From assembly GCA_945867815.1 (NCBI GenBank), contig CAMBIX010000006.1:48688-112687 (forward strand): DNA of 64,000 bases, in the 5' to 3' direction. The notes beneath the pieces were generated by a model. That model was not told the DNA's origin. It was given only the letters and a program-made list of their open reading frames with translations, and did not search any database. The stretch is from an uncultured Veillonellaceae bacterium (GTDB lineage Bacteria > Bacillota > Negativicutes > Veillonellales > Veillonellaceae). Both the position numbers and the translations under genes were made by a program. Every line of letters starts with the position of its first letter. Position 1 is the first letter of the stretch. Shown here one piece after another: positions 1-64,000 of the stretch.

Positions 1-1502
1 GTTTCCTGTAAAACTTTGCCACAAGTAGCTAACAAAGTCCTATACACCTCTTGAACAATATCCTTATCCTCTACATAGTCATGCACCATCTGCCAGGCCT
101 TTGGAAATTGTACAGCTTGCGCTACAATATAGGTCTCGTCCGAATCTGGCTCAATAAGCGTCTTTACAGGTTGTGCTTCACTTACAAGCGTAATCCGCCC
201 CCGCCTAGTAAACTCTTTAAAAGACTGGCGTATCGTTCCCATATCCAGCCATAAAGGAAGCGCCAAAGCCCGTAAATAACTATCACGTTTCACACTATTT
301 TCTGTATGACTAATAAAAGGAAATAGTTCATCTAATATAGCCTGCTTACCTGCCATATCTGTACTATCATGACCTATCATGGCCTGATTTAATAAAAATT
401 CAAAGGGCGGTATCGCTTTATCTATAATAGTCAAAAAGCCATCACGCCCGTGATTACTCACATAATCATCTGGGTCTTTTCCATCTGGCATAGCCAGAAC
501 TCGCACCTTAAAATCTGTATTCTGTAATAAATCAATGGCACGTCGAACGGCTTTACGACCGGCCCCATCCATATCATAAGCAAGTATAATCTCTTCTGCC
601 TGTCGCATCAAAAGACGCCCATGATCTTTTGTGTAAGCCGTGCCTAATGAAGCGACTACATTGGTAACGCCTGCATTATGGGCACTAATAACATCCATAT
701 AGCCTTCGACTAGTATAGCCTGTTTAGTTCGGCGGATGGTCTTATAAGCCTTATCAAAGGCAAATAACAAGTGTCCCTTATTAAATATTTCTGTTTCTGG
801 TGAATTTAAATACTTAGGCGTACTATCATCTAATACACGACCGCCAAAGCCAACAACACGACCCTTGCCATCACAAATAGGAAACATAACACGATTACGA
901 AAATAATCATAAACGCGGCCGTTATCATTCTTACGTACTAGGCCCAACTTCAGCAAATACGCTTCTGGAATCTTCCGCTCTGTAAAAGCCCTATATAACT
1001 TGTCCCAGCTATCCGGTGCATAACCAAGACGAAATTTATCTATCGTTTCTCTCGATAAGCCTCGCTTTTGAAAATACTCGAGTCCTACTTTTCCCATTTC
1101 TGTTTTCGTTAAACAATTATGGAAAAAATTAGCCGCTAATTCATTAATTTCATAAAGACGACGTCGTTTTTCATTCTGTCGACGTTCCACGTCTGTTAAT
1201 TCTTCTTCCGGCAAAGGAATACCTGCCCGTTCAGCTAACTTTCCTAAGGCTTCTGGAAAAGACAACCCCTCTTCCTGCATAAGAAAATTAATCACTGTTC
1301 CCGACGCATGACAGCCAAAACAATAATAAAAACCTTTCTCCGGCGTAACACTAAAAGACGGCGTTTTTTCATTATGAAAAGGACAACAGCCCCAATAATT
1401 ACGACCTTTCTTCTTTAACGGAACGTATTCGGAAATGACGTTAACAATATCATTCGCTTCTTTTATCTGTTCAATCAATTCGTTCGAATATCTACGACTC
1501 AT
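1..1502 (-). CDS. dnaG: DNA primase DnaG, 5' part (runs off window)
   Basis: Makes RNA primers for the replication fork. I translated the minus strand from an ATG at 1502; the frame stays open to the window edge, giving about 500 of the usual ~600 residues, so the C-terminal DnaB-binding domain is missing. The CHC2 zinc ribbon is visible (CPFH at C40/H43 and CFGC at C61/C64). The RNA polymerase core has GFGGRVL, the Toprim motif EGYMDV near residue 266, and DMDGAG near 309. An AAGGAG Shine-Dalgarno lies 8 nt before the ATG. The neighbour upstream is rny, separated by a terminator. Firmicutes often have dnaG followed by rpoD, which would lie outside the window. Identity is certain; only the 3' end is unseen. 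Confidence 0.96.
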   Translation of the reverse strand, partial: MSRRYSNELIEQIKEANDIVNVISEYVPLKKKGRNYWGCCPFHNEKTPSFSVTPEKGFYYCFGCHASGTVINFLMQEEGLSFPEALGKLAERAGIPLPEEELTDVERRQNEKRRRLYEINELAANFFHNCLTKTEMGKVGLEYFQKRGLSRETIDKFRLGYAPDSWDKLYRAFTERKIPEAYLLKLGLVRKNDNGRVYDYFRNRVMFPICDGKGRVVGFGGRVLDDSTPKYLNSPETEIFNKGHLLFAFDKAYKTIRRTKQAILVEGYMDVISAHNAGVTNVVASLGTAYTKDHGRLLMRQAEEIILAYDMDGAGRKAVRRAIDLLQNTDFKVRVLAMPDGKDPDDYVSNHGRDGFLTIIDKAIPPFEFLLNQAMIGHDSTDMAGKQAILDELFPFISHTENSVKRDSYLRALALPLWLDMGTIRQSFKEFTRRGRITLVSEAQPVKTLIEPDSDETYIVAQAVQFPKAWQMVHDYVEDKDIVQEVYRTLLATCGKVLQE

Positions 1503-1625
1503 TTCCTCAACTCCTTCCGCTTAGCCTATCATTACTATTCGATTTAACACTAGAAGACTCCTCTTTATAAAAAGTAAAACAATTATAAATTTTATCATTT
1601 CTTCCTTAGTCTGAAAAGTCTTTAT

Positions 1626-1664
1626 AAAAATACGACCTAAAGATATAAACACCTTTAGGTCGTA
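1626..1664 (-). terminator. Intrinsic terminator after rny
   Basis: A perfect 12-bp stem (1631-1642 with 1653-1664) has a 10-nt loop and is followed on the minus strand by TTTTTATAAA. It lies 37 nt past the rny stop and separates rny from dnaG. Confidence 0.85.
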
Positions 1665-1700
1665 CTCAGTTTATATTTCTTTTATTTGCCTAATAAAAAC

Positions 1701-3245
1701 TTATTTAGCATAGTCAACAGCACGAGTTTCTCTGATGACAACTACCTTAATCTGTCCTGGATATTCCAATTCATCCTGAATGCGAGCAGCAATATCATGA
1801 ACTAATAAAGCCGATTCCGCTTCATCCACCTTGTCTGGTGTAACCATAACACGAATTTCACGACCCGCCTGAATAGCAAAACATTTTTCTACACCTTCAA
1901 AAGATTGGGCAATTTCTTCCAACTTAGTCAAGCGTTTTAAATAATTTTCTAAGGTTTCTCGTCTTGCGCCTGGCCGTGCAGCCGATACAGCATCAGCAGC
2001 AGCTACCAACACAGCTTCAATAGACTTGAATTCCGTATCCCCATGATGAGCAGCAATACAATTAATAACGGCTGCACTTTCATGGTATTTCTTAGCTACA
2101 TCTACACCAATTTCTACGTGTGAGCCTTCTAATTCATGGTCTAAGGCCTTACCCAAATCATGCAGTAAGCCACCCCGTTTAGCTAAGGCTACATCACAGC
2201 CCAACTCAGCTGCCATCATGCCTGCCAAGTGAGACACTTCAATAGAGTGGCGCAACACATTCTGACCATAACTTGTCCGATACTTTAAACGACCAATAAT
2301 ACGTACCACTTCTGGGTGAAGTCCATGAACACCTGTTTCAAACATAGCCTGTTCACCAGCTTCTTTAATAGCTTGGTCAACCTCTTTACGAGCCTTACCA
2401 ACCATTTCTTCAATACGAGCTGGATGAATACGTCCATCAACAATTAACTTTTCTAAGGCAATACGTGCCACTTCTCGACGTACCGGTTCAAAACAAGACA
2501 AGATAACAGCTTCTGGCGTATCATCAATAATTAAATCAACACCTGTTAAAGTTTCCAAGGCTCGAATATTACGACCTTCACGACCAATAATACGGCCTTT
2601 CATTTCATCATTCGGTAAAGATACAACCGACACTGTCGTCTCAGCCACATGATCAGCTGCACAACGTTGAATGGCTCCAGCAATAATTTCCCGTGCATTT
2701 TTATCGGCTTCTTCCTTAGCCTGTTGTTCTAATTCCTTAACCATAACGGCTGTTTCATGACGAATATCTTTCTTTACATTTGAGAGTAAGATTTCTTTAG
2801 CCTCTTCCGTCGTAAACCCAGAAATCCGTTCTAATTCCGCAACCTGTTTGTCATGCAATTTAGAAATGCGTTCCTTACTAGCATTTAACTCATTAGTCTT
2901 TCTCTGCAAGGTTTCTTCCTTACGTTCTAAGCCTTCTAATTTCTTGTCTAAATGCTCTTCTTTTTGTAAAATCCGTCGTTCTAAACGCTGCAATTCAGAT
3001 CGTCTTTCACGATTCTCTTTATCAACATCAGCACGAAGTTTATGTATTTCTTCTTTGGCCTCAAGTAATGCTTCCTTCTTACGTGATTGTGCTAACCGTT
3101 CCCCATCAGCAACAATACGTTCTGCTTCTTTTTCTGCTTGATTCAGCTTACCTTCCGCTATATTTTTACGTAAAAAATAGCCTACGCTAAGTCCAATTAA
3201 TACCATAACAACTGCGATTACGCTATATTCAAGAATGTGACTCAC
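1701..3245 (-). CDS. rny: Ribonuclease Y
   Basis: Membrane-anchored endoribonuclease that starts mRNA decay in many Firmicutes. The 514-aa protein has an N-terminal membrane helix (about 6-24), a long charged coiled coil (about 28-150), a KH domain ([10 protein letters not shown] near 217-226) and an HD domain with metal-binding HD at 362-363 (LLHDLGKA). The family length is about 520. The start is unclear: the GTG at 3245 overlaps the AGGAGGTG Shine-Dalgarno itself, leaving no spacer. Ribosomes might start a few codons later, for example at the ATT of codon 4, but no canonical start codon is well placed. It has its own promoter (3347-3375) and a terminator-like hairpin directly before the Shine-Dalgarno, suggesting control of its own synthesis. 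Confidence 0.96.
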
Positions 3246-3250
3246 CTCCT

Positions 3251-3293
3251 ACAACAAAAAAGTAAGAAGCCGACATAAATTCGGCTTCTTACT
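3251..3293 (-). terminator. Terminator or attenuator in rny leader
   Basis: A 13-bp perfect stem (3261-3273 with 3281-3293) with a 7-nt loop is followed on the minus strand by six T then GTTGT. It ends the recA-recX transcript, but it also lies downstream of the promoter that appears to drive rny and touches the rny Shine-Dalgarno at 3246-3251. It may therefore act as an attenuator. Confidence 0.75.
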
Positions 3294-3346
3294 AGTAACC
3301 GACTGTCTCATTTTAGAAATAAAATCCATATAAACGAACACTTTTA

Positions 3347-3375
3347 ATTTTATACCGTCATAGAAAGACAGTCAA
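3347..3375 (-). promoter_or_regulatory. Sigma-A-type promoter for rny
   Basis: On the minus strand TTGACT (3370-3375) is separated by 17 nt from TAAAAT (3347-3352). The -35 overlaps the recX stop codon. Predicted start near 3340 gives a leader of about 95 nt containing the hairpin at 3261-3293. Confidence 0.65.
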
Positions 3376-3821
3376 GAATTCGCATCCTGTATTGACAGTT
3401 CTTGAGCTATATTTTTTATTGTTCTACTAGAAAACCCACGATTTCCTAAAAAGCGATATAAACTCGTCCAAGTAAAAACCTTACTTACCTTACGAGATAC
3501 AATCCGCCTAGCTGCCGCCTCTTCATCATAATCAGATAAGGCCTCTGAAATACATAAACCTCGTTGAAACATTTTATTTTCTATATAGCGACGGCTATAC
3601 TTACCTTCCTCCATATAGAGCCTAAGAGCCTCTTTACTTAAGCGCTCATCATTTAAATAATCAAGTTCAAAAAGTCGCTTCTCTACTTGATCAATTAAGT
3701 CTATAGGACAAGCCTTACGCATCATTTTTTCTCGTAATTCTTTTTCACTTAGAAAACGAACAGACAAAAAGCGTAAGGCCTGATCCATAGCTGACTCATA
3801 GGTAAATACCTTAGTCTTCAT
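3372..3821 (-). CDS. recX: Regulatory protein RecX
   Basis: RecX binds RecA filaments and limits recombinase activity. The protein has the family's three-helix repeats ([12 protein letters not shown], then [12 protein letters not shown]), and its length of 149 aa is typical. A GTG at 3836 would add five residues, but the ATG at 3821 fits better: it overlaps the last codons of recA (ATGAAGACTAA), as expected for translational coupling. It is the last gene of the ftsK-recX run, followed by the hairpin terminator at 3251-3293. Confidence 0.9.
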
Positions 3822-4842
3822 CTTTTTGTTCTTCACCTACAACAAATTCTTCTGGGCCAACCGCTAAGGTATCACGAATAATCTTATCAATTTCTGCTTC
3901 TACATCTGGATGTTCTTTCAAATAAGCCTTAGCCGCTTCTTTGCCTTGTCCTAAACGTTCCCCATTATAGGAATACCAAGCACCTGACTTCTTAACAATA
4001 TCTATATTAGTACCAATATCGATTAAAGTTCCTTCATAAGAAATACCTGTACCATACATCAAGTCGAACTCAGCCATCTTAAAGGGAGGGGCTACCTTAT
4101 TTTTAACAACTTTAACTTTCGTACGAGCTCCCACATTTTCATTGTTTTGTTTAATAAGTTCACCTTTACGGACATCTAAACGAATTGTCGAGTAAAATTT
4201 AAGAGCACGGCCGCCTGTTGTTGTTTCTGGATTACCAAACATGACCCCTACTTTTTCACGTAATTGGTTAATAAAGATAACAACGGTCTTAGACTTACTA
4301 ATAATGCCCGTCAATTTACGAAGGGCCTTACTCATCAACCGTGCCTGCAAACCAACTTGGGCATCGCCCATTTCTCCTTCAATTTCAGCCTTTGGTACCA
4401 AAGCAGCTACAGAGTCAACAACAATAATATCAACGGCGCCACTACGAACCAAAGCTTCTGTAATTTCCAAAGCCTGTTCCCCACAGTCTGGTTGTGATAT
4501 TAACAAGTTATTAATATCCACCCCTAAATTACGTGCATACACAGGATCTAAAGCATGTTCCGCATCAATAAAGGCAGCCACGCCGCCTTCTTTTTGTGCC
4601 GATGCAATGGCATGCAAAGCAACCGTTGTTTTACCAGAAGATTCTGGTCCATAAATTTCAATTACGCGGCCACGTGGAAAACCACCCACGCCAACAGCTA
4701 GATCTAAGGCCAGACAACCGGTAGGAATGACGTCAATATTCATCTGTCCAGCGGCTTCACCCAGACGCATGATAGCCCCTTTACCATAATCTTTTTCAAT
4801 CTTTTTTAATGCATTCTCTAATGCTTGCTCTCTACCTTCCAT
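3811..4842 (-). CDS. recA: Recombinase RecA
   Basis: ATP-dependent strand-exchange protein for homologous repair, also co-protease for LexA where that exists. The 343-aa protein has Walker A GPESSGKT at 65-72, the LISQPD segment, Walker [13 protein letters not shown], the L2 loop around [20 protein letters not shown], and a typical acidic C-terminus (EEQKDED). A strong AGAAGGAG lies 5 nt before the ATG. It sits 11 nt after cinA and overlaps recX. The cinA-recA pairing is conserved in many Firmicutes. I see no LexA operator directly in front of recA, so any damage control would come from further upstream in the run. Confidence 0.98.
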
Positions 4843-4853
4843 GCTAACTCCTT

Positions 4854-6104
4854 CTATTTTTTCTTATCTTCTTCTATCATTTTATACAGAAAATATAAGG
4901 CTCGTTCAGCTGCTCCCTGCCGAATACTTTCTCGATTACCAATTAACTCATTACGATATACTTTCGTACCATTGGGACCCGCTACACCAATATAGACAAG
5001 TCCAATCGGTTTGTCTGCTGTAGCGCCACCAGGACCAGCTAAACCAGTCGTTGATACACCATACGTTGTCTCTACAGACTTTCTTGTACCTTCAGCCATG
5101 GCTGCTGCCACTTGTTCACTAACAGCCCCATAAGTAGCAAGCATCTCTTGCGGCACAGCCAAAAGGCGATGCTTACAATCATTACTATAGGAAATGATGC
5201 CCCCCATAAGATATTCACTACTACCTGGCAAATTACCTAGGCGTTTGCCAACAAGCCCTGATGTACAAGACTCTGCTGTAGCTACCGTTTTACCTGTCCC
5301 TTTTAAGCTATCCCTGAGCAATTCTTCCATACCAATATCTAGGGTACGCCCAATATAAGCCCCTAACCGTTCACGAATAATCACGTCCCATGGTGCTAAT
5401 AATTCTTTTGCTTCCGACTTTGACTGAGCCTTAGCCGTAATACGAACCTCTATATATCCATTTTTAATCAAAAAGGCTATGGTTGGATTTTTTTGACTAT
5501 CTACCAAATCTCTCAAGGTATTTTCTAATTCTAATTCGCGCTTTTGATACAAGGCATAGCGATAAGAAAAAACAACCCCTTGTGAGCCAAATCGTTTATA
5601 CAGATAGGGCTGTACAGAATCAGTGAAAACAGCCTTCATCTCCGCTGGTGGACCTGGCAAAAGGATAAAAGTCTTACCTTCTGCTTCTAAGGCCACACCA
5701 GGTGCTACCCCCCTATTATTTTCTAGTGCTAGGCTACCTTCCGGCAAAGTCCACTCCCTATTACTTTCTGTTGGCACACTCCGTTGATGAGCAGCAAAAA
5801 AAGCTTCCACTAACTGCTTAGCTTTTTCATTTTCTACCATAGGAAGATGTAAGGTATCCGCTAATATTTGCCGCGTAATATCCCCCTGAGTTGGACCCAA
5901 TCCACCAGTGCAGATAATTATATCAGCCCGATTCTTAGCTATCGTAAATGCATGAGCCATACGCGCTGGATTATCTCCCACTGTCTGCTGAAAAGCCACT
6001 GTATACCCATCTTCATTTAAGGCATGGCCTAGCCAAGACGAATTCGTATTAATCGTATCTCCTAATAAAAGTTCAGAACCTGTGGCAATAATTTCTACAA
6101 TCAT
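4854..6104 (-). CDS. cinA: CinA: competence/damage-inducible protein, NMN amidohydrolase family
   Basis: Two-domain CinA. The N-terminal half (about 1-170) is a MoaB-like domain linked to ADP-ribose/nicotinamide nucleotide pyrophosphatase activity ([38 protein letters not shown]). The C-terminal half (about 255-410) is the PncC-type deamidase ([24 protein letters not shown]). In the family this recycles pyridine nucleotides; in competent Gram-positives the gene is cotranscribed with recA, as the 11-nt gap suggests here. At 416 aa it is full length. The start has AAAGG about 8 nt upstream. Product is secure; a competence role in this organism is inference. Confidence 0.94.
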
Positions 6105-6127
6105 GACACAACCTTCTTTCTTAGCAA

Positions 6128-7477
6128 CTACTTTTCCTGTACACGATCAACAACAACATCATAAGCAAATCCTTGTGAAACAACAACGGGTAAAATAGAA
6201 CCTACTTCTACCCCCTCTGCTTCTTCTAAATACATATTACCATCTACATCTGGTGCTTGACATTCTAAACGTCCCTTCGCCAGCAACTGTCCTTCTTCTG
6301 TTTCTTCAAGTTCTTCTACTAAAGCCTCATGAATCGTACCTTCTAAATCACGGTTATTTTCTTCTGATATCTTAGCCTGTATAGCCATTAACTGATGGTA
6401 CCGTTCTTCCTTTACCTCGTCTGGCACTTGGTCTTCCATAGCGCCTGCTATAGTGCCATCTTCCTGAGAATATGTAAACACTCCCATATTATCAAAACGA
6501 ACTTTTTTTACAAATTCGCATAATTCTTGGAATTGTTCTTCTGTTTCACCTGGAAACCCTACAATTAAGGAGGTCCGTAAAGTCACATGAGAAGATTTAG
6601 CCCGTACTTTCTCTAATAAGTCTTCAATATCTGCCCGTGTATCCTTACGATTCATGCGCTTTAAAATAGTATCATTAATATGTTGTAGAGGTAAGTCAAT
6701 GTAATTGCAAATCTTAGGCTGGTCCACAATAAAATCAAGTAATTCATCAGAGAAATGTCTTGGATATAAATATAACAGCCGAATCCAAGAAATACCTTCT
6801 ACCTCTACTAATTTTCTTAATAAATCTAATAGCATTGGCTTCCCATCATTCAAATCGATACCGTAATCCGTCGTATCTTGAGCTATTAAATTAATTTCCT
6901 TAACCCCTTGCTGAGCCAATTCTTCTACTTCATTAAGAATAGATTCTATACTACGGCTGCGATAAGCACCACGAACCTTAGGAATAATACAAAATGTACA
7001 ACCATTGTTACAGCCTTCGGAAATTTTTACATAGGCACTATAGGTTGGTGTTGTCTGTATACGAGGCATTCGTTCATCATACATATTAGTCATCGCATCC
7101 ATAATACAAATACGATTTCCCTTTTCTATACTGTCTACCGCTTCCATAATCCGATTCCAAGACCCCGTTCCTATAAGGGCATCCACTTCAGGAATTTCTT
7201 TAAAAAGTTCTTCTTGATACTGCTGACTTAAACAACCAGCTACAATAAGACCACGGCAGGCGCCGGTTTGTTTATATTGAGCAGCCTCTAAAATTGTATT
7301 AATGGATTCTTCCTTAGCTTTCTCAATAAAAGTGCAGGTGTTAATAATAATTAAATCCGCTTGTGATAAATCAACAACAATCGTATAGCCTGCTTCTTTC
7401 AATTCTCCCAACATAACTTCTGTATCTACTAAATTTTTAGCACAACCTAGGCTAATATATCCTAATCGTTTACGCAT
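6128..7477 (-). CDS. rimO: Ribosomal protein S12 methylthiotransferase RimO
   Basis: Radical-SAM enzyme that methylthiolates an aspartate of ribosomal protein S12. The N-terminal MTTase domain has SLGCAKNLVD and INTCTF cysteines for the auxiliary cluster, the radical-SAM site is CNNGCTFC (CX3CX2C), and a TRAM domain ends the 449-aa protein. I chose the ATG at 7477 over an upstream in-frame codon at 7516: it has AGAAAGGA at good spacing and begins MRKRLGYISLGCAKN as family members do, while the longer form would run into the preceding gene. The upstream CDS stops 1 nt before this start. SLGCAKNLVD favours RimO over MiaB. Confidence 0.95.
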   Translation of the reverse strand: MRKRLGYISLGCAKNLVDTEVMLGELKEAGYTIVVDLSQADLIIINTCTFIEKAKEESINTILEAAQYKQTGACRGLIVAGCLSQQYQEELFKEIPEVDALIGTGSWNRIMEAVDSIEKGNRICIMDAMTNMYDERMPRIQTTPTYSAYVKISEGCNNGCTFCIIPKVRGAYRSRSIESILNEVEELAQQGVKEINLIAQDTTDYGIDLNDGKPMLLDLLRKLVEVEGISWIRLLYLYPRHFSDELLDFIVDQPKICNYIDLPLQHINDTILKRMNRKDTRADIEDLLEKVRAKSSHVTLRTSLIVGFPGETEEQFQELCEFVKKVRFDNMGVFTYSQEDGTIAGAMEDQVPDEVKEERYHQLMAIQAKISEENNRDLEGTIHEALVEELEETEEGQLLAKGRLECQAPDVDGNMYLEEAEGVEVGSILPVVVSQGFAYDVVVDRVQEK

Positions 7478-7478
7478 G

Positions 7479-8516
7479 TTAGTCCTTTCTAAATCGTACA
7501 TTTCCAATCCATGCATTTAATAATTCTTTTTTCCCTTCTTGTGTATAGCCACCATTTACAGGGAATAAAACAGGTGAACGACCCAAGGAATCAAGAATTT
7601 TAGGAAGTTCTGGATTAGTATAAGCAAAATAATAGCCTTGCTTAGCTAAGATATTCGCCGTTTCTTTACTTCCTAACCATTTCATAAATTGAATCGCTTC
7701 TTCTTCATCAGGGGCTTCCTGTAATAAAGCCACCCCTGTTAAGTAATAAGGCGTTCCGTCTTGCGGAAAAATAATAACTAAGGGATATTTTTTCTGTACG
7801 TACTGTTCCGCATCGGTATAGGTACCTATTCCAATATCTGTTTCTCCTAGAGCCGCTAAGCGAACCGGCGTTGATAAAAACTTAGTATACTGGACTACAT
7901 GATCTCTAAGCTGGGCTAAATAACCAATGGCATGATCCGCCCCTTGTACTTCAACCATAGCATATAAGATATTAGCCGCTTCTGTAGACGCTACAAAATC
8001 TGGCATAATAATCCGCCAAGGGCCTGGTTTAGCTAAGGTCGTCCACGTCTTTATATTCTTTCCAACCTGATTATAAAATGTTTTATTTTCAGCAAAAACT
8101 ATGGGATCATACCAAATACCTGTCCAATAACCATCTGCATTTTTAAAACGAGAGGCTACTTCGTCAAAACCTGGTAAAATAACTGGCTTAAAATGCCCTT
8201 CCTTTGTCCCTGCCATTAAGTTATCTTGCGTTGTCACTACAAGGTCGGCCCCCTTAATAGCTTCCTTATGAGATAACTTATTCCACATCTGACTATCAGT
8301 AATGGATACCATACGTACCTTAATATGTGCCTTGTTCTGATAAGTTTCAGCCAAGATACTTGTCAAATCAGACGGCAAATCAGTATACACAGTAATCGTC
8401 CCGCGCATAGGGGGCAAAGCCTGCTCTCTAATTCGTTCTTGATTCACTGCCATGCCCACAAACAATATAATAAGAGCAAAAACAAATAAAATTAAAATTG
8501 CTACTACGCGGCGCAT
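7479..8516 (-). CDS. Extracellular solute-binding protein (family 1)
   Basis: A 345-aa protein with an N-terminal hydrophobic segment (about 4-24) serving as signal peptide or anchor; there is no lipobox cysteine. The rest has the periplasmic binding protein fold of the iron/spermidine-type family: TITVYTDLPSDL at the start of lobe 1, a GADLVVTT strand, YWTGIWYDPIVFAENK, and a C-terminal FMKWLGSKETANILAKQGY typical of Fe3+/thiamine-binding members. Start has GGAGG 6 nt upstream. No permease or ATPase gene is nearby; it sits between ygiQ and rimO. The ligand cannot be read from sequence. It could be an orphan binding protein with a sensing role. Confidence 0.75.
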   Translation of the reverse strand: MRRVVAILILFVFALIILFVGMAVNQERIREQALPPMRGTITVYTDLPSDLTSILAETYQNKAHIKVRMVSITDSQMWNKLSHKEAIKGADLVVTTQDNLMAGTKEGHFKPVILPGFDEVASRFKNADGYWTGIWYDPIVFAENKTFYNQVGKNIKTWTTLAKPGPWRIIMPDFVASTEAANILYAMVEVQGADHAIGYLAQLRDHVVQYTKFLSTPVRLAALGETDIGIGTYTDAEQYVQKKYPLVIIFPQDGTPYYLTGVALLQEAPDEEEAIQFMKWLGSKETANILAKQGYYFAYTNPELPKILDSLGRSPVLFPVNGGYTQEGKKELLNAWIGNVRFRKD

Positions 8517-8557
8517 AACCAGCCTCCATTATCATAAAGCATAAAAGAGGTAACTGC

Positions 8558-10477
8558 CTATTTCTTTTTAGGCATATATACAGCTCTTATATGCGAATTT
8601 TTACCTGAACGGTTTACTTTACCCCTTGGTCTCACCGATTTGTTTCGCAAATCTTGCTTTTTACGACTTTGCCCCAAGGGTCTCGGTGGAATTAAACAAT
8701 GTGGACCAAATCCAATTAAATCTTGTCGCCTTGTCTTAATTAAAGCTTCTCGAACCAAGGCATAATTATCAGGATTTTTATACTGCATCAAAGCCCTTTG
8801 CATGGCCTTATCATGGCCTTTTCTAGGCACGTAGATGGGCTTTCCTGTTAAGGGATGAATCCCCGTATAAAAGATAGCTGTCGATAAACTACCTGGCGTC
8901 GGTATAAAATCTTGTACCTGTTCTGGTGTCATATGCATATCGCGCAAAAATTCAGCTAACTCAACAGCATTTTCTAAGGTACACCCAGGATGAGAACTCA
9001 TAAAATACGGAACTAAGTATTGTTTTTTCCCCAATTCCTTATTGGCTTGATCAAACCACTTCTTAAATTTTAAAAAGCAAGCCTTATCCGCCTTACCCAT
9101 AATATCTGTTACATTTTTAACAATATGTTCCGGTGCCACTTTCAATTGACCACTTACATGGTACTTACAAAGTTCCTTAATAAAAGCTTTATTATTATCC
9201 GCTAGCACATAATCATAACGAAGCCCAGACCGGACGAAAACTTTTTTTACACCGGTCAAATTACGTATCTCACGCAAGAGCTTACTATAATCCTCATGAC
9301 TCGTATCCAATTGAGCACAAGGAACAGGAGCCGCACAAGTACGACCTCGGCAGGCACCCAAAGTCTTTTGCTTAGCACATGCCAGGTGCCTAAAATTTGC
9401 TGTTGGTCCACCTAGGTCATGGATATAGCCCTTAAAGTTAGGCATACCTATCATCCGTTTAGCTTCTTTAATTAAAGAGGCGTGACTGCGATTCTGTATA
9501 ATCCGCCCTTGATGTGACGTAATGGCACAAAAAGAACAAGAACCAAAACAACCTCGATGACTCACCAAGCTAAATTGTACTTCCTCTAAAGCTGGCACGC
9601 CTCCTTTGGCGTCATACATAGGATGCCACTGCCGTGTATAAGGCAAATCATACACCTGATCTATTTCCTCTTGTGATAAAGGTTTAGCTGGTGGATTCTG
9701 TACCAAATAACGTTCACCATGCTTCTGTACTATCATGCACCCATAAAAAGGATCCTGTTCATTGTATTGTATCTTAAAAGCCTCTGCAAAAGCCTTTTTA
9801 TCTGACTTGACCTCTTCAAAAGACGGACACTCAACAAGGCCGCCATCTGGTAATACGGAACTCATGTAACAAATACCACGGATGACCGGTAATTTCTCTT
9901 TAAATTGGCCCTTATCTAAGGCAGCTGCTAATTCTACAATTTGCTTTTCACCCATACCATAAATAAGCGCATCAGCTTTACTATCCGTTAAAATAGACCG
10001 ACGTACCGTATCTGACCAATAATCATAATGGGCAAAACGCCGTAAACTGGCTTCAATTCCACCAATAATAACGGGCACATCATGAAAGGCTTGACGCATA
10101 CAATTCGTATATACTAGCGTAGCCCGATCTGGTCTATGTCCAATCTCTCCACCTGGTGAATAGTCATCAGTATGACGATATTTCTTAGCCGCTGTAAATT
10201 TATTAAGCATAGAATCCAAGTTACCAGCCGTTACTAAAGAGGCCAGTCGAGGCCGACCAAGTATACGAAAGCTATCAATATCATGCCAATCAGGCTGGGC
10301 AATAATACCTACCCGATAGCCCTTATGTTCTAATAAGCGTCCAATAACAGCTGGCGCAAAGGAGGGATGATCCACATAAGCATCACCACTAATTAAGACA
10401 AAATCTAATTCTGCCCATCCGCGCTCTTTCATATCCTCTTGGCTTGTTACCAAATAGTCTTTCATTACAGTTGTCAT
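8558..10477 (-). CDS. ygiQ: YgiQ family radical SAM protein
   Basis: Large radical-SAM protein (639 aa) of the YgiQ/UPF0313 family; the biochemical role is not established. The N-terminal domain carries the family signature FVLISGDAYVDHPSF and GGIEASLRRFAHYDYW. The [4Fe-4S] site is CFGSCSFC near residue 310, preceded by SHRG. The C-terminal part has HPGCTLENAVELAEFL and VQDFIPTPGSLSTAIFYTG. The tail is very basic. The start lies 6 nt past the HTH gene stop with AGAAAG in front, so the two are cotranscribed. Family assignment is certain; function is unknown. Confidence 0.92.
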   Translation of the reverse strand: MTTVMKDYLVTSQEDMKERGWAELDFVLISGDAYVDHPSFAPAVIGRLLEHKGYRVGIIAQPDWHDIDSFRILGRPRLASLVTAGNLDSMLNKFTAAKKYRHTDDYSPGGEIGHRPDRATLVYTNCMRQAFHDVPVIIGGIEASLRRFAHYDYWSDTVRRSILTDSKADALIYGMGEKQIVELAAALDKGQFKEKLPVIRGICYMSSVLPDGGLVECPSFEEVKSDKKAFAEAFKIQYNEQDPFYGCMIVQKHGERYLVQNPPAKPLSQEEIDQVYDLPYTRQWHPMYDAKGGVPALEEVQFSLVSHRGCFGSCSFCAITSHQGRIIQNRSHASLIKEAKRMIGMPNFKGYIHDLGGPTANFRHLACAKQKTLGACRGRTCAAPVPCAQLDTSHEDYSKLLREIRNLTGVKKVFVRSGLRYDYVLADNNKAFIKELCKYHVSGQLKVAPEHIVKNVTDIMGKADKACFLKFKKWFDQANKELGKKQYLVPYFMSSHPGCTLENAVELAEFLRDMHMTPEQVQDFIPTPGSLSTAIFYTGIHPLTGKPIYVPRKGHDKAMQRALMQYKNPDNYALVREALIKTRRQDLIGFGPHCLIPPRPLGQSRKKQDLRNKSVRPRGKVNRSGKNSHIRAVYMPKKK

Positions 10478-10483
10478 CTTTCT

Positions 10484-10933
10484 CTATACTAAAAATAACC
10501 AGCAGAAGAATAAAACAATAATAATCAGCAAAATACCTAAAAAGACACGTTCTTGATTAGCTGTTTGACGGCGTCGTTCCCGCCGTCCTCGTCTCGTTAA
10601 TTCTTCTTTCTTTTCCTGCACCTTTTTGTGCTGTTCCAAGGCTTCTTTTGTCTCTCTCGGTGACTTACCAATATAACGTTTAATCGATATAGACGCATGA
10701 TCACCAACTACATTCTCATAATTAGCCACCAAGCGATTCGCATCTAAGCCTAAATATTGAGCATAATTACGAATAAATCCCTTACAGAACAAAGAAGCCT
10801 TAATTTCCTTATATTGGTCAGATTCTAATGCTGATAAATAGTTAATGCGAATATGCAAAGCATTCGCTGCATCCTGCAGAGTAATTCCCCGACGCTGTCG
10901 TTCTCGCCGTAATTCTTCTCCTACTGTTGCCAC
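10484..10933 (-). CDS. RodZ-like HTH membrane protein, short form
   Basis: A 149-aa protein with an N-terminal Xre-type helix-turn-helix (about 6-65; ERQRRGITLQDAANAL, then YKEIKASLFCKGFIRNYAQYLGLD, the RodZ-type HTH_25 pattern), a basic linker (TRRGRRERRRQ) and one transmembrane helix at the very C-terminus (about 130-148). It lacks the periplasmic domain of full RodZ (~330 aa). RodZ links MreB to the membrane; here the gene sits between ftsK and ygiQ, not in the mre cluster at 34-41 kb. Starts at GTG with TAGGAG upstream. Called RodZ-like; a plain membrane-bound regulator is possible. Confidence 0.75.
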   Translation of the reverse strand: MATVGEELRRERQRRGITLQDAANALHIRINYLSALESDQYKEIKASLFCKGFIRNYAQYLGLDANRLVANYENVVGDHASISIKRYIGKSPRETKEALEQHKKVQEKKEELTRRGRRERRRQTANQERVFLGILLIIIVLFFCWLFLV

Positions 10934-10951
10934 AATCTTCTCCTACCCTAT

Positions 10952-13831
10952 CTACTCATTTGTCTTTTTATTAAACAAAGCCTGTGCTTCTTCTTTTGAC
11001 ATTAAAATATCTCGTGCCTTACTTCCTTGATTAGGGCCTACAATACCTAATTCTTCCATAGTATCCACTAACCGAGCAGCCCTCGTATACCCAATACGGA
11101 ACCGTCGCTGCAACATAGATACAGAAGCCTGCCCCGAACTCATAACCAAATCAACGGCCCGTTCTAAATATTCGTCCTGTTCCGCTAAGGAATGATGAGC
11201 TTCTTCTGCTTCTGTCTCCTCTTCTTCCGCAATAACCGATGTATCATACGTAGCTTGTCCCTGTTTTTTTATAAAAGCAACCAAAGACTCTACTTCTTCA
11301 TCAGAAATAAAGGCACCTTGAATACGTAATGGCTTACTAGCACCAATTGGATTAAAGAGCATATCCCCTTTTCCTAATAATTTTTCGGCTCCTGCCATAT
11401 CAAGAATAGTACGGGAATCTACCTGCGTCGCCACAGCAAAAGAAATACGACTTGGAATATTGGCCTTAATCGTCCCTGTAATAACATTAACAGACGGTCT
11501 CTGCGTAGCAAGTACCATATGAATCCCCGCTGCTCGAGCCTTAGCAGCTAATCGATTAATCGATTCTTCCACATCAGGTGCCACTAACATTAAATCTGCC
11601 AATTCGTCAATAATAATCAAAATTAAAGGCATAGTCGTCTTAGGATACATCTCATTATATTTTTTTATATCACGAAGCCCAACTGTTGATAAGGTTCGAT
11701 AACGGGAATCCATTTCTCGTACAGCCCAGCGCAACACTGTCGCTGCCTTTTTCATATCAGTAACAACCGGCACCATTAAATGAGGGATACCATTATAAAC
11801 CGACAATTCCACCATCTTAGGATCGACTAAAATCAGTTTCACTTCTTCTGGCTTACGACTAAATAAGATGCTAGCAATCAAAGTATTTACGCAAACTGAT
11901 TTTCCTGAGCCCGTCGAACCAGCAACTAATAAATGAGGCATCTTAGCAAGGTCCGTAATGACAGCCTTACCTGCAATATCCTTACCAAGACCAACGGGAA
12001 TGCCTCCCTTAGCATACCTAAATTCATCGCTGTCAAGTACATCTCGTAAGTGCACAGCTGTAACAACCTTATTAGGCACTTCTATGCCAATGGCTGCTTT
12101 ACCAGGAATAGGTGCCTCCATACGAATGTCCGTAGCTGCCAAGTTCAATTTTAAGTCATCTGTTAAATTTAAGATGCGGCTTACCTTAGTACCCGGCGCT
12201 GGTTCCAATTCATACCTTGTAACTGTTGGACCTTGTGTTGCATTAACAACCTTAGCTGTAATGCCAAAACTCTTTAACGTTGATTCTAAGGTGACTGCAT
12301 TTTGCGCAATTTCCGATTGTGAAACGGTACCCTCTTCTCCCTTAGACAACATGGCTAACGGTGGATAGTGATACATAAGCTCAGCCCGTCTCGGCTGTCT
12401 CCCTTCCGTTGACACAGACACTTCCGCCATATCCGCCATCGTATCTTCTACGGCTTTTGGTACTAACGGTTCACTTATAGGTAACACACCTTCATTAGCG
12501 GTCTGCTCTATACCTGTAGTCCTAGATGGTGCCGGCCTTATACTTTCTTTTGCTAGGCTATCTGCCTCTCCCACTATGCCTTGTGCTAGCTCTTCTTTAT
12601 ATACCAGTTCTAATTCAGAAGACGCATAACTAGTCATTCCATCATCCATAGGTGGATACTGAGTAGACGATACTTCATCGCTAATATACGATTCTCTTCG
12701 ATACTTACTTGCTATATGTGGATTGGTTAGTCCCCTGTCTGATGACCAAACCTCTGCGTGATCATCTTCTACTGAATTATTCGCTACTAAACTATCTTCC
12801 TTCATCCAATCTACTGGCTCGTTATCATGCCACCTATCTTCTCCAGCTTCTTCCACCCTATCCATGAAAGACGTACTTTCATTACTACCATCTCTACGGC
12901 TATCTTCTACTGGGGTTACCGTCTCTTCTACAGCTGACATAGATTCTATCTCATGAGTTCCTGCATCCTTATAAGCAGATGATCTTAACGACTCATCATT
13001 GTTTTCTACTAATTGACTCTTACTTTCATTAGTTAAACCTTCTCCTTTGTATACCTTATCCTGCTCTTGATTATAAGCCCGTCGTTCTTGTCGTTCCTGT
13101 CGCTTCTGCTCCTGCCAATCTTCAATCCGTTCTTTTACATCATGTACATGTTCTTCAGCCGCTTCACGAACTCGCTCTATACCAGCAGCTGTATGTTTAC
13201 CCGCTTTATGAAGGCCTGTCCGTACGGATAATCTAAATATGCAAAAAAAAGCCGCCACAATAAGTCCCGTATCAAGAATAATAGCCCCAGCATTACCAAA
13301 AGTTCGCATCATATAGGCACATAAGCCACCAATTAAACCGCCATAATCAGCTAAGCGTGTCGTAGCAAATTCTTGATTCTCTGGCACACTCCATAAAGTA
13401 ATATAGGTAATTAATAAAATATAGAAAAAAGCGAACAAATACATGCGTCGTGTAATCACTAATTTTGTATCTGTCCAGCACATATAAAAGCCACCGGCAA
13501 ATAAGGTTAAAATAGGTATAAAGGCGGTAATACCAAAGCCATATTGAAACAAGCCAGTCCACAAACGACCTAAAGAACCTGCGGAATAGCCAAAGTCACC
13601 AACAAGTGCCATAACAGCTAATACACAAATAATAAGACCTTTTATTTCGCGTGGTATGGTAAAACTTGTTTGCTTCTTCTTAGTCTTTCGCGTCCGCTTT
13701 ATTGCTGTACCTCGTACAGACCGTTTAGCACTCGCCTTACTTGCTTCCGTTTTCTTTACAGATCGTCCAGCCTTTGCTTGTCCTCTTGTTGTCCGCTTTC
13801 TATCCGTACTTGTTCTCTTACTTTCTGACAT
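10952..13831 (-). CDS. ftsK: DNA translocase FtsK/SpoIIIE
   Basis: Septal DNA pump that clears chromosome DNA from the closing division site. The 959-aa protein has a basic N-terminus, four membrane helices (about 65-205), a long variable acidic linker (about 210-480), then the motor: Walker A GSTGSGKSVCVN near 642, Walker B LILIIIDELADLM near 738, and ATQRPSVNVITG. A winged-helix gamma domain (SMLQRRFRIGYTRAARLVD, about 890-955) recognises polar DNA motifs. The linker explains the length above the ~800 aa of SpoIIIE. An extended -10 promoter lies about 45-50 nt upstream. First gene of the run down to recX. Confidence 0.96.
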   Translation of the reverse strand: MSESKRTSTDRKRTTRGQAKAGRSVKKTEASKASAKRSVRGTAIKRTRKTKKKQTSFTIPREIKGLIICVLAVMALVGDFGYSAGSLGRLWTGLFQYGFGITAFIPILTLFAGGFYMCWTDTKLVITRRMYLFAFFYILLITYITLWSVPENQEFATTRLADYGGLIGGLCAYMMRTFGNAGAIILDTGLIVAAFFCIFRLSVRTGLHKAGKHTAAGIERVREAAEEHVHDVKERIEDWQEQKRQERQERRAYNQEQDKVYKGEGLTNESKSQLVENNDESLRSSAYKDAGTHEIESMSAVEETVTPVEDSRRDGSNESTSFMDRVEEAGEDRWHDNEPVDWMKEDSLVANNSVEDDHAEVWSSDRGLTNPHIASKYRRESYISDEVSSTQYPPMDDGMTSYASSELELVYKEELAQGIVGEADSLAKESIRPAPSRTTGIEQTANEGVLPISEPLVPKAVEDTMADMAEVSVSTEGRQPRRAELMYHYPPLAMLSKGEEGTVSQSEIAQNAVTLESTLKSFGITAKVVNATQGPTVTRYELEPAPGTKVSRILNLTDDLKLNLAATDIRMEAPIPGKAAIGIEVPNKVVTAVHLRDVLDSDEFRYAKGGIPVGLGKDIAGKAVITDLAKMPHLLVAGSTGSGKSVCVNTLIASILFSRKPEEVKLILVDPKMVELSVYNGIPHLMVPVVTDMKKAATVLRWAVREMDSRYRTLSTVGLRDIKKYNEMYPKTTMPLILIIIDELADLMLVAPDVEESINRLAAKARAAGIHMVLATQRPSVNVITGTIKANIPSRISFAVATQVDSRTILDMAGAEKLLGKGDMLFNPIGASKPLRIQGAFISDEEVESLVAFIKKQGQATYDTSVIAEEEETEAEEAHHSLAEQDEYLERAVDLVMSSGQASVSMLQRRFRIGYTRAARLVDTMEELGIVGPNQGSKARDILMSKEEAQALFNKKTNE

Positions 13832-13875
13832 CGTTACTCAATCTACCATCCCTCAAACTCGATTTATATAAAAAT

Positions 13876-13884
13876 ATTATAGCA
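13876..13884 (-). promoter_or_regulatory. Extended -10 promoter before ftsK
   Basis: Minus-strand TATGCTATAAT has a perfect -10 (13876-13881) and an upstream TG. No good -35 is seen at 16-18 nt, so this would be an extended -10 promoter. It is the only candidate found in the 111-bp gap between rarA and ftsK. Confidence 0.5.
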
Positions 13885-13942
13885 TAGAATACGTAAAAAT
13901 ATAATAGTAATATCGAACAAATGCCTGTTTTATTTTTTACTA

Positions 13943-15259
13943 TTAGAATTTACTATTAAAACCTTCAATCCTATTCTGCCAAGCTGATAACAATTCCTTT
14001 TCTTTTCCTCTTTTAAGACCAGTGTAATACGTATGTCCGATTAATTCATCTGGCAAATACTGCTGCTTTACATATCCTATTGGATACGCTTGTGGATATA
14101 AATAACCACTTCCATGGCCCAAGGCCTTAGCCCCCTTATAATGAGCATCTTTCAAATGATTAGGCACCTGTCCCTGTACACCATGTCGTACTTCTTCAAG
14201 AGCACTATCAATAGCCACATAGGAACTGTTGCTCTTAGGCGCTAACGCCACATATAAGGCAGCCTCCGACAAAATAATTCGTGCTTCAGGAAAACCTACC
14301 ATATGAGCAGCCTGTGCCGCACTGGTAGCTAACATTAAAGCCTGTGGATCTGCTAATCCTACATCTTCAGCTGCACAAATCATAATTCGACGGGCAATAA
14401 AAACAGGATCCTCCCCCGCCTCAATCATACGAGCCAAATAATAAGAAACGGCTTGTGGATCCGAGCCACGCATACTTTTAATAAAAGCAGAAATCGTATC
14501 ATAATGATTATCGCCTTTCTTATCGTAAGAATAAATACGCTGACCCAAAACTTTCTCTATAAGAGCCGTATCTAATCTACCGCCCACTGTCACCAAAGCT
14601 GCCGCCTGTTCCAGTATATTTAAGGCCATACGGGCATCCCCGTTAACAAAACGGCCTATATCTTCTAATACCTCATCAGACGCCTCTATTTTTTTAGCAC
14701 CTAAGCCTTTATCTGTATCAATAAGAGCTCGTCGCAAAATACGACCAATCGCTTCCGGAGACAAAGTCTCTAGTGTAATCAATCGGAGTCTTGACAATAA
14801 TGGCCGATTTACTTCAAAAAAAGGATTTTCCGTCGTCGCCCCAATTAAAATAATGCTTCCATCCTCAACTGACGGTAATAGCACATCCTGTTGCCCCTTA
14901 TTAAAACGATGAATTTCATCTAAAAATAAAATCGTCCGTTGCTGGAAAGACAAAATATACTTTCTCGCCTCTTCAATGCATTTACGGAGCTCCGTCGTCC
15001 CCGTATTCGTAGCATTTAAATTAATGAAACGGCTGTGTGTAATCTCAGCGATAACACGAGCCAAAGTCGTCTTCCCTGTCCCTGATGGCCCATAAAATAG
15101 CAAAGAAGGAATTGCATCCTCCTCAATCATACGCCGCAAAAAACTATTTGGTCCAACAACCTCCTCCTGCCCTTGAAAATCCTCTAGCCGAGTAGGCCGC
15201 ATACGAACAGCCAAAGGCTCAAACCGCTTCGTCTCTACTTCATCAAATAAACTGTCCAT
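13943..15259 (-). CDS. rarA: Replication-associated recombination protein RarA (MgsA)
   Basis: AAA+ ATPase related to clamp-loader subunits, acting at stalled forks and single-stranded gaps. The 438-aa protein has LFYGPSGTGKTTLA (Walker A), ILFLDEIHRFNKGQQD (Walker B), the ATTENPFFEVN sensor segment and LLSRLRLITL. The C-terminal tetramerisation region contains the family's ARRIMICAAEDVGLADPQAL and VPNHLKDAHYKGAK. I favour the ATG at 15259 (MDSLFDE) over a GTG two codons earlier. It lies next to aspS and 6S RNA as in Bacillus. The upstream region is occupied by a palindromic repeat whose end carries a TATAAT-like sequence facing the gene. Confidence 0.95.
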   Translation of the reverse strand: MDSLFDEVETKRFEPLAVRMRPTRLEDFQGQEEVVGPNSFLRRMIEEDAIPSLLFYGPSGTGKTTLARVIAEITHSRFINLNATNTGTTELRKCIEEARKYILSFQQRTILFLDEIHRFNKGQQDVLLPSVEDGSIILIGATTENPFFEVNRPLLSRLRLITLETLSPEAIGRILRRALIDTDKGLGAKKIEASDEVLEDIGRFVNGDARMALNILEQAAALVTVGGRLDTALIEKVLGQRIYSYDKKGDNHYDTISAFIKSMRGSDPQAVSYYLARMIEAGEDPVFIARRIMICAAEDVGLADPQALMLATSAAQAAHMVGFPEARIILSEAALYVALAPKSNSSYVAIDSALEEVRHGVQGQVPNHLKDAHYKGAKALGHGSGYLYPQAYPIGYVKQQYLPDELIGHTYYTGLKRGKEKELLSAWQNRIEGFNSKF

Positions 15260-15306
15260 ACACACCTACCCACTTTCTATATAAAAACGATTCTTTTTCT
15301 ATTTAA

Positions 15307-15456
15307 TTATAATCTCGTCAAAATAAGCTTATTAAATCTATGATGCAAAGAGGCGAGCCTTTGCTTCTCGTTAAAGAGCCTTACGAAGTATCAGCTCGCG
15401 AGAGAAGCAAAGGCTCACCTCTTATCCCATCTAAATAATATGTGACGAGATTATAA
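15307..15456. repeat. 150-bp palindromic element (MITE-like) with hairpin A1 inside
   Basis: The ends are perfect 14-bp terminal inverted repeats (15307-15320 and 15443-15456), and most of the interior also pairs imperfectly, so the whole element can form one long hairpin. Its centre (15348-15423) is hairpin family A: a 21-bp stem with one mismatch capped by the conserved loop at 15370-15401. The right end abuts the T-run of the 6S RNA gene. No coding capacity. Origin as a mobile repeat is inferred. Confidence 0.7.
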
Positions 15457-15634
15457 AAATCCCCACCATGCCGTTATAATATCGCGCCTTGATCCTGCAA
15501 GGCCAAGTGGGTGCCCTCCTTATGACATTGCTTACATATTACATGCCTCACGCCATCATAAGAGTTCCAGGCTCCCTGATTTAAAGTGTTAGCTCAAAAC
15601 TGCGATACCTCACGCACACAGCAGGGGTTTTCTT
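15457..15634 (-). ncRNA. ssrS: 6S RNA
   Basis: Regulatory RNA that mimics an open promoter and binds sigma-70-type RNA polymerase. Evidence: a strong promoter predicts a start near 15634 and a transcript of about 178 nt, the right size. The ends pair through CCCC near the 5' end and GGGG before a terminal T-run, with TATCGC/GCGATA further in. A large asymmetric bubble follows, with a short CCTTG/CAAGG hairpin on its 3' side, and an apical arm includes CTTATGA/TCATAAG. The position between aspS and rarA matches Bacillus subtilis bsrA (between aspS and yrvM). No ORF competes. The 3' end is approximate. Confidence 0.75.
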
Positions 15635-15640
15635 GCTATT

Positions 15641-15669
15641 ATAATAGCATTTATTACCTACTCAGTCAA
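15641..15669 (-). promoter_or_regulatory. Promoter of 6S RNA
   Basis: On the minus strand TTGACT (15664-15669), 17-nt spacer, TATTAT (15641-15646); a TATAAT also overlaps at 15638-15643. It starts right after the aspS terminator. Confidence 0.7.
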
Positions 15670-15672
15670 CGT

Positions 15673-15710
15673 AAAAAGGCGGTTACCACTAGGGTTCAAC
15701 CGCCTTTTAC
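15673..15710 (-). terminator. Intrinsic terminator after aspS
   Basis: Eleven-bp stem (15674-15684 with 15698-15708), 13-nt loop, ending in a run of T on the minus strand. Ends the recJ-aspS unit. Confidence 0.85.
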
Positions 15711-15740
15711 AAGCATTCACTTACCTTCAATAAGTAAACC

Positions 15741-17546
15741 TTATACTAACTTTTCTTTTGGATTATCTACCTTAATATGTAATTCTCTCAACTGTTTTGG
15801 TGCGACTTCCGATGGTGCCTGACACATCAAATCAGATGCACTCTGTGTCTTAGGAAAGGCAATAACATCACGAATAGAATTACGCTTAGCCATAAGCATA
15901 ACCAAACGGTCTAGACCAAAGGCACACCCTCCATGTGGAGGTGCCCCAAACTTAAAGGCATCTAACATAAAGCCAAACTTAGCTCGGCTTTCTTCTTCTG
16001 TAAGCCCAATCGCCTTAAATACCTTTTCCTGTACATCTGACTGGTAGATACGCATACTGCCACCACCAATTTCAACGCCATTCAAAACCATATCATAAGC
16101 AATGGCCTTAACAGATGCTGGATCACTTTCTAACTTATCCAAATCTTCTTCTCGTGGCATAGTAAACGGATGATGCATAGCTACATAACGTTTTTCTTCT
16201 TCGCTATATTCAAACATAGGGAAGTCTGTTACCCAAGTAAAGGCCAACTTATTTTCATCAATCATGTTCATGCGGCGAGCCATTTCTAAACGAAGTTCAC
16301 CTAAAGCACGCGTAACAACAGCTGGTTTATCAGCAATCATCAACAACAAGTCCCCTGGCTGGGCATTCATAGCCTTGCCGATATTACGAATCGTATCTTC
16401 ACCTAAGAACTTCATAATCTGAGACTTAATGCTGCCGTCTTCATTAAAGCAAGCCCAAGCAAGCCCTTTTGCACCAAACTGCCCAACATAATCAACAAGA
16501 TCATCTAATTCACGACGAGGAATACCTGCATCGCCTGGTACGATAATCCCTTTAACAACCCCGCCTTTTTCAATAACGGAACGGAATACCTTAAATTCTG
16601 TATCTTTAACAAATTCAGTAACATTACTAAATTCCATACCAAAACGCAAATCCGGTTTGTCACTGCCATACTTGTCCATAGCTTCATCCCATGTAATACG
16701 AGGCATTGGTACTGGCGTTTCCACACCCATAGTTGTCTTGAATACATGGTGAATCATATTTTCCAACATGCTAAGCATTTGTTCTTGGTCAACAAAGCTC
16801 ATTTCAAGGTCCATCTGAGTAAATTCTGGCTGACGGTCTGCACGCAAGTCTTCATCACGGAAGCAGCGTACAATCTGGAAATACTTTTCATAACCAGCCA
16901 CCATTAAAATTTGTTTGAAAATCTGTGGTGATTGAGGTAAGGCATAAAAAGCACCGGCATTAACACGAGATGGTACTAAATAGTCACGAGCCCCTTCTGG
17001 TGTACTCTTTGTTAGCATTGGTGTCTCGATTTCAAGGAAGTCATGAGAATCGAAATAATCGCGCATAGCCTTCGTTACCTTATGACGAAGAATTAAATTC
17101 TTCTGCATTTCCGGACGACGTAAGTCTAAATACCGATATTTTAAACGGATATTTTCATCAACATCGATATTATCCTGAATATAGAAAGGTGGTGTTTTAG
17201 CTGCATTCAATACACGCAATTCATCGCAATATACTTCATAATGACCTGTTGCTAAATTTGGATTAATCGCTTCTTGGTCACGTTTAGATACTTTACCACG
17301 AACGCAAAGTACATATTCATTACGTACATCTTCTGCCTTATGAAAGGAATCCATATCATGGTCTGGAGAAGCTACTACTTGTACAACACCTGAACGATCA
17401 CGCAAATCAATAAATATCAATCCACCATGATCTCGACGCCGTTCCACCCAGCCGCAGAGGACAACCTCTTTGCCTACCTCCGCTTCACTAATGGTGCCGC
17501 AGTTATTTGTACGCTGCAAGCCTTTCATTGTTTCCATTCTTGTCAT
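15741..17546 (-). CDS. aspS: Aspartyl-tRNA synthetase
   Basis: Class II aminoacyl-tRNA synthetase of bacterial type (601 aa). An N-terminal OB-fold anticodon-binding domain (VVLCGWVERRRDHGGLIFIDLRD) is followed by motif 2 (CFRDEDLRADRQPEFTQMD), a GAD insertion domain in the middle (about 290-420) and motif 3 (GCAFGLDRLVMLM) near 535. No T-box leader precedes it; it overlaps the hisS stop by 4 nt (ATGA), so expression comes from the upstream operon. Many bacteria of this group lack AsnRS and use a non-discriminating AspRS with GatCAB; that cannot be decided here. Confidence 0.97.
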   Translation of the reverse strand: MTRMETMKGLQRTNNCGTISEAEVGKEVVLCGWVERRRDHGGLIFIDLRDRSGVVQVVASPDHDMDSFHKAEDVRNEYVLCVRGKVSKRDQEAINPNLATGHYEVYCDELRVLNAAKTPPFYIQDNIDVDENIRLKYRYLDLRRPEMQKNLILRHKVTKAMRDYFDSHDFLEIETPMLTKSTPEGARDYLVPSRVNAGAFYALPQSPQIFKQILMVAGYEKYFQIVRCFRDEDLRADRQPEFTQMDLEMSFVDQEQMLSMLENMIHHVFKTTMGVETPVPMPRITWDEAMDKYGSDKPDLRFGMEFSNVTEFVKDTEFKVFRSVIEKGGVVKGIIVPGDAGIPRRELDDLVDYVGQFGAKGLAWACFNEDGSIKSQIMKFLGEDTIRNIGKAMNAQPGDLLLMIADKPAVVTRALGELRLEMARRMNMIDENKLAFTWVTDFPMFEYSEEEKRYVAMHHPFTMPREEDLDKLESDPASVKAIAYDMVLNGVEIGGGSMRIYQSDVQEKVFKAIGLTEEESRAKFGFMLDAFKFGAPPHGGCAFGLDRLVMLMAKRNSIRDVIAFPKTQSASDLMCQAPSEVAPKQLRELHIKVDNPKEKLV

Positions 17547-18814
17547 CCTTTCACTAACGAACTAATTTTATCAATTACATCGGCCAAGGCGATTGTTTCT
17601 TGTTCACTCGTATCCATAAAACGTAATACGGCTTCTCCCCGCTGTAATTCGTCATCACCCACTATAATAACATATTTTGCATGAATTTTGTTAGCATGTT
17701 TTAATTGGCTCTTCATGCTCTTATTTTCTACATCCATAGCTACTTGGCAGTTCATACTGCGTAAGGCCGTTACCATGGCAAATGCTTTCTGCCGTGCAGC
17801 TTCACCTAGAGCCACAATATAAGCCTTTTTTTCTTCTTCTGGTTTAGGCAATAGGTCTTGTTTTTCAAGTGCTAACAAGACACGTTCCATACCCATAGCA
17901 AAGCCAATAGCCGGCGTATGTGGTCCCCCTAACTGTTCCACTAAGCCATCATAACGACCGCCACCAGCAATCGCGCTTTGTGCGCCCAATGGAGTATACT
18001 GCACTTCAAAAGCCGTCTTTGTATAATAATCAAGGCCACGTACCAAACGCGGATTAATAACAAAAGGCACCTTAGCAATAGTCAAGTATTTTTTTACAGT
18101 TTCAAAATGATCATGACAATCTTCACAAAGATTTTCATGTATTTCTGGTGCCCCTATGGACAACTTCTTACAAGTTTCATTCTTACAATCCAAGATACGA
18201 AGCGGATTTTTATACAAACGATTTTGACAATCTTCACACAATTCTTCTTTTTTCGGTTCAAAGAAGGTAATTAATTTTTCGCGATAAGCTGGCCGGCAAT
18301 GAGGACAGCCTACAGAATTCACTTCTACATTTAAATCAGCCAATCCTAAGCTCTGGAAGAACTGAACAATCATCGTAATCATTTCCGCATCCGTTACAGC
18401 CGACTGCGAACCTAACACTTCTGCCCCAAACTGATGAAACTCACGATAACGGCCTGCTTGTGGTTTATCATGACGGAACATAGACCCTATATAGAACCAC
18501 TTAGTTAAGGTTTCCTGTCCATAAATCTTATTTTCTAGGTAAGCCCGCACAGCTGATGCCGTATTTTCCGGACGCAAAGTAAAGGTCTTATCCTTATCAT
18601 CACCAGTAGGGAAGGTGTACATTTCCTTCTGTACCACATCCGTTGTTTCCCCAATGCCACGCAAAAACAACCGCGTATCTTCAAAAATTGGCGTGCGAAT
18701 CTCCTGAAAACCATAGGTAGCAGCCAATTGCCGCATCTTCTTTTCCAAAGCTTGCCAATACCCAACAGTACTTGGCAAAATATCCTGTGTTCCTCTTGGA
18801 CGTTGTATAGCCAT
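17543..18814 (-). CDS. hisS: Histidyl-tRNA synthetase
   Basis: Class II synthetase charging tRNA-His. The 423-aa protein begins MAIQRPRGTQDILP; motif 2 region FRHDKPQAGRYREFHQFG, the histidine-binding RGLDYYTKTAFEV, GGGRYDGL, and motif 3 IGFAMGMERVLLAL are all present, followed by the C-terminal anticodon domain. I place the start at the ATG at 18814 (GGGAGG 7 nt upstream) rather than the TTG at 18829, which lies inside that Shine-Dalgarno. A cysteine-rich insertion (CPHCRPAYREK, CEDCQNRLYKN, CEDCHDHFE) is present, as in several Firmicutes. It begins 2 nt after hemZ. Confidence 0.97.
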   Translation of the reverse strand: MAIQRPRGTQDILPSTVGYWQALEKKMRQLAATYGFQEIRTPIFEDTRLFLRGIGETTDVVQKEMYTFPTGDDKDKTFTLRPENTASAVRAYLENKIYGQETLTKWFYIGSMFRHDKPQAGRYREFHQFGAEVLGSQSAVTDAEMITMIVQFFQSLGLADLNVEVNSVGCPHCRPAYREKLITFFEPKKEELCEDCQNRLYKNPLRILDCKNETCKKLSIGAPEIHENLCEDCHDHFETVKKYLTIAKVPFVINPRLVRGLDYYTKTAFEVQYTPLGAQSAIAGGGRYDGLVEQLGGPHTPAIGFAMGMERVLLALEKQDLLPKPEEEKKAYIVALGEAARQKAFAMVTALRSMNCQVAMDVENKSMKSQLKHANKIHAKYVIIVGDDELQRGEAVLRFMDTSEQETIALADVIDKISSLVKG

Positions 18815-18816
18815 TA

Positions 18817-20265
18817 TCATTCCTCCCAAAACGTTTGGCTCTGCTTAGCCCGTTTAGCCAGCAAAGTCCCTATAGTATCAATATATGTATCTACATCCTT
18901 AGGCATATACATTTTTTGCTGCCGGTAATCTGGTGCCCGCATCCATTTGGATGAACTACCTGGTCCCATAGACAATAAAGGCTGCCGTTCTTCCATAATA
19001 TGAATATTATAGCGACAAACAGCACCTGGCCGTGTATAACCAATGTTTTCTAAGTGTCCACGCATATATTGCTGTCGATATACATAATACGGTACATAGC
19101 CTAGTTTATGCAAGTAGTCTCTCATAAAGGTTGTCATGATTTGCACCTCTGATTCATCGGGCAAGTCCCGCCTCAAAGGGCTTGTATATAAAAGACTACC
19201 CTTCTTTAAGGTCAACGTATGAACGGTTACATTATCGGGCAATAAATTACCTATATGCTGTGCATTTTCCTTCATAGCTGCCATAGATTGGCCCGGCAGA
19301 CCAGCAATAAAGTCCATATTTATCTGAAAGTCTGTCTGTTTTCGTACCTTTTTATAGATTGCAAGAATGTCACTTGCCCTATGCCCTCGCCCTATCGCCC
19401 GTAGAATAAAGTCCTGCATAGTTTGGGGATTTAAACTTATACGGGTCACACCAGCCCTAACCATAGCCTGTAACTTAGCCTCTGTTATTGAATCCGGTCG
19501 GCCAGCTTCCACAGTGAATTCACACGACTCTTGATTAATCAGCAATTGTTTCATAGCCACTAACCAATCAGTAAAATCACTATCAGAAAGAACAGTTGGT
19601 GTACCACCACCCAAATATAAGGCATCCACCTGCAAATCATATTGTCTAAGGAGCCCTTGCATATGCCCTATATCCTGCTTATAAGTCTGCAAGAAAGTAG
19701 ATAAACGCAAGTAATCTCCTATAAGACCATAAGGAAAGGAACAATAAAGACAGCGAGTTTGGCAAAAAGGTATCCCTCCATAGAGACTAACTTGTCTATC
19801 ATTTTTCTGACTAATCAATAAATAGGGCCGCTGTAAAATAGCAATTTTTTCCAGCAAAGCAAGCTTTTCCTGACTGACCTCATATTGCTGGCCTATGGTC
19901 TCTCTAGCGGCCTGACTTGAACCTAAGTCATCCCACTTCTTATGAAAGAGCTTTGTCGGCCGCACACCAACCAAACTTCCCCAAGACCCCAAAGGCGATA
20001 GACCTTGTTCTTGACGCAAAAACTTTAATAAGCTTTTACCTATGGTCTGCCGCCCCTGCGGCGTATTATTTCCTTTTAACTGAAGCTGATTTTTACCTAT
20101 CAACTTCACAAGCAAAGCAAGGTTGTCTCCCCCTAAGGTTTCTCCCAAAAGCTCTATGTCAGCCCCACCCTTAACAGCGAAAAGGCCGGCAGCCGCACAA
20201 TGATGTGCCACTACCGAGCCTAATGCCAAGGGACCTACATAGGAATAGGTTTCTATCTTATGCAT
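18817..20265 (-). CDS. hemZ: Coproporphyrinogen dehydrogenase HemZ-type radical SAM protein
   Basis: Oxygen-independent coproporphyrinogen III oxidase-like radical-SAM protein of the HemZ branch (482 aa). An N-terminal ~150-residue extension typical of HemZ precedes the cluster motif CQTRCLYCSFPYG near residue 168 and GGGTPT. RISLNPQTMQDFILRAIGR and the HemN-type DFIAGLPGQ follow. No other heme genes are in view. It overlaps the fur stop by 8 nt, so it is translationally coupled to the Fur-family regulator; iron control of a heme-related enzyme would make sense. Some HemN relatives are heme chaperones, so substrate is not certain. Confidence 0.87.
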   Translation of the reverse strand: MHKIETYSYVGPLALGSVVAHHCAAAGLFAVKGGADIELLGETLGGDNLALLVKLIGKNQLQLKGNNTPQGRQTIGKSLLKFLRQEQGLSPLGSWGSLVGVRPTKLFHKKWDDLGSSQAARETIGQQYEVSQEKLALLEKIAILQRPYLLISQKNDRQVSLYGGIPFCQTRCLYCSFPYGLIGDYLRLSTFLQTYKQDIGHMQGLLRQYDLQVDALYLGGGTPTVLSDSDFTDWLVAMKQLLINQESCEFTVEAGRPDSITEAKLQAMVRAGVTRISLNPQTMQDFILRAIGRGHRASDILAIYKKVRKQTDFQINMDFIAGLPGQSMAAMKENAQHIGNLLPDNVTVHTLTLKKGSLLYTSPLRRDLPDESEVQIMTTFMRDYLHKLGYVPYYVYRQQYMRGHLENIGYTRPGAVCRYNIHIMEERQPLLSMGPGSSSKWMRAPDYRQQKMYMPKDVDTYIDTIGTLLAKRAKQSQTFWEE

Positions 20266-20758
20266 GGGTTTCTTGTTCCGCTTCTTTTTGTGCCTGCAAA
20301 CGTTCTTCTTCTTCCTTCATTTTTGCTTGGCAGTCACCACAATAACCATAAACCTTTAACTGATGGTCAATGGTCTTAAAATTTAATTTCTTAGCAATAA
20401 TAGATTCCAAGGTTTCCAACATATCATCTTCAAATTCTTTTACACAACCACATTTAACACAAATTAAATGATGGTGGAAATGAGAAAATTCTTCATCATT
20501 TAATTCATAACGATTGCGTCCATCACCAAAATCCAAACGTTTTAACAAATCAAGTTCTGTAAACAAGTCAAGGGTCCGATAAATAGTAGCGAGGCCAATA
20601 TCTGGTGCAACTTTTTTAACTAAGCCATACACGTCTTCCGCACTTAAATGCTTTTCTTCCGCATCAATAAAAGCCTGCAAAATCGTTTGTCGCTGCGTTG
20701 TTAATTTATATTTTTTATCTTTAATGCGTTCCTTTAATTTTTCTAACGTTGTGTTCAT
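20258..20758 (-). CDS. fur: Fur family transcriptional regulator
   Basis: Metal-dependent repressor (166 aa). The winged-helix region shows LTTQRQTILQAF and IGLATIYRTLDLFTELDLLKRL. The dimerisation/metal region has HFHHHLICVKCG and a second CGDC pair for structural zinc. Start chosen at the ATG at 20758, with GGAAAGG 9 nt upstream; an upstream GTG at 20776 sits inside that site. The C-terminus has a glutamate/glutamine-rich tail beyond the zinc site. Which metal or peroxide it senses (Fur, Zur, PerR) is not settled by sequence; the HHHLIC..CG pattern and genome position favour Fur. A Fur-box-like sequence lies at the promoter of the recJ unit that includes this gene. Confidence 0.85.
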   Translation of the reverse strand: MNTTLEKLKERIKDKKYKLTTQRQTILQAFIDAEEKHLSAEDVYGLVKKVAPDIGLATIYRTLDLFTELDLLKRLDFGDGRNRYELNDEEFSHFHHHLICVKCGCVKEFEDDMLETLESIIAKKLNFKTIDHQLKVYGYCGDCQAKMKEEEERLQAQKEAEQETHA

Positions 20759-20785
20759 GTTAGTCAACCTTTCCACTCATACATC

Positions 20786-20814
20786 CTTATAGATACTACT
20801 AACTAGATTAGCAA
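20786..20814 (-). promoter_or_regulatory. Possible internal promoter for fur
   Basis: Minus-strand TTGCTA (20809-20814), 17 nt, TATAAG (20786-20791), in the 61-bp gap between the MBL gene and fur. Reasonable but not strong. Confidence 0.4.
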
Positions 20815-20819
20815 CATAG

Positions 20820-21443
20820 TTATTGTAAAAAACCATTATATTGGCGTTCATGCCCAATAGTTGTAGCCGGCCCATGACCTGGGTAAACTAGGGTATCATC
20901 AGGCAAAGTCAATAGCTGTTCTGTTACAGATTTTACTAACTGCTCCATAGAGCCACCAACAAAATCCGTCCGGCCAACAGATTCGTAAAAGAGAGTATCG
21001 CCGACAAAAACAACGCCCTCTCCATAATAAGACACACCACCTGGTGTATGCCCTGGTGTGTCCAATACATTTAAAATAATAGAACCACAAGAAACCGTAT
21101 CACCGCCAGCCACTTCATGAATATCTACAGCATGCACCACCACATGATTTCCTGTAAATTCACTCAAATTAAGACCCACATCTGTTAAATAAGGCAAGTC
21201 TAACTTGTGTATATATAAAGGAATGTCAAAAGCCCCTTGCAAGGCTTCTACCGCCCCTATATGGTCACTGTGACCATGTGTCAACAAAATAGCCTTTGGC
21301 TTAAAGTCTTCTTTTCTTATTAAAGCAACTAATTCCTCACCATTAGCCGCGGGGTCAATGATTAAACATTCCTTTGTCTTCTCATCAGCCGCTATATAGC
21401 AATTCGTCCCCAAGGGGCCTAATGGTATACTATATACTTTCAC
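20820..21443 (-). CDS. MBL-fold metallo-hydrolase (glyoxalase II-like)
   Basis: A 207-aa metallo-beta-lactamase fold protein. The metal motif HxHxDH is HGHSDH near 56-61, further ligands are in DTPGHTPGG and GDTLFY, and the last histidine is in YPGHGPATT. N-terminal MKVYSIPLGPLGTNCYI is typical of the YqgX/YcbL-type group. Substrate unknown; relatives hydrolyse thioesters or show glyoxalase II activity. Starts at GTG with AAGGAG upstream, 12 nt after relA; MBL genes of this type often follow relA in Firmicutes. Confidence 0.88.
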   Translation of the reverse strand: MKVYSIPLGPLGTNCYIAADEKTKECLIIDPAANGEELVALIRKEDFKPKAILLTHGHSDHIGAVEALQGAFDIPLYIHKLDLPYLTDVGLNLSEFTGNHVVVHAVDIHEVAGGDTVSCGSIILNVLDTPGHTPGGVSYYGEGVVFVGDTLFYESVGRTDFVGGSMEQLVKSVTEQLLTLPDDTLVYPGHGPATTIGHERQYNGFLQ

Positions 21444-21455
21444 TAAAACCGCTCC

Positions 21456-23687
21456 TTACGCCCGCTGTACCGTATATATATCACGAATACGACGCAGTTT
21501 AGTCATAATAAAATCTAATTGTGATAAGTCTCTAATATCAATCACTAACGAAATGACAGCATTTTTCGTATCTTCATCAACCTTGGCATTAATATTTTCA
21601 ATATTAATCTTCAATTCCGACAAGGTGCTCATAATATTCATGAGTATACCACCTCGATCATAGGCCACAATTTCCACACTAACTGGGAAGGTTTCTGTTG
21701 ATTCAATATCCCAAGCCACTTCAATCATACGCTTCATATCATCTGGCGTATGCCCTAAGGACTTACAATCTGACCGATGAATGGAAACCCCGCGACCTCG
21801 TGTAATATAACCAACGATATCATCGCCAGGCACCGGATTACAACACTTAGCCATCCGCACCATAACACCAGATTCACCTCTAACTAAAATGCCTGTGCCT
21901 GCCCTTTTCTTATTGGGATTCGGACTTTTCTGTTTTAACTTATCTAAGAGGACTAAGGTATCCTTCTGCGAAGTTTGTTTTTGTTCTTCCCGTTTTTCTA
22001 TATCAATTAAACGAAGAAGCACCGCATTCACAGTCAAACCGCCAAAACCAACAGCGGCCAACATTTCATTTACATTTCCAGCGTTTAAAGCCTTTGCTAC
22101 TTGTTCCAGTCGTTCCGTTTTAGATAAAGCCTTCCAATCATAATTTAAACGTTTCGCTTCTTTTTCTAATACGTCGCGACCTTTTTCAACGTTTTCTTCC
22201 TTGTTTTCTCTTTTAAACCAATTACGTATCTTGGTGCGGCTTTCAGATGAACCAACCATATTAAGCCAATCCAAGCTTGGTTTAGCATTTTTAGAGGTAA
22301 TAATCTCTACGCGATCCCCATTCTGCAAGGTATAGTCGAGAGGTACAATCTTACCATTAACCTTAGCACCTACGCACTTATTACCTACATCCGTATGAAC
22401 ACGATAGGCAAAATCCAAAGGCACTGACCCCTTAGGCAGCTTCATAACATCACCACGCGGGGTAAAAACAAAGACTTCACTAGCAAAAATATCTAACTTA
22501 AGCGCATTCACTAACTCTTTAGGATTATTGGGATCCTGCCATTCCAGCATATTACGGAGCCAAGCCACCTTACTATCAAAATCCTTATCTTGCCCCTTAT
22601 TACCTTCTTTATAACGCCAATGAGCCGCTACCCCATATTCAGAGACACGGTGCATATCCCACGTACGTATCTGAATTTCTACAGGATGACCTTGCGTACC
22701 AATAACCGTTGTATGAAGCGATTGATACATATTGGATTTAGGCATAGCAATATAATCTTTAAACCGATGAGGTAAGGGCTTCCAAATACTATGGGCAATA
22801 CCTAAAACGGTATAGCATTGCGGTATAGTATCCACAATAACCCGTACAGCATATAAGTCATAGATCTGTGACAAATCACGATTGTCTTTTTTCATCTTTT
22901 TATAGATACTGTAAAAGTGCTTTGGCCGCCCCTTTACATCCGCCTTTATGCCGGCTTCGTCTAAGGCCTTCTTAAGTTGAGCCATTGTATCATTAACAAT
23001 TTCCTCACGGGCCTTACGCTTTTCCTTCATCTGCTCAACCAAATCATAATATTTCTCTGGTTCCAAATAACGGAAAGATAAGTCTTCTAATTCCCATTTA
23101 ATGTTAAAAATCCCTAACCGATGAGCTAAGGGCGCATAAATCTCTAACGTTTCCTTAGCAATACGCTTTTGCTTATCACTGCGCACATGCTTTAAGGTTC
23201 GCATATTATGTAAACGGTCAGCTAGTTTGATAACGACAACCCGTACATCCTTAGCCATAGCCAGAATCATCTTACGATAATTCTCCATTTGTTGGTCTTC
23301 TTTTGTTTGATAGTGGAACTGATTTAATTTCGTTACCCCATCCACTAAAAAAGCAACCGTTTCGCCAAATTCCTTACGAATATCTTCTAATGTATAAGTT
23401 GTATCTTCTACTACATCATGTAAAAGGCCTGCCTCAATGGTCACAGCATCAATTTGCAATTCTGCCAAAGTGGTGGCTACCGCTAAGGGATGAATAATGT
23501 AGGGCTCACCGGAAGCTCGCTTTTGTTCCTTATGTGCCTTATCAGCTAACTCATAAGCTTCTTCAACCTTAGCTAAGTCATCATCCGTTAAATAGGCCTT
23601 TACCGCCTTCCAAAAAGCAACCAACTTTTCTGCCTTAGTGTCTTGATGATTCTCAACTAATACACTACCTTCTTTATTTTCGCCCAT
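21456..23687 (-). CDS. relA: Bifunctional (p)ppGpp synthetase/hydrolase (RSH)
   Basis: Long RelA/SpoT homologue (743 aa) that makes and degrades (p)ppGpp. The HD hydrolase domain is intact (AGLLHDVVEDT near 88 and RLHNMRTL), so hydrolysis is likely. The synthetase domain (about 240-350) has RPKHFYSIYKKM, IYDLYAVRVIVD and YQSLHTTVIG. TGS (VFVFTPRGDVMKLPKGSVPLDFAYRVHTDVG), a helical/zinc-finger region with CCNPVPGDDIVGY, and a C-terminal ACT domain follow. Excellent AAGGAGG before the ATG, overlapping the recJ stop (TAATG). Grouping with hisS/aspS ties stringent control to tRNA charging in one unit. Confidence 0.97.
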   Translation of the reverse strand: MGENKEGSVLVENHQDTKAEKLVAFWKAVKAYLTDDDLAKVEEAYELADKAHKEQKRASGEPYIIHPLAVATTLAELQIDAVTIEAGLLHDVVEDTTYTLEDIRKEFGETVAFLVDGVTKLNQFHYQTKEDQQMENYRKMILAMAKDVRVVVIKLADRLHNMRTLKHVRSDKQKRIAKETLEIYAPLAHRLGIFNIKWELEDLSFRYLEPEKYYDLVEQMKEKRKAREEIVNDTMAQLKKALDEAGIKADVKGRPKHFYSIYKKMKKDNRDLSQIYDLYAVRVIVDTIPQCYTVLGIAHSIWKPLPHRFKDYIAMPKSNMYQSLHTTVIGTQGHPVEIQIRTWDMHRVSEYGVAAHWRYKEGNKGQDKDFDSKVAWLRNMLEWQDPNNPKELVNALKLDIFASEVFVFTPRGDVMKLPKGSVPLDFAYRVHTDVGNKCVGAKVNGKIVPLDYTLQNGDRVEIITSKNAKPSLDWLNMVGSSESRTKIRNWFKRENKEENVEKGRDVLEKEAKRLNYDWKALSKTERLEQVAKALNAGNVNEMLAAVGFGGLTVNAVLLRLIDIEKREEQKQTSQKDTLVLLDKLKQKSPNPNKKRAGTGILVRGESGVMVRMAKCCNPVPGDDIVGYITRGRGVSIHRSDCKSLGHTPDDMKRMIEVAWDIESTETFPVSVEIVAYDRGGILMNIMSTLSELKINIENINAKVDEDTKNAVISLVIDIRDLSQLDFIMTKLRRIRDIYTVQRA

Positions 23688-25702
23688 TATCCCACCTCCT
23701 TCTGGCTATACTTCATATAGGTAACCGACGTAATTAAATCTAACTTGCCAACCGGTTGCTGCCACGTATAAGAAGCAACACCGCTTGCATTTAAGCTTTT
23801 ACTTAAAAGCCCTAATTCTTCAAATACTTGTAGCCCCAACATGGTCTCACGTCGTGTCATATCCATAGGCTTATCCCGCAATAGTTCATTAACAATAATA
23901 TATTGTGGCACCGTCATCTGCCGAAACAAACGATGCACCACCAGATATAGGCATCTTAATTTTTCGGCTGTTAAAAAAGCTGATTCTAACTGACTTTGTC
24001 GTATATCAATGACAACAAGTTGTGGACTAACGACGCCTTGCCATTCATTTTTTTGTAAAGTAAATACAACATCCACGCGGTCACCTTCAAAGAATTGTTT
24101 AATAAAATCCTCTTGCTGCCAAGCTACCGCCGTTAGTACTTCCTCTTCATGACCCGTATCCGTTAAATCAAAAATAAGCTTGCAATGCTTTTTCTGTGCC
24201 CCCATTAAATAAATAGAAGAAATAAGTAAATCCTTGCTCATAAAAACAGGCGTTCGATTACCTATACCATAAGGGGCTAAAGCAGCTAATTCCTCAATAA
24301 CAGGCAGCGCCGCCTCCTCTACTGGAATGACTTCATCAATGCGAATTAAAGGTTGATATACTTCTTCTGCCAAATGGGTCTGACAATAATCATTCACATG
24401 TTTACGAAAAGCAGCAATCTGTGAGGACTCTAGACTTAAGCCAGCTGCCTGGGCATGACCACCAAACTGTATTAAAAGGGAGGAAGCATCCGCTAGCATA
24501 TCATACATATTGCAGCCTTCAATACTCCGGCAAGATCCCTTACCTAAGCCATCATTACTAAGACTAATAACAATCGTTGGCTTATAAAATTCTTCTACCA
24601 AACGAGAAGCTACAATACCAATAACCCCAGGATGCCAATTTTCACCAGCTACCACAATGCACCACTGATTATCTTCTAAATAAGCTAATACAGACTGTCG
24701 CGCCTGTGCAACTATATCACGTTCAATCGCCTGTCGCTCTTCATTCGTCTTTTGTAATTCGTTCGCAATCGCTTGCCGCCGCTGGTCATCATTTGTGGTC
24801 AATAATTCAACACCTCGCGCCGCATGGGTCACGCGCCCCGCTGCATTTAAACGAGGTGCTATGCCAAAACCAATCTGCCCTGTCGCTATGGTCTTATCTG
24901 TAAGTCCAATCTCATCAATAAGAGCCTTTATCCCCCTATTAGGATTGGTATTCATACGCGTCAAACCTTCTTTTACAAGAAAGCGATTTTCTCCTATTAG
25001 AGGTACCATATCAGCTACAGTTCCTAAGGCCACAATATCTACATCCTCTTGATAGGGCTCTTGCTTATAAGTCTGCCATAAGGCTTGACACAACTTAAAT
25101 GCCACACCGACACCGGCTAAATTTTTATCTGGATAGGTACACCCAGGCTGCTTAGGATTAATGACAGCCACAGCTGGCGGCACCTTCTCTGGCGATGTAT
25201 GATGATCCGTTACAATAAGCGGTAAACAGTCCTTAACCGCATCAACAATATCATAAGAAGTAATACCACAGTCAACCGTAATAACGAGGTCAGTTCCATC
25301 ATTAGCTAGATGTTGCAAGGCCTCTTCATTAAGACCATAGCCTTCGCTCTGTCGTTCTGGAATATAATAACTGACCGATGCCCCTAAGGCCTCTAAACAA
25401 CGATATAAGGTAGAAGTAGCTGTAATCCCATCTACATCATAATCCCCATAAATGACAATATGACCTTGATTATCAATTACCTTCTTAATAAAAGCAACCG
25501 CTTCTGCCATACCCTTTAATAAAAACGGGTCCAATAAGTCATCCCACGTAGGATGTAAAAAATGCCTTACGTCTTCAAAATCACTTACCTGACGATTCAC
25601 AAGCAGCCGTGCCAATAAGGGCGATATACCAAAGTGCTCGACTAAGGCCTCTTCCGCTTCTGGATTACCTTCTTCTACCAACCATCGCTTACCTTGTTTC
25701 AT
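23687..25702 (-). CDS. recJ: Single-stranded DNA exonuclease RecJ
   Basis: 5'-3' ssDNA exonuclease of recombination and mismatch repair (671 aa). DHH domain motifs: GDYDVDGITAT, VITVDCGITSYD, VTDHHTSPEKVPPA; DHHA1 has GGHAQAAGLSLE. A C-terminal extension of about 120 aa past the OB region is seen in Firmicutes RecJ. The start is the second of two adjacent ATGs (25702), 6 nt from AGGAGG; a longer frame reaching 25750 has no suitable Shine-Dalgarno. First gene of the unit running to aspS; its promoter and a Fur-box-like site are at 25760-25810. Confidence 0.95.
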   Translation of the reverse strand: MKQGKRWLVEEGNPEAEEALVEHFGISPLLARLLVNRQVSDFEDVRHFLHPTWDDLLDPFLLKGMAEAVAFIKKVIDNQGHIVIYGDYDVDGITATSTLYRCLEALGASVSYYIPERQSEGYGLNEEALQHLANDGTDLVITVDCGITSYDIVDAVKDCLPLIVTDHHTSPEKVPPAVAVINPKQPGCTYPDKNLAGVGVAFKLCQALWQTYKQEPYQEDVDIVALGTVADMVPLIGENRFLVKEGLTRMNTNPNRGIKALIDEIGLTDKTIATGQIGFGIAPRLNAAGRVTHAARGVELLTTNDDQRRQAIANELQKTNEERQAIERDIVAQARQSVLAYLEDNQWCIVVAGENWHPGVIGIVASRLVEEFYKPTIVISLSNDGLGKGSCRSIEGCNMYDMLADASSLLIQFGGHAQAAGLSLESSQIAAFRKHVNDYCQTHLAEEVYQPLIRIDEVIPVEEAALPVIEELAALAPYGIGNRTPVFMSKDLLISSIYLMGAQKKHCKLIFDLTDTGHEEEVLTAVAWQQEDFIKQFFEGDRVDVVFTLQKNEWQGVVSPQLVVIDIRQSQLESAFLTAEKLRCLYLVVHRLFRQMTVPQYIIVNELLRDKPMDMTRRETMLGLQVFEELGLLSKSLNASGVASYTWQQPVGKLDLITSVTYMKYSQKEVG

Positions 25703-25759
25703 CATACACCTCCTTTCCCACTCGAAATACAACCTATAAAACTCTATCAATTCTTATAT

Positions 25760-25777
25760 ATTATCATTATCATTTTA
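25760..25777 (-). promoter_or_regulatory. Fur-box-like operator before recJ
   Basis: On the minus strand two tandem GATAAT hexamers (25760-25771) are preceded by AAAAT; about 14 of 19 positions match the classical Fur box. It covers the predicted transcription start just downstream of the -10. The fur gene is in the same unit, so autoregulation is plausible. The region is AT-rich, so chance is possible. Confidence 0.45.
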
Positions 25778-25782
25778 TATTT

Positions 25783-25810
25783 ATTATACACTAGATTACC
25801 TAAGCGTCAA
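25783..25810 (-). promoter_or_regulatory. Promoter of the recJ-aspS unit
   Basis: Minus-strand TTGACG (25805-25810), 16-nt spacer, TATAAT (25783-25788). Predicted start near 25776 gives a leader of about 75 nt to the recJ ATG. Confidence 0.65.
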
Positions 25811-25850
25811 AGAGAAATTTTATCATTTTCTCTCCCCAATTTTTGTTTTT

Positions 25851-25924
25851 CTTGCTTATTATATAAAAGCAAGAAGGACCTATATTGTCTCGTTAAAGAG
25901 CCTTGCGAAGCACCAGCCCTTCTT
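25851..25924. repeat. Hairpin family A, truncated copy (A2)
   Basis: Shares with copy A3 about 75 bp of left flank, left arm and cap (about 25844-25916), but the right arm expected to pair with 25878-25890 is missing; only the outermost AAGAAGG/CCTTCTT (25871-25877, 25918-25924) still pairs. A separate small stem CTTGCTT/AAGCAAG (25851-25857, 25867-25873) overlaps it. Intergenic, between hydG and recJ. Confidence 0.7.
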
Positions 25925-25968
25925 CCCTCCTAATTTCCGTTTTTTCTTGCTTATTATATAAAAAAGTA

Positions 25969-26039
25969 AAAAGGACCTACATTATCTCGTCAAAGAGCCT
26001 TGCGATAGCACCAGCTCGCGAGAGATAATGTAGGTCCTT
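25969..26039. repeat. Hairpin family A, intact copy (A3), likely hydG 3' structure
   Basis: A perfect 18-bp stem (25971-25988 with 26022-26039) capped by the conserved 33-nt loop (25989-26021). The cap is nearly identical to copy A1 at 15370-15401, but the outer stem is a different sequence. On the minus strand it starts 21 nt after the hydG stop and is followed by T-rich sequence, so it may terminate or stabilise the hydG mRNA. Confidence 0.75.
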
Positions 26040-26060
26040 CCTTTCAACTATAAAGAACCA

Positions 26061-27479
26061 TTAAAAACGGAAATCTCGTTCTCCATGTTCCATTTGCTGA
26101 ATATATTCATGGGCCATTTGTTTTACTTTTTGATTCTTAATTTCTTCTAACTGTTCCTTAATAACAGCTTCCCCTGTTTTACGCGTCTTATCCGATGCAT
26201 AATCCAATAAATATTCATTTAAAGTCATTAACGCATTAGGCTGACAGCAGTTAGAAATCTCACCACTCTTAGCTAACGGCATAAAGCGGTCCCCTGTCCG
26301 TCCAGCTCGATAACAAGCGGTACAGAAACTCGGTACATAACCAAGATCTAAAATCCATTCAACGATTTCATCTAAGGTACGACAATCGCTGCGATCGAAC
26401 TGAGCCGAATTATCTTCTGGCAACTCTTCCTTAGCATAGCCGCCAACACTTGTCCGAGAAGCCCCACTAATCTGCGATATCCCCAAAGCCAAGCCACGTT
26501 CACGCATACGCTGGCTTTCACGAGTCGACATAATCATTCCCGTATACGGTGTAGATACGCGAATCAAGGCTACAATTTTTTCAAAAATATCATCTGGTAC
26601 CGCATTACTGAAGTCACCTACTTCAATATCATCGGCTGGACAAATACGAGGTACACTAATCGTATGTGGACCAACGCCAAACTTAGCTTCCAAATGTTCC
26701 GCATGCATAAGCAGGCCGACAAAATCATACTTATAATGTTCCAAACCGTAAAGAACACCAATACCTACATCATCAATACCACCCTGCATAGCTCGGTCCA
26801 TGGCTTCCGTATGATAAGCATAATTACTCTTAGGACCTGTTGGATGAAGCGATTCATAGTTTTTCTTATTATACGTTTCTTGGAACAAGGTATACGTACC
26901 AATACCTGCTTCATGCAACTTCTTATAATCTTCTACTTCACAGGCCGCAATATTAACATTAACGCGACGAATTTCACCATGTTTGTTTTTAATGCTATAA
27001 ATCGTCTTTATAGAGTCCAAAATATAATCAAGGGGATTATTTAATGGATCTTCACCTGATTCAATAACAATTCGCTTATGCCCCATAGCTTCCAAGGCCA
27101 TAACTTCCTGACGAATCTGATCTTGTGTTAATTTTTTACGTTTAATATGACGGTTCTTAGAATGATAAGGGCAATATACACAACCATTAATACAATAATT
27201 AGATAAATATAAGGGAGCAAATAAAACAACACGGTCACCATAAATTTTGCGCTTAATTTCAATGGCTAGATTAAAGAGCTTTTCCTTATATTCAGGCAAA
27301 TCACACACTAAAAGCACAGCAGCTTCCCTATGGTTTAAACCCTTATAGGTAGCGGCTTTAGCTAAAATAGAATCCAATAATTCACGATTATGCTTATTAG
27401 CTTCTGCATAAGCTAGGGTATCCATGATTTCATCATGGCTTATGAATTCTTCCGCCTTGGAAGAAGCAACATCATACAT
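26061..27479 (-). CDS. hydG: [FeFe]-hydrogenase maturase HydG (tyrosine lyase)
   Basis: Radical-SAM tyrosine lyase that makes CO and cyanide ligands for the H-cluster. The 472-aa protein has the CX3CX2C motif CINGCVYC (C96, C100, C103). Its C-terminal second cluster motif CTAC...CC fits the HydG CX2CX22C pattern that separates it from ThiH. LFQETYNKKNYESLHPTGPKSNY and GIGVLYGLEHYKYDF are also typical. Strong AAAAGGAG before the ATG. A promoter lies at 27568-27596 and a hairpin follows the gene, so it is a single-gene unit; hydE, hydF and the hydrogenase are not in this window. Confidence 0.94.
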   Translation of the reverse strand: MYDVASSKAEEFISHDEIMDTLAYAEANKHNRELLDSILAKAATYKGLNHREAAVLLVCDLPEYKEKLFNLAIEIKRKIYGDRVVLFAPLYLSNYCINGCVYCPYHSKNRHIKRKKLTQDQIRQEVMALEAMGHKRIVIESGEDPLNNPLDYILDSIKTIYSIKNKHGEIRRVNVNIAACEVEDYKKLHEAGIGTYTLFQETYNKKNYESLHPTGPKSNYAYHTEAMDRAMQGGIDDVGIGVLYGLEHYKYDFVGLLMHAEHLEAKFGVGPHTISVPRICPADDIEVGDFSNAVPDDIFEKIVALIRVSTPYTGMIMSTRESQRMRERGLALGISQISGASRTSVGGYAKEELPEDNSAQFDRSDCRTLDEIVEWILDLGYVPSFCTACYRAGRTGDRFMPLAKSGEISNCCQPNALMTLNEYLLDYASDKTRKTGEAVIKEQLEEIKNQKVKQMAHEYIQQMEHGERDFRF

Positions 27480-27567
27480 ACGAGTCTCCTTTTATCGATG
27501 GTATAGCCTGCTAGCAATCCTTTTATTGACTGTTATGAACTATATCGAAAATACTTGAAACACCTTA

Positions 27568-27596
27568 AGTATACATCATCACTAATAAATAGACAA
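27568..27596 (-). promoter_or_regulatory. Promoter of hydG
   Basis: Minus-strand TTGTCT (27591-27596), 17-nt spacer, TATACT (27568-27573), about 80 nt before the hydG start and just past the rpmA terminator. Confidence 0.6.
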
Positions 27597-27643
27597 ATGA
27601 CCTTCTATATCGATTCCACTACAAAACACTTCGAAGGCCATAT

Positions 27644-27684
27644 ATAAAAAGACTATTGCAAAGCGACTGCTCCACAATAGTCTT
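27644..27684 (-). terminator. Intrinsic terminator after rpmA
   Basis: Ten-bp stem (27649-27658 with 27675-27684), 16-nt loop, then TTTTTATATA on the minus strand. Confidence 0.85.
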
Positions 27685-27700
27685 CTTATATATAGCCTAA

Positions 27701-27985
27701 TTAGCCTTCTACTGGATATACGCTAACTTTACGGTTATAACGACCAGCACGTTCAAAAGCAACTTTACCAGCTGCCTTAGCAAATAACGTATCATCGCTG
27801 CCAATACCTACATTAGCACCTGGATGGAAATGGGTACCACGTTGACGAACGATAATGTTACCGCATTTTACGATAGAACCATCATGGCATTTAACGCCTA
27901 AGCGCTTAGATTCGCTATCGCGACCATTACGAGTACTGGAAACACCTTTTTTATGTGCAAATAATTGCAAATCAAAAGTAAACAT
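27701..27985 (-). CDS. rpmA: 50S ribosomal protein L27 (with cleavable N-terminus)
   Basis: L27 reaches the peptidyl-transferase centre. The 94-aa protein starts [10 protein letters not shown] followed by HKKG: the Firmicutes-type extension that must be removed after A10 so the HKKG end can enter the ribosome. Body motifs [17 protein letters not shown] and [15 protein letters not shown] are standard. GGGAGG precedes the ATG. The processing protease gene prp is the immediate upstream neighbour, as in Staphylococcus. Confidence 0.98.
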
Positions 27986-27990
27986 TCAGT

Positions 27991-28311
27991 TCACCTCCCA
28001 GAATCTTCAATCTGAACAAAGTCTTTATACTGTCTAGCAATTTCTTGCAGACCTAAAACCATGGTCTCTAAAATAATCTGTCCATCATGCATAAAAGGCT
28101 CTTCTAACTGTATAGATAAAAAACCTGATTCATTAAGAAATTGACCTTTTTGCTCAGCTAACTCTTGCAGAGCCAATCCTGCTGTACAAGACAGTACAGA
28201 TACAGCAGCACAAACAATGTCATATCCATGCTCATCATAACCAGCATGGCCTTCTATATAAAGCTTCTTTATCTGACCTTCTTCATTACGCACAATGTCA
28301 ATCGAAATCAT
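27991..28311 (-). CDS. prp: Ribosomal-processing cysteine protease Prp
   Basis: Cysteine protease that cleaves the N-terminal extension of L27. The 106-aa protein shows the family motif GHAGYDEHGYDIVCAAVS with catalytic H22 and C34, the same residue numbers known for Staphylococcus aureus Prp. Lies between rplU (3 nt gap) and rpmA (5 nt gap); the Shine-Dalgarno is weak, suggesting coupling to rplU. Older names: YsxB, DUF464. Confidence 0.95.
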   Translation of the reverse strand: MISIDIVRNEEGQIKKLYIEGHAGYDEHGYDIVCAAVSVLSCTAGLALQELAEQKGQFLNESGFLSIQLEEPFMHDGQIILETMVLGLQEIARQYKDFVQIEDSGR

Positions 28312-28314
28312 GAC

Positions 28315-28626
28315 TTATGCTTCGATTTTTTCAATACGAACTTTTGTAAAGCGTTGACGATGACCTTGACGACGACGGTAATTAGATTTAGCTTTGTATT
28401 TAAATACTAAAATCTTCTTAGCCTTTCCCTGTTCAAGTACGGTACCTGTTACCTTAGCACCTTCTACCTTAGGTGTACCTACTTTAACATCACCATCATT
28501 AACAACAGTTAATACTTCGTCAAATGTTACGGAATCGTTAGCTTCTGCAGCCAATTTTTCGACAGTAATAACATCGCCTTCTGCTACACGATACTGCTTA
28601 CCACCGGTTTTAATAATTGCGTACAT
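28315..28626 (-). CDS. rplU: 50S ribosomal protein L21
   Basis: The 103-aa L21 starts [18 protein letters not shown] and has the C-terminal [17 protein letters not shown] signature. AGGAGG precedes the ATG. It is the first gene of rplU-prp-rpmA, behind a structured leader and a near-consensus promoter. Confidence 0.98.
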
Positions 28627-28639
28627 ATGACACCTCCTC

Positions 28640-28735
28640 GTTAGTTAAACTCGCTGAATACGGTATTCCCATCTCATACAGGAATTTCCAACCTCTTCAT
28701 GCGGCCGTGTGTCTGGACGATTCCAAACTATAGCT
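28640..28735 (-). promoter_or_regulatory. L21 leader (candidate ribosomal autoregulatory RNA)
   Basis: The 5' untranslated RNA of rplU contains a conserved-looking core on the minus strand with ACACGGCCGCATG and AGAGGTTGG, enclosed by GGAAT/ATTCC pairing, then a GGGAATACC...GTATTC hairpin before the Shine-Dalgarno. This matches my memory of the L21 leader element (Rfam) of low-GC Gram-positives, at the expected position. A covariance-model search would decide. Confidence 0.6.
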
Positions 28736-28740
28736 TTTAT

Positions 28741-28769
28741 ATTTTATCGCAAGTAAAAGAAACTGTCAA
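28741..28769 (-). promoter_or_regulatory. Promoter of rplU-prp-rpmA
   Basis: Minus-strand TTGACA (28764-28769), 17-nt spacer, TAAAAT (28741-28746). Near-consensus, as expected for ribosomal protein genes. Confidence 0.8.
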
Positions 28770-28819
28770 ATTGATTTGTAATAATACGCCACCCTATCTC
28801 ACATATTTTTTTATTATAT

Positions 28820-28890
28820 AATCGTACAAATCGTTTAGCAACGATTTTATTAATCGTTCAAATTTATACAAGACGATTACTTAAAATCGT
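28820..28890. repeat. Cluster of six AATCGT/ACGATT motifs upstream of rplU
   Basis: AATCGT at 28820, 28829, 28852 and 28885 and its complement ACGATT at 28841 and 28873, all within 71 bp. Two form AATCGTT-TAGC-AACGATT. The cluster lies about 50-120 bp upstream of the rplU -35. Binding sites or structured RNA are possible; no known box matches. The rest of 28891-29046 shows nothing recognisable. Confidence 0.5.
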
Positions 28891-29047
28891 TTCACTTCAA
28901 TAAAACAGTTCTTCCTTTCATTAGTCTTATATCTCATATATCTCACTATAGGAACCCCCCTCTAAATCAATTCCACTATAAGAACGGTTCCGCTTTACTA
29001 GCAGAAACCCAAGAGAACGCCATTCTATCTATAAAATGCTGTATGCA

Positions 29048-29080
29048 AAAAAGCACGTCAATACTTGCAACGTGCTTTTT
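29048..29080. terminator. Bidirectional terminator after mntP
   Basis: Eleven-bp stem including A and T runs (29048-29058 with 29070-29080), 11-nt loop, T-run on either strand. Serves mntP on the minus strand. Confidence 0.85.
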
Positions 29081-29170
29081 ATATTTACTATTTAAGTGTC
29101 CTAACACTCACCGTCTAAATCGTATGTAAGCCGTAAGCCTCAGCTATCCCCTTATATCTAAAACTTATAT

Positions 29171-29728
29171 TCACCATAAAGCTAAATGCTCCAACAAAAC
29201 CTTACAACCAATACCAATAAGTACCAATCCACCAAGAATTTCGGCTTTTCCCTGTAACCAGCGCCCTAGCTGTAGCCCCATAAATATGCCTATAAGACTA
29301 ATAATAAAGGTAATAATCCCAATCAAGGCCGATGTATAAACTATATCCACATGCAAGAAGGCTAAAGTCACCCCAATAGCCAAGGCATCAATACTAGTCG
29401 CTACAGCCAAGACTAACGCATTTAACCAACTAGCCGCCTGCATTGCCTCCTCTTCCCCGCGGAGAGCCTCATAAATCATCTGCCCGCCTAAGTAAGCTAG
29501 AATAATAAAAATAATCCAGTGGTCATAAGCGTCAATCATATGTGCAAATTGTATACCCAGCACCCAGCCTATTAGCGGCATGAGAAACTGAAAAAAGCCA
29601 AACAAGGCTGGCAGTACATAGCGCTTACACTTGTGCTTCCCCAACAAAAGGGGGCCTTGCGCTATGGATACGGCAAAAGCATCCATGGCTAACCCTATAG
29701 CCAATAGACTAATTTCAATAATTGACAC
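29171..29728 (-). CDS. mntP: Manganese efflux pump MntP
   Basis: Six-helix inner-membrane Mn2+ exporter (185 aa). The duplicated family motif is visible: LLAIGLAMDAFAVSIAQG in the first half and LVLAVATSIDALAIGVTLAF in the second, each with an acidic residue used for Mn2+. Starts at GTG with AAGGAG upstream, 57 nt after rng, too close for a yybP-ykoY manganese riboswitch, so it is probably cotranscribed with rng. Confidence 0.93.
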   Translation of the reverse strand: MSIIEISLLAIGLAMDAFAVSIAQGPLLLGKHKCKRYVLPALFGFFQFLMPLIGWVLGIQFAHMIDAYDHWIIFIILAYLGGQMIYEALRGEEEAMQAASWLNALVLAVATSIDALAIGVTLAFLHVDIVYTSALIGIITFIISLIGIFMGLQLGRWLQGKAEILGGLVLIGIGCKVLLEHLALW

Positions 29729-29785
29729 CTGTCCTGCTCCTTATATACTCAGCACCTGAAGCTACTCTTTATCTTCTATCATAAA

Positions 29786-31195
29786 TTATTGACTAGCTAG
29801 CAAACTATACGCCTCTATCGACTGTTCCGTTACCTTTTCTACCTCTACCTGATGATGCAATAGAGAGCTTAATTCCTTGCATTTCTCTTTTGTAAAAAAT
29901 TCTGCCACTTCTGGATGCACATGAATAAGCAAATCAGTCTTCACCTGTTGCGTACGACCTAATTCCCTCAAACGTCGCACAATCTGTAAATACACTGTCT
30001 CTGCTGACAACATACGCCCTGTGCCGCCGCATTGACTACAAGGAGCAAAAAGCCTATCACTAAGCCCTTTGCGCTCCCGCTTACGCGTCATCTCTACTAA
30101 ACCTAACCTAGTCATACCACACACAACCGTCTTAATTCGATCTCTTTTAACCGCTTGTTCAAGCACTTTTAATAGAGCCTGCCTATCAGACTGACGTGTC
30201 ATATCTATAAAATCGATAACAATAATACCACCAATATCACGTAAGCGTAACTGCTTCGCAATAGCTATAGCCGCCTCTCGATTAATTAAAACAGCTGTAT
30301 CATTTGACGAACTACCCGTATAATGACCAGAATTTACATCGATAACCGTCATCGCTTCTGTATGATCAATCTGCAAAAATCCACCAGACGGCAAATCAAC
30401 ACGACTATTACACAAGGCATTCCAATCTTCTTCCAATTGATAAGCTGAAAAAATAGGTCGCTTACCTTGATAAGATTGAATCGTAGCTCCTGTCTTTATA
30501 TGAGCCTGTAAATTAACCAAAGCCTGATAAGCTTCTTGATCATCAATAACAATTTGGTCATCGGATCTAATAGCATAATCACGGAAAAGGCGAAAATAAA
30601 AATCCGCATCTCCATAAATCTCCGTACCATTACGAGCTACCTTGTACCGCTTTTCCAATTGCTGCCATGTATGTAAAGTATAGACCATATCCGCTTCAAT
30701 CTCCTCAATTGAAGCTTGACAAGCAGCCGTACGAAGTACAAAGCTCCCCTTCTCCGCATAGCTGGCACCTAATTGCTTTAAGGCTTGCCTCTTAGCTGTA
30801 TCCGTAATCTTATGAGATACATGTACGCCAGTAGAATAAGGCAAATACACAACATACCGACCAGCTAAACTAATATCAGCTGTTACCCGTGCACTCTTAC
30901 CAAGCATTTCTTCCTTAATAACTTGAACAGGTAGCACTTGTCCTTCAAATAATTGGCCCAAGCTCTTTAATCGATGGCCTTGTCGTAAATTTAAATACAC
31001 ATTTCGGCCAAGACCGATATCCACAAAAGCCGACTGCATACCTGGCAATACATTCCGTATGACACCCTTATATATGTGATTTAATATAGAGACCTCCGTT
31101 TGCCGTTCCATAGCCACATCCGTAAGCTGTCCTTTTTCATCCAGCACAGCCATCCGAATCTCCTCCGGCATATAATTAATAACAAACGTCCGCAT
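29786..31195 (-). CDS. rng: Ribonuclease G (RNase E/G family)
   Basis: Endoribonuclease of rRNA maturation and mRNA turnover (469 aa, RNase G-like, no scaffold tail). The N-terminal S1 domain has GVIRNVLPGMQSAFVDIGLGRNVYL. The DNase I-like core shows TVIDVNSGHYTG and IIVIDFIDM, with catalytic aspartates. The zinc link is CSQCGGTGRM. Strong start with GAGG upstream. The window also encodes RNase Y, so this organism appears to carry both enzyme types. Confidence 0.95.
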   Translation of the reverse strand: MRTFVINYMPEEIRMAVLDEKGQLTDVAMERQTEVSILNHIYKGVIRNVLPGMQSAFVDIGLGRNVYLNLRQGHRLKSLGQLFEGQVLPVQVIKEEMLGKSARVTADISLAGRYVVYLPYSTGVHVSHKITDTAKRQALKQLGASYAEKGSFVLRTAACQASIEEIEADMVYTLHTWQQLEKRYKVARNGTEIYGDADFYFRLFRDYAIRSDDQIVIDDQEAYQALVNLQAHIKTGATIQSYQGKRPIFSAYQLEEDWNALCNSRVDLPSGGFLQIDHTEAMTVIDVNSGHYTGSSSNDTAVLINREAAIAIAKQLRLRDIGGIIVIDFIDMTRQSDRQALLKVLEQAVKRDRIKTVVCGMTRLGLVEMTRKRERKGLSDRLFAPCSQCGGTGRMLSAETVYLQIVRRLRELGRTQQVKTDLLIHVHPEVAEFFTKEKCKELSSLLHHQVEVEKVTEQSIEAYSLLASQ

Positions 31196-31231
31196 CTATA
31201 TTCACCTCACTCTAAACTACATAACACTATA

Positions 31232-31304
31232 TCACGAAGTAATTCATATTCTCGTAAACAATTTGGCACAGATATAAGCCCGAAAGATATGCAAACTGCT
31301 TCCG
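31232..31304. repeat. Hairpin family B, degenerate copy (B1)
   Basis: Upstream half of a tandem pair with B2 (offset about 105 bp). The 26-nt cap (31255-31280) differs from B2 at six positions, all G-to-A or C-to-T relative to B2, and its outer stem has lost much of its pairing by the same kind of change. Confidence 0.65.
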
Positions 31305-31335
31305 CACTCTACGTTTTATATTTTGAGGCACTATG

Positions 31336-31410
31336 TCACGAAGCGGTTCGCATTTCTCGTAGGCGATTTGGCGCAGACATGAGCCCGAGAGATATGCGAA
31401 CCGCTTCCAT
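31336..31410. repeat. Hairpin family B, intact copy (B2)
   Basis: Perfect 14-bp outer stem (31340-31353 with 31394-31407), an inner TCTCG/CGAGA pairing, and a 26-nt cap at 31360-31385. Lies 3' of the DUF2344 gene (stop at 31423). On the minus strand the cap is framed by TCTCTCG and ACGAGA as in family A. Confidence 0.7.
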
Positions 31411-31422
31411 TCTCTGCACTAA

Positions 31423-32136
31423 TCAAAACACGCACGAATCTAATGGCGAATATCTAAACCCATCTTCCCCTTCCACAAGAATCGCCTTCCGATGAATAAC
31501 ATACCCATCACTAATAGGCCATCCAAACTGAGTACGTCCCAAATTCCATACTTCACCAGGCTTAATCGTCCCTTCATGGTAAATCCCAATCCCCATAGTA
31601 AGAACCACTTCATCGCCTTCTTGCTTAGCCTCAATAGCATCCTTTACGAAATGCTTTACATCAATAATCCGTGTTTTTTTAGGCGTTACTTTTTCATACT
31701 CTATAGTCTGTGCCTCATTAAAAGACTGTAAAGCCTTTGTCCAATCAACGACTTGCCCCTTAATCGAATCAGCCAAAGAGCCTCGTACTTCATAGATAGC
31801 ATAATTACAAATGGCCATCATTTTCTTCACCTTATCAGGCAAGATAACCCCATCAAGAGGTTCTAATCCCTTAGGTGCAACAGGCAACAAGAGCGTTTTT
31901 ACCTCTTCTACTGTCACATCAGCTAGTACATCCATATCTACATACTCAGCTTCCGCTGTAATACCTAAGGCTAAGGCTGACGAAAAAGAAATTTTCATAT
32001 GTGGATTAAAACCCTCTGAGTAAGCCATGGATAGGCCACTACGGCGAATCATACGGGCGACCGCTTGCGCATAATCCAAATGAGATAAATAACGTAACTC
32101 TTCACCCTTATGTAAGGCCATACGTAATCTTGTCAA
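31423..32136 (-). CDS. TIGR03936 family radical SAM-associated protein (DUF2344)
   Basis: A 237-aa DUF2344 protein: LRMALHKGEELRYLSHLDYAQAVARMIRRSGL and SEGFNPHMKISFSSALALGI are the family hallmarks. Function unknown. It nearly always follows the TIGR03960 radical-SAM gene, and in some species the two are fused, suggesting one complex in rRNA/tRNA modification. I place the start at the TTG at 32136 (AGGAGG 9 nt upstream), overlapping the TIGR03960 stop; an upstream frame to 32160 exists, and an ATG at 32124 is the alternative. Confidence 0.87.
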   Translation of the reverse strand: MTRLRMALHKGEELRYLSHLDYAQAVARMIRRSGLSMAYSEGFNPHMKISFSSALALGITAEAEYVDMDVLADVTVEEVKTLLLPVAPKGLEPLDGVILPDKVKKMMAICNYAIYEVRGSLADSIKGQVVDWTKALQSFNEAQTIEYEKVTPKKTRIIDVKHFVKDAIEAKQEGDEVVLTMGIGIYHEGTIKPGEVWNLGRTQFGWPISDGYVIHRKAILVEGEDGFRYSPLDSCVF

Positions 32137-33991
32137 CGCGTCCACCCTCCTTATAATCAATAATCGCCGTATCTAAGGCTGGACAAACATCACAGCCATT
32201 ACATGGCAAACGACGACAATCATTAGTCAACTCTTCATTAAGTGCCCGTTGCCATTCCCTTACTAAATAAGGCTTACATACTACATCATCAATATGATCC
32301 CAAGGCAAAGCTTCATCAAAATCACGAGGTCGCCGCGCATAATAATCTGGGTCTACACCACAGTCTTTAAAAGCTTCTAACCAAGTATCCAGATGGAAAT
32401 ATTCACTCCAGCCATCAAATTTACAGCCTTTTTCCCAAGCTTTTACTAAAACAGGTGCTAAGCGTCTATCTCCACGAGCAAAAACGGCTTCCATATAACC
32501 AGTAGCCCCATCATGATAATGGTAGGAAATATTCCGATTATTAATTAGACTCTTAAGATACTGCTGTTTACGATGAATTTCTTCTAAGCCTTGCTGTCCA
32601 TACCACTGATAAGGCGTATGACTCTTAGGTACAAAGAAAGATACACTAACGGTGACCTTGCCATTACGTTTACCTGTAATATCTCGATGCAAATCAAGCA
32701 CCTTGTAAGCTAGATCAGCAATACCCGCAATATCTTCGTCGGTTTCAGTAGGTAGGCCCATCATAAAATACAACTTAACCGTATGCCAACCTGATTTAAA
32801 GGCATTTGTACAAGCAGCTAATAAATTTTCTTCCGTAACGCCCTTATTAATTACATCACGCAACCGTTGCGATCCAGCTTCTGGTGCAAAGGTTAAACCA
32901 CTCTTTCGTACTTGCTGTACCTTTTTAGCTATATCAATAGAAAAACTATCTATACGAAGCGACGGCAAGCTTACACTAACCTGTTTATCTTTAAACTCAT
33001 CCATAAGCAAATCAACTAACTCTGGCAATTTCGAATAGTCCGCAGAGCTGAGCGACATTAAGGAAATCTCATTATAGCCTGTATTCGCAATAACCTCTTT
33101 CGCTATAGACACTAAACGCTTTGGTGTCCGTTCTCTTACTGGTCGATACAACATACCTGCTTGACAAAAACGACACCCCCGCGTGCACCCACGGAACAAT
33201 TCCAAAACCGCCCTATCGTGAACAATATCCAAATACGGCACAACAGGCTTTGTCGGATAAAATACATGCTCCACATCTTCTACAATTCGCTTCTGAATCG
33301 TTTTAGGTACGTCCGGATATAAAGGCTCAACCGCCTTAAAGTCGCCATCTTCTGTATACGTATCTTTATAAAGAGCAGGAATATAAGTACCTGGTATCTG
33401 CGCCGCCTTACGCAAAAAGGCAAGCTTACCACCAGGGAAACCTTTAGCCTTCTCTGCCTTATATAAATCAATAAACTCTGGCAACCACTCTTCCGATTCT
33501 CCAATAGAAGCTACATCAAAGAAATCAGCGATAGGCTCAATATTATAAACACAAGGTCCCCCTGCTAAAATCAGCGGATAGGACATATCCCTATCTTTGG
33601 CATAGAAAGGAATCCCCGCCAAATCCAACATGTTCAAGATATTGCTATAACTTAATTCATATTGCAAGGTAAAGCCTAACAAATCAAACTCTTTTACAGG
33701 TGTCTTTGTTTCTAATGAAAAAAGCGGAATCTTACGATTTCGCATTTCTTCTTCCATATCTACCCAAGGCGCAAATACACGTTCAGCCGCTGCATCCACC
33801 CGCTCATTAACAAGAGAATATAAGATTTTAATACCTAAATGGCTCATAGCCACTTCATATACATCAGGAAAAGCAATAGCCATAGTGACATCAACCTGAC
33901 TATGATCTTTGACTACACTATTCCACTCACCACCTGTGTAACGGGCTGGTTTTTGTACATGCTGCAGCCATCTCGTATCTAATGTTACCAT
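32108..33991 (-). CDS. TIGR03960 family B12-binding-domain/radical SAM protein
   Basis: A 627-aa protein with an N-terminal B12-binding-like domain (DVYEVAMSHLGIKILYSLVN), LILAGGPCVYNIEPIADFFD, and the radical-SAM cluster RGCTRGCRFCQAGMLYRP. The C-terminal cysteines CNGCDVCPAL may hold another cluster. Reaction unknown. Shine-Dalgarno AGGAGGATAG is optimal. The order TIGR03960 - DUF2344 - rng - rplU - prp - rpmA is widely conserved in Firmicutes; here hairpin repeats and mntP interrupt it. Confidence 0.92.
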   Translation of the reverse strand: MVTLDTRWLQHVQKPARYTGGEWNSVVKDHSQVDVTMAIAFPDVYEVAMSHLGIKILYSLVNERVDAAAERVFAPWVDMEEEMRNRKIPLFSLETKTPVKEFDLLGFTLQYELSYSNILNMLDLAGIPFYAKDRDMSYPLILAGGPCVYNIEPIADFFDVASIGESEEWLPEFIDLYKAEKAKGFPGGKLAFLRKAAQIPGTYIPALYKDTYTEDGDFKAVEPLYPDVPKTIQKRIVEDVEHVFYPTKPVVPYLDIVHDRAVLELFRGCTRGCRFCQAGMLYRPVRERTPKRLVSIAKEVIANTGYNEISLMSLSSADYSKLPELVDLLMDEFKDKQVSVSLPSLRIDSFSIDIAKKVQQVRKSGLTFAPEAGSQRLRDVINKGVTEENLLAACTNAFKSGWHTVKLYFMMGLPTETDEDIAGIADLAYKVLDLHRDITGKRNGKVTVSVSFFVPKSHTPYQWYGQQGLEEIHRKQQYLKSLINNRNISYHYHDGATGYMEAVFARGDRRLAPVLVKAWEKGCKFDGWSEYFHLDTWLEAFKDCGVDPDYYARRPRDFDEALPWDHIDDVVCKPYLVREWQRALNEELTNDCRRLPCNGCDVCPALDTAIIDYKEGGRVDKITYGLT

Positions 33992-33999
33992 CTATCCTC

Positions 34000-35118
34000 C
34001 TAGGTCTCGATTTGATTAAACATAAATTTCTTTTGTCGTAACGATATATTAAGTAACAAGCCTACGCTTAATAAATTTGTTGTTAAAGCACTGACCCCAT
34101 AACTAATAAAAGGCAGTGGAATCCCTGTTACCGGCATAATTCCTGTTGTCATACCTACATTAATAAGCACTTCAAAGGCCCACATAGAGGCAATACCTGT
34201 AGCTACCATCATACCAAAAGGATCTGTTGCATTCTTAGCAATTACAAAAGCCCTATAAATTAATAAGAACAATAAAATTAAAGCAATTACACAGCCAATA
34301 AAGCCTAGCTCTTCACCAATAACAGAAAAAATAAAGTCTGTATGATTTTCAGGTAAAAAGTTTAACTGACTTTGAGTCCCTTCAAAAAGGCCTTTACCAA
34401 AAATGAGCCCTGAGCCTATCGCAATTTTAGACTGAATAATATGATAGCCAGCCCCAAAAGGATCTATATTTGGATTTAAAAAGACAAGAATACGTTCTTT
34501 TTGATAACTTTGCAAGGCAAACCAGCCAAGAGGAGCAATTAAGACCATAGCCCCAAGCATAATCTCTACCAGACGCATGCGAATGCCCGCTATAAAAAGC
34601 ATACCACACATAATAGCCATATAAACTAAGGACGTTCCTAAATCCGGCTGCTTAAATACCAGTAAAGTAGGAATCCCTACATAGATAAACACAGGTACTA
34701 AAGATTTAAAGGTTCGCAGCTGATTAATGCGCGGCAATAAAAAAGTCGCTAGGCAGACAATCATAAAGAGCTTGGTAAATTCCGATGGTTGAATGGTTAA
34801 AGGACCTACCTGAATCCACCGCTGGGCCCCTAGAGCCGATGTCCCTACAAACATAACCGCCAACAAGAGAACTAACGTTAATCCATATAAACCTTTGGAC
34901 CAATGCTCTAACTTGCGGTAATCAAACCACTGCATAGCAATAACTAAAATGCCATTGATAACAAAGAAAAGAATCTGCTTACTTACCAAATCTGTAAAGG
35001 TAAAGCCCACCTTATTAATGTGAGTCGCACTACCAATGACAGTTATACCTAATAAAACTAAGGCTATAGTGCAAAAGACTAGCGTATGATCTAGATCACG
35101 CCATATATGTCGTCTCAT
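34000..35118 (-). CDS. rodA: Rod shape-determining glycosyltransferase RodA
   Basis: SEDS-family peptidoglycan polymerase working with PBP2 in the elongasome (372 aa, about ten membrane helices). Family motifs: GAQRWIQVGPLTIQPSEFTKLFMI and the C-terminal GMTTGIMPVTGIPLPFISYG, which favours RodA over FtsW together with the mre/mrdA context. AGGAGG precedes the ATG. Confidence 0.94.
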   Translation of the reverse strand: MRRHIWRDLDHTLVFCTIALVLLGITVIGSATHINKVGFTFTDLVSKQILFFVINGILVIAMQWFDYRKLEHWSKGLYGLTLVLLLAVMFVGTSALGAQRWIQVGPLTIQPSEFTKLFMIVCLATFLLPRINQLRTFKSLVPVFIYVGIPTLLVFKQPDLGTSLVYMAIMCGMLFIAGIRMRLVEIMLGAMVLIAPLGWFALQSYQKERILVFLNPNIDPFGAGYHIIQSKIAIGSGLIFGKGLFEGTQSQLNFLPENHTDFIFSVIGEELGFIGCVIALILLFLLIYRAFVIAKNATDPFGMMVATGIASMWAFEVLINVGMTTGIMPVTGIPLPFISYGVSALTTNLLSVGLLLNISLRQKKFMFNQIET

Positions 35119-35126
35119 GTTTCCTC

Positions 35127-36287
35127 CTAACGCCGTCTACCTATACGCCACCGCGCATTACGCTGTCGTTGTAATAACTGGGATGGACCTGTTTGACTCA
35201 GTTTACTTATTCCCCCATCCAAATGGCCCCTATCTACAGCCACTGCTTGCGAAGCCATTCCTTTTTCTTTTTCTACTTGGGATAAGGCTAATGACTTATC
35301 TACTTTATGAGACTCACCATTAGACTCTGCTTGGCCACCTGTCAACCGTTTCAATATAAAATCTACAGAAGGAGTATCTTCTTCCTTATCTTCTGACACA
35401 CTCCCTCTTTCTTCCTTTGCCGTCGAAACCTTTGCTCTCGCTTCTACTAAAGCCCCTTCAGGCTCTTTATCATTACTTTTTATCTGTATTAAGCCGTCCG
35501 ATTCAAGAACTATATTGGCAGGCGTTATGTGAGAAGCAAGCTGCGATAAGAGTTCCATTACTTCAGCTAAGCCAGTCCGCTGGCCTGTAAGAAGGAAATG
35601 CACCAACGGCTCTAATGTCTGCAAGAAATCAGCATCAGATAAATCTTGTAAAACACCATTTTGCATGCTCTTTTCGACAAGTGGTGACACGGGAAGCAGG
35701 GCCCCTAAGTCCTCTTCGCCTAAGGTGAACAAAGCCTCTTGTGGCTCAACTATTGCTTCATTATGAAGTTGCATACGATTAATAACCACCGCATAATCCA
35801 TAAGACAACGTTCTCGGCAAATAGCCATTACATGCTGGGCATCCCGCATAGAACCCCAATAAGGCTCCGTCACAACAACTAAACGGTCTATCACCCGTAA
35901 AATAGCATCAAAACCACGACCGATACCTGCTGGTGCATCAACTAAGACATAGTCATAGCGACGGCTCAAACGTTCCAATAGCTTACCGTAACCCTTACGG
36001 CCTAAGTCTTCCCAGCGATAGTCCTGTGAAGCCGGCAATAAATCAAGATTGTCACTAATAGAAATCACTACGTTCCTAACCCTTTGGGTCTTTTTCCAGG
36101 CATCATAAGCCGTAAACAAGACTTGATTTTCCTTACCAAAAGCCAAGTCTAAATCACGAAGACCAAAATCACCATCGGCTACAAGCACCTTATACCCTTT
36201 GCGAGCTAATGCCACGCCTGTTACCGCCGTTATTGTTGTCTTACCTACGCCTCCCTTACCAGAGACAAAGGCTACTATCATGCCCAT
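35127..36287 (-). CDS. MinD/ParA-like P-loop ATPase with C-terminal extension
   Basis: The N-terminal ~240 residues are MinD-like: deviant Walker A SGKGGVGKTT near 9-18, then DFGLRDLDLAFG and YDYVLVDAPAGIG. MinD with MinC/MinE places the division site. Here the protein continues ~150 residues past the usual end: acidic, low-complexity, finishing in a basic RNARWRIGRRR tail that could bind membrane in place of the MinD amphipathic helix. No minC or minE is adjacent. Position between mrdA and rodA points to cell shape or division. Could be MinD itself or a diverged MinD/FlhG relative. Confidence 0.78.
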   Translation of the reverse strand: MGMIVAFVSGKGGVGKTTITAVTGVALARKGYKVLVADGDFGLRDLDLAFGKENQVLFTAYDAWKKTQRVRNVVISISDNLDLLPASQDYRWEDLGRKGYGKLLERLSRRYDYVLVDAPAGIGRGFDAILRVIDRLVVVTEPYWGSMRDAQHVMAICRERCLMDYAVVINRMQLHNEAIVEPQEALFTLGEEDLGALLPVSPLVEKSMQNGVLQDLSDADFLQTLEPLVHFLLTGQRTGLAEVMELLSQLASHITPANIVLESDGLIQIKSNDKEPEGALVEARAKVSTAKEERGSVSEDKEEDTPSVDFILKRLTGGQAESNGESHKVDKSLALSQVEKEKGMASQAVAVDRGHLDGGISKLSQTGPSQLLQRQRNARWRIGRRR

Positions 36288-36309
36288 TTGCTTTTCCCTT
36301 TCTATTCAC

Positions 36310-38187
36310 TTACTGCTTATTCGTATCTACTGTTGGCGCCTGCTGTCCATGCACATTCTTATTATTCGCATCTGGCGTCCCATCTGGATGCAAATGGAAA
36401 TATTCAGCTAATACATCCCGTACAATAGGACCTGCTGATCCCGCACCGAAGCTACCTTCTTGTACAACAGCCACAACTACAATTTGTGGTTTATCAAACG
36501 GTGCGTAAGCTAAGAACCAACCATGGTCACGACCAGACACATTTTCTGCTGTACCAGTCTTACCAGCAATAGATACAGGCCAACCCTTAAACAAAGCACC
36601 AGCCGTACCGCCTTCTTCTGTTACATCATGCAAGCCTTGACGGATAATATCCATAACCGACTTAGATACTTGTAAGGAACCCAACTGCTTAGGTCCAAAG
36701 ATTTCATTTGGGGTGCCATCCCGATTATCAATACGGCTAACTACATAAGGGCGATAACGAATGCCCCCATTGGCTACTTCTGACATAAGTACGGCCATCT
36801 GAATCGGTGTTACCAAAGTAAAAGACTGTCCAATGGCCGCATCAAAGGTTTCCCCTAAATACCAATCCTGATCAAACATCTTCCGCTTATAAGCTGGGCT
36901 TGCCAAATTACCAGATGCTTCACCAGCCAATTGAATACCTGTCTTCTGTCCAAGACCAAACAACTGAGCGAAATGGTCTAATTGTTCAATACCAACTCGG
37001 CGTCCCATTTCATAGAAGTACACATTATCCGACTTGGCCAAAGCCGTATTAAAATTAATCCACCCTAAAGCTTCACCAGCCGCATTACGCTTATCAATCA
37101 ACCAATGGCGGCCACTATCAAAAATCATTTCATCCGGCGTTACCTTCTTAAGTTCTAAGGCTGCTGACCCAGTAACAATCTTAAATGGCGATCCTGGTGG
37201 GTATTCCCCAGCAATAACCTTATTTTCAAAAGGATGGTTCTTATTATCGTTTAATTCCTTCCACTGTTTTTCCGTAATACCACGGGCAAACCAATTTGGA
37301 TTAAACTCAGGCGCACTCACCATGGCAAGCACCGCCCCTGTATTAGGATCCAAGGCAATAACAGCCGCCCCAGTAGCTGGTATGCCTTCTGCATGCAGAG
37401 TCGCCAACTGATTAGCAACAGCCTTTTCAGCCGCTTCTTGTAGTGGTAAATCCAAGGTTAAATGTATATCACGACCTGGTACAGTATTTTTACGACCGAT
37501 TTCCTCTACCGGGCGACCAGCAGCGTCCACTTCTACCTGCCGGCCTCCATCAATACCTCGAAGCACATTATCATATAACTTTTCAAGACCAGCCCGTCCT
37601 AAAATCGTGCCTGGCCCTACTGTCGTCTCTGGATCCTCTTCGCGAATCTTCTTTAATTCCTCTTCACTGACTTCGCCTACATAACCAAAAAGCTGAGATG
37701 CCATCGTATTGTATGGATAATAACGTAAAGGCTCTACATCAATCGCAATACCTGGTAATTCATTTTGGTGTTCCTCAATAGTTGTTACCGCATCCATAGG
37801 AATATCTGTAGCCAAACGAATCGGTTCATAACCACCCTTATGAGCATCAATCTTTTTCTGCAAGGTATCGGGTGTCACCTTCAACATCTTAGCTAAAGTC
37901 GTCAATTCCTCATTGCTTATACCCTTTTCTGTCGGTACTAACGATACGGTATAAGCCGGGCGCGATCCAACTAAAATCTGCCCATTGCGATCATACATAA
38001 TCCCCCGAGCAGCCGTAATAGGCATAACTCGCAAACGGTTACCTTCTGCCTTTGAATGATAATAATTACCATCCACAACTTGCAGGAAAAACAAGCGCAC
38101 AATCAATATAATAAAAACGACGGCTACGATATAAATAAATATATCCAATCGCCCTTTTTTATGCTTTTTATATAAAGCCTCCAGCAT
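36310..38187 (-). CDS. mrdA: Penicillin-binding protein 2
   Basis: Class B transpeptidase of the elongasome (625 aa). One N-terminal membrane helix (about 18-38), the PBP dimerisation domain (RGIMYDRNGQILV), then the transpeptidase domain with SxxK (GSPFK, serine near 333), SDN (KSDNVYF) and KTG (AGKTGTAEN near 546). It is followed by the MinD-like gene and rodA, its polymerase partner, and preceded by mreD. Confidence 0.95.
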   Translation of the reverse strand: MLEALYKKHKKGRLDIFIYIVAVVFIILIVRLFFLQVVDGNYYHSKAEGNRLRVMPITAARGIMYDRNGQILVGSRPAYTVSLVPTEKGISNEELTTLAKMLKVTPDTLQKKIDAHKGGYEPIRLATDIPMDAVTTIEEHQNELPGIAIDVEPLRYYPYNTMASQLFGYVGEVSEEELKKIREEDPETTVGPGTILGRAGLEKLYDNVLRGIDGGRQVEVDAAGRPVEEIGRKNTVPGRDIHLTLDLPLQEAAEKAVANQLATLHAEGIPATGAAVIALDPNTGAVLAMVSAPEFNPNWFARGITEKQWKELNDNKNHPFENKVIAGEYPPGSPFKIVTGSAALELKKVTPDEMIFDSGRHWLIDKRNAAGEALGWINFNTALAKSDNVYFYEMGRRVGIEQLDHFAQLFGLGQKTGIQLAGEASGNLASPAYKRKMFDQDWYLGETFDAAIGQSFTLVTPIQMAVLMSEVANGGIRYRPYVVSRIDNRDGTPNEIFGPKQLGSLQVSKSVMDIIRQGLHDVTEEGGTAGALFKGWPVSIAGKTGTAENVSGRDHGWFLAYAPFDKPQIVVVAVVQEGSFGAGSAGPIVRDVLAEYFHLHPDGTPDANNKNVHGQQAPTVDTNKQ

Positions 38188-38212
38188 GTATTCGTCCTCG
38201 TCACCCTACAAA

Positions 38213-38707
38213 TCACCAAATATATTCGTCTTTTTCTGTCATATGCCAAATCAATTCATGCAAAACAATGCCGAAAAGACCATTAATCCACAAAACAGGC
38301 CAACAATGCGTCCACAAATAAATCCCATAAGACATAACCTCACCGCCTAGTATAAGCATAACCATCTGCATAATACTAACGGCTACGGTTCCTGCCGCTG
38401 TCCATAAGAAGGTATAGTACCACTGCTCTTCAAAAATACTATGATTGGCCATACTAAACACATAGGCAATAATCAAATAGGGGAATAAATGAAGACCAAA
38501 CACATTAGATACAATAATATCCTGTGTTAATCCCCCAACAGCAGCTACTAATACACCCCAATAGCGCCCCTTTAATAAGGCCACTACCATAACCCAAGTT
38601 AAGATTAAATCAGGTTGCCAAGAGGTTTGTGACAAAAAAGAAGGAATCACATCTACCTGAAACAAAACGGTAAACACACCTAATAAGATATATACGGCCG
38701 TCCTCAT
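38213..38707 (-). CDS. mreD: Rod shape-determining protein MreD
   Basis: Small integral membrane protein (164 aa, about five helices) of the elongasome. Family features: LFQVDVIPSFL near the start and GLTQDIIVSNVFGLHLFPYLIIAY in the middle. The ATG overlaps the mreC stop by 4 nt (ATGA). Confidence 0.9.
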   Translation of the reverse strand: MRTAVYILLGVFTVLFQVDVIPSFLSQTSWQPDLILTWVMVVALLKGRYWGVLVAAVGGLTQDIIVSNVFGLHLFPYLIIAYVFSMANHSIFEEQWYYTFLWTAAGTVAVSIMQMVMLILGGEVMSYGIYLWTHCWPVLWINGLFGIVLHELIWHMTEKDEYIW

Positions 38708-39621
38708 TGATTCGACGCTCCTTTTATCCCTTCGACTTGATCACGATGAGTCTGTGGTACTAGCTTAGGATCTTGTACCGGTGCTGCTGGTGCCGCCTCT
38801 TGTGAACCAATAATGACAAATACTTCTTCAATATTACGGAAGTTAGCCGCTGGCTCTATCGTTGCATTCTTAACAAAGCCTTCCGCATCATTGGTTATAT
38901 CTAAGACGGTTCCTACTGGAAGCCCCTTAGGATAAATACCACCATAGCCAGACGTAATAAGTAAATCCCCTTTTAAAACATCACCATCTCTAGCGATATC
39001 AACTAATAGAGGATTGCCTGGATTCGCTCCATTTCCTCGTACAACAGAAGCTACCCTAGAGGCTGGTCGCTGCACAATAACCCCAATGGCTGTCCGTGGA
39101 TCAATCATGGTCTGCACCCGTGCTGAATGTTCATACACGTCACTAACAAAACCAACAACACCACCAGGTACAACAACGGGCATATTAACTGTAATGCCTT
39201 CTGCTCGACCACGGTCAATCGTTAACGTATTAGCCCAGGTACCGAAATTACGGCCAATGACCGTAGCTGCTACCATCTTAAATTGAGGATGGTCTTGCTG
39301 GAATTTCAAAAGAGCCCGCAAGCGGTCATTTTCTGCCTGCATTTCATCATAATTAATTAATTTTTGTTTTAACTGGGCATTATCCGTTTCTAATTGATCA
39401 ATCTCTAGTGTTTTATCAATCGCGTTATCAATAACTGCAATACCAGTATGAATGTCCTCTAAAAAGCGCGCCGTTCCATACTTAAACGGTGTCGTTACTC
39501 GTTCTAAGGGCACCGTTACATAAGGAATCATAGTCCGTTGCTTCCACGCATAACCCATTAAGGCTAGAAAAAGACAGGCCACCCCTATAAAAATAACAAG
39601 TTTTCGTTCTGAAGAAAACAT
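38704..39621 (-). CDS. mreC: Rod shape-determining protein MreC
   Basis: Elongasome activator anchored by one N-terminal helix, with a periplasmic coiled coil (about 70-105) and beta domains (305 aa). Typical motifs: VIGRNFGTWANTLTIDRG, GVVGFVSDVYEHSARVQTMID and DLLITSGYGGIYPKGLPVG. Start overlaps the mreB stop (TAATG), stop overlaps mreD, so mreBCD is tightly coupled. Confidence 0.95.
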   Translation of the reverse strand: MFSSERKLVIFIGVACLFLALMGYAWKQRTMIPYVTVPLERVTTPFKYGTARFLEDIHTGIAVIDNAIDKTLEIDQLETDNAQLKQKLINYDEMQAENDRLRALLKFQQDHPQFKMVAATVIGRNFGTWANTLTIDRGRAEGITVNMPVVVPGGVVGFVSDVYEHSARVQTMIDPRTAIGVIVQRPASRVASVVRGNGANPGNPLLVDIARDGDVLKGDLLITSGYGGIYPKGLPVGTVLDITNDAEGFVKNATIEPAANFRNIEEVFVIIGSQEAAPAAPVQDPKLVPQTHRDQVEGIKGASNQ

Positions 39622-40661
39622 TATGCCCGTCCTTTCCTATTCTTAGCCGCTACAAAAAAACGTTCCATTTGGTCAAAGGCTTCTAAGCCTCGACCAAGGC
39701 CTCGTGCTACTACATACTCTGGTTCTTCTGGCACCCATACAGGGATGCCACCTAATTCTTCCGATACTTTTTCACCTAAGCCTGATAACAAAGCCGTTTC
39801 ACCGGCAAGAACGATACCCTGCTTCATAATATCAGCCGACAACTCTGGTGGCGTTTGTTCCACCACAGATCGTATAACCTGACAAATTTGATGCACTGGC
39901 TCCTTAATCGCCTGGTAAATCTCACTTTTACGGACAACCACATCTCGCATAAGACCTGTTGACGCATCACGGCCTTTTATCCGTTTATCCTCTTCTTCCT
40001 CAACCGGCATGGCTGATGCCAATTCTACCTTTAACATTTCTATCGTTTCATCAGCGACCATCAAGGAAAAACACTGCTGTATATACTGTAAAATAGCTGC
40101 ATTTATGTCAGAGCCACCAATACGAGCCGTCCGGCCTACAACCTTACCACCTAAGGCTAATACAGCCACATCGGTAGAACCACCGCCCACATCAACAGCC
40201 ATAGTGCCAATAGCATCAAAGACAGGTAGACCTGCCCCTAGCGCTGCCGCTACCGGTGTTTCTACTAAATAAGCCTCTCTAGCACCCGCCTGAATTAAGG
40301 CATCCAAGGTCGCCCTCTTTTCCACATCTGTAATTCCACAAGGCACAGACACCATAACACGAGACCGCCGAATCGATTTTGCTGCCTTACGTAAAAACTG
40401 CCGTATCATAGTCAGCATAACGCGATAATCAACGATAAAGCCATCCTTTAAAGGATGCAGTTCTTCATGCATATCTGGTGACTTTAATAACATACGCTCT
40501 GCCTCATCACCAACGGCGACAATATTCTTTTGTTTTGCATCCGTAGCTACCACAGATGGCTCCGATAAAACAACACCGCGACCTTCCACATACACATGGG
40601 TGTTCACGGTGCCTATATCCATCCCTATATCTCTACCAAACGAGGAAAATATGCTGCTCAT
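39621..40661 (-). CDS. mreB: Actin-like cell-shape protein MreB
   Basis: Actin-fold filament protein that guides lateral wall synthesis (346 aa). Phosphate 1 loop DIGMDIGTVNTHVYV, phosphate 2 DVGGGSTDVAVLAL, adenosine loop GIVLAGETALLSGLGEKV. AAGGAG upstream of the ATG. It begins the mreBCD-mrdA-minD-like-rodA group. Many Veillonella are cocci, so presence of a complete rod system is a point of interest. Confidence 0.95.
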   Translation of the reverse strand: MSSIFSSFGRDIGMDIGTVNTHVYVEGRGVVLSEPSVVATDAKQKNIVAVGDEAERMLLKSPDMHEELHPLKDGFIVDYRVMLTMIRQFLRKAAKSIRRSRVMVSVPCGITDVEKRATLDALIQAGAREAYLVETPVAAALGAGLPVFDAIGTMAVDVGGGSTDVAVLALGGKVVGRTARIGGSDINAAILQYIQQCFSLMVADETIEMLKVELASAMPVEEEEDKRIKGRDASTGLMRDVVVRKSEIYQAIKEPVHQICQVIRSVVEQTPPELSADIMKQGIVLAGETALLSGLGEKVSEELGGIPVWVPEEPEYVVARGLGRGLEAFDQMERFFVAAKNRKGRA

Positions 40662-40886
40662 TTATGTTTAATCTCCTTATACTTGCTGTCTATTAATCTT
40701 AACACAAACAAGCGCTTTTTTTAAGCATTACCGAGCAGATAATATAAACTTTTTTTACCGCCTCAACTTACCCCTATTCATCAACAAGCTAACCTTTCTC
40801 CCTTACTTTGCCAAGGTCTTATTAATAACGAATGCCATCAACTACTTATATTAACCTTTTCTTCAAAAGCAACTGTAAGGTTTCTT

Positions 40887-41630
40887 TTAAAGATAGCCTA
40901 ATTCCGCTAGGCTCTCATAGACGCCATCACCAATAATAATATGATCAAGTACAGGAATCCCCATAATCTCACCTGCCTGTTGAAAAACCTGCGTCACTTG
41001 TATATCACTCTGACTAGGCCTAGGATCTCCTGATGGATGATTGTGCAATAAAATAATACTTGCCGCGTTAGCCTCAATAGCCTTTCTAAAAACAACGCGT
41101 TGTTCTGCCTGACTCGCTGTTAACCCACCAATAGCCACAGTAGCAAGAGCAATAAGCTGATTTCGATTCGTCAGCATAGCCACACAAAAATGCTCCACCG
41201 GTTCATGTCGCAGGCGCTCCATCACATAAGTAGCCACTGCCTCCGGATGACTAAAATCAGCATACTGCTGCTTAACCCGCATCTGCCCCAAACGTCGACC
41301 TAATTCTACGGCGGCTACAAGCGTGACCGCTTTATCAGGACCAATCCCTTTTATCTCCTGCAAACTCGTCAAACTAATCTGATTTAAACCATAGGCGCCT
41401 TCTGTCAATGACCCTACTAGCTCCTTAGCCAAAGCTAGAACCGACTGCCCCTTACGACCTGTACGCAACAAAATGGCGACTAACTCTTCTGTCGTAAGTT
41501 GGCTTACGCCAAATTGTAAGCACTTTTCCCTAGGCCGCCACTCATTAGGCAGGTCTCTCACTAAGGGCGCACCAATATTTTTATGTCGATTAGTATATTT
41601 GTTATTTTTTCTATGTTCCCTTTCTTGCAT
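40887..41630 (-). CDS. radC: RadC family JAB/MPN domain protein
   Basis: A 247-aa RadC: N-terminal helix-hairpin-helix region (GIGPDKAVTLVAAVELGRRL) and C-terminal JAB metalloprotease-like domain with HNHPSGDPRPSQSD (metal ligands). Despite its name a role in repair is not supported; function unknown. Neighbourhood with mreB is conserved in many bacteria. The 225-bp gap to mreB has no clear promoter or terminator. Confidence 0.92.
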   Translation of the reverse strand: MQEREHRKNNKYTNRHKNIGAPLVRDLPNEWRPREKCLQFGVSQLTTEELVAILLRTGRKGQSVLALAKELVGSLTEGAYGLNQISLTSLQEIKGIGPDKAVTLVAAVELGRRLGQMRVKQQYADFSHPEAVATYVMERLRHEPVEHFCVAMLTNRNQLIALATVAIGGLTASQAEQRVVFRKAIEANAASIILLHNHPSGDPRPSQSDIQVTQVFQQAGEIMGIPVLDHIIIGDGVYESLAELGYL

Positions 41631-41950
41631 CTTCTCTTTTCTCTCCTATTTTCTTATAACTCCTTTGCGCTTGGAAGTGCGGACATTTTCTCGGACAGCT
41701 TATGCAATCAATCCAAGACTACATCTGTACTCCCCTACCTCATTTGCCCTTTTTCTAAGACATCTATAGTTAACTAAATCTAATAGAGAATCAATCCAAC
41801 ACACCTATAAAACGAGTAATCGCCACGTTTGAAAGACAATTACCATTTTATCAACATTGATATCCTATACAAGATGCCAATTAAGACCAGTCTTCTAACT
41901 AATAATCACAAATGGCTATTCCGTTTATCAATCCCCCACATAGACCTAAA
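41631..41950. other. Intergenic stretch, nothing recognised
   Basis: About 320 bp upstream of radC without a convincing ORF, RNA or repeat on either strand. A loose inverted repeat CTTGGA/TCCAAG is at about 41670-41718; I do not assign it. Confidence 0.5.
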
Positions 41951-41960
41951 AACGACAAAA

Positions 41961-41980
41961 CGCGTAGCTTTCGCTACGCG
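41961..41980. terminator. Bidirectional terminator after the PH-like gene
   Basis: Eight-bp GC-rich stem with TTTC loop, A-rich on the left and TTTT on the right, 24 nt past the stop of the gene at 42004. Confidence 0.85.
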
Positions 41981-42003
41981 CTTTTCTATTAACTTACATA
42001 TAC

Positions 42004-42654
42004 TTATTCTACTTTCGAATCTTTATATCCTTCTTGCTCTACCGGATTCACTTGTCCAGTTTGCTCTTTTATCTTCTTAGCATAAGCCTTTACATCTTCT
42101 CCGTGCTTGACGGCATCTTCACGCACATAGGCATAAAAGACGACTTCTTCTTCTGATACCTGTATACGGTCAGGAATAAACTGGCGTAAGGCATCAAAAA
42201 AACCTTGTTCCGCCTTAATCAATACCCGCCCATGTTGTATTTTTTTACCTTTAACAATGGCATAAGCCAAGGCCCATACAGGACGCGCATCCATAGACGA
42301 TAATTTACGCCACTTATAACGATAACGTAACTTAGGTAATAACTCCTGCTTAAACGAATATATGCCATCAATATCATCATAAGGAATGATAAAATCCTTT
42401 TTACGAAATAAACCTTGTTCCTTTATGACAAAAGCCTTATCTGTCAGTATATACGTATAACGACCTAAGGCCTGTTTTAAGATAACAATAAACAAAACGA
42501 CTTCAATAAAAAGTTCATCAATAATTAAATGCCCACCTTGTAAGCTCCGCATCAAAGTGAAAATAAAAAATCCAGCCACTGCCAAGAGGAAAAAGGCAAT
42601 CAATATTGCCCCTTGTGTCGTCCGCTTAGATGACTCCCTATATAATTCTTGCAC
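42004..42654 (-). CDS. Hypothetical membrane protein, possible bacterial PH-like domain
   Basis: A 216-aa protein not recognised by name. Two hydrophobic helices at about 15-35 and 43-62 are followed by a soluble domain starting YTYILTDKAFVIKEQGLFRKKDFIIPYDDIDGIYSF, whose strand pattern resembles bacterial PH-like domains. The C-terminus is charged. GTG start; GGGGG about 12 nt upstream is a poor Shine-Dalgarno. It has its own terminator and a decayed toxin-antitoxin remnant directly upstream. Confidence 0.6.
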   Translation of the reverse strand: MQELYRESSKRTTQGAILIAFFLLAVAGFFIFTLMRSLQGGHLIIDELFIEVVLFIVILKQALGRYTYILTDKAFVIKEQGLFRKKDFIIPYDDIDGIYSFKQELLPKLRYRYKWRKLSSMDARPVWALAYAIVKGKKIQHGRVLIKAEQGFFDALRQFIPDRIQVSEEEVVFYAYVREDAVKHGEDVKAYAKKIKEQTGQVNPVEQEGYKDSKVE

Positions 42655-42676
42655 GTTAACTCTATACCCCCTTTTT

Positions 42677-42980
42677 TTATTTATCCCTATAATGAGATCC
42701 GCATTGCACTATTTTCAAAATATCATCTTCTACTGTATAGACAATCCGATTCGTACCATCAATACGTCGACTCCATCTGAGCAATTGATGCTCGCAAACG
42801 TCTCATATTTTCTTCTGAATAAAAAGGATCTCATGACATATCAAGTGGTATCCGCTGTTCTCTTGCTATTTGTGTTAAATACATAGTCACAGCTGTTGAT
42901 AGAGATAGACCTAATGCCTTACATACCATTTCCGCATTTTGTTTTATCGTATCATCAATACGTACATTAACTTCTACCAT
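42677..42980 (-). pseudogene. Decayed RelB/DinJ-type antitoxin fused to YoeB toxin tail
   Basis: From an ATG at 42980 the minus strand encodes 49 residues of a RelB/DinJ-type antitoxin (MVEVNVRIDDTIKQNAEM..., ending IPLDMS), then a TGA at 42831-42833. The same frame continues as DPFYSEENMRRLRASIAQME, so the stop is a nonsense mutation. At 42767-42771 the frame of a toxin takes over: WSRRIDGTNRIVYTVEDDIL and ...QCGSHYRDK, stop at 42677, which is the C-terminal third of a YoeB/Txe RNase including its terminal HY. The start of the toxin gene is deleted. Product inactive. Confidence 0.8.
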
Positions 42981-43197
42981 AGCTATCACCCCAATCATTC
43001 ATAATATTTTCTATTTAGGATCATACATATTATTAGCTTATGCCATCCTTTTCAATTCGAGCGTCTAAACGTCTTATCTTTACTTAAGTATATCACAACA
43101 AGATTTATTACTTCACTTCCAAAGCACTAAACCACTCTACATTCTATATAAAAATAACTAAATCCTTATTAACTCCCTTTTACCAATTATCACCGCT

Positions 43198-43570
43198 CTA
43201 CAAATCCCGCAATAAAGGGTTCTTCTTATCCTTTTCCGACAAAATCGGCTGATCCACCCCCCAGTCAACACCAATATCTGGATCATTCCACAAGATGCCA
43301 CCTTCTGAGTCTGGTGCGTAATAATTATCGGCTTTGTACATAAATTCCACATGATCAGTTAAAGTAACAAAGCCATGCCCATAGCCACGAGGAATTAAGA
43401 GCTGCTTTTTATTATCTCCCGACAATTCAACACCAACCCACTGCTTATAGGTTGGGCTCTCTTTCCGAATATCTACAGCTACATCTAATACAGCACCACG
43501 CACGCAACGGACTAACTTAACCTGCGCCCACGGGCCTTTTAAAAGTGAATGCCTCGCAAGGTTCCTTCAT
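43198..43570 (-). pseudogene. rfbC: dTDP-4-dehydrorhamnose 3,5-epimerase, broken (rfbC)
   Basis: RfbC makes dTDP-L-rhamnose precursors. The C-terminal part is open (LIPRGYGHGFVTLTDHVEFMYKAD, WNDPDIGVDWG), with about 116 residues down to 43198. Upstream, GTLRGIHF is found at 43565-43542 in a different frame from the following KGPWAQVKLVRCVRGAVLDV; one base is missing near 43536-43545 and a TAA follows. The first ~50 residues, including the catalytic region, are gone. A putative start at 43503 exists but would give a useless fragment (family ~185 aa). Confidence 0.85.
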
Positions 43571-43573
43571 ACC

Positions 43574-43597
43574 TTACCTGCCACTTTCCCTTTCAGC
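43574..43597 (-). other. Scrap duplicating the 3' end of glf
   Basis: Twenty of 24 bases match the last codons of glf at 43644-43667, reading ERESGR-stop versus ERESRR-stop. It lies directly upstream of the rfbC remnant; a 10-bp direct repeat TACAGTATGC (43599, 43616) sits between. Likely a recombination scar. Confidence 0.6.
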
Positions 43598-43643
43598 TTA
43601 CAGTATGCAATATGATACAGTATGCGCACCGCCATCATCTGCA

Positions 43644-44750
43644 TTACCTTCTACTTTCTCTTTCAACAGCCCCTAAGGCAGACTCTATTACCTTATCCAT
43701 ATCATAATACTTATATTCACCGAGACGACCGCCAAAGATGACATGTGCCTCCTTATCCGCCAGCGCCTTATACCTCGCATATAAAGCCTGATTCTTTGCA
43801 TCATTTACCGGATAATAGGCTTCCTCTCCCCGCTTCCAGGCAGCCGGGAATTCCCGTGTAATATACGTCACCGGCTGTCTGCCAAAAACAAAATGCTTAT
43901 GTTCAATAATACGTGTATACGGTACCTCTCTCTCCGTGAAATTCATAACCGCTACCCCTTGGTAATTATCCTTATCTAAGCATTCTGTTTCAAAACGAAG
44001 CCCCCGATAATCCAGCTGTCCCAACGCATAATCAAAATAAGCATCAATCGAGCCGGTATAAACAAGAGTCTTTGCCATCTGCTTATACTCTTCTTTATCA
44101 GTTAAAAAATCGACACCCAGCCGTACCTCAACGCCTTCTAACAAACGTTCTATCAAAACCGTATACCCTTCCTCAGGTATCCCCTGATAGGTATCATTGA
44201 AGTAATTATTATCATACGTATACCGTACAGGCAGGCGTTTAATGATAAAAGCCGGCAGGTCTGTGCAAGAGCGTCCCCACTGCTTTTCTGTGTACCCCTT
44301 AATAAGACGTTCATAAATATCCCGCCCTACCAGACGAATGGCCTGCTCTTCTAAATTTTTCGGTTCTCCGGTAAGTTCAGATCGTTGCTTCTCTATAATG
44401 GCCTTGGCCTCTTCCGGATACCGAATGTTCCACATCTTAGCAAAGGTATTCATATTAAAAGGCAGATTATAGATAGTTCCCTTATAATTAGCCACCGGCG
44501 AATTGATAAAATGATTAAACGTCACAAACTGATTTACATACGTCCACACCTTTTCATCACTGGTATGAAAAATATGAGCCCCATACCGATGAATCGGTAT
44601 CCCGTCCTTCGTCTCACAATAAATATTGCCCCCTATATGATTACGCCGTTCCAAGACTACTACCGAACGCCCCCGCTTCTTCATTTCATGAGCAAAAATA
44701 GCGCCATATAAACCACTGCCTACGATAAGATAATCATATTGTGCCTGCAT
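43644..44750 (-). CDS. glf: UDP-galactopyranose mutase
   Basis: FAD enzyme converting UDP-galactopyranose to UDP-galactofuranose for surface glycans (368 aa, full length). N-terminal dinucleotide fold YLIVGSGLYGAIFAHEMKKRG, then RRNHIGGNIY, GAHIFHTSDEKVW, and the active-site region FIKRLPVRYTYDNNYFNDTYQG. C-terminal GRLGEYKYYDMDKVI is conserved. GAAGGG precedes the ATG. Galactofuranose is common in O-antigens of this kind of cluster. Confidence 0.96.
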   Translation of the reverse strand: MQAQYDYLIVGSGLYGAIFAHEMKKRGRSVVVLERRNHIGGNIYCETKDGIPIHRYGAHIFHTSDEKVWTYVNQFVTFNHFINSPVANYKGTIYNLPFNMNTFAKMWNIRYPEEAKAIIEKQRSELTGEPKNLEEQAIRLVGRDIYERLIKGYTEKQWGRSCTDLPAFIIKRLPVRYTYDNNYFNDTYQGIPEEGYTVLIERLLEGVEVRLGVDFLTDKEEYKQMAKTLVYTGSIDAYFDYALGQLDYRGLRFETECLDKDNYQGVAVMNFTEREVPYTRIIEHKHFVFGRQPVTYITREFPAAWKRGEEAYYPVNDAKNQALYARYKALADKEAHVIFGGRLGEYKYYDMDKVIESALGAVERESRR

Positions 44751-44925
44751 TTGTATCCCTTCACTATTAATTAATACCTAAACATCTAAAAAACTACCAC
44801 CTAATAATCAAAAATCACTTGTTGTATATCATCCCTAAATTACTAAATTCATAAAATAAGATAAAGCAAATTTGCTACATGTATTTACGGTGTGTTACAA
44901 AAGCAAAGCATCGCCATTTAATATG

Positions 44926-44953
44926 TTGCTTTTTTTATCTTATAAATTATAAT
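44926..44953 (+). promoter_or_regulatory. Promoter of the relB-yafQ pair
   Basis: TTGCTT (44926-44931), 16 nt, TATAAT (44948-44953); start about 40 nt before the relB ATG. The only clear plus-strand promoter noted in the window. Confidence 0.6.
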
Positions 44954-44997
44954 TGTACTAGAAATATCAATTAATAATCCAAAGGAGGTAAAACATA

Positions 44998-45282
44998 ATG
45001 ATCACTGCTAACATTAATGTCCGTGTAGACAAAAACCTAAAAAAAGAAGCCGAAATGCTATTTAATGACTTAGGTTTAAACATGTCCTCTGCTATTACCA
45101 TGTTCTTAAAAAGTGCGGTTCGATGTGACGGCATTCCTTTTGATGTTCACCGTAATAATACATTGAATACAGAAACACGCAATGCTCTAGCTGAGTATAA
45201 CGAAATGAAAGCACATCCCCAAAACTATAAACGATATCATAACTTCTCAGAGCTAATAAAGGATGTAGATAATGAAGCTTGA
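44998..45282 (+). CDS. RelB/DinJ family antitoxin
   Basis: A 94-aa antitoxin with the N-terminal ribbon-helix-helix ITANINVRVDKNLKKEAEMLFNDLGLNMSSAITMFL, followed by IPFDV and a flexible toxin-binding tail. It would bind its own promoter and neutralise the partner. AAAGGAGG lies 7 nt before the ATG. Overlaps the toxin gene by 11 nt. Appears intact. It differs clearly from the decayed RelB at 42.7-43.0 kb, so the two pairs were acquired separately. Confidence 0.9.
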   Translation: MITANINVRVDKNLKKEAEMLFNDLGLNMSSAITMFLKSAVRCDGIPFDVHRNNTLNTETRNALAEYNEMKAHPQNYKRYHNFSELIKDVDNEA

Positions 45283-45538
45283 TATTATTACCTCTAACAG
45301 ATTCAAAAAAGACTTAAAACTTGTTAGAAAACATGGAATGAATCTAAAAAATTTAGAATTCGTTATAGACACATTGGCAAACAAGAAAAAACTCGATATT
45401 AAGTATCGCGATCACGCACTCGCAGGAAAATATAAAAATTTTCGTGAATGCCATATTGAACCTGATTGGCTTTTAAGAGAGTATGAAAGACCTATTTACA
45501 GAAAAGCTTTCATACTCTCAAACTTTTATACTCTCTAA
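45272..45538 (+). pseudogene. YafQ-family mRNA interferase toxin, C-terminally disrupted
   Basis: The first ~68 residues are YafQ-like (SNRFKKDLKLVRKHGMNLKNL, then YRDHALAGKYKNFRECHIEPDWLL). After that the protein runs REYERPIYRKAFILSNFYTL-stop, unrelated to the family, which should continue as a beta strand with catalytic Arg and His (R83, H87, F91 in E. coli YafQ). The change point falls on a 13-bp inverted repeat (45477-45489 with 45507-45519). The frame is open, but the active site is incomplete; probably inactive or only antitoxin-binding. Confidence 0.75.
45477..45519. repeat. Inverted repeat replacing the 3' end of the yafQ-like gene
   Basis: Arms of 13 bp pair perfectly around a 17-nt loop; an imperfect third copy of the TTTTATACTCTC arm follows at about 45526. 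Located exactly where the toxin sequence loses homology, as if a small hairpin had been inserted or the end was rearranged. Confidence 0.6.
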
Positions 45539-45597
45539 TTTACAGACTTTTATTCATACGCCCTGCCCTCCAGTAATTCTATATACTCTCCTATATA

Positions 45598-47082
45598 TTA
45601 ATTTTCATATATCTTATATAATTCTCGAACATGGGTATCCATATCTTTTAATTTTAAACCTTTTTCCCAATAGTCTTTCATTACGTCATTTTCAATAATT
45701 ATCTCTAACTTTTTATTAAAATCATTTATATCGCCTCCTTTAAATTGAAAAAACTTAGACTTACTTAATTCACTAGCTCCACCTAAATTACTAGCTAATA
45801 CCGGAATTCCTTTACTTTTCATCTCTATAGCTACTTGTGGCAAATTATCTTCCCATAAAACAGGAATAACTCCTAAGTGTATATCTTTTAAAATAAAATC
45901 TAATTCATCATGGTGATAACCATTTTTAAAAAATATACCATGAAATTTATTCCCTAATTCTTTAAGTCTATTAAGAACATATAAATCTTCAGTCCTTACT
46001 GCAAAATATAAATCAATCTTACTTGATAAATTAGGTTTAACTTTATCTAAAGCATCTAAAAGAAAATAAAAACCTTTGTCTTTTCTAGCATATCCCATAT
46101 AAATAATCTTAAATATTCCATCTTTATATAAATTTTTACCATGTTCTAATTGAGAGTCCCCAAATTTTGTTCCAATATAATTTACAAAAACTTTTTCTTC
46201 CTTAATTCCCCTATTAATAATAATAGTTTTTACTCTATCAGAGACAGCAAGAATTCTATCAACATCTAAATTCAACTTAGTCCTAAATTCTTCCATAAAA
46301 CAGTTATATAAATTCTGTTGTATTTTTTCAGTTTTCTTTATCTCTTTTAAATCATTCCATTTATAATTACTATCTTTTATTTTATTTTTATTCGCTTTTA
46401 TGGGGAGCAAATTATACTTTATTTTTCCCAAAATCCTAATAGCTTTAAATGTTTTTTCCCATATTTTTGATTTACTTGATATATGAATTTTCCTTAAATA
46501 ATACGCGATTTCACCTAAATATTTAACATCCTTTGTATTTATTTTAATAGGAACACAACTTACACAATCTAAACAATTATGATTATCTTTACAATTTTCA
46601 TTCTCATTTTTCCATAGATTTACTTGTGGACATAATGGATAATAATTATGCATAGAAAATATTATTTTAGTTTTTGGATAATATTTTTTTAAATCAAAAA
46701 CACTTAAACTCAATCCTTCAAAATTATTAAAATGAATTATATCAAAAGGACCCTTTTCACTAATAAATTTATTAATCACCTCTAATATTTTTCTATCCTG
46801 AATAACTGTATTTATATTATAAAAGTTGCAAAAAGCTGGTGCTACAACTGGTGAATTTATTAGTCTATAAGAATGACATTTATTTCCAAAACAATTAACA
46901 TATTCCTCTATCTTTATATTTTTTGATAAATCATAATCTATTCCTGAATATAGAAAATAACATTCATATTTCCCATCATTAATTATTTTCTTTATTAAAT
47001 TTCTAGTGTATACTGTAACTCCACCACCTCTATTTTCATCATCATCAAACGGACACCAATTATAATATAATATTTTCTTCAT
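45598..47082 (-). CDS. Glycosyltransferase, group 1 (GT4-like), very AT-rich
   Basis: A 494-aa GT-B glycosyltransferase. N-terminal GGGVTVYTRNLIKKI is the usual donor-side glycine loop; the middle has FSMHNYYPLCPQVNLWK followed by a cysteine-rich stretch (CKDNHNCLDCVSCVP), and the C-terminal half has FKIIYMGYARKDKGFYFLLDAL and GVIPVLWEDNLPQVAIEMKSKGIPVLASNLGG, the nucleotide-sugar site. Base composition is far more AT-rich than neighbouring genes, which suggests recent transfer. The CX6CX2CX2C insertion resembles the metal-binding insert seen in some capsule GT4 enzymes. Sugar specificity unknown. Confidence 0.85.
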   Translation of the reverse strand: MKKILYYNWCPFDDDENRGGGVTVYTRNLIKKIINDGKYECYFLYSGIDYDLSKNIKIEEYVNCFGNKCHSYRLINSPVVAPAFCNFYNINTVIQDRKILEVINKFISEKGPFDIIHFNNFEGLSLSVFDLKKYYPKTKIIFSMHNYYPLCPQVNLWKNENENCKDNHNCLDCVSCVPIKINTKDVKYLGEIAYYLRKIHISSKSKIWEKTFKAIRILGKIKYNLLPIKANKNKIKDSNYKWNDLKEIKKTEKIQQNLYNCFMEEFRTKLNLDVDRILAVSDRVKTIIINRGIKEEKVFVNYIGTKFGDSQLEHGKNLYKDGIFKIIYMGYARKDKGFYFLLDALDKVKPNLSSKIDLYFAVRTEDLYVLNRLKELGNKFHGIFFKNGYHHDELDFILKDIHLGVIPVLWEDNLPQVAIEMKSKGIPVLASNLGGASELSKSKFFQFKGGDINDFNKKLEIIIENDVMKDYWEKGLKLKDMDTHVRELYKIYEN

Positions 47083-47125
47083 ACTAAACTCCCTTACTTA
47101 TAAAAATTAACTAATTCTAAATTTA

Positions 47126-47863
47126 CTACTTTTCACATTCATAAGTATTACAAATATCTAAATTAGTTCCTTTCCCTTTACATTGACCCTTTTCAAACCA
47201 AATAACTCTATTACAAACTTCTTTAATAGTCTCAATATCATGTGACACAAAAATAACCGTTGTACCTGTATCCATCATATGCTTTATTCGCTTTTTACAC
47301 TTCTGCTGAAAGTCATGATCCCCTACAGATAAGACTTCATCCACAATCAATATATCCGGCTGCACTTCTGTTGCTATGGCAAAACCTAAGCGCGCATACA
47401 TGCCGCTGGAGAAATTTTTTACCGGTACATCAATAAATTGCTGCAATTCCGAGAAATCTACAATAGACTGAAAATGATCATCTATAAACTGCTTACTATG
47501 ACCCAGCATAGCTCCATTAAGATAGATATTTTCTCTTGCCGTGAGTTCTCCGTCAAAACCGGCTCCCACTTCAATTAACGGGGCAATACTGCCTTTTACA
47601 ACAACACTGCCGCTAGTCGGTTTTAATACGCCTGCAATAATTTTGAGCATAGTTGATTTACCAGCTCCGTTATGTCCAATAAGACCAACGGCTTCTCCAC
47701 GCTTCACAGAGAAAGACACATCATGCAAAGCTGTAAAATTATTAAATTTAATCCGCCCTTTTAATAGACGCACAATATATTCTTTTAAGGTATCAACTCG
47801 CTCTTCCATTAAGTTAAACTGCATCGTTACATGCTTTACTTGTATTATTTCATCATTTAACAT
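47126..47863 (-). CDS. wzt: Polysaccharide export ABC transporter ATPase (Wzt/TagH-like, short)
   Basis: Nucleotide-binding subunit exporting a lipid-linked glycan (245 aa). Walker A GHNGAGKST, signature NFSSGMYARLGFA, Walker B ILIVDEVLSVGD, H-loop VSHD. N-terminal EERVDTLKEYIVRLLKGR is typical of this subfamily. No C-terminal carbohydrate-binding domain, so export should not depend on a glycan end cap. Start taken as the ATG at 47863 (AGGAATT upstream), two codons inside a TTG frame. Lies 31 nt after the permease gene. Confidence 0.92.
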   Translation of the reverse strand: MLNDEIIQVKHVTMQFNLMEERVDTLKEYIVRLLKGRIKFNNFTALHDVSFSVKRGEAVGLIGHNGAGKSTMLKIIAGVLKPTSGSVVVKGSIAPLIEVGAGFDGELTARENIYLNGAMLGHSKQFIDDHFQSIVDFSELQQFIDVPVKNFSSGMYARLGFAIATEVQPDILIVDEVLSVGDHDFQQKCKKRIKHMMDTGTTVIFVSHDIETIKEVCNRVIWFEKGQCKGKGTNLDICNTYECEK

Positions 47864-47894
47864 AACCAATTCCTGCCATACCTATATACCTTAA

Positions 47895-48668
47895 CTACAC
47901 ATACAAAATAAACTCATTCTGCAATCGTCTAAAAGTAAAGCCACCCACAACTAGCGCCCCTACCGTAAAAGCAAGACAAATCATTAACGTATGCCACTCC
48001 GGCAACAATCCTTGATATAAAACTTCACGAAAAAGTGTCAAAAAATAATATAAAGGATTATAATACAACAAAAAACTATATTCCTTAGGAATAATCTGCA
48101 TAGGGTAGAATATAGGCGTTGCATAACTTAGCGCGGTAATAACGACACCATACAAATGATACAGGTCTCTAAATTTAACGACAAAACTGGATAAGAATAA
48201 CCCGACCCCTATACAGAAGAAGAGCATCAAGGCTAACGGTATTATAAAAGAGATAATCCGCCACGACGGATACTGCCCTGTATAACACATAATAATTAAG
48301 ATAGCCGGCAAGGTAAACAAAAAATTGACACAGCTGGATACAACACGCGAAATAGGAAACAGATATTTCGGCACGTATATCTTTTTAATAAGCGATGCAT
48401 TCTCCAATATCGATCCCATAGCAAAGTTAGTCGCCTCTGCAAAAAAAGTAAAGAACACTTGTCCTACTAACAAATAAAGAATATAGTTCTCCACATTAAA
48501 GCGAAATAAGGTTGAAAATACCATAGCCGTAATAACCATCATCAAAAAGGGATTCAACAAGCTCCACAATATACCCAATACGCTGCGTCGGTATTTTTTC
48601 TTAATATCTCGTTCAACTAACTGATAAATCAAAAACTTATATTTATATAGCGTTTTAAGAAATGCCAC
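47895..48668 (-). CDS. wzm: Polysaccharide export ABC transporter permease (Wzm-like)
   Basis: ABC-2 type permease with six membrane helices (257 aa). Conserved: VERDIKKKYRRSVLGILWSLLNPFLMM and KYLFPISRVVSSCVNFLF, and YYNPLYYFLTLFREVLYQG. I place the start at a GTG at 48668, directly after the DUF4422 stop with GGAAAGGG upstream; a longer frame to 48725 overlaps that gene by 55 nt without need. Works with the Wzt ATPase. Confidence 0.9.
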   Translation of the reverse strand: MAFLKTLYKYKFLIYQLVERDIKKKYRRSVLGILWSLLNPFLMMVITAMVFSTLFRFNVENYILYLLVGQVFFTFFAEATNFAMGSILENASLIKKIYVPKYLFPISRVVSSCVNFLFTLPAILIIMCYTGQYPSWRIISFIIPLALMLFFCIGVGLFLSSFVVKFRDLYHLYGVVITALSYATPIFYPMQIIPKEYSFLLYYNPLYYFLTLFREVLYQGLLPEWHTLMICLAFTVGALVVGGFTFRRLQNEFILYV

Positions 48669-48670
48669 GA

Positions 48671-49450
48671 TTATTTCCCTTTCCTCATCTTCCGCCACAA
48701 AAACTGCCCTATCTTCTTTCCCCAATTACGCCGTTCCATAAAAGCTGCCGGTACTTCCTTATAAGGCAGGCGATTCGTATCTATCCATACATCCAAGAGC
48801 CGCTCTGCCAGAAAACCAAAGAGTCTCGGTTCATGCTGCGGCAGCCTTTTTTCTAAACTAAAAAGAACAGCAAACAGCCATGCACAATATTGATCAAAAT
48901 AGTCCTTACGCATGACAAACATATTAAACAGATGTGCTGACCGTCTTTTATCTAAATCTGCAAAGCAGGGACTATAGGCAGGATATATCTCCTCAAGTAT
49001 ATCCCCCACTGCCTGCCAAGACACGGCATCATGGGCATGCCTATAATGCGAAGCAATGGATTCAATATAATAGTGTCTCTTCTTAGGCAATACAATAGGG
49101 ACATCGCTTAAAAGATCCACCCACTCATCCTTTGTTAGGATATCCTCTCTATGCCCGCTAATAAAAAACGGCCTTTCTTTCCTTACAAAATACCGTCTAT
49201 AATGTACACTGCCCACATAATCAGCCCTGCTGTTCTTCCAAGCCCAATAAAGGCCTGTCAACTCACAAAAAACAGGATTCCTGCCGGATATATGAAAGCC
49301 TTCATCATCCCGCTGAATCTGATAAGCCGCCGGATAATTACTGATGTGTAGTGACGGCTTACCCAGCGCCCCCACCTGCAAAGGCAGATAAGTCTCATCC
49401 AAAGGCGCCCAATACGGCTTATGCATGGCAACCAGTATCTGTATATCCAT
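48671..49450 (-). CDS. DUF4422 family glycosyltransferase
   Basis: A 259-aa DUF4422 protein: MDIQILVAMHKPYW at the start, CELTGLYWAWKNSRADYVGSVHYRRYF in the centre and LFNMFVMRKDYFDQYCAWLF later. Members occur in capsule/LPS clusters and are presumed glycosyltransferases. Start overlaps the wbaP stop (TAATG), so the two are coupled. Sugar unknown. Confidence 0.85.
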   Translation of the reverse strand: MDIQILVAMHKPYWAPLDETYLPLQVGALGKPSLHISNYPAAYQIQRDDEGFHISGRNPVFCELTGLYWAWKNSRADYVGSVHYRRYFVRKERPFFISGHREDILTKDEWVDLLSDVPIVLPKKRHYYIESIASHYRHAHDAVSWQAVGDILEEIYPAYSPCFADLDKRRSAHLFNMFVMRKDYFDQYCAWLFAVLFSLEKRLPQHEPRLFGFLAERLLDVWIDTNRLPYKEVPAAFMERRNWGKKIGQFLWRKMRKGK

Positions 49451-50877
49451 TAATAAGCCCCTTCCCGCTTCAGTACCACTAAAACGGTCTTAATCAAATA
49501 GACCACATCAATCCACACCGACCAATTATGCACATACCAGGAATCCATCTGTACCCTTTCTTCATAGGTAGTATCACTACGTCCGTTAACCTGCCAAATA
49601 CCGGTAATGCCCGGTCTTACTAAATAATAATCATCAATATAAATACCATACTTTGGAACTTCCTCTGCTACAATAGGCCGCGGTCCGACCAGACTCATAT
49701 CGCCCTTTAAGACATTCCATAATTGCGGTAATTCATCTAAACTAGTCTTTCGTAAGAATTTCCCGATACGGGTAATGCGCGGATCCTCTTTAAGTTTAAA
49801 TTCACGATTCCATTCCGCCTCCGCTTCCGGATGCGTTGCCAAATACGCTTCTAGTCGCTCCTTGGAATCCACTACCATAGACCGAAACTTATAACAGGCA
49901 AACGACCGGCCATATCGGCCTACCCGCCGGTGGGCAAAGAAAACAGGCCCTTTAGAATCCAAACGCACCATAAGGGCAATACATAAACATCCCAATAATA
50001 AAAGAGGACTGCACACAAGAATAACAATAATATCAAAACAGCGCTTAATCCATCGGTAATAATAACGAGCTAAGTTATTTTTTACATTTAATACCAGCAT
50101 ATTCCGTCCGCTGCCGTCGGCAATGCTTAAATTATTAGCCGGTACGCCCAGCAAATCCGGCACAAAACGTACATTATGTACCAACACTTCCAAGCGATTA
50201 ATAAGCTGTACCAACTCATTAGCCGGAAGCCCCGGCGCACAGACAACGACATGAGTAACACCCGTCTCCCGGATAACTTGCTCAATATCCAAAAAACCGC
50301 CTAAACAAGGCACAGCAGCCGATACAGCCGGTGCCTCCGGGTTATCGTCAATACAGCCGATAACATGGTGATGGGCAAACGGATTCGCCCGCAATTGGCG
50401 TAAATATAATTGCGCCGTCTTACCGGCACCAATCAAAAGATAAGGTACTGAAAAATACCCCTTAGCCAGTAAATATCGTTCCAGACAAAAACGAAAAAAA
50501 AGCACACAAAAAGTCATAAAGACCCAGGCTAACCCCACAAATAAACGAGAGGTTGTCCCCGCTGTATGCCCAAAATACATAAAAATGATAGACAAACCGG
50601 CAGCCAGCGTTATGGCTACTATCACATCCCGCACCTTCCGCCAATACAGCCTGTCTATCTGATAGGCACGGCAAAGAGCCAGCATACCGATAACAAACAC
50701 GGGAACAAGTCCCCATAAATAGAACTCATTAATAGAAAAAGAGCCGCCGTATATAGGCCATGCATATTTACGCACTACATAAGCCAGCGTCGTCCCCAAT
50801 GCGGTAGCTAAGTAATCACTGATTAGCAATGATAGTGTAATAACGCCCAAAGCATATGTATGACAGCTTGCCTTCAT
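49450..50877 (-). CDS. wbaP: Undecaprenyl-phosphate sugar phosphotransferase (WbaP-like)
   Basis: Initiates glycan assembly by moving a sugar phosphate from a nucleotide sugar to undecaprenyl phosphate. The 475-aa protein has four or five N-terminal helices, a CoA-binding-like middle domain (YLLIGAGKTAQLYLRQLRANPF), a further helix near 275-300, and the transferase domain: FFAHRRVGRYGRSFACYKFRSM, RKTSLDELPQLWNVLKGDMSLVGPRP and VRPGITGIWQVNGRSDTTYEERV. The architecture fits the WbaP branch; donor may be UDP-Gal or UDP-Glc. GGAGCAGG upstream of the ATG. Confidence 0.9.
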   Translation of the reverse strand: MKASCHTYALGVITLSLLISDYLATALGTTLAYVVRKYAWPIYGGSFSINEFYLWGLVPVFVIGMLALCRAYQIDRLYWRKVRDVIVAITLAAGLSIIFMYFGHTAGTTSRLFVGLAWVFMTFCVLFFRFCLERYLLAKGYFSVPYLLIGAGKTAQLYLRQLRANPFAHHHVIGCIDDNPEAPAVSAAVPCLGGFLDIEQVIRETGVTHVVVCAPGLPANELVQLINRLEVLVHNVRFVPDLLGVPANNLSIADGSGRNMLVLNVKNNLARYYYRWIKRCFDIIVILVCSPLLLLGCLCIALMVRLDSKGPVFFAHRRVGRYGRSFACYKFRSMVVDSKERLEAYLATHPEAEAEWNREFKLKEDPRITRIGKFLRKTSLDELPQLWNVLKGDMSLVGPRPIVAEEVPKYGIYIDDYYLVRPGITGIWQVNGRSDTTYEERVQMDSWYVHNWSVWIDVVYLIKTVLVVLKREGAY

Positions 50878-50962
50878 TGATACCTGCTCCTTACCTATAA
50901 CTACACTCCATTATCTTTATTCCTGTAACAATTTCATCTTTTATTCATTTTATCATGTTCTT

Positions 50963-50997
50963 AAAAAATAAGGGTGCTACCCCCCCCCTTATTTTTT
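50963..50997. terminator. Bidirectional terminator with poly-C loop
   Basis: Twelve-bp stem with A6 and T6 tails (50963-50974 with 50986-50997). The loop and stem include nine consecutive C (50980-50988), a possible slippage site. Separates the DUF6056-like gene from wbaP. Confidence 0.8.
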
Positions 50998-51069
50998 CAT
51001 ATCGTGTAATTAATAGTCTTATTATTTTAACGTTTTATACGACGTTGGAAATAACACATTCTCAATGAT

Positions 51070-52458
51070 TTAAAAATAATACGCATTTCCACCTTCAGTC
51101 TGTCGATACTCCGTCCGAATGGATTTTACCTGATAATACGAAGCCGCTCCCTTATTCATCCAATTATTCGCATCCGGCACATAATTCTGCAACCGATACG
51201 TAGCGCAAAAACGATTTTTAGGATAGTTAGCATTAATAACAATATTGTCTATCCCCTTATTTTTGTCCTCTTGAATCAATTGTTCATTCTGCTGCCATTG
51301 GTGATAATATTGGGCTATAGCCACACGTCCCTCAATAAAGAATAATTGTATACTGCCTATCAATAACACAGACAAAACAAAGCGCAGCAACGTATCCTTT
51401 CTTTCTTCTTTAAAATAATATTCTATCAGCCAACCGGAAGTAATAATCATAAAAATTGTGTTTTCAAAATATAAACGGCTATGAATCTTTACAGCAACAC
51501 CAATAAGCGCACTAGATAAAATAATTCCTGCTAAAAAAATAATAGCCAAATTCCGAAGACCACTATCTTCTTTAACACGTGGTACCAATAAAACAAAAAC
51601 AATTAATAAAGGCAAGGTTGATTCATAATTTAATATGGATAAGGCATTCCCTACCATTTGATTTACTATAACACCAATAGATGAAGGCTGCCCCAAGCGA
51701 ACAAAATTCCCTGGTGCCAGCCATAAAAAACAGCAACCTATCCCTATCCCAATAATAGAGGCAATAATAAATTTAGGCATTCGATTATATTTACGCTTGT
51801 ACAAATACATATATCCCAAAGCCGCGATAAACACCATTACAGATATATGCTCATTTGACCAACCGGATAAAAACGCTAAAACAAATAGAACGCTCCCCAT
51901 CCACCACGACGTCATCCACTGCATCGGTTTTTGTCCATATAAACGCAAAAAATATAAAAAAAGTAAAGGGATAATTGACAGCCATAAATAATTAGCCGCC
52001 CCGGTTACCCAAAGCAAATCCTGTCCAAAAGCCGGCAAAAAAGCCCATACAGAAAAATTAACAAAAACAAACGTAAAAACTGACCATGTCCAACGACCGA
52101 CAATATTCACATACAACAATAAAACCAACAATAAATAGCCCAGCATGCCTATCCAATTATACAAAGACTTTGGCAGTGACAAAAATACTAATGAAAAGAA
52201 CTCACCGCCTATACGGCCGCCCCAAGTCATATAAAAATGAGCTAAATAAGGTATCCAGTCGACTACCTGGTGCAAATGCCAAACACCTTGAATTTTCAGC
52301 AAATCATCCACCACTAACGGTGTAAGCCGATTAAAAGAAAAGATTAATCCGCCCATCCATACTAAGACAATAAAAAATAATAATGGATAGACATGGCAAC
52401 GTCTAAAAATTTCGTTATAGCTATCCCATTTTTGCGTCATCTTATCCCAATTACACAT
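51070..52458 (-). CDS. DUF6056-like multi-spanning membrane protein
   Basis: About eleven membrane helices over 462 aa. An early acidic pair PLVVDDLL, GAANYLW in a loop, GWSNEHI and LAPGN fit the DUF6056 family, thought to be GT-C type membrane glycosyltransferases or transporters of surface glycans. Function unproven. Start taken as the ATG at 52458 (GTGAGG upstream); a GTG at 52470 is possible. Confidence 0.65.
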   Translation of the reverse strand: MCNWDKMTQKWDSYNEIFRRCHVYPLLFFIVLVWMGGLIFSFNRLTPLVVDDLLKIQGVWHLHQVVDWIPYLAHFYMTWGGRIGGEFFSLVFLSLPKSLYNWIGMLGYLLLVLLLYVNIVGRWTWSVFTFVFVNFSVWAFLPAFGQDLLWVTGAANYLWLSIIPLLFLYFLRLYGQKPMQWMTSWWMGSVLFVLAFLSGWSNEHISVMVFIAALGYMYLYKRKYNRMPKFIIASIIGIGIGCCFLWLAPGNFVRLGQPSSIGVIVNQMVGNALSILNYESTLPLLIVFVLLVPRVKEDSGLRNLAIIFLAGIILSSALIGVAVKIHSRLYFENTIFMIITSGWLIEYYFKEERKDTLLRFVLSVLLIGSIQLFFIEGRVAIAQYYHQWQQNEQLIQEDKNKGIDNIVINANYPKNRFCATYRLQNYVPDANNWMNKGAASYYQVKSIRTEYRQTEGGNAYYF

Positions 52459-52505
52459 ACCCAGCCTCACAAATCCTAATCACTATACTTTATACGATAT
52501 TATTC

Positions 52506-53732
52506 CTATTTATCTTCAACATCCTTATCCGCTGCCTTTAAGGCTAATACCGTACCTAAGATAAACCAGAAAATACGTGTCGGCGCTGATAAATCCATCG
52601 TGAACTCAATAAAACCGAAGATACACACATACCCAATCATTGAAATCCATATAATCAAATCATAAGGATTCTTCGTCTTCTTCCATTGCCTACAGCTATA
52701 AAAGATAAAATACCCCAGCCAATATAAGAATCCTAAGAAACCTATTGTCCCTGTCTCACTGAGCATCATAAAAAAATTATTATGCGCATGATTCAGTCCC
52801 TGTGAATCTTCTTTATAGCTATAATGCCTATGTCCATCGCCATCATACTGCGGCCGCCATTCGCCGAGGCCTACACCGGCAATCGGATTCGTTACATACA
52901 TATCTATCGAAGACCGCCAGCCCCATAATCGATCGGCATTCGACCGATCCGTCGTTGTGTTGGATATAGAGGCAAACCGATGTCCATATTGAGGGTGTAA
53001 AGCAAAAAATCCAACAAATAAAACTATAACAAGACCTAACGGAAGCAATATCTTTTTAGATTTTCGTATATAATAGGACATCGCTGTCGGTACAAGCAAA
53101 ATATTACTAACCCATGAACCCCGGCTTTTATTACAAAGAAAGGCGATGCAAATACTTATACTGGTAAACCAGGCGGCGCCTTTTAATTTCTTTTCAAAAC
53201 GGCCATCACACAAAACAACGATAGCCAGCGGCAGCATAAAACACATCATACTGGCAATGGCCAACTGGCTGCCGCCAAAGCCCCAGCCGCGATTATTATT
53301 ACCTAAATGAAGCAGCGTCTGCACTAACGTAGTCAAACAGTCAAAGCCAAACACAATGAGGAAAGTCCACAGCATATTCACTAAATATGTCCGTTTATGA
53401 ATGAACGCCAAAATAAGCACAAACGGCATCCAGCGCCATATCCACTGAAACCATTCATGAAAACCTGTGCCTATCGCCCCCATAAAAAGTACAGACGGCA
53501 GCATCGTCACCAAAAAAATGCAATACGCTTTATTATAACCCAAAGCCTCCTCTGTAAAATACGGCTTATTCCCTTTATCCGCCGCCTTCCTATGCCGCCA
53601 CCAGCCTACAAAAGCAACCACACAGGCAAGAGCCAACACTATCTCTCCAAAAGCCGTGGATAAACGCGATGTGCAAGCCATCAGCGTCAATATAATCGCC
53701 AAATAAAAATCAAACGATCGTGCCTTTATCAT
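52506..53732 (-). CDS. O-antigen ligase family protein
   Basis: Polytopic protein (408 aa, about ten helices) with the Wzy_C domain: GWRSSIDMYVTNPIAGVGLGEWRPQY followed by the long periplasmic loop and GLNHAHNNFFMMLSETGTIGFLGFLYWLGYF. The conserved Arg and His of ligases are in this loop. Either a WaaL-type ligase or a Wzy polymerase; with an ABC exporter present, ligase is the simpler reading. GGAAGG upstream of the ATG. Confidence 0.85.
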   Translation of the reverse strand: MIKARSFDFYLAIILTLMACTSRLSTAFGEIVLALACVVAFVGWWRHRKAADKGNKPYFTEEALGYNKAYCIFLVTMLPSVLFMGAIGTGFHEWFQWIWRWMPFVLILAFIHKRTYLVNMLWTFLIVFGFDCLTTLVQTLLHLGNNNRGWGFGGSQLAIASMMCFMLPLAIVVLCDGRFEKKLKGAAWFTSISICIAFLCNKSRGSWVSNILLVPTAMSYYIRKSKKILLPLGLVIVLFVGFFALHPQYGHRFASISNTTTDRSNADRLWGWRSSIDMYVTNPIAGVGLGEWRPQYDGDGHRHYSYKEDSQGLNHAHNNFFMMLSETGTIGFLGFLYWLGYFIFYSCRQWKKTKNPYDLIIWISMIGYVCIFGFIEFTMDLSAPTRIFWFILGTVLALKAADKDVEDK

Positions 53733-53771
53733 ACATTACCTTCCCTACTTACCTTACCCAATCCTGTCAAC

Positions 53772-54551
53772 TCATTTACTCCACATCAGTTTTTGCCAAT
53801 GATACTGCAGCCGCAGCCAGTGTACTCGCATTTTCTGCGACCCAGAAAACGAATGATATATCTCTCGAATCGCTTTATCCTTTAATGTTGCTTTTTCTTT
53901 ATTTGTTAAATGCGCCGCCCGTTGCCCCTGTTCTCCTATTGTTGAAATTCGACTGTTTTTTTCAAATAGGGTTACCATTGCTTTTGACAGTGAATAAATC
54001 TTTAATAACCCTAATTTACGATACGTATAAAATGAATCAATTTCAAATTTTACCGGACTTTGTACTTGCAAAATATTGGCAGCCGCCGCACGATTAATAA
54101 TATAACCACATGCTCTTGTACCTGAAAGTTCTTCTAAAATTGATACATCAGAATCTATACTGAAACATATCCTATGCACTTCTGGATACGGAAACAATCT
54201 AATAATGCAAGGTTTTTTATGTCCCATTAAAAATGTATGTATCCCATCAAAAATCTTAGTAAACCCATCTGTGAGTTGTATATCATCTTCAAAAATATAC
54301 ATATAGGGCTCACTAGAATCCAATAACTCCTGATAAATACTTAAATGGGACAAAGCGCACCCCAACTCACCCGGATCTAATAAGCCATAACTTCCATTAT
54401 ACTTTCTTCGTTCTTCTATAGATAATTCTTTTCCCATTATAGCCGTAAAAAAACGTGGCTCTAATCCTTGCCTACGAAAGGTTTCAATAATTGACTGCCT
54501 ACGCTCCGTACTTCCCACCGCATTAATAATATAATGATTAAATACTGCCAT
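53772..54551 (-). CDS. Glycosyltransferase family 25 (LPS)
   Basis: A 259-aa GT25 enzyme: YIINAVGSTERRQSIIETF at the start, GELGCALSHLSIYQELLDSSEPYMYIFEDDIQL containing the DD metal motif, and GTRACGYIINRAAAANIL. GT25 enzymes add galactose or similar sugars in LPS core. Upstream neighbour is the GT9 gene. Confidence 0.9.
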   Translation of the reverse strand: MAVFNHYIINAVGSTERRQSIIETFRRQGLEPRFFTAIMGKELSIEERRKYNGSYGLLDPGELGCALSHLSIYQELLDSSEPYMYIFEDDIQLTDGFTKIFDGIHTFLMGHKKPCIIRLFPYPEVHRICFSIDSDVSILEELSGTRACGYIINRAAAANILQVQSPVKFEIDSFYTYRKLGLLKIYSLSKAMVTLFEKNSRISTIGEQGQRAAHLTNKEKATLKDKAIREIYHSFSGSQKMRVHWLRLQYHWQKLMWSK

Positions 54552-54601
54552 TTTATCTATACCTGTCCGATAATATCCTATCTAATATACTACTTACTAT
54601 T

Positions 54602-55708
54602 TTATATAATCTGTAACATCGTACTAATTTTTTCTCTAACTTTGCTAATTGACGACGTATCATTTTGTATACCGGTAAGAATCTCTGCATACTTACCAGC
54701 CGGTTTATGTATAACCGCTGAATCCGAATAGTCATCAAATAAAGTCAGCACCGGCCGCTCCAAAGCAGCCGCCAAGTGCCCTACCCCGTTGTCTATATTA
54801 ACAACCAAGTGCGCCTTACTTAAAAGATTCATCAACTCTATTAATGATGTCTGCCCGCTCGTATCAATAACTTTTTTATACATTGTCGGCACAAGTACTT
54901 CCTGTAATTTAGGCATGAGTATGGTTTTAATTTTTACCGATTCTTCCCTTGAACCGACTAACACCGCCTGATAGTTATCCTTAACAATATCCTGTATTAC
55001 CCCTATCCAATTCTCAATAGGCCAGGCGCCCTTACTGCCTCGCCGGGACGGGGTAATTACTACATAAGGAGATACTACGGAAAATCTCTCTTTGGCAGAT
55101 ACGCCTCTCAATCTGTCTGAAAGAGTATCCCTTATTAGTACCGGCCGATACTCTGTATAGCAGAATTTATTTGTATCATCCTTATGATAAGATGCATTTA
55201 AGGTCTTATTATCATCCCTCTTTTTAATAACACTTCCGTGTAAAGGCAGCAAATTTGCTGTCTTTACACGTCTTACCACTTCTATAAAAGCTTCATAGGT
55301 CTGATGATGATTTAAATCAAACCCATCTAAAGGAATATGTCGATTAAAAAAATAAGTTCGATCATGCCAACCAAATACAGAGTCCGAGTCTATCCGTATA
55401 GGAATACCTGCTAATCTAACCGCAATAGACGTCCGTTTACGAGGGTCAAAGGTTAGAAACAAATCGAAATGATAAGTCTTTATCTTTTTAGCTAACCGCC
55501 AAATACCACCTATACCACCACCACTTTTATAGGTATAAGTTATTATACCAGCTACCCCAGGCACCTGCGCCAATAAATCTTCAAAGCCTGGACGAATCAA
55601 ATAATAAATCTCCCACTGTGGATACTGACGACGTAAATAAGAGACAGCTGCTGTCGAAGCTACAAGATCACCTAAATTCATAATTCCTTCTAATAAAATT
55701 CGCTTCAT
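54602..55708 (-). CDS. Glycosyltransferase family 9 (heptosyltransferase-like)
   Basis: GT9 enzyme (368 aa) resembling ADP-heptose:LPS heptosyltransferases: MKRILLEGIMNLGDLVASTAAVSYLRRQYP, PSRRGSKGAWPIENWIGVI and LVVNIDNGVGHLAAALERPVLTLFDDYSD. The start is the ATG at 55708 with AGGAGG 5 nt upstream; an open extension to 55732 has none. Whether it moves heptose or another sugar cannot be told. Confidence 0.88.
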   Translation of the reverse strand: MKRILLEGIMNLGDLVASTAAVSYLRRQYPQWEIYYLIRPGFEDLLAQVPGVAGIITYTYKSGGGIGGIWRLAKKIKTYHFDLFLTFDPRKRTSIAVRLAGIPIRIDSDSVFGWHDRTYFFNRHIPLDGFDLNHHQTYEAFIEVVRRVKTANLLPLHGSVIKKRDDNKTLNASYHKDDTNKFCYTEYRPVLIRDTLSDRLRGVSAKERFSVVSPYVVITPSRRGSKGAWPIENWIGVIQDIVKDNYQAVLVGSREESVKIKTILMPKLQEVLVPTMYKKVIDTSGQTSLIELMNLLSKAHLVVNIDNGVGHLAAALERPVLTLFDDYSDSAVIHKPAGKYAEILTGIQNDTSSISKVREKISTMLQII

Positions 55709-55782
55709 TACTGCCTCCTTATATCTCATCAATAGTTACTGTGTAAAATTCTTTATATTATCTAAGACTTATACTAATCATT

Positions 55783-56748
55783 TTATAATTTTTTAGCGAT
55801 ATAATAATCGACTGCTCTAACAAAGGCCTCTATATAGTTCTTCCATTCTTCCAGCGTATACACCACTTTTATGCCTTCCCATCTACAGGTCTGCGCTTCT
55901 AATTGTCTCAACATTTGTTCATAATCTTTCTTGGTAAGCCACCCTTTTATCGGTCTTTCTACTAAAGGATATATATATATATACCTCGAATTTTTTTCGT
56001 CACCTTATCCGAAAAATATAAATAATGACTAATAACAGCTGTTGATACCTAACTAATTAATAGTTTATTATCTGCTGCATGATTTAACAAATACACTTCC
56101 CACGGAATAAATTGCTCCGATGCTACTTTATATCCATAAGATTGATAAATGGTCCGTAAAGACTGGGAATATTTAGCGGTTGGATGAACCTTTATTGTAA
56201 CGGAAGAAATATCCTGATGCAAAATATCCATGCACAATAAAAATCTACACAGAGGTTCTGTAGCCTCTACATATCGCTTGTGCCAACCAAAGAATTTACT
56301 TATTCCATCTGGTACATAATTCATCCATTTAGGAGGCACTTTTTTATATTGTTCAAAAACAATAGCTCTTGCTTTTTGTATATCATTCTTCTCTTTATAA
56401 GCAAATATATAATTAACGATTTTCTTAATGCTTGATTACTGTCCATCTTTGGAATTTTAACCAACTGACTTTTCCATTCTTGATAATAAACAGCCATCTT
56501 AGGTTCATACAAATAAGAACTTCCTCTTTCTTGTCTAATTTATATCGTAAGCTTTTAACATATTCCTTCAGACTGCAAGTATTTTCTTTTTTTATTACAT
56601 CTCTAATAGAAAACCCTGTCCTACGCATAATATAAATATGATTAAAAAGCGCCTGCACTTCTAAACGCTGTTTAATTACATCTATATAAGCCCCCTTAAA
56701 ACGCAATACAAGATCCATGGCTGAGTTCGGAAATAAAGTCACCTTCAT
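55783..56748 (-). pseudogene. Glycosyltransferase pseudogene (sialyltransferase-like), several lesions
   Basis: Reading the minus strand across frames gives one protein-like series: MKVTLFPNSAMDLVLRFKG..., a shift near 56525-56545 to SYLYEPKMAVYYQEW, a shift near 56430 to SIKKIVNYIFAYKEKND, then PPKWMNYVPDG, VTIKVHPTAKYSQ, IPWEVYLLNHAADNKLLIS. An in-frame TAG (56049-56051) is followed by VSTAVISHYLYFSD, a shift in a (TA)n run near 55966-55982, and YPLVERPIKGWLTKKDYEQM to 55783. The HP...E...STA pattern resembles GT52/polysialyltransferase-type enzymes; that assignment is tentative. Three frameshifts plus one stop make it dead. Confidence 0.7.
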
Positions 56749-56922
56749 ATTAATCGCTGTTACTAGCTATAAATATATATCAACAATAAAAACAGCGCTT
56801 ACTTGTCCTTTTTCGGTCATGTCTCGTCCCTCTTTTATTTAACTCTTACTGGCTCTTCTATCCACTATCTAAAATCTATACCTTATCTTTTGACATATAT
56901 TACCTATACGTTCCCTGCACTA
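56749..56922. other. Intergenic, nothing recognised
   Basis: Short AT-rich gap between the GT8 gene and the pseudogene; no clear promoter, terminator or repeat. Confidence 0.5.
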
Positions 56923-57909
56923 TTATACTTTTAACTGCTTATAAAATTTACGTGCTAACCAGCTTTCCACTCGTTTATGAATTGAAAGCTCTTTTAGACC
57001 TCCCTCTCCATCAGCTATACTCATTTTCACCCGTTTAGCATAAACATAATACCAACCATTAAAACCTCTTCTCTCCCTAAACTGCCATGGCTTTTTGCTC
57101 CCTGCCCAATGCAAAATCTTAGGTGCTCCTAAATCACTCGTAACATGACGTAATATACGATTCCCTAGTATCTTAAAGCCTAATAAAAATAGGGGTGGAA
57201 TCACATTCCATTCCAACGGCAAGACCTGCCAATCTTTATATAAGATATGGTTCAATATATCTTGGTCATTATGACGATAAGTATGAACCTGTGCCTCTTG
57301 CATAGCTTTTTTTTCATAACCCTTATCTCGCCATTTTTGTAAATCAAACAATAAGACACCTGAATTAAAATAGCTATCTCCTACATGCAGGCCTAAGACC
57401 TTTCTTTTCTCATCCATAGATCGCTTTGAAGATAAAATTCCATAATCAGGAACTGCTCCTAAGGTCTTCTCTTCTAAAAAATAATCCCATAATATAGCTA
57501 TATCATCTAACACAACTAAATCACAATCTAAATAGATACAGCGCTGTATAGACTCTGGTAATAAAGAACCAATCAGCAGACGATAATAAGCCGCTCGACT
57601 TAAATGACCATTAACATAAAAGCCAGTATCTATTTTCTGCATTATATGCACTAGCACCTGTGCTTGTCTAGACTTAACTAACCCCTCAAACGCTTCCTGC
57701 CACTTATCAGATAAACTTTCAGTTAAAATATGAAAATAAATCTTATGAATCTGTGAGGTATTATCTAAAATAGATTGTATAAGAACCATAGCATATGGTG
57801 CATACCCTTCATCACAGGCTAAAACAATATGTATATCATCTGCCCCTTTATCATTCATCCTCTTTTTAGTTAGAGAAAATTTGTTTATCACTTGTTCCAC
57901 TTTTCCCAT
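56923..57909 (-). CDS. Glycosyltransferase family 8
   Basis: Retaining GT-A enzyme (328 aa): IHIVLACDEGYAPYAMVLIQSIL at the start, DxD motif YLDCDLVVLDDI near 118-130, GDSYFNSGVLLFDLQKW and HNDQDILNH. LgtC/RfaJ-like LPS glucosyl- or galactosyltransferases share this layout. Start taken as the ATG at 57909 rather than a GTG one codon earlier. C-terminus is basic, fitting membrane association. Confidence 0.9.
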   Translation of the reverse strand: MGKVEQVINKFSLTKKRMNDKGADDIHIVLACDEGYAPYAMVLIQSILDNTSQIHKIYFHILTESLSDKWQEAFEGLVKSRQAQVLVHIMQKIDTGFYVNGHLSRAAYYRLLIGSLLPESIQRCIYLDCDLVVLDDIAILWDYFLEEKTLGAVPDYGILSSKRSMDEKRKVLGLHVGDSYFNSGVLLFDLQKWRDKGYEKKAMQEAQVHTYRHNDQDILNHILYKDWQVLPLEWNVIPPLFLLGFKILGNRILRHVTSDLGAPKILHWAGSKKPWQFRERRGFNGWYYVYAKRVKMSIADGEGGLKELSIHKRVESWLARKFYKQLKV

Positions 57910-57955
57910 CACATAGCACCTTTTTAGAAATCTACACTTAATCCAATCTATATAA

Positions 57956-58777
57956 TTAATCTCTTACTTTTTCTTGTCGATAGCGATCCTGTAATTTCAT
58001 ATACTTAACTAAGGTATAGGAAAAGTGATTAGCACACATGGCTAATCCTAGCCACCCATCCAAAAAGCCTCTATCTATAATAGTTACTTTTAAATAACCA
58101 AAAGTAGCATGTACAAACGCTTTGCCTAAACTTGTTTTTTTACCCCGTCTATAAGCCTCATCAGCCCAGATTGTTGTATACTGATTAAATTTTTTCCAAT
58201 ACTGTTCCCAAGAATCATAAGTATAATGATTAATATGACCAGCCAATATTCCCACTTCTAAATCTTTAGTCTCTGGATGTTCATGCACAGGATTAACCCA
58301 AGTAACAGCTTTAGTAGGAAATAAACGAGCTACATAGTCAGGTCGCATAGCCCCATGATTACAAGCTTGTCCACAAATAATAGCTTTACGTTTAATTCTA
58401 TAAATTTTTTCTTGCTTATTTTCTCTTACAACCTGCTGTACATACTGAATTAAGGTCTCATCCATCATCTCATCAGCGTCTAAATATAAGACCCAATCTG
58501 TCTTTACAAATTTCAACGCAAAGTTTCTTTGTGCAGCAAAATCATTTGTCCAGGCTCTTATAACTACCTTAGCACCTAATTGCTTAGCTATACTGACTGT
58601 TTTATCCATACTCTCAGCATCAACAATCAACACATTCTGACTACAAGAAAGCGCATTGCGGATAGTATCTGCAATGCGTTTTTCTTCATTCTTTGTCAAT
58701 ATAACAATGGTTACATTATTAACTTGCTTATTATCTTTTATAGCTACCGTTTTTATTTTCATTGTCTGGTCAATCAT
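57956..58777 (-). CDS. Glycosyltransferase family 2 (WaaE/KdtX-like)
   Basis: A 273-aa GT2 enzyme: VTIVILTKNEEKRIADTIRNAL, DAESMDKTVSIAKQLGA, WVLYLDADEMMDETL (DxD) and PVHEH near the acceptor site. The pattern matches the LPS core beta-1,4-glucosyltransferase WaaE/KdtX group. Close spacing to GT8 (46 nt) and the sulfatase-fold gene (53 nt). Confidence 0.88.
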   Translation of the reverse strand: MIDQTMKIKTVAIKDNKQVNNVTIVILTKNEEKRIADTIRNALSCSQNVLIVDAESMDKTVSIAKQLGAKVVIRAWTNDFAAQRNFALKFVKTDWVLYLDADEMMDETLIQYVQQVVRENKQEKIYRIKRKAIICGQACNHGAMRPDYVARLFPTKAVTWVNPVHEHPETKDLEVGILAGHINHYTYDSWEQYWKKFNQYTTIWADEAYRRGKKTSLGKAFVHATFGYLKVTIIDRGFLDGWLGLAMCANHFSYTLVKYMKLQDRYRQEKVRD

Positions 58778-58830
58778 TTCTACTACCTATTCTCTATAGT
58801 GCGAGCAATTATTAAGAGTAAAGACCCCTC

Positions 58831-60873
58831 TTATAAAATATCTAACTTAGTTCTTTCATGTTTCACCAACCAAGCTGATAAGGTCGCATAATCCTCTGCC
58901 AATTCTAACCCTCTCTTATCTTCCGGTGTTCGTTTTAGCACCGATTCTTTCCTTGCTGGTAAAATTAACTCTTCAACCAACTTTGTCTCTACTGTCCCTA
59001 TTTCCTTCTGACTTATCCATTGCATAGGTGTTGCTAGTATATCTGGCTGCGCTTCTGTAAGTGGCGGTACTAACGAATAATACGTCATACCCTTAGGTGC
59101 TATTAAATCAAGAATTGTCGGCATAATATTCATATGACTTCCAATAGGTACTTGTCCAAATGTATCCTGCGTAATATCTTTATGATGAATTAAAATAGGT
59201 GTACAAAATAATTCACGAATAGTCCAATCTCTTGGTAACATAGACGTATTATTTAAATGGGCATAAAGATTACTATGGTCTCCCGTATAGACAACTAAGG
59301 CATCTGGATGAGCCGCTAAGATAGATTTAATAAAATCTTGCGTTGCTTGATCTGAATAATAAGCCGTAGCCAACTCCTTAACCTTCCGTTTATCCCGCCG
59401 AATATCTTCACCAACATTAACTAAAGCCTTATCTGCATCATAACCTAATATTTCATCAGGAATTTTATAAGGACTATGATTAGACGTAGTATATACAAAA
59501 TGAAAGGTTGGTTTTTCTAACTCTTCCGTCTTTTGAGCTACCGTCTTTAGGAAAACATCATCATAAACACCAACCCAAGTCTTAGGTGCATCAGCCGAAC
59601 AAAAATGAGTAGCACTTTCTACTCGATCAAATCCATTGGCCTTCCCATATTTATTAAAATTACCATAAGAAGCATTACCACCATACCAATAAATCGTCTG
59701 ATACCCTAACCCTTTAAGTTGAGCAGCCATAGCTGTTGGCAAAGTATGCGTCCACATTTCTTCCCGTTCATTTAGTTCTAATTGTGCATCATACACACCA
59801 CTCATTAGACTAACAATAGATGGCCGAGACATATTGCCAGCTGGCAAGGCCGTTGTTACCCTAGCGGTATGCAAATCGTCCATAAAAGCCTTAGTCGCAT
59901 CTACAATATGTAAATCCTTAAAAATATCATCAAAAGCCCATTGTGGTACACTTTCTCCAACAATCAAAAAAATCTGCGATGGCTTGCCTATCTTAAAACC
60001 ATTTGTCTTCCGCTTAAAAGCATATAAGGGATTCTTTAAAGACTGCCAAGATGCCTTATATTTTTCTGGTACTAATCGAGTAATGGCTTGATTCATTTCT
60101 TCATCTGACTTAGTCAGATAAGAGCTCAACTGTTTACGCTTAGCCCACTTATAAGCAACCAAATCATCAACAGTAGCACGAGCAAAAAATATATCTTCTT
60201 TAACCTTAGTAGGTATAGTATCCCACTCTGGTTTATCATCATGCATAAAAGTACCGCCATAACGAATCCAGTAAAAAAATGCCACTGCCGTTAACACCAA
60301 AATAAAATTAGCTATATATTGTAACCAGTTTATATCTACATGATAGTAAGGAATCAAAGGGATTTGCAACATGCCATAAAGACCAAATCCAACAGCTACT
60401 ATATAAGGCAAAACGCCAACAATCCATAAAAGTCCATGGTCTTCATTGAAAAATACATCTCTTAAATTATTCTTTTCCGCATGCCCAGCCATATGAATCT
60501 GCGAATTAAATATATCATGAAAATGCTTATAAAACATCATCTTAGCCATAAAAAAGGCATACAGCACCAGTGCATAGGCACAACCAATCACAAGGCGGAT
60601 AGATGTGCCATACACAGTCTCTATCTGAGGCCAAAAGACCGCTGGCAAACCCACAACTAACATAGGGATAAGGAACAAATAGGCATTATAATCCATACCC
60701 CACCAGAATCCATAACGAAAACAGCCACCAATAATACCCCACTTATCCTTTAAGGTTGGATAAGGATTATAGACAGCAATGAAGATAGCACGAAAGATAG
60801 CGCACAGAATAGGAAAGCATATAAAAACTTTTAAAGCGTCCTGCACAGCGTAATAAAAGGGTTCAAAGGTCAC
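58831..60873 (-). CDS. LTA synthase/sulfatase-fold membrane phosphotransferase
   Basis: A 680-aa protein with five or six N-terminal helices (to about 215) and an extracytoplasmic alkaline-phosphatase/sulfatase-type domain: FLIVGESVPQWAFDD, the nucleophile region PAGNMSRPSIVSLMSGVYD, FVYTTSNHSPYKIP, and VVYTGDHSNLY with metal-binding Asp-His. Relatives are lipoteichoic acid synthases, phosphoglycerol transferases and phosphoethanolamine transferases. In a diderm LPS cluster, decoration of glycan or lipid A is more likely than LTA synthesis. GTG start with AGAGGAG upstream. Confidence 0.85.
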   Translation of the reverse strand: MTFEPFYYAVQDALKVFICFPILCAIFRAIFIAVYNPYPTLKDKWGIIGGCFRYGFWWGMDYNAYLFLIPMLVVGLPAVFWPQIETVYGTSIRLVIGCAYALVLYAFFMAKMMFYKHFHDIFNSQIHMAGHAEKNNLRDVFFNEDHGLLWIVGVLPYIVAVGFGLYGMLQIPLIPYYHVDINWLQYIANFILVLTAVAFFYWIRYGGTFMHDDKPEWDTIPTKVKEDIFFARATVDDLVAYKWAKRKQLSSYLTKSDEEMNQAITRLVPEKYKASWQSLKNPLYAFKRKTNGFKIGKPSQIFLIVGESVPQWAFDDIFKDLHIVDATKAFMDDLHTARVTTALPAGNMSRPSIVSLMSGVYDAQLELNEREEMWTHTLPTAMAAQLKGLGYQTIYWYGGNASYGNFNKYGKANGFDRVESATHFCSADAPKTWVGVYDDVFLKTVAQKTEELEKPTFHFVYTTSNHSPYKIPDEILGYDADKALVNVGEDIRRDKRKVKELATAYYSDQATQDFIKSILAAHPDALVVYTGDHSNLYAHLNNTSMLPRDWTIRELFCTPILIHHKDITQDTFGQVPIGSHMNIMPTILDLIAPKGMTYYSLVPPLTEAQPDILATPMQWISQKEIGTVETKLVEELILPARKESVLKRTPEDKRGLELAEDYATLSAWLVKHERTKLDIL

Positions 60874-60984
60874 TGATTTGTCTCCTCTTTCTTAATGCAT
60901 TACAACGAATGACCACTAACAAGCAACCATCCGCTCTTCTTAACCAATCCTTCTATGGAAAGGCCAACAACTTACAATATAGGC

Positions 60985-63912
60985 TTACTGTGGCAAAGAT
61001 TCAATGCACGTTAAGACATTGCCTGCTGCTTTAATCTTTTCCTCATTACCCATAACACACACATGGTTACTAGCGATAACTGCTTCTACTACGTCAGCTA
61101 AGCGTTGAATATCTTCAACGGTGCAAGCAATAACCGACTTACGAAAGGCTGTCTTATCCGCTGTCGTCGAGCCGCTAAAATATTCAGCCATACCTCGTGG
61201 ACCACGCAAGTTTGGTGTCATCGGCAAATCAAGACCACTCATAGTACCTATAATGTACTTACGCATTTCTCTATCGGTTAAGGTAAACTGCCGTAAATAA
61301 TCTGGCAATCCCTTGTAGACATCTAAGGTTTCTGTCAAGTTAGGATCCCGATAACTGCAGAATACCATATTGCCGTTATTATAGAAGTTAGCAAAGGCGC
61401 CATAAGCACCACCTTGTACGCGAACACGAATCCATAAGTATTCATAACGCAAGATAACTTCTAACACACTCATAGCCCCGCTACGTTTATAGCCAAAATC
61501 CTTAAAATTACCACCTTGTGCCACATATTGCACCTTACCGGCTGTAGTTATGCCTGTATTCTTGAAGGTATCACTAAAGACGATAGGCTGATTAGCATCC
61601 GCTTTTACAGGACTATCTCCTTTTAAGTCAGCAACTAATGGCTGAACCATAGCTATAAAATCAGCATAATCAGACACATCACCGACAAAAGAAATATCCA
61701 TAGGTCGACTGATTATCTTCTTCAATACTTTTTCAAGTTTCTTAGGCAAAGCTAAAATTTTATCTTCCTGACCCTGTAATTCAGCTAGCCAAGAGAAATA
61801 GCCTAAGTTATCATTATAGCGGAATTTACCAATTTCAGATACTTGTGCCTGAATCTGATTAGACACCAAGGTGTGTCCTCGGCGAAAAGCTTCTGTCGAC
61901 CAAATCGCCTTAGTCTCATTAATTAATTCAGATAAACGCGTTGTATCCGAAAAATCTGTTTTTTGCAAAATATTAACTACAATGCGGCCTATATGACCTA
62001 GGCTGCGTCGTAAAGCCTTTGTTCGTACAACAAATAAAGGTACGTAAGCTTCCCGTTCATTGTGTTTACTAATAGCTGTCATATCGACAGAAAAATCACC
62101 TAAATGAAGATTAACATCCTTAGCTAAATCTTCATAACTAGCATTGTCCGTATTCATGCGGCCTAATATATCTGTTAATAATTCAGCTAAATAAAATTCG
62201 TCTTCACTTAAACCACTAATCGGGAAATAAAAAGAGCTATAAACAATGCCCTTAGCCGCTGTTGGCATCTTATGAATAGTAGCCGTACCTAACTTTTCCT
62301 CTGTCCGTTCGATAGATTCCACTTCTGGATTTAAATCCGATAGTTCCAATAAAGGTATCGTTGCCAAAGCTTCCGGTGAATCTGGCGCTTCTTGCCGTGC
62401 TTTTAATGCCTTAGTATCGGCTATAACCTGCTGGATTTCTTCTGGGCTCATAGAAGCCTTAATCTTTGCCAATTTATCCCGCAAGGCAGCTTCTTTTTCT
62501 GCTTGCAGTCCTTGTTTAGGATAAATCGTTACCAAGGCCTGATGAGGGTTCTGTAAGATATATGTACGTACTAAATCTTCAAAATAAGAGCCTTTTAACC
62601 CCTCCCGGATGTTAGTCAAAGCCTGTTCATACCGCAATTGTTCAATGGGATCACGGTCATAAATCCAACTATCCATAGCACGAAGACCATACGCAAGCCC
62701 AATCGGATGTCCACCAAAATCCGCTTCCCGCAAGATAAATTCTGTATTATTTAAAGAACCCTCTACTAGCTCTTTATCAAAGCCCTGACCTACAAGTTTT
62801 TGCAAGGTAGATAGAACAAGTTCTTTTACCTCTGCCTGTTTATCTGTATCTGAACCCGTAACGGTTACATTCCACATAGGCTGACGAATACCATCCGTAT
62901 AACCGCCACCCACATCACTGCCAAGGCCAGCACGAATTAAGGCCTGTTTTAAAGGCGCAGCAGCAGATGTTAAAAGCGCATGCGTAATAATATCAAAAGC
63001 CAAATTCTGTTCAACCGTCATTTCCGGCAAAACAAATGCCAATGTATGCATAGCCTTATGGTCTATATTTTCATCCGAACCTACCCCATAAGCATAGGTA
63101 CCCACTTGTTCGTTTCTTAGAGCCTTCTGCAAAGCAATCTCTGAATCGACATGAATACGGTCAAAATGACTTAAGTATTCTTCATTAATAAAATTTAATT
63201 GCTCTTCAATATCCATCTTGCCGTATAAGTAAATATAAGCATTCGATGGATGATAATAAGTCTGGTAAAACTTCTGAAAAGCTTCATAGGTTAAATTAGG
63301 AATTTCATCGGGATCACCGCCGGATTCATAGCCATAAGTCGTATCTGGAAATAAAAGTTCCATCATATGCCGGTCCAATAGAGAATCTGGCGAAGAATAA
63401 ACACCCTTCATTTCGTTATACACGACGCCTTTATAAGTCAAAGGATCTTCTGGCTTTTCTAATTCATAATGCCATCCTTCCTGCATAACGATTAATTTAT
63501 TCTTGGCCACTTCTGGATAAAAAACAGCATCCAAATAAACATCCATTAAATTATGAAAGTCTTTATCGTTTTTACTAGCTACTGGATAGACTGTCTTATC
63601 CGGATAGGTCATGGCATTTAAAAACGTATTTAAAGACCCTTTTACCAATTCAACAAAGGGTTCCTTTAAAGGAAATTTACGAGATCCGCACAGAACGGAA
63701 TGTTCCATAATATGAGCCACCCCAGTGCTATCCTTAGGAGGTGTGCGGAAAGCAATAGAAAATACCTTGTTAGTATCTTCTGTATCAATATATAACAAAC
63801 GGGCTCCTGATTTTACGTGTTCCATTTCATAAATAGTGCCACTGACTTCAGACACTACTTCCTTACGCAAAACCTTAAATCCGGCTACTACTTTATCTAT
63901 CATTAAATCCAT
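60985..63912 (-). CDS. M16C zinc metallopeptidase (PreP/insulinase family)
   Basis: A 975-aa two-lobed peptidase. The inverted zinc motif HxxEH is HIMEH at 67-71 (GVAHIMEHSVLCGSRKFPLKEPF), followed by KGSLNTFLNAMTYPDKTVYPVAS; the M16C associated domain lies in the middle (about 440-700) and the second lobe ends RGPRGMAEYFSGSTTADK. PreP-like enzymes degrade peptides in the cytosol. Start taken as the ATG at 63912 with GAGGT upstream; an open frame to 63942 would begin inside the heptamer repeat. Confidence 0.92.
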   Translation of the reverse strand: MDLMIDKVVAGFKVLRKEVVSEVSGTIYEMEHVKSGARLLYIDTEDTNKVFSIAFRTPPKDSTGVAHIMEHSVLCGSRKFPLKEPFVELVKGSLNTFLNAMTYPDKTVYPVASKNDKDFHNLMDVYLDAVFYPEVAKNKLIVMQEGWHYELEKPEDPLTYKGVVYNEMKGVYSSPDSLLDRHMMELLFPDTTYGYESGGDPDEIPNLTYEAFQKFYQTYYHPSNAYIYLYGKMDIEEQLNFINEEYLSHFDRIHVDSEIALQKALRNEQVGTYAYGVGSDENIDHKAMHTLAFVLPEMTVEQNLAFDIITHALLTSAAAPLKQALIRAGLGSDVGGGYTDGIRQPMWNVTVTGSDTDKQAEVKELVLSTLQKLVGQGFDKELVEGSLNNTEFILREADFGGHPIGLAYGLRAMDSWIYDRDPIEQLRYEQALTNIREGLKGSYFEDLVRTYILQNPHQALVTIYPKQGLQAEKEAALRDKLAKIKASMSPEEIQQVIADTKALKARQEAPDSPEALATIPLLELSDLNPEVESIERTEEKLGTATIHKMPTAAKGIVYSSFYFPISGLSEDEFYLAELLTDILGRMNTDNASYEDLAKDVNLHLGDFSVDMTAISKHNEREAYVPLFVVRTKALRRSLGHIGRIVVNILQKTDFSDTTRLSELINETKAIWSTEAFRRGHTLVSNQIQAQVSEIGKFRYNDNLGYFSWLAELQGQEDKILALPKKLEKVLKKIISRPMDISFVGDVSDYADFIAMVQPLVADLKGDSPVKADANQPIVFSDTFKNTGITTAGKVQYVAQGGNFKDFGYKRSGAMSVLEVILRYEYLWIRVRVQGGAYGAFANFYNNGNMVFCSYRDPNLTETLDVYKGLPDYLRQFTLTDREMRKYIIGTMSGLDLPMTPNLRGPRGMAEYFSGSTTADKTAFRKSVIACTVEDIQRLADVVEAVIASNHVCVMGNEEKIKAAGNVLTCIESLPQ

Positions 63913-63943
63913 GATTACCTCATATATAACAGGGTGCCTCATG

Positions 63944-64000
63944 CTTCATGCTTCATGCTTCATGCTTCATGCTTCATGCTTCATGCTTCATGCTTCATGC
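63944..64000. repeat. Heptanucleotide tandem repeat CTTCATG, at least 8 units
   Basis: Eight perfect copies of CTTCATG from 63944 plus a partial unit at the window edge; the array continues outside. It lies about 30 nt upstream of the M16C peptidase start, in its likely promoter or leader. Confidence 0.95.

What the first reader, a model, noticed from the sequence alone, without database searches (positions are those of the whole stretch)
15348..26039. Hairpin family A: conserved cap, locus-specific stems
The cap at 15370-15401 and 25989-26021 is nearly the same (GTYAAAGAGCCTTRCGA then CAGCTCGCGA), yet the outer stems of 18-21 bp are unrelated in sequence and each still pairs with its own partner arm. 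Ordinary terminators have no conserved cap, and dispersed repeats normally keep their stems. The pattern suggests selection for a structured RNA whose cap is recognised, or a repeat that acquires its stem from the locus. Within the cap GAGC/GCTC and CTT/AAG could nest on the minus strand. All copies lie 3' of a minus-strand gene or RNA.
Basis: partly seen in the sequence, partly recalled or inferred. Interest (0 to 1): 0.8.

Follow-up and report, generated by a model that had tools for sequence, protein, structure and literature searches.

The report
Hairpin tips that borrow their stems
In a relative of Veillonella, dozens of gene ends carry a hairpin with the same tip but a different stem, and at about a fifth of them the DNA beyond the stem includes a reversed copy of the neighbouring gene's end, so the stems were likely made by DNA copying that folded back on itself and the hairpins are predicted to stop transcription.

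Summary
The two window hairpins belong to a family of about 85 copies in this genome. The tip is conserved and base-paired with covariation. The stems are nearly perfectly paired and locus-specific beyond about 10 bp. 77 of 85 lie 3' of a gene in one fixed orientation. New finding: the palindrome does not stop at the stem. In 19 of 85 copies the outer flanks are also inverted repeats (controls: 65 of 1500 and 11 of 510), and in 17 of these 19 they include coding bases of the upstream gene. In sister genera other tips sit in similar inverted flanks. One case is polarised: V. sp. R32 and V. intestinalis have hairpin plus inverted copy, three related species have neither, and the two share the tip but not the stem. 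So the stem comes from the locus, by inverted duplication. Fold-back DNA synthesis is inferred. Terminator function is predicted; the U-tract signal is weak. Recognition of the tip is untested. Neither a Y1 transposase nor an RVT_1 reverse transcriptase matched in the genome.

The parts
15348..15423 (-). Capped hairpin 1 in RNA sense (minus strand): arms 15348-15369 and 15402-15423, downstream of 6S RNA
   Evidence: (80.9 bits)
15370..15401 (-). Conserved cap of hairpin 1 (three-base-loop form)
15307..15320 (.). Outer inverted repeat, arm lying on the next gene's side (partner 15443-15456, 14 of 14 matching)
   Evidence: score 28
15443..15456 (.). Outer inverted repeat, arm lying at the 3' end of 6S RNA
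15456..15630 (-). 6S RNA, the transcript upstream of hairpin 1
   Evidence: RF00013, 72.9 bits
25971..26039 (-). Capped hairpin 2 in RNA sense: arms 25971-25988 and 26022-26039, 3' of the gene at 26061-27479
   Evidence: 81.1 bits
25989..26021 (-). Conserved cap of hairpin 2 (four-base-loop form)
26063..26074 (-). End of the upstream gene (last base of the stop codon plus coding bases) that reappears inverted at 25933-25944
   Evidence: (12 of 12 matching, score 24)
25933..25944 (.). Inverted copy of the upstream gene's end, on the far side of the hairpin
25874..25917 (-). Truncated tandem copy: one arm (25874-25891) and most of the cap, partner arm missing
   Evidence: L009
26061..27479 (-). 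Upstream gene, radical SAM plus BATS domains; the 3' regions of its 27 orthologues in sister genera lack this cap

Best explanation
Each copy is a conserved hairpin tip at the centre of a palindrome whose arms differ from place to place; at 19 of 85 places the DNA beyond the stem is an inverted repeat, in 17 of them including the coding end of the upstream gene, so the stem was likely made by fold-back (self-primed, template-switching) DNA synthesis and is predicted to serve as a transcription terminator. Inferred steps: a strand ending in the folded tip primes synthesis back along its own flank and makes the second arm plus a further stretch of inverted copy; the strand end then rejoins the chromosome. 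Selection would then keep about 20 bp of stem and the tip, a U-tract would evolve just outside the stem, and the rest of the inverted copy would decay. Repeated events would rewrite stems in place under the same tip. How a tip reaches a new gene is not explained.
For: Inverted flanks beyond the stem: score >21 in 19 of 85 copies against 65 of 1500 mispaired flanks and 11 of 510 shifted centres; >26 in 11 of 85 against 15 of 1500 and 0 of 510 (Fisher p 2e-10 to 2e-8; copies in clusters are not fully independent). In 17 of 19 the two arms start at distances from the stem that differ by at most 12 nt (the test allowed 30), in 18 of 19 they end within 90 nt of it, and 17 of 19 include coding bases of the upstream gene. 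Mismatches in those coding columns are not concentrated at third codon positions (13, 8 and 5 at positions 1, 2 and 3 of 285 columns), as expected if the non-coding copy is what drifts. Polarised case: the promoter-side flank of V. sp. R32 matches three related species directly (75-83) and not inverted (17; shuffled 99% 26-27), but matches inverted in R32 itself (80) and in V. intestinalis (39); R32 and V. intestinalis share the tip and the distal copy but have different stems. A homologous apex in genus g2 lies 22 nt 3' of a gene in L063, with inverted flanks (42; shuffled maximum 19). Terminator reading: 77 of 85 have the upstream gene in sense, median distance 37 nt; many sister orthologues of two such genes end in plain terminator-like hairpins.
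Against: 66 of 85 copies show no significant outer inverted repeat; decay is assumed. The U-tract is weak: mean 3.52 T in the 8 nt after the stem against 3.27 A in the mirror position, and most copies of the long-tip subtype lack a clear one (5 of 16). The innermost stem pairs resemble a family consensus, so not all of the stem is local. Near-perfect pairing is not special: plain terminators found by my search are equally clean. In g2 three of four homologues have no outer inverted repeat by the same test. Three sister hairpins with a similar cap motif also lack it (L286, L260, L153). One g2 orthologue without a cap of this kind, L261, also scores above the permutation 99% level for an inverted gene-end match (27 against 25). 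Pairing at G-U and A-C is about equal (10 and 7 of 448), so no strand preference is seen.
Confidence: 0.6

Rival explanations
1. The cap is a small mobile palindrome (MITE-like) that inserts into the loops of palindromes or terminators that were already there; the inverted flanks existed before the cap came.
For: Copies lie between the larger reading frames, mostly at gene ends. Many sister orthologues do end in plain hairpins.
Against: Plain terminators rarely show the long inverted flanks: 0 of 12 in this genome reach the 99% level, 1 of 39 in sister loci scores above 26. The three species without the hairpin at the V. sp. R32 site also lack the inverted copy. No Y1 transposase found here; other transposase families were not searched.
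Confidence: 0.15
2. An ordinary structured RNA element: the cap is bound by a protein, and stems diverged from one ancestral hairpin by compensatory mutation under selection for pairing.
For: Cap helices covary; cap-proximal stem positions keep a consensus; some neighbouring copies have related stems with matched changes.
Against: It does not predict inverted copies of coding ends beyond the hairpin, nor different stems under one cap at the same site in sister species.
Confidence: 0.15
3. REP-like element moved by a RAYT (Y1) transposase, or a reverse-transcribed mRNA 3' end.
For: Palindromic, high copy, oriented to genes.
Against: No Y1_Tnp and no RVT_1 match in this genome; in REPs the palindrome itself is the conserved part (recalled), here mainly the tip is.
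Confidence: 0.04
4. Artefact: inverted chimeras from amplification or assembly.
For: Amplification chimeras can produce inverted joins (recalled).
Against: The inverted copies have drifted (428 of 516 columns identical), the cap is shared by about 85 places, and comparable structures occur in separately deposited Veillonella records.
Confidence: 0.01

Closest known systems
Template-switch mutations that create and maintain RNA hairpins (PMC8794818; passages read)
   Same: Inverted copying about a loop makes a perfectly paired stem at once, keeps the loop, and can rewrite a stem. That paper discusses hairpin-loop priming of DNA synthesis on the opposite stem half.
   Different: In the passages read, the cases concern microRNA and rRNA stems. 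Here the same short tip recurs at about 85 places of one genome, with inverted copies of gene ends around some of them.
REP elements / REPINs with RAYT transposases (listings only: PMC3116915, PMC3733652, PMC12306157)
   Same: Short palindromic repeats outside genes, high copy number in single genomes.
   Different: Stem not conserved, tip conserved; no Y1_Tnp found in the genome.
MITEs and stem-loop repeat families (PMC2267715, passages read)
   Same: Non-coding repeats folding into hairpins; tandem clusters and truncated copies.
   Different: Conservation fades within about 10 bp of the cap in the main subtype.
Intrinsic (Rho-independent) terminators
   Same: Strong hairpin shortly 3' of genes, some U-rich tails.
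   Different: Conserved structured tip of about 31-35 nt instead of a short loop; embedded, at some sites, in a longer palindrome.

Membership tests
Intrinsic terminator | Stable hairpin just 3' of a gene in the transcript's sense | tested here: met
   77 of 85 with a sense gene upstream, median 37 nt, 51 of the 77 within 60 nt
Intrinsic terminator | U-tract directly after the stem | tested here: inconclusive
   37 of 85 with at least 6 T in 10 positions against 26 of 85 for the mirror control
Intrinsic terminator | Transcript 3' ends map to it | not testable with these tools
   no RNA data
REP / RAYT | Y1 transposase in the genome | tested here: not met
   PF01797: 0 matches in G000, matches in 13 of 28 family genomes
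REP / RAYT | Conserved palindrome stem | tested here: not met
   main subtype: pairwise identity near background beyond about 10 bp; long-tip subtype keeps more of its stem
MITE | Conserved terminal inverted repeats bounding a unit | tested here: not met
   main subtype: beyond about 10 bp only the U-rich end of the stem stands out (position 18 on the 3' side, 0.69). The long-tip subtype is conserved to about 25 bp, so for it the test is open
MITE | Target-site duplication | not tested
   element ends are undefined in the main subtype
Known RNA family (Rfam 15) | Match to a covariance model | tested here: not met
   window: only 6S at gathering scores; three loci at E up to 1: one chance-level match elsewhere
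Template-switch (fold-back) inverted duplication | Inverted copy of adjacent sequence, absent at the orthologous site of relatives | tested here: met
   R32 site against three species, a sister-genus cap; for the present genome shown through coding overlap only
Template-switch (fold-back) inverted duplication | Event observed between close strains | not testable with these tools
   one genome of this genus is held

The most novel reading that the evidence does not exclude
A new kind of genomic repeat whose only heritable unit is a hairpin tip: wherever the tip lands it turns the neighbouring DNA into a palindrome by fold-back copying, so each copy manufactures its own stem (and with it a new terminator) from the host locus, and can rewrite that stem later. 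Different Veillonella genera would carry different tips running on the same principle.
Probability: 0.35. Interest if true: 0.88.

Novelty: new variant of a known kind. Interest (0 to 1): 0.75.

Why it matters
Perfectly paired stems that differ between copies while the loop stays fixed are normally read as RNA covariation under selection. Here there is an alternative source, inverted copying of local DNA, with a visible footprint beyond the hairpin. If right, it gives bacteria a one-step way to make new terminators, shows that covariation can come from a mutational mechanism, and makes the fold-back route testable with strain comparisons and plasmid assays.

Tried and rejected
Strand choice from wobble pairs: G-U and A-C are about equal, so uninformative. 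Perfect pairing as evidence for DNA-level correction: plain terminators are equally perfect under my finder, which itself penalises mismatches; dropped. Cap more conserved than outer arms as proof of selection: 570 of 640 against 428 of 516 columns, but the outer figure is selected upward and each cap was compared with the best of seven consensus forms, so not decisive. Tests of the outer inverted repeat, in order: local alignment of 90-nt flanks (20 of 71 above the 95% and 15 of 71 above the 99% control level); anchored X-drop extension (5 of 71 above each level), which fails at the interruption just outside the stem; banded local alignment (18 and 11 of 71; on 85). I cite the last. Y1 transposase and reverse transcriptase: no match. 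Rfam: none for the cap. De novo 7-mer enrichment in loops of even 400-kb samples from two sister genomes and this one showed no high-copy cap, in this genome's sample either, so that scan is insensitive. Exact cap search: 0 in genome contigs (the window's own genome may be left out there), 0 in viral contigs. Literature: seven counted searches; none of the listed titles and abstract openings describes stem-borrowing hairpins. PMC8794818 and PMC2267715 were read in passages; all others were seen as listings.

Rows dropped: alignment A1 used 23 of 30 loci; A2 (model R1) 14 of those 23; A4 28 and A5 (model R2) 11 copies; A3 (48 rows) was set aside as misregistered. In A4, 13 of 28 rows are a base out of register in the outer stem columns, so only its cap pairs are cited. 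In A4 and A5 one of five covariation measures (further pair types) does not exceed the shuffles (103 and 346 of 500). The CGA[CT] motif in sister caps was chosen after seeing the scores; of the 10 motif-bearing hairpins with strong flanks, 5 come from one gene in five genomes (two positions), 2 from one orthologous site, and 2 lie within 400 bp of each other. The permutation control contains orthologous duplicates and was not used; only its absolute scores are cited.

Full report
What is there. The window is part of a 1.97 Mb draft genome. It is the only genome of its genus held and shares its family with named Veillonella species. Both hairpins are as described. A model built from 14 copies finds 71 places in the genome at E<=0.1; a second model from 11 long-tip copies adds 14, 85 in all, the weakest of them uncertain. 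32 of 85 have another copy within 300 bp, and truncated copies ending near the tip occur on either side.

Anatomy. In the 14-copy alignment 94.2% of cells pair and 13 of 21 pairs change on both sides (covariation 0.634 against 0.198 shuffled). In the 28-copy cap alignment the middle pair of P3 switches A-U to G-C (19 and 7); in the long-tip subtype two P2 pairs change on both sides. P1 is 95% Watson-Crick over its innermost 14 pairs (425 of 448, 32 copies). 69 distinct 12-mers occur among 72 arms of at least 14 nt. Conservation of the stem fades within about 10 bp in the main subtype and reaches about 25 bp in the long-tip subtype.

Place. 77 of 85 have the nearest upstream reading frame in sense (p 3e-15 if copies were independent); 51 of these 77 are within 60 nt of the stop codon. 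The gene calls are longest-ORF heuristics. Among sister orthologues of the 472-aa gene many end in plain terminator-like hairpins, while five of the six in genus g2 run within about 100 nt into a next reading frame without one. Of the 486-aa glutamine-synthetase-domain gene, the sister 3' regions that I printed end in plain hairpins or, in six g3 genomes, in another cap. The regions after 6S RNA show no such cap in 27 sister genomes.

The unexpected part. Beyond P1 the flanks continue, at some copies, as an imperfect inverted repeat about the tip. In a banded local alignment, 19 of 85 copies exceed the 95% level of mispaired flanks (65 of 1500; 11 of 510 for shifted centres), and 11 exceed a score of 26 (15 of 1500; 0 of 510). 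In 17 of the 19 the two arms start at distances differing by at most 12 nt (30 were allowed), and in 18 of 19 they end within 90 nt of the stem. In 17 of the 19 the gene-side arm includes coding bases, at least 11 in 14 of them. There the coding side should be the source and the far side the copy. Mismatches are not concentrated at third codon positions (13, 8, 5). In the window, the coding end 26063-26074 reappears inverted at 25933-25944, and the 6S copy has a 14-bp outer pair at 15307-15320 and 15443-15456.

Controls. Plain terminators: 0 of 12 above the 99% level here, 3 of 39 above 21 and 1 of 39 above 26 in sister loci. In even samples of 400 kb, hairpins of any kind with scores above 26: 0 of 49 (G017), 5 of 67 (G003), 1 of 63 (this genome). 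Four of the five in G003 lie in two places that hold capped hairpins of a different type; the one in this genome also has a long structured loop. A direct test of gene ends against downstream DNA gave 30 for this genome's 486-aa gene, equal to the highest permuted value, and 24 for the 472-aa gene (permuted 99% 23); among 27 sister orthologues of the first gene three exceed the permuted 99% level of 25 (35, 27, 26), two of them at capped hairpins and one, L261, not.

Sister genera. The exact cap is essentially confined to this genome. Four g2 genomes hold one recognisable homologue each, at 26-28 bits, in which the apex is kept and P2 is replaced by a different pairing sequence; one has inverted flanks (42 against a shuffled maximum of 19), three do not. 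Other caps occur in g3 and g4: of 66 distinct hairpins with loops of 24-44 nt in 1.3 Mb of sister sequence, 11 have inverted flanks above 24, and 10 of these 11 carry a CGA[CT] motif, against 11 of the other 55 (motif chosen afterwards, loci not independent). At the glutamine-synthetase-domain gene, six g3 genomes have the same cap type with three different stems, at two different distances from the stop codon, and V. magna has a plain hairpin.

A polarised case. Upstream of the 472-aa gene, V. sp. R32 and V. intestinalis carry a capped hairpin (of a sister-genus type) preceded by an inverted copy of the promoter-side sequence. V. sp. KGMB01456, V. ratti and V. seminalis have the promoter-side sequence in direct orientation (75-83) but no inverted copy (17; shuffled 99% 26-27) and no hairpin. 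R32 and V. intestinalis share the cap and the distal inverted copy but have different stems. The other two species in that alignment, V. caviae and V. magna, are not informative because the promoter side does not align (direct scores 20-24). So hairpin and inverted copy appear together, and the stem has changed under the same cap at one site.

Mechanism. Shown: inverted repeats of flanking DNA around a conserved tip, polarised as duplication at one sister site and by coding overlap here. Inferred: fold-back priming. Template switching that makes and rewrites hairpins has been described (PMC8794818, passages read). Not explained: how the tip reaches new genes. No Y1 transposase or RVT_1 reverse transcriptase matched; other enzymes were not searched.

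Function. Terminator is the best guess from position and from plain terminators in sister orthologues. The U-tract is weak overall, and many long-tip copies lack one. Whether the tip is recognised by a protein or merely copied is open.

Verdict. Real, more than chance, and more interesting than stated: the locus-specific stem has an identifiable local origin.

Noticed in passing
window 15456-15630 (-): 6S RNA (Rfam RF00013); in several sister genomes, chiefly g2 and g3, a plain GC-rich terminator-like hairpin follows 6S at once; here the nearest strong hairpin is the capped one about 33 nt on.
   Followed up: partly
L314 314-765 (G003, genus g4): Three palindromes within about 450 bp, two of them capped, with inverted flanks scoring 49-55 and short TGGGGCCC-like ends; may be a compound repeat.
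   Followed up: partly
L328 14382-14448 (this genome, contig C3): A hairpin with a different 41-nt structured loop, GCGACTT..TCTCGGA, resembling the sister-genus caps, with inverted flanks (score 39).
   Followed up: no
L205, L078, L065, L206 (this genome): Half copies: one arm plus about half the cap, ending close to the tip.
   Followed up: partly
cap, strand opposite to the transcript: Apex loops read C(GNNA)G or C(GNA)G in many copies; such loops are recalled as very stable in single-stranded DNA. Not tested.
   Followed up: no
L263 (V. sp. R32 by coordinates, 486-aa gene): Tandem second copy of the g3-type cap about 135 nt on, with one outer arm shortened.
   Followed up: no
G003, G012, G015, G031, G036, G037 and others: Y1 transposase matches are frequent in genus g4 (up to 14 in a genome) and none was found in this genome.
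   Followed up: no
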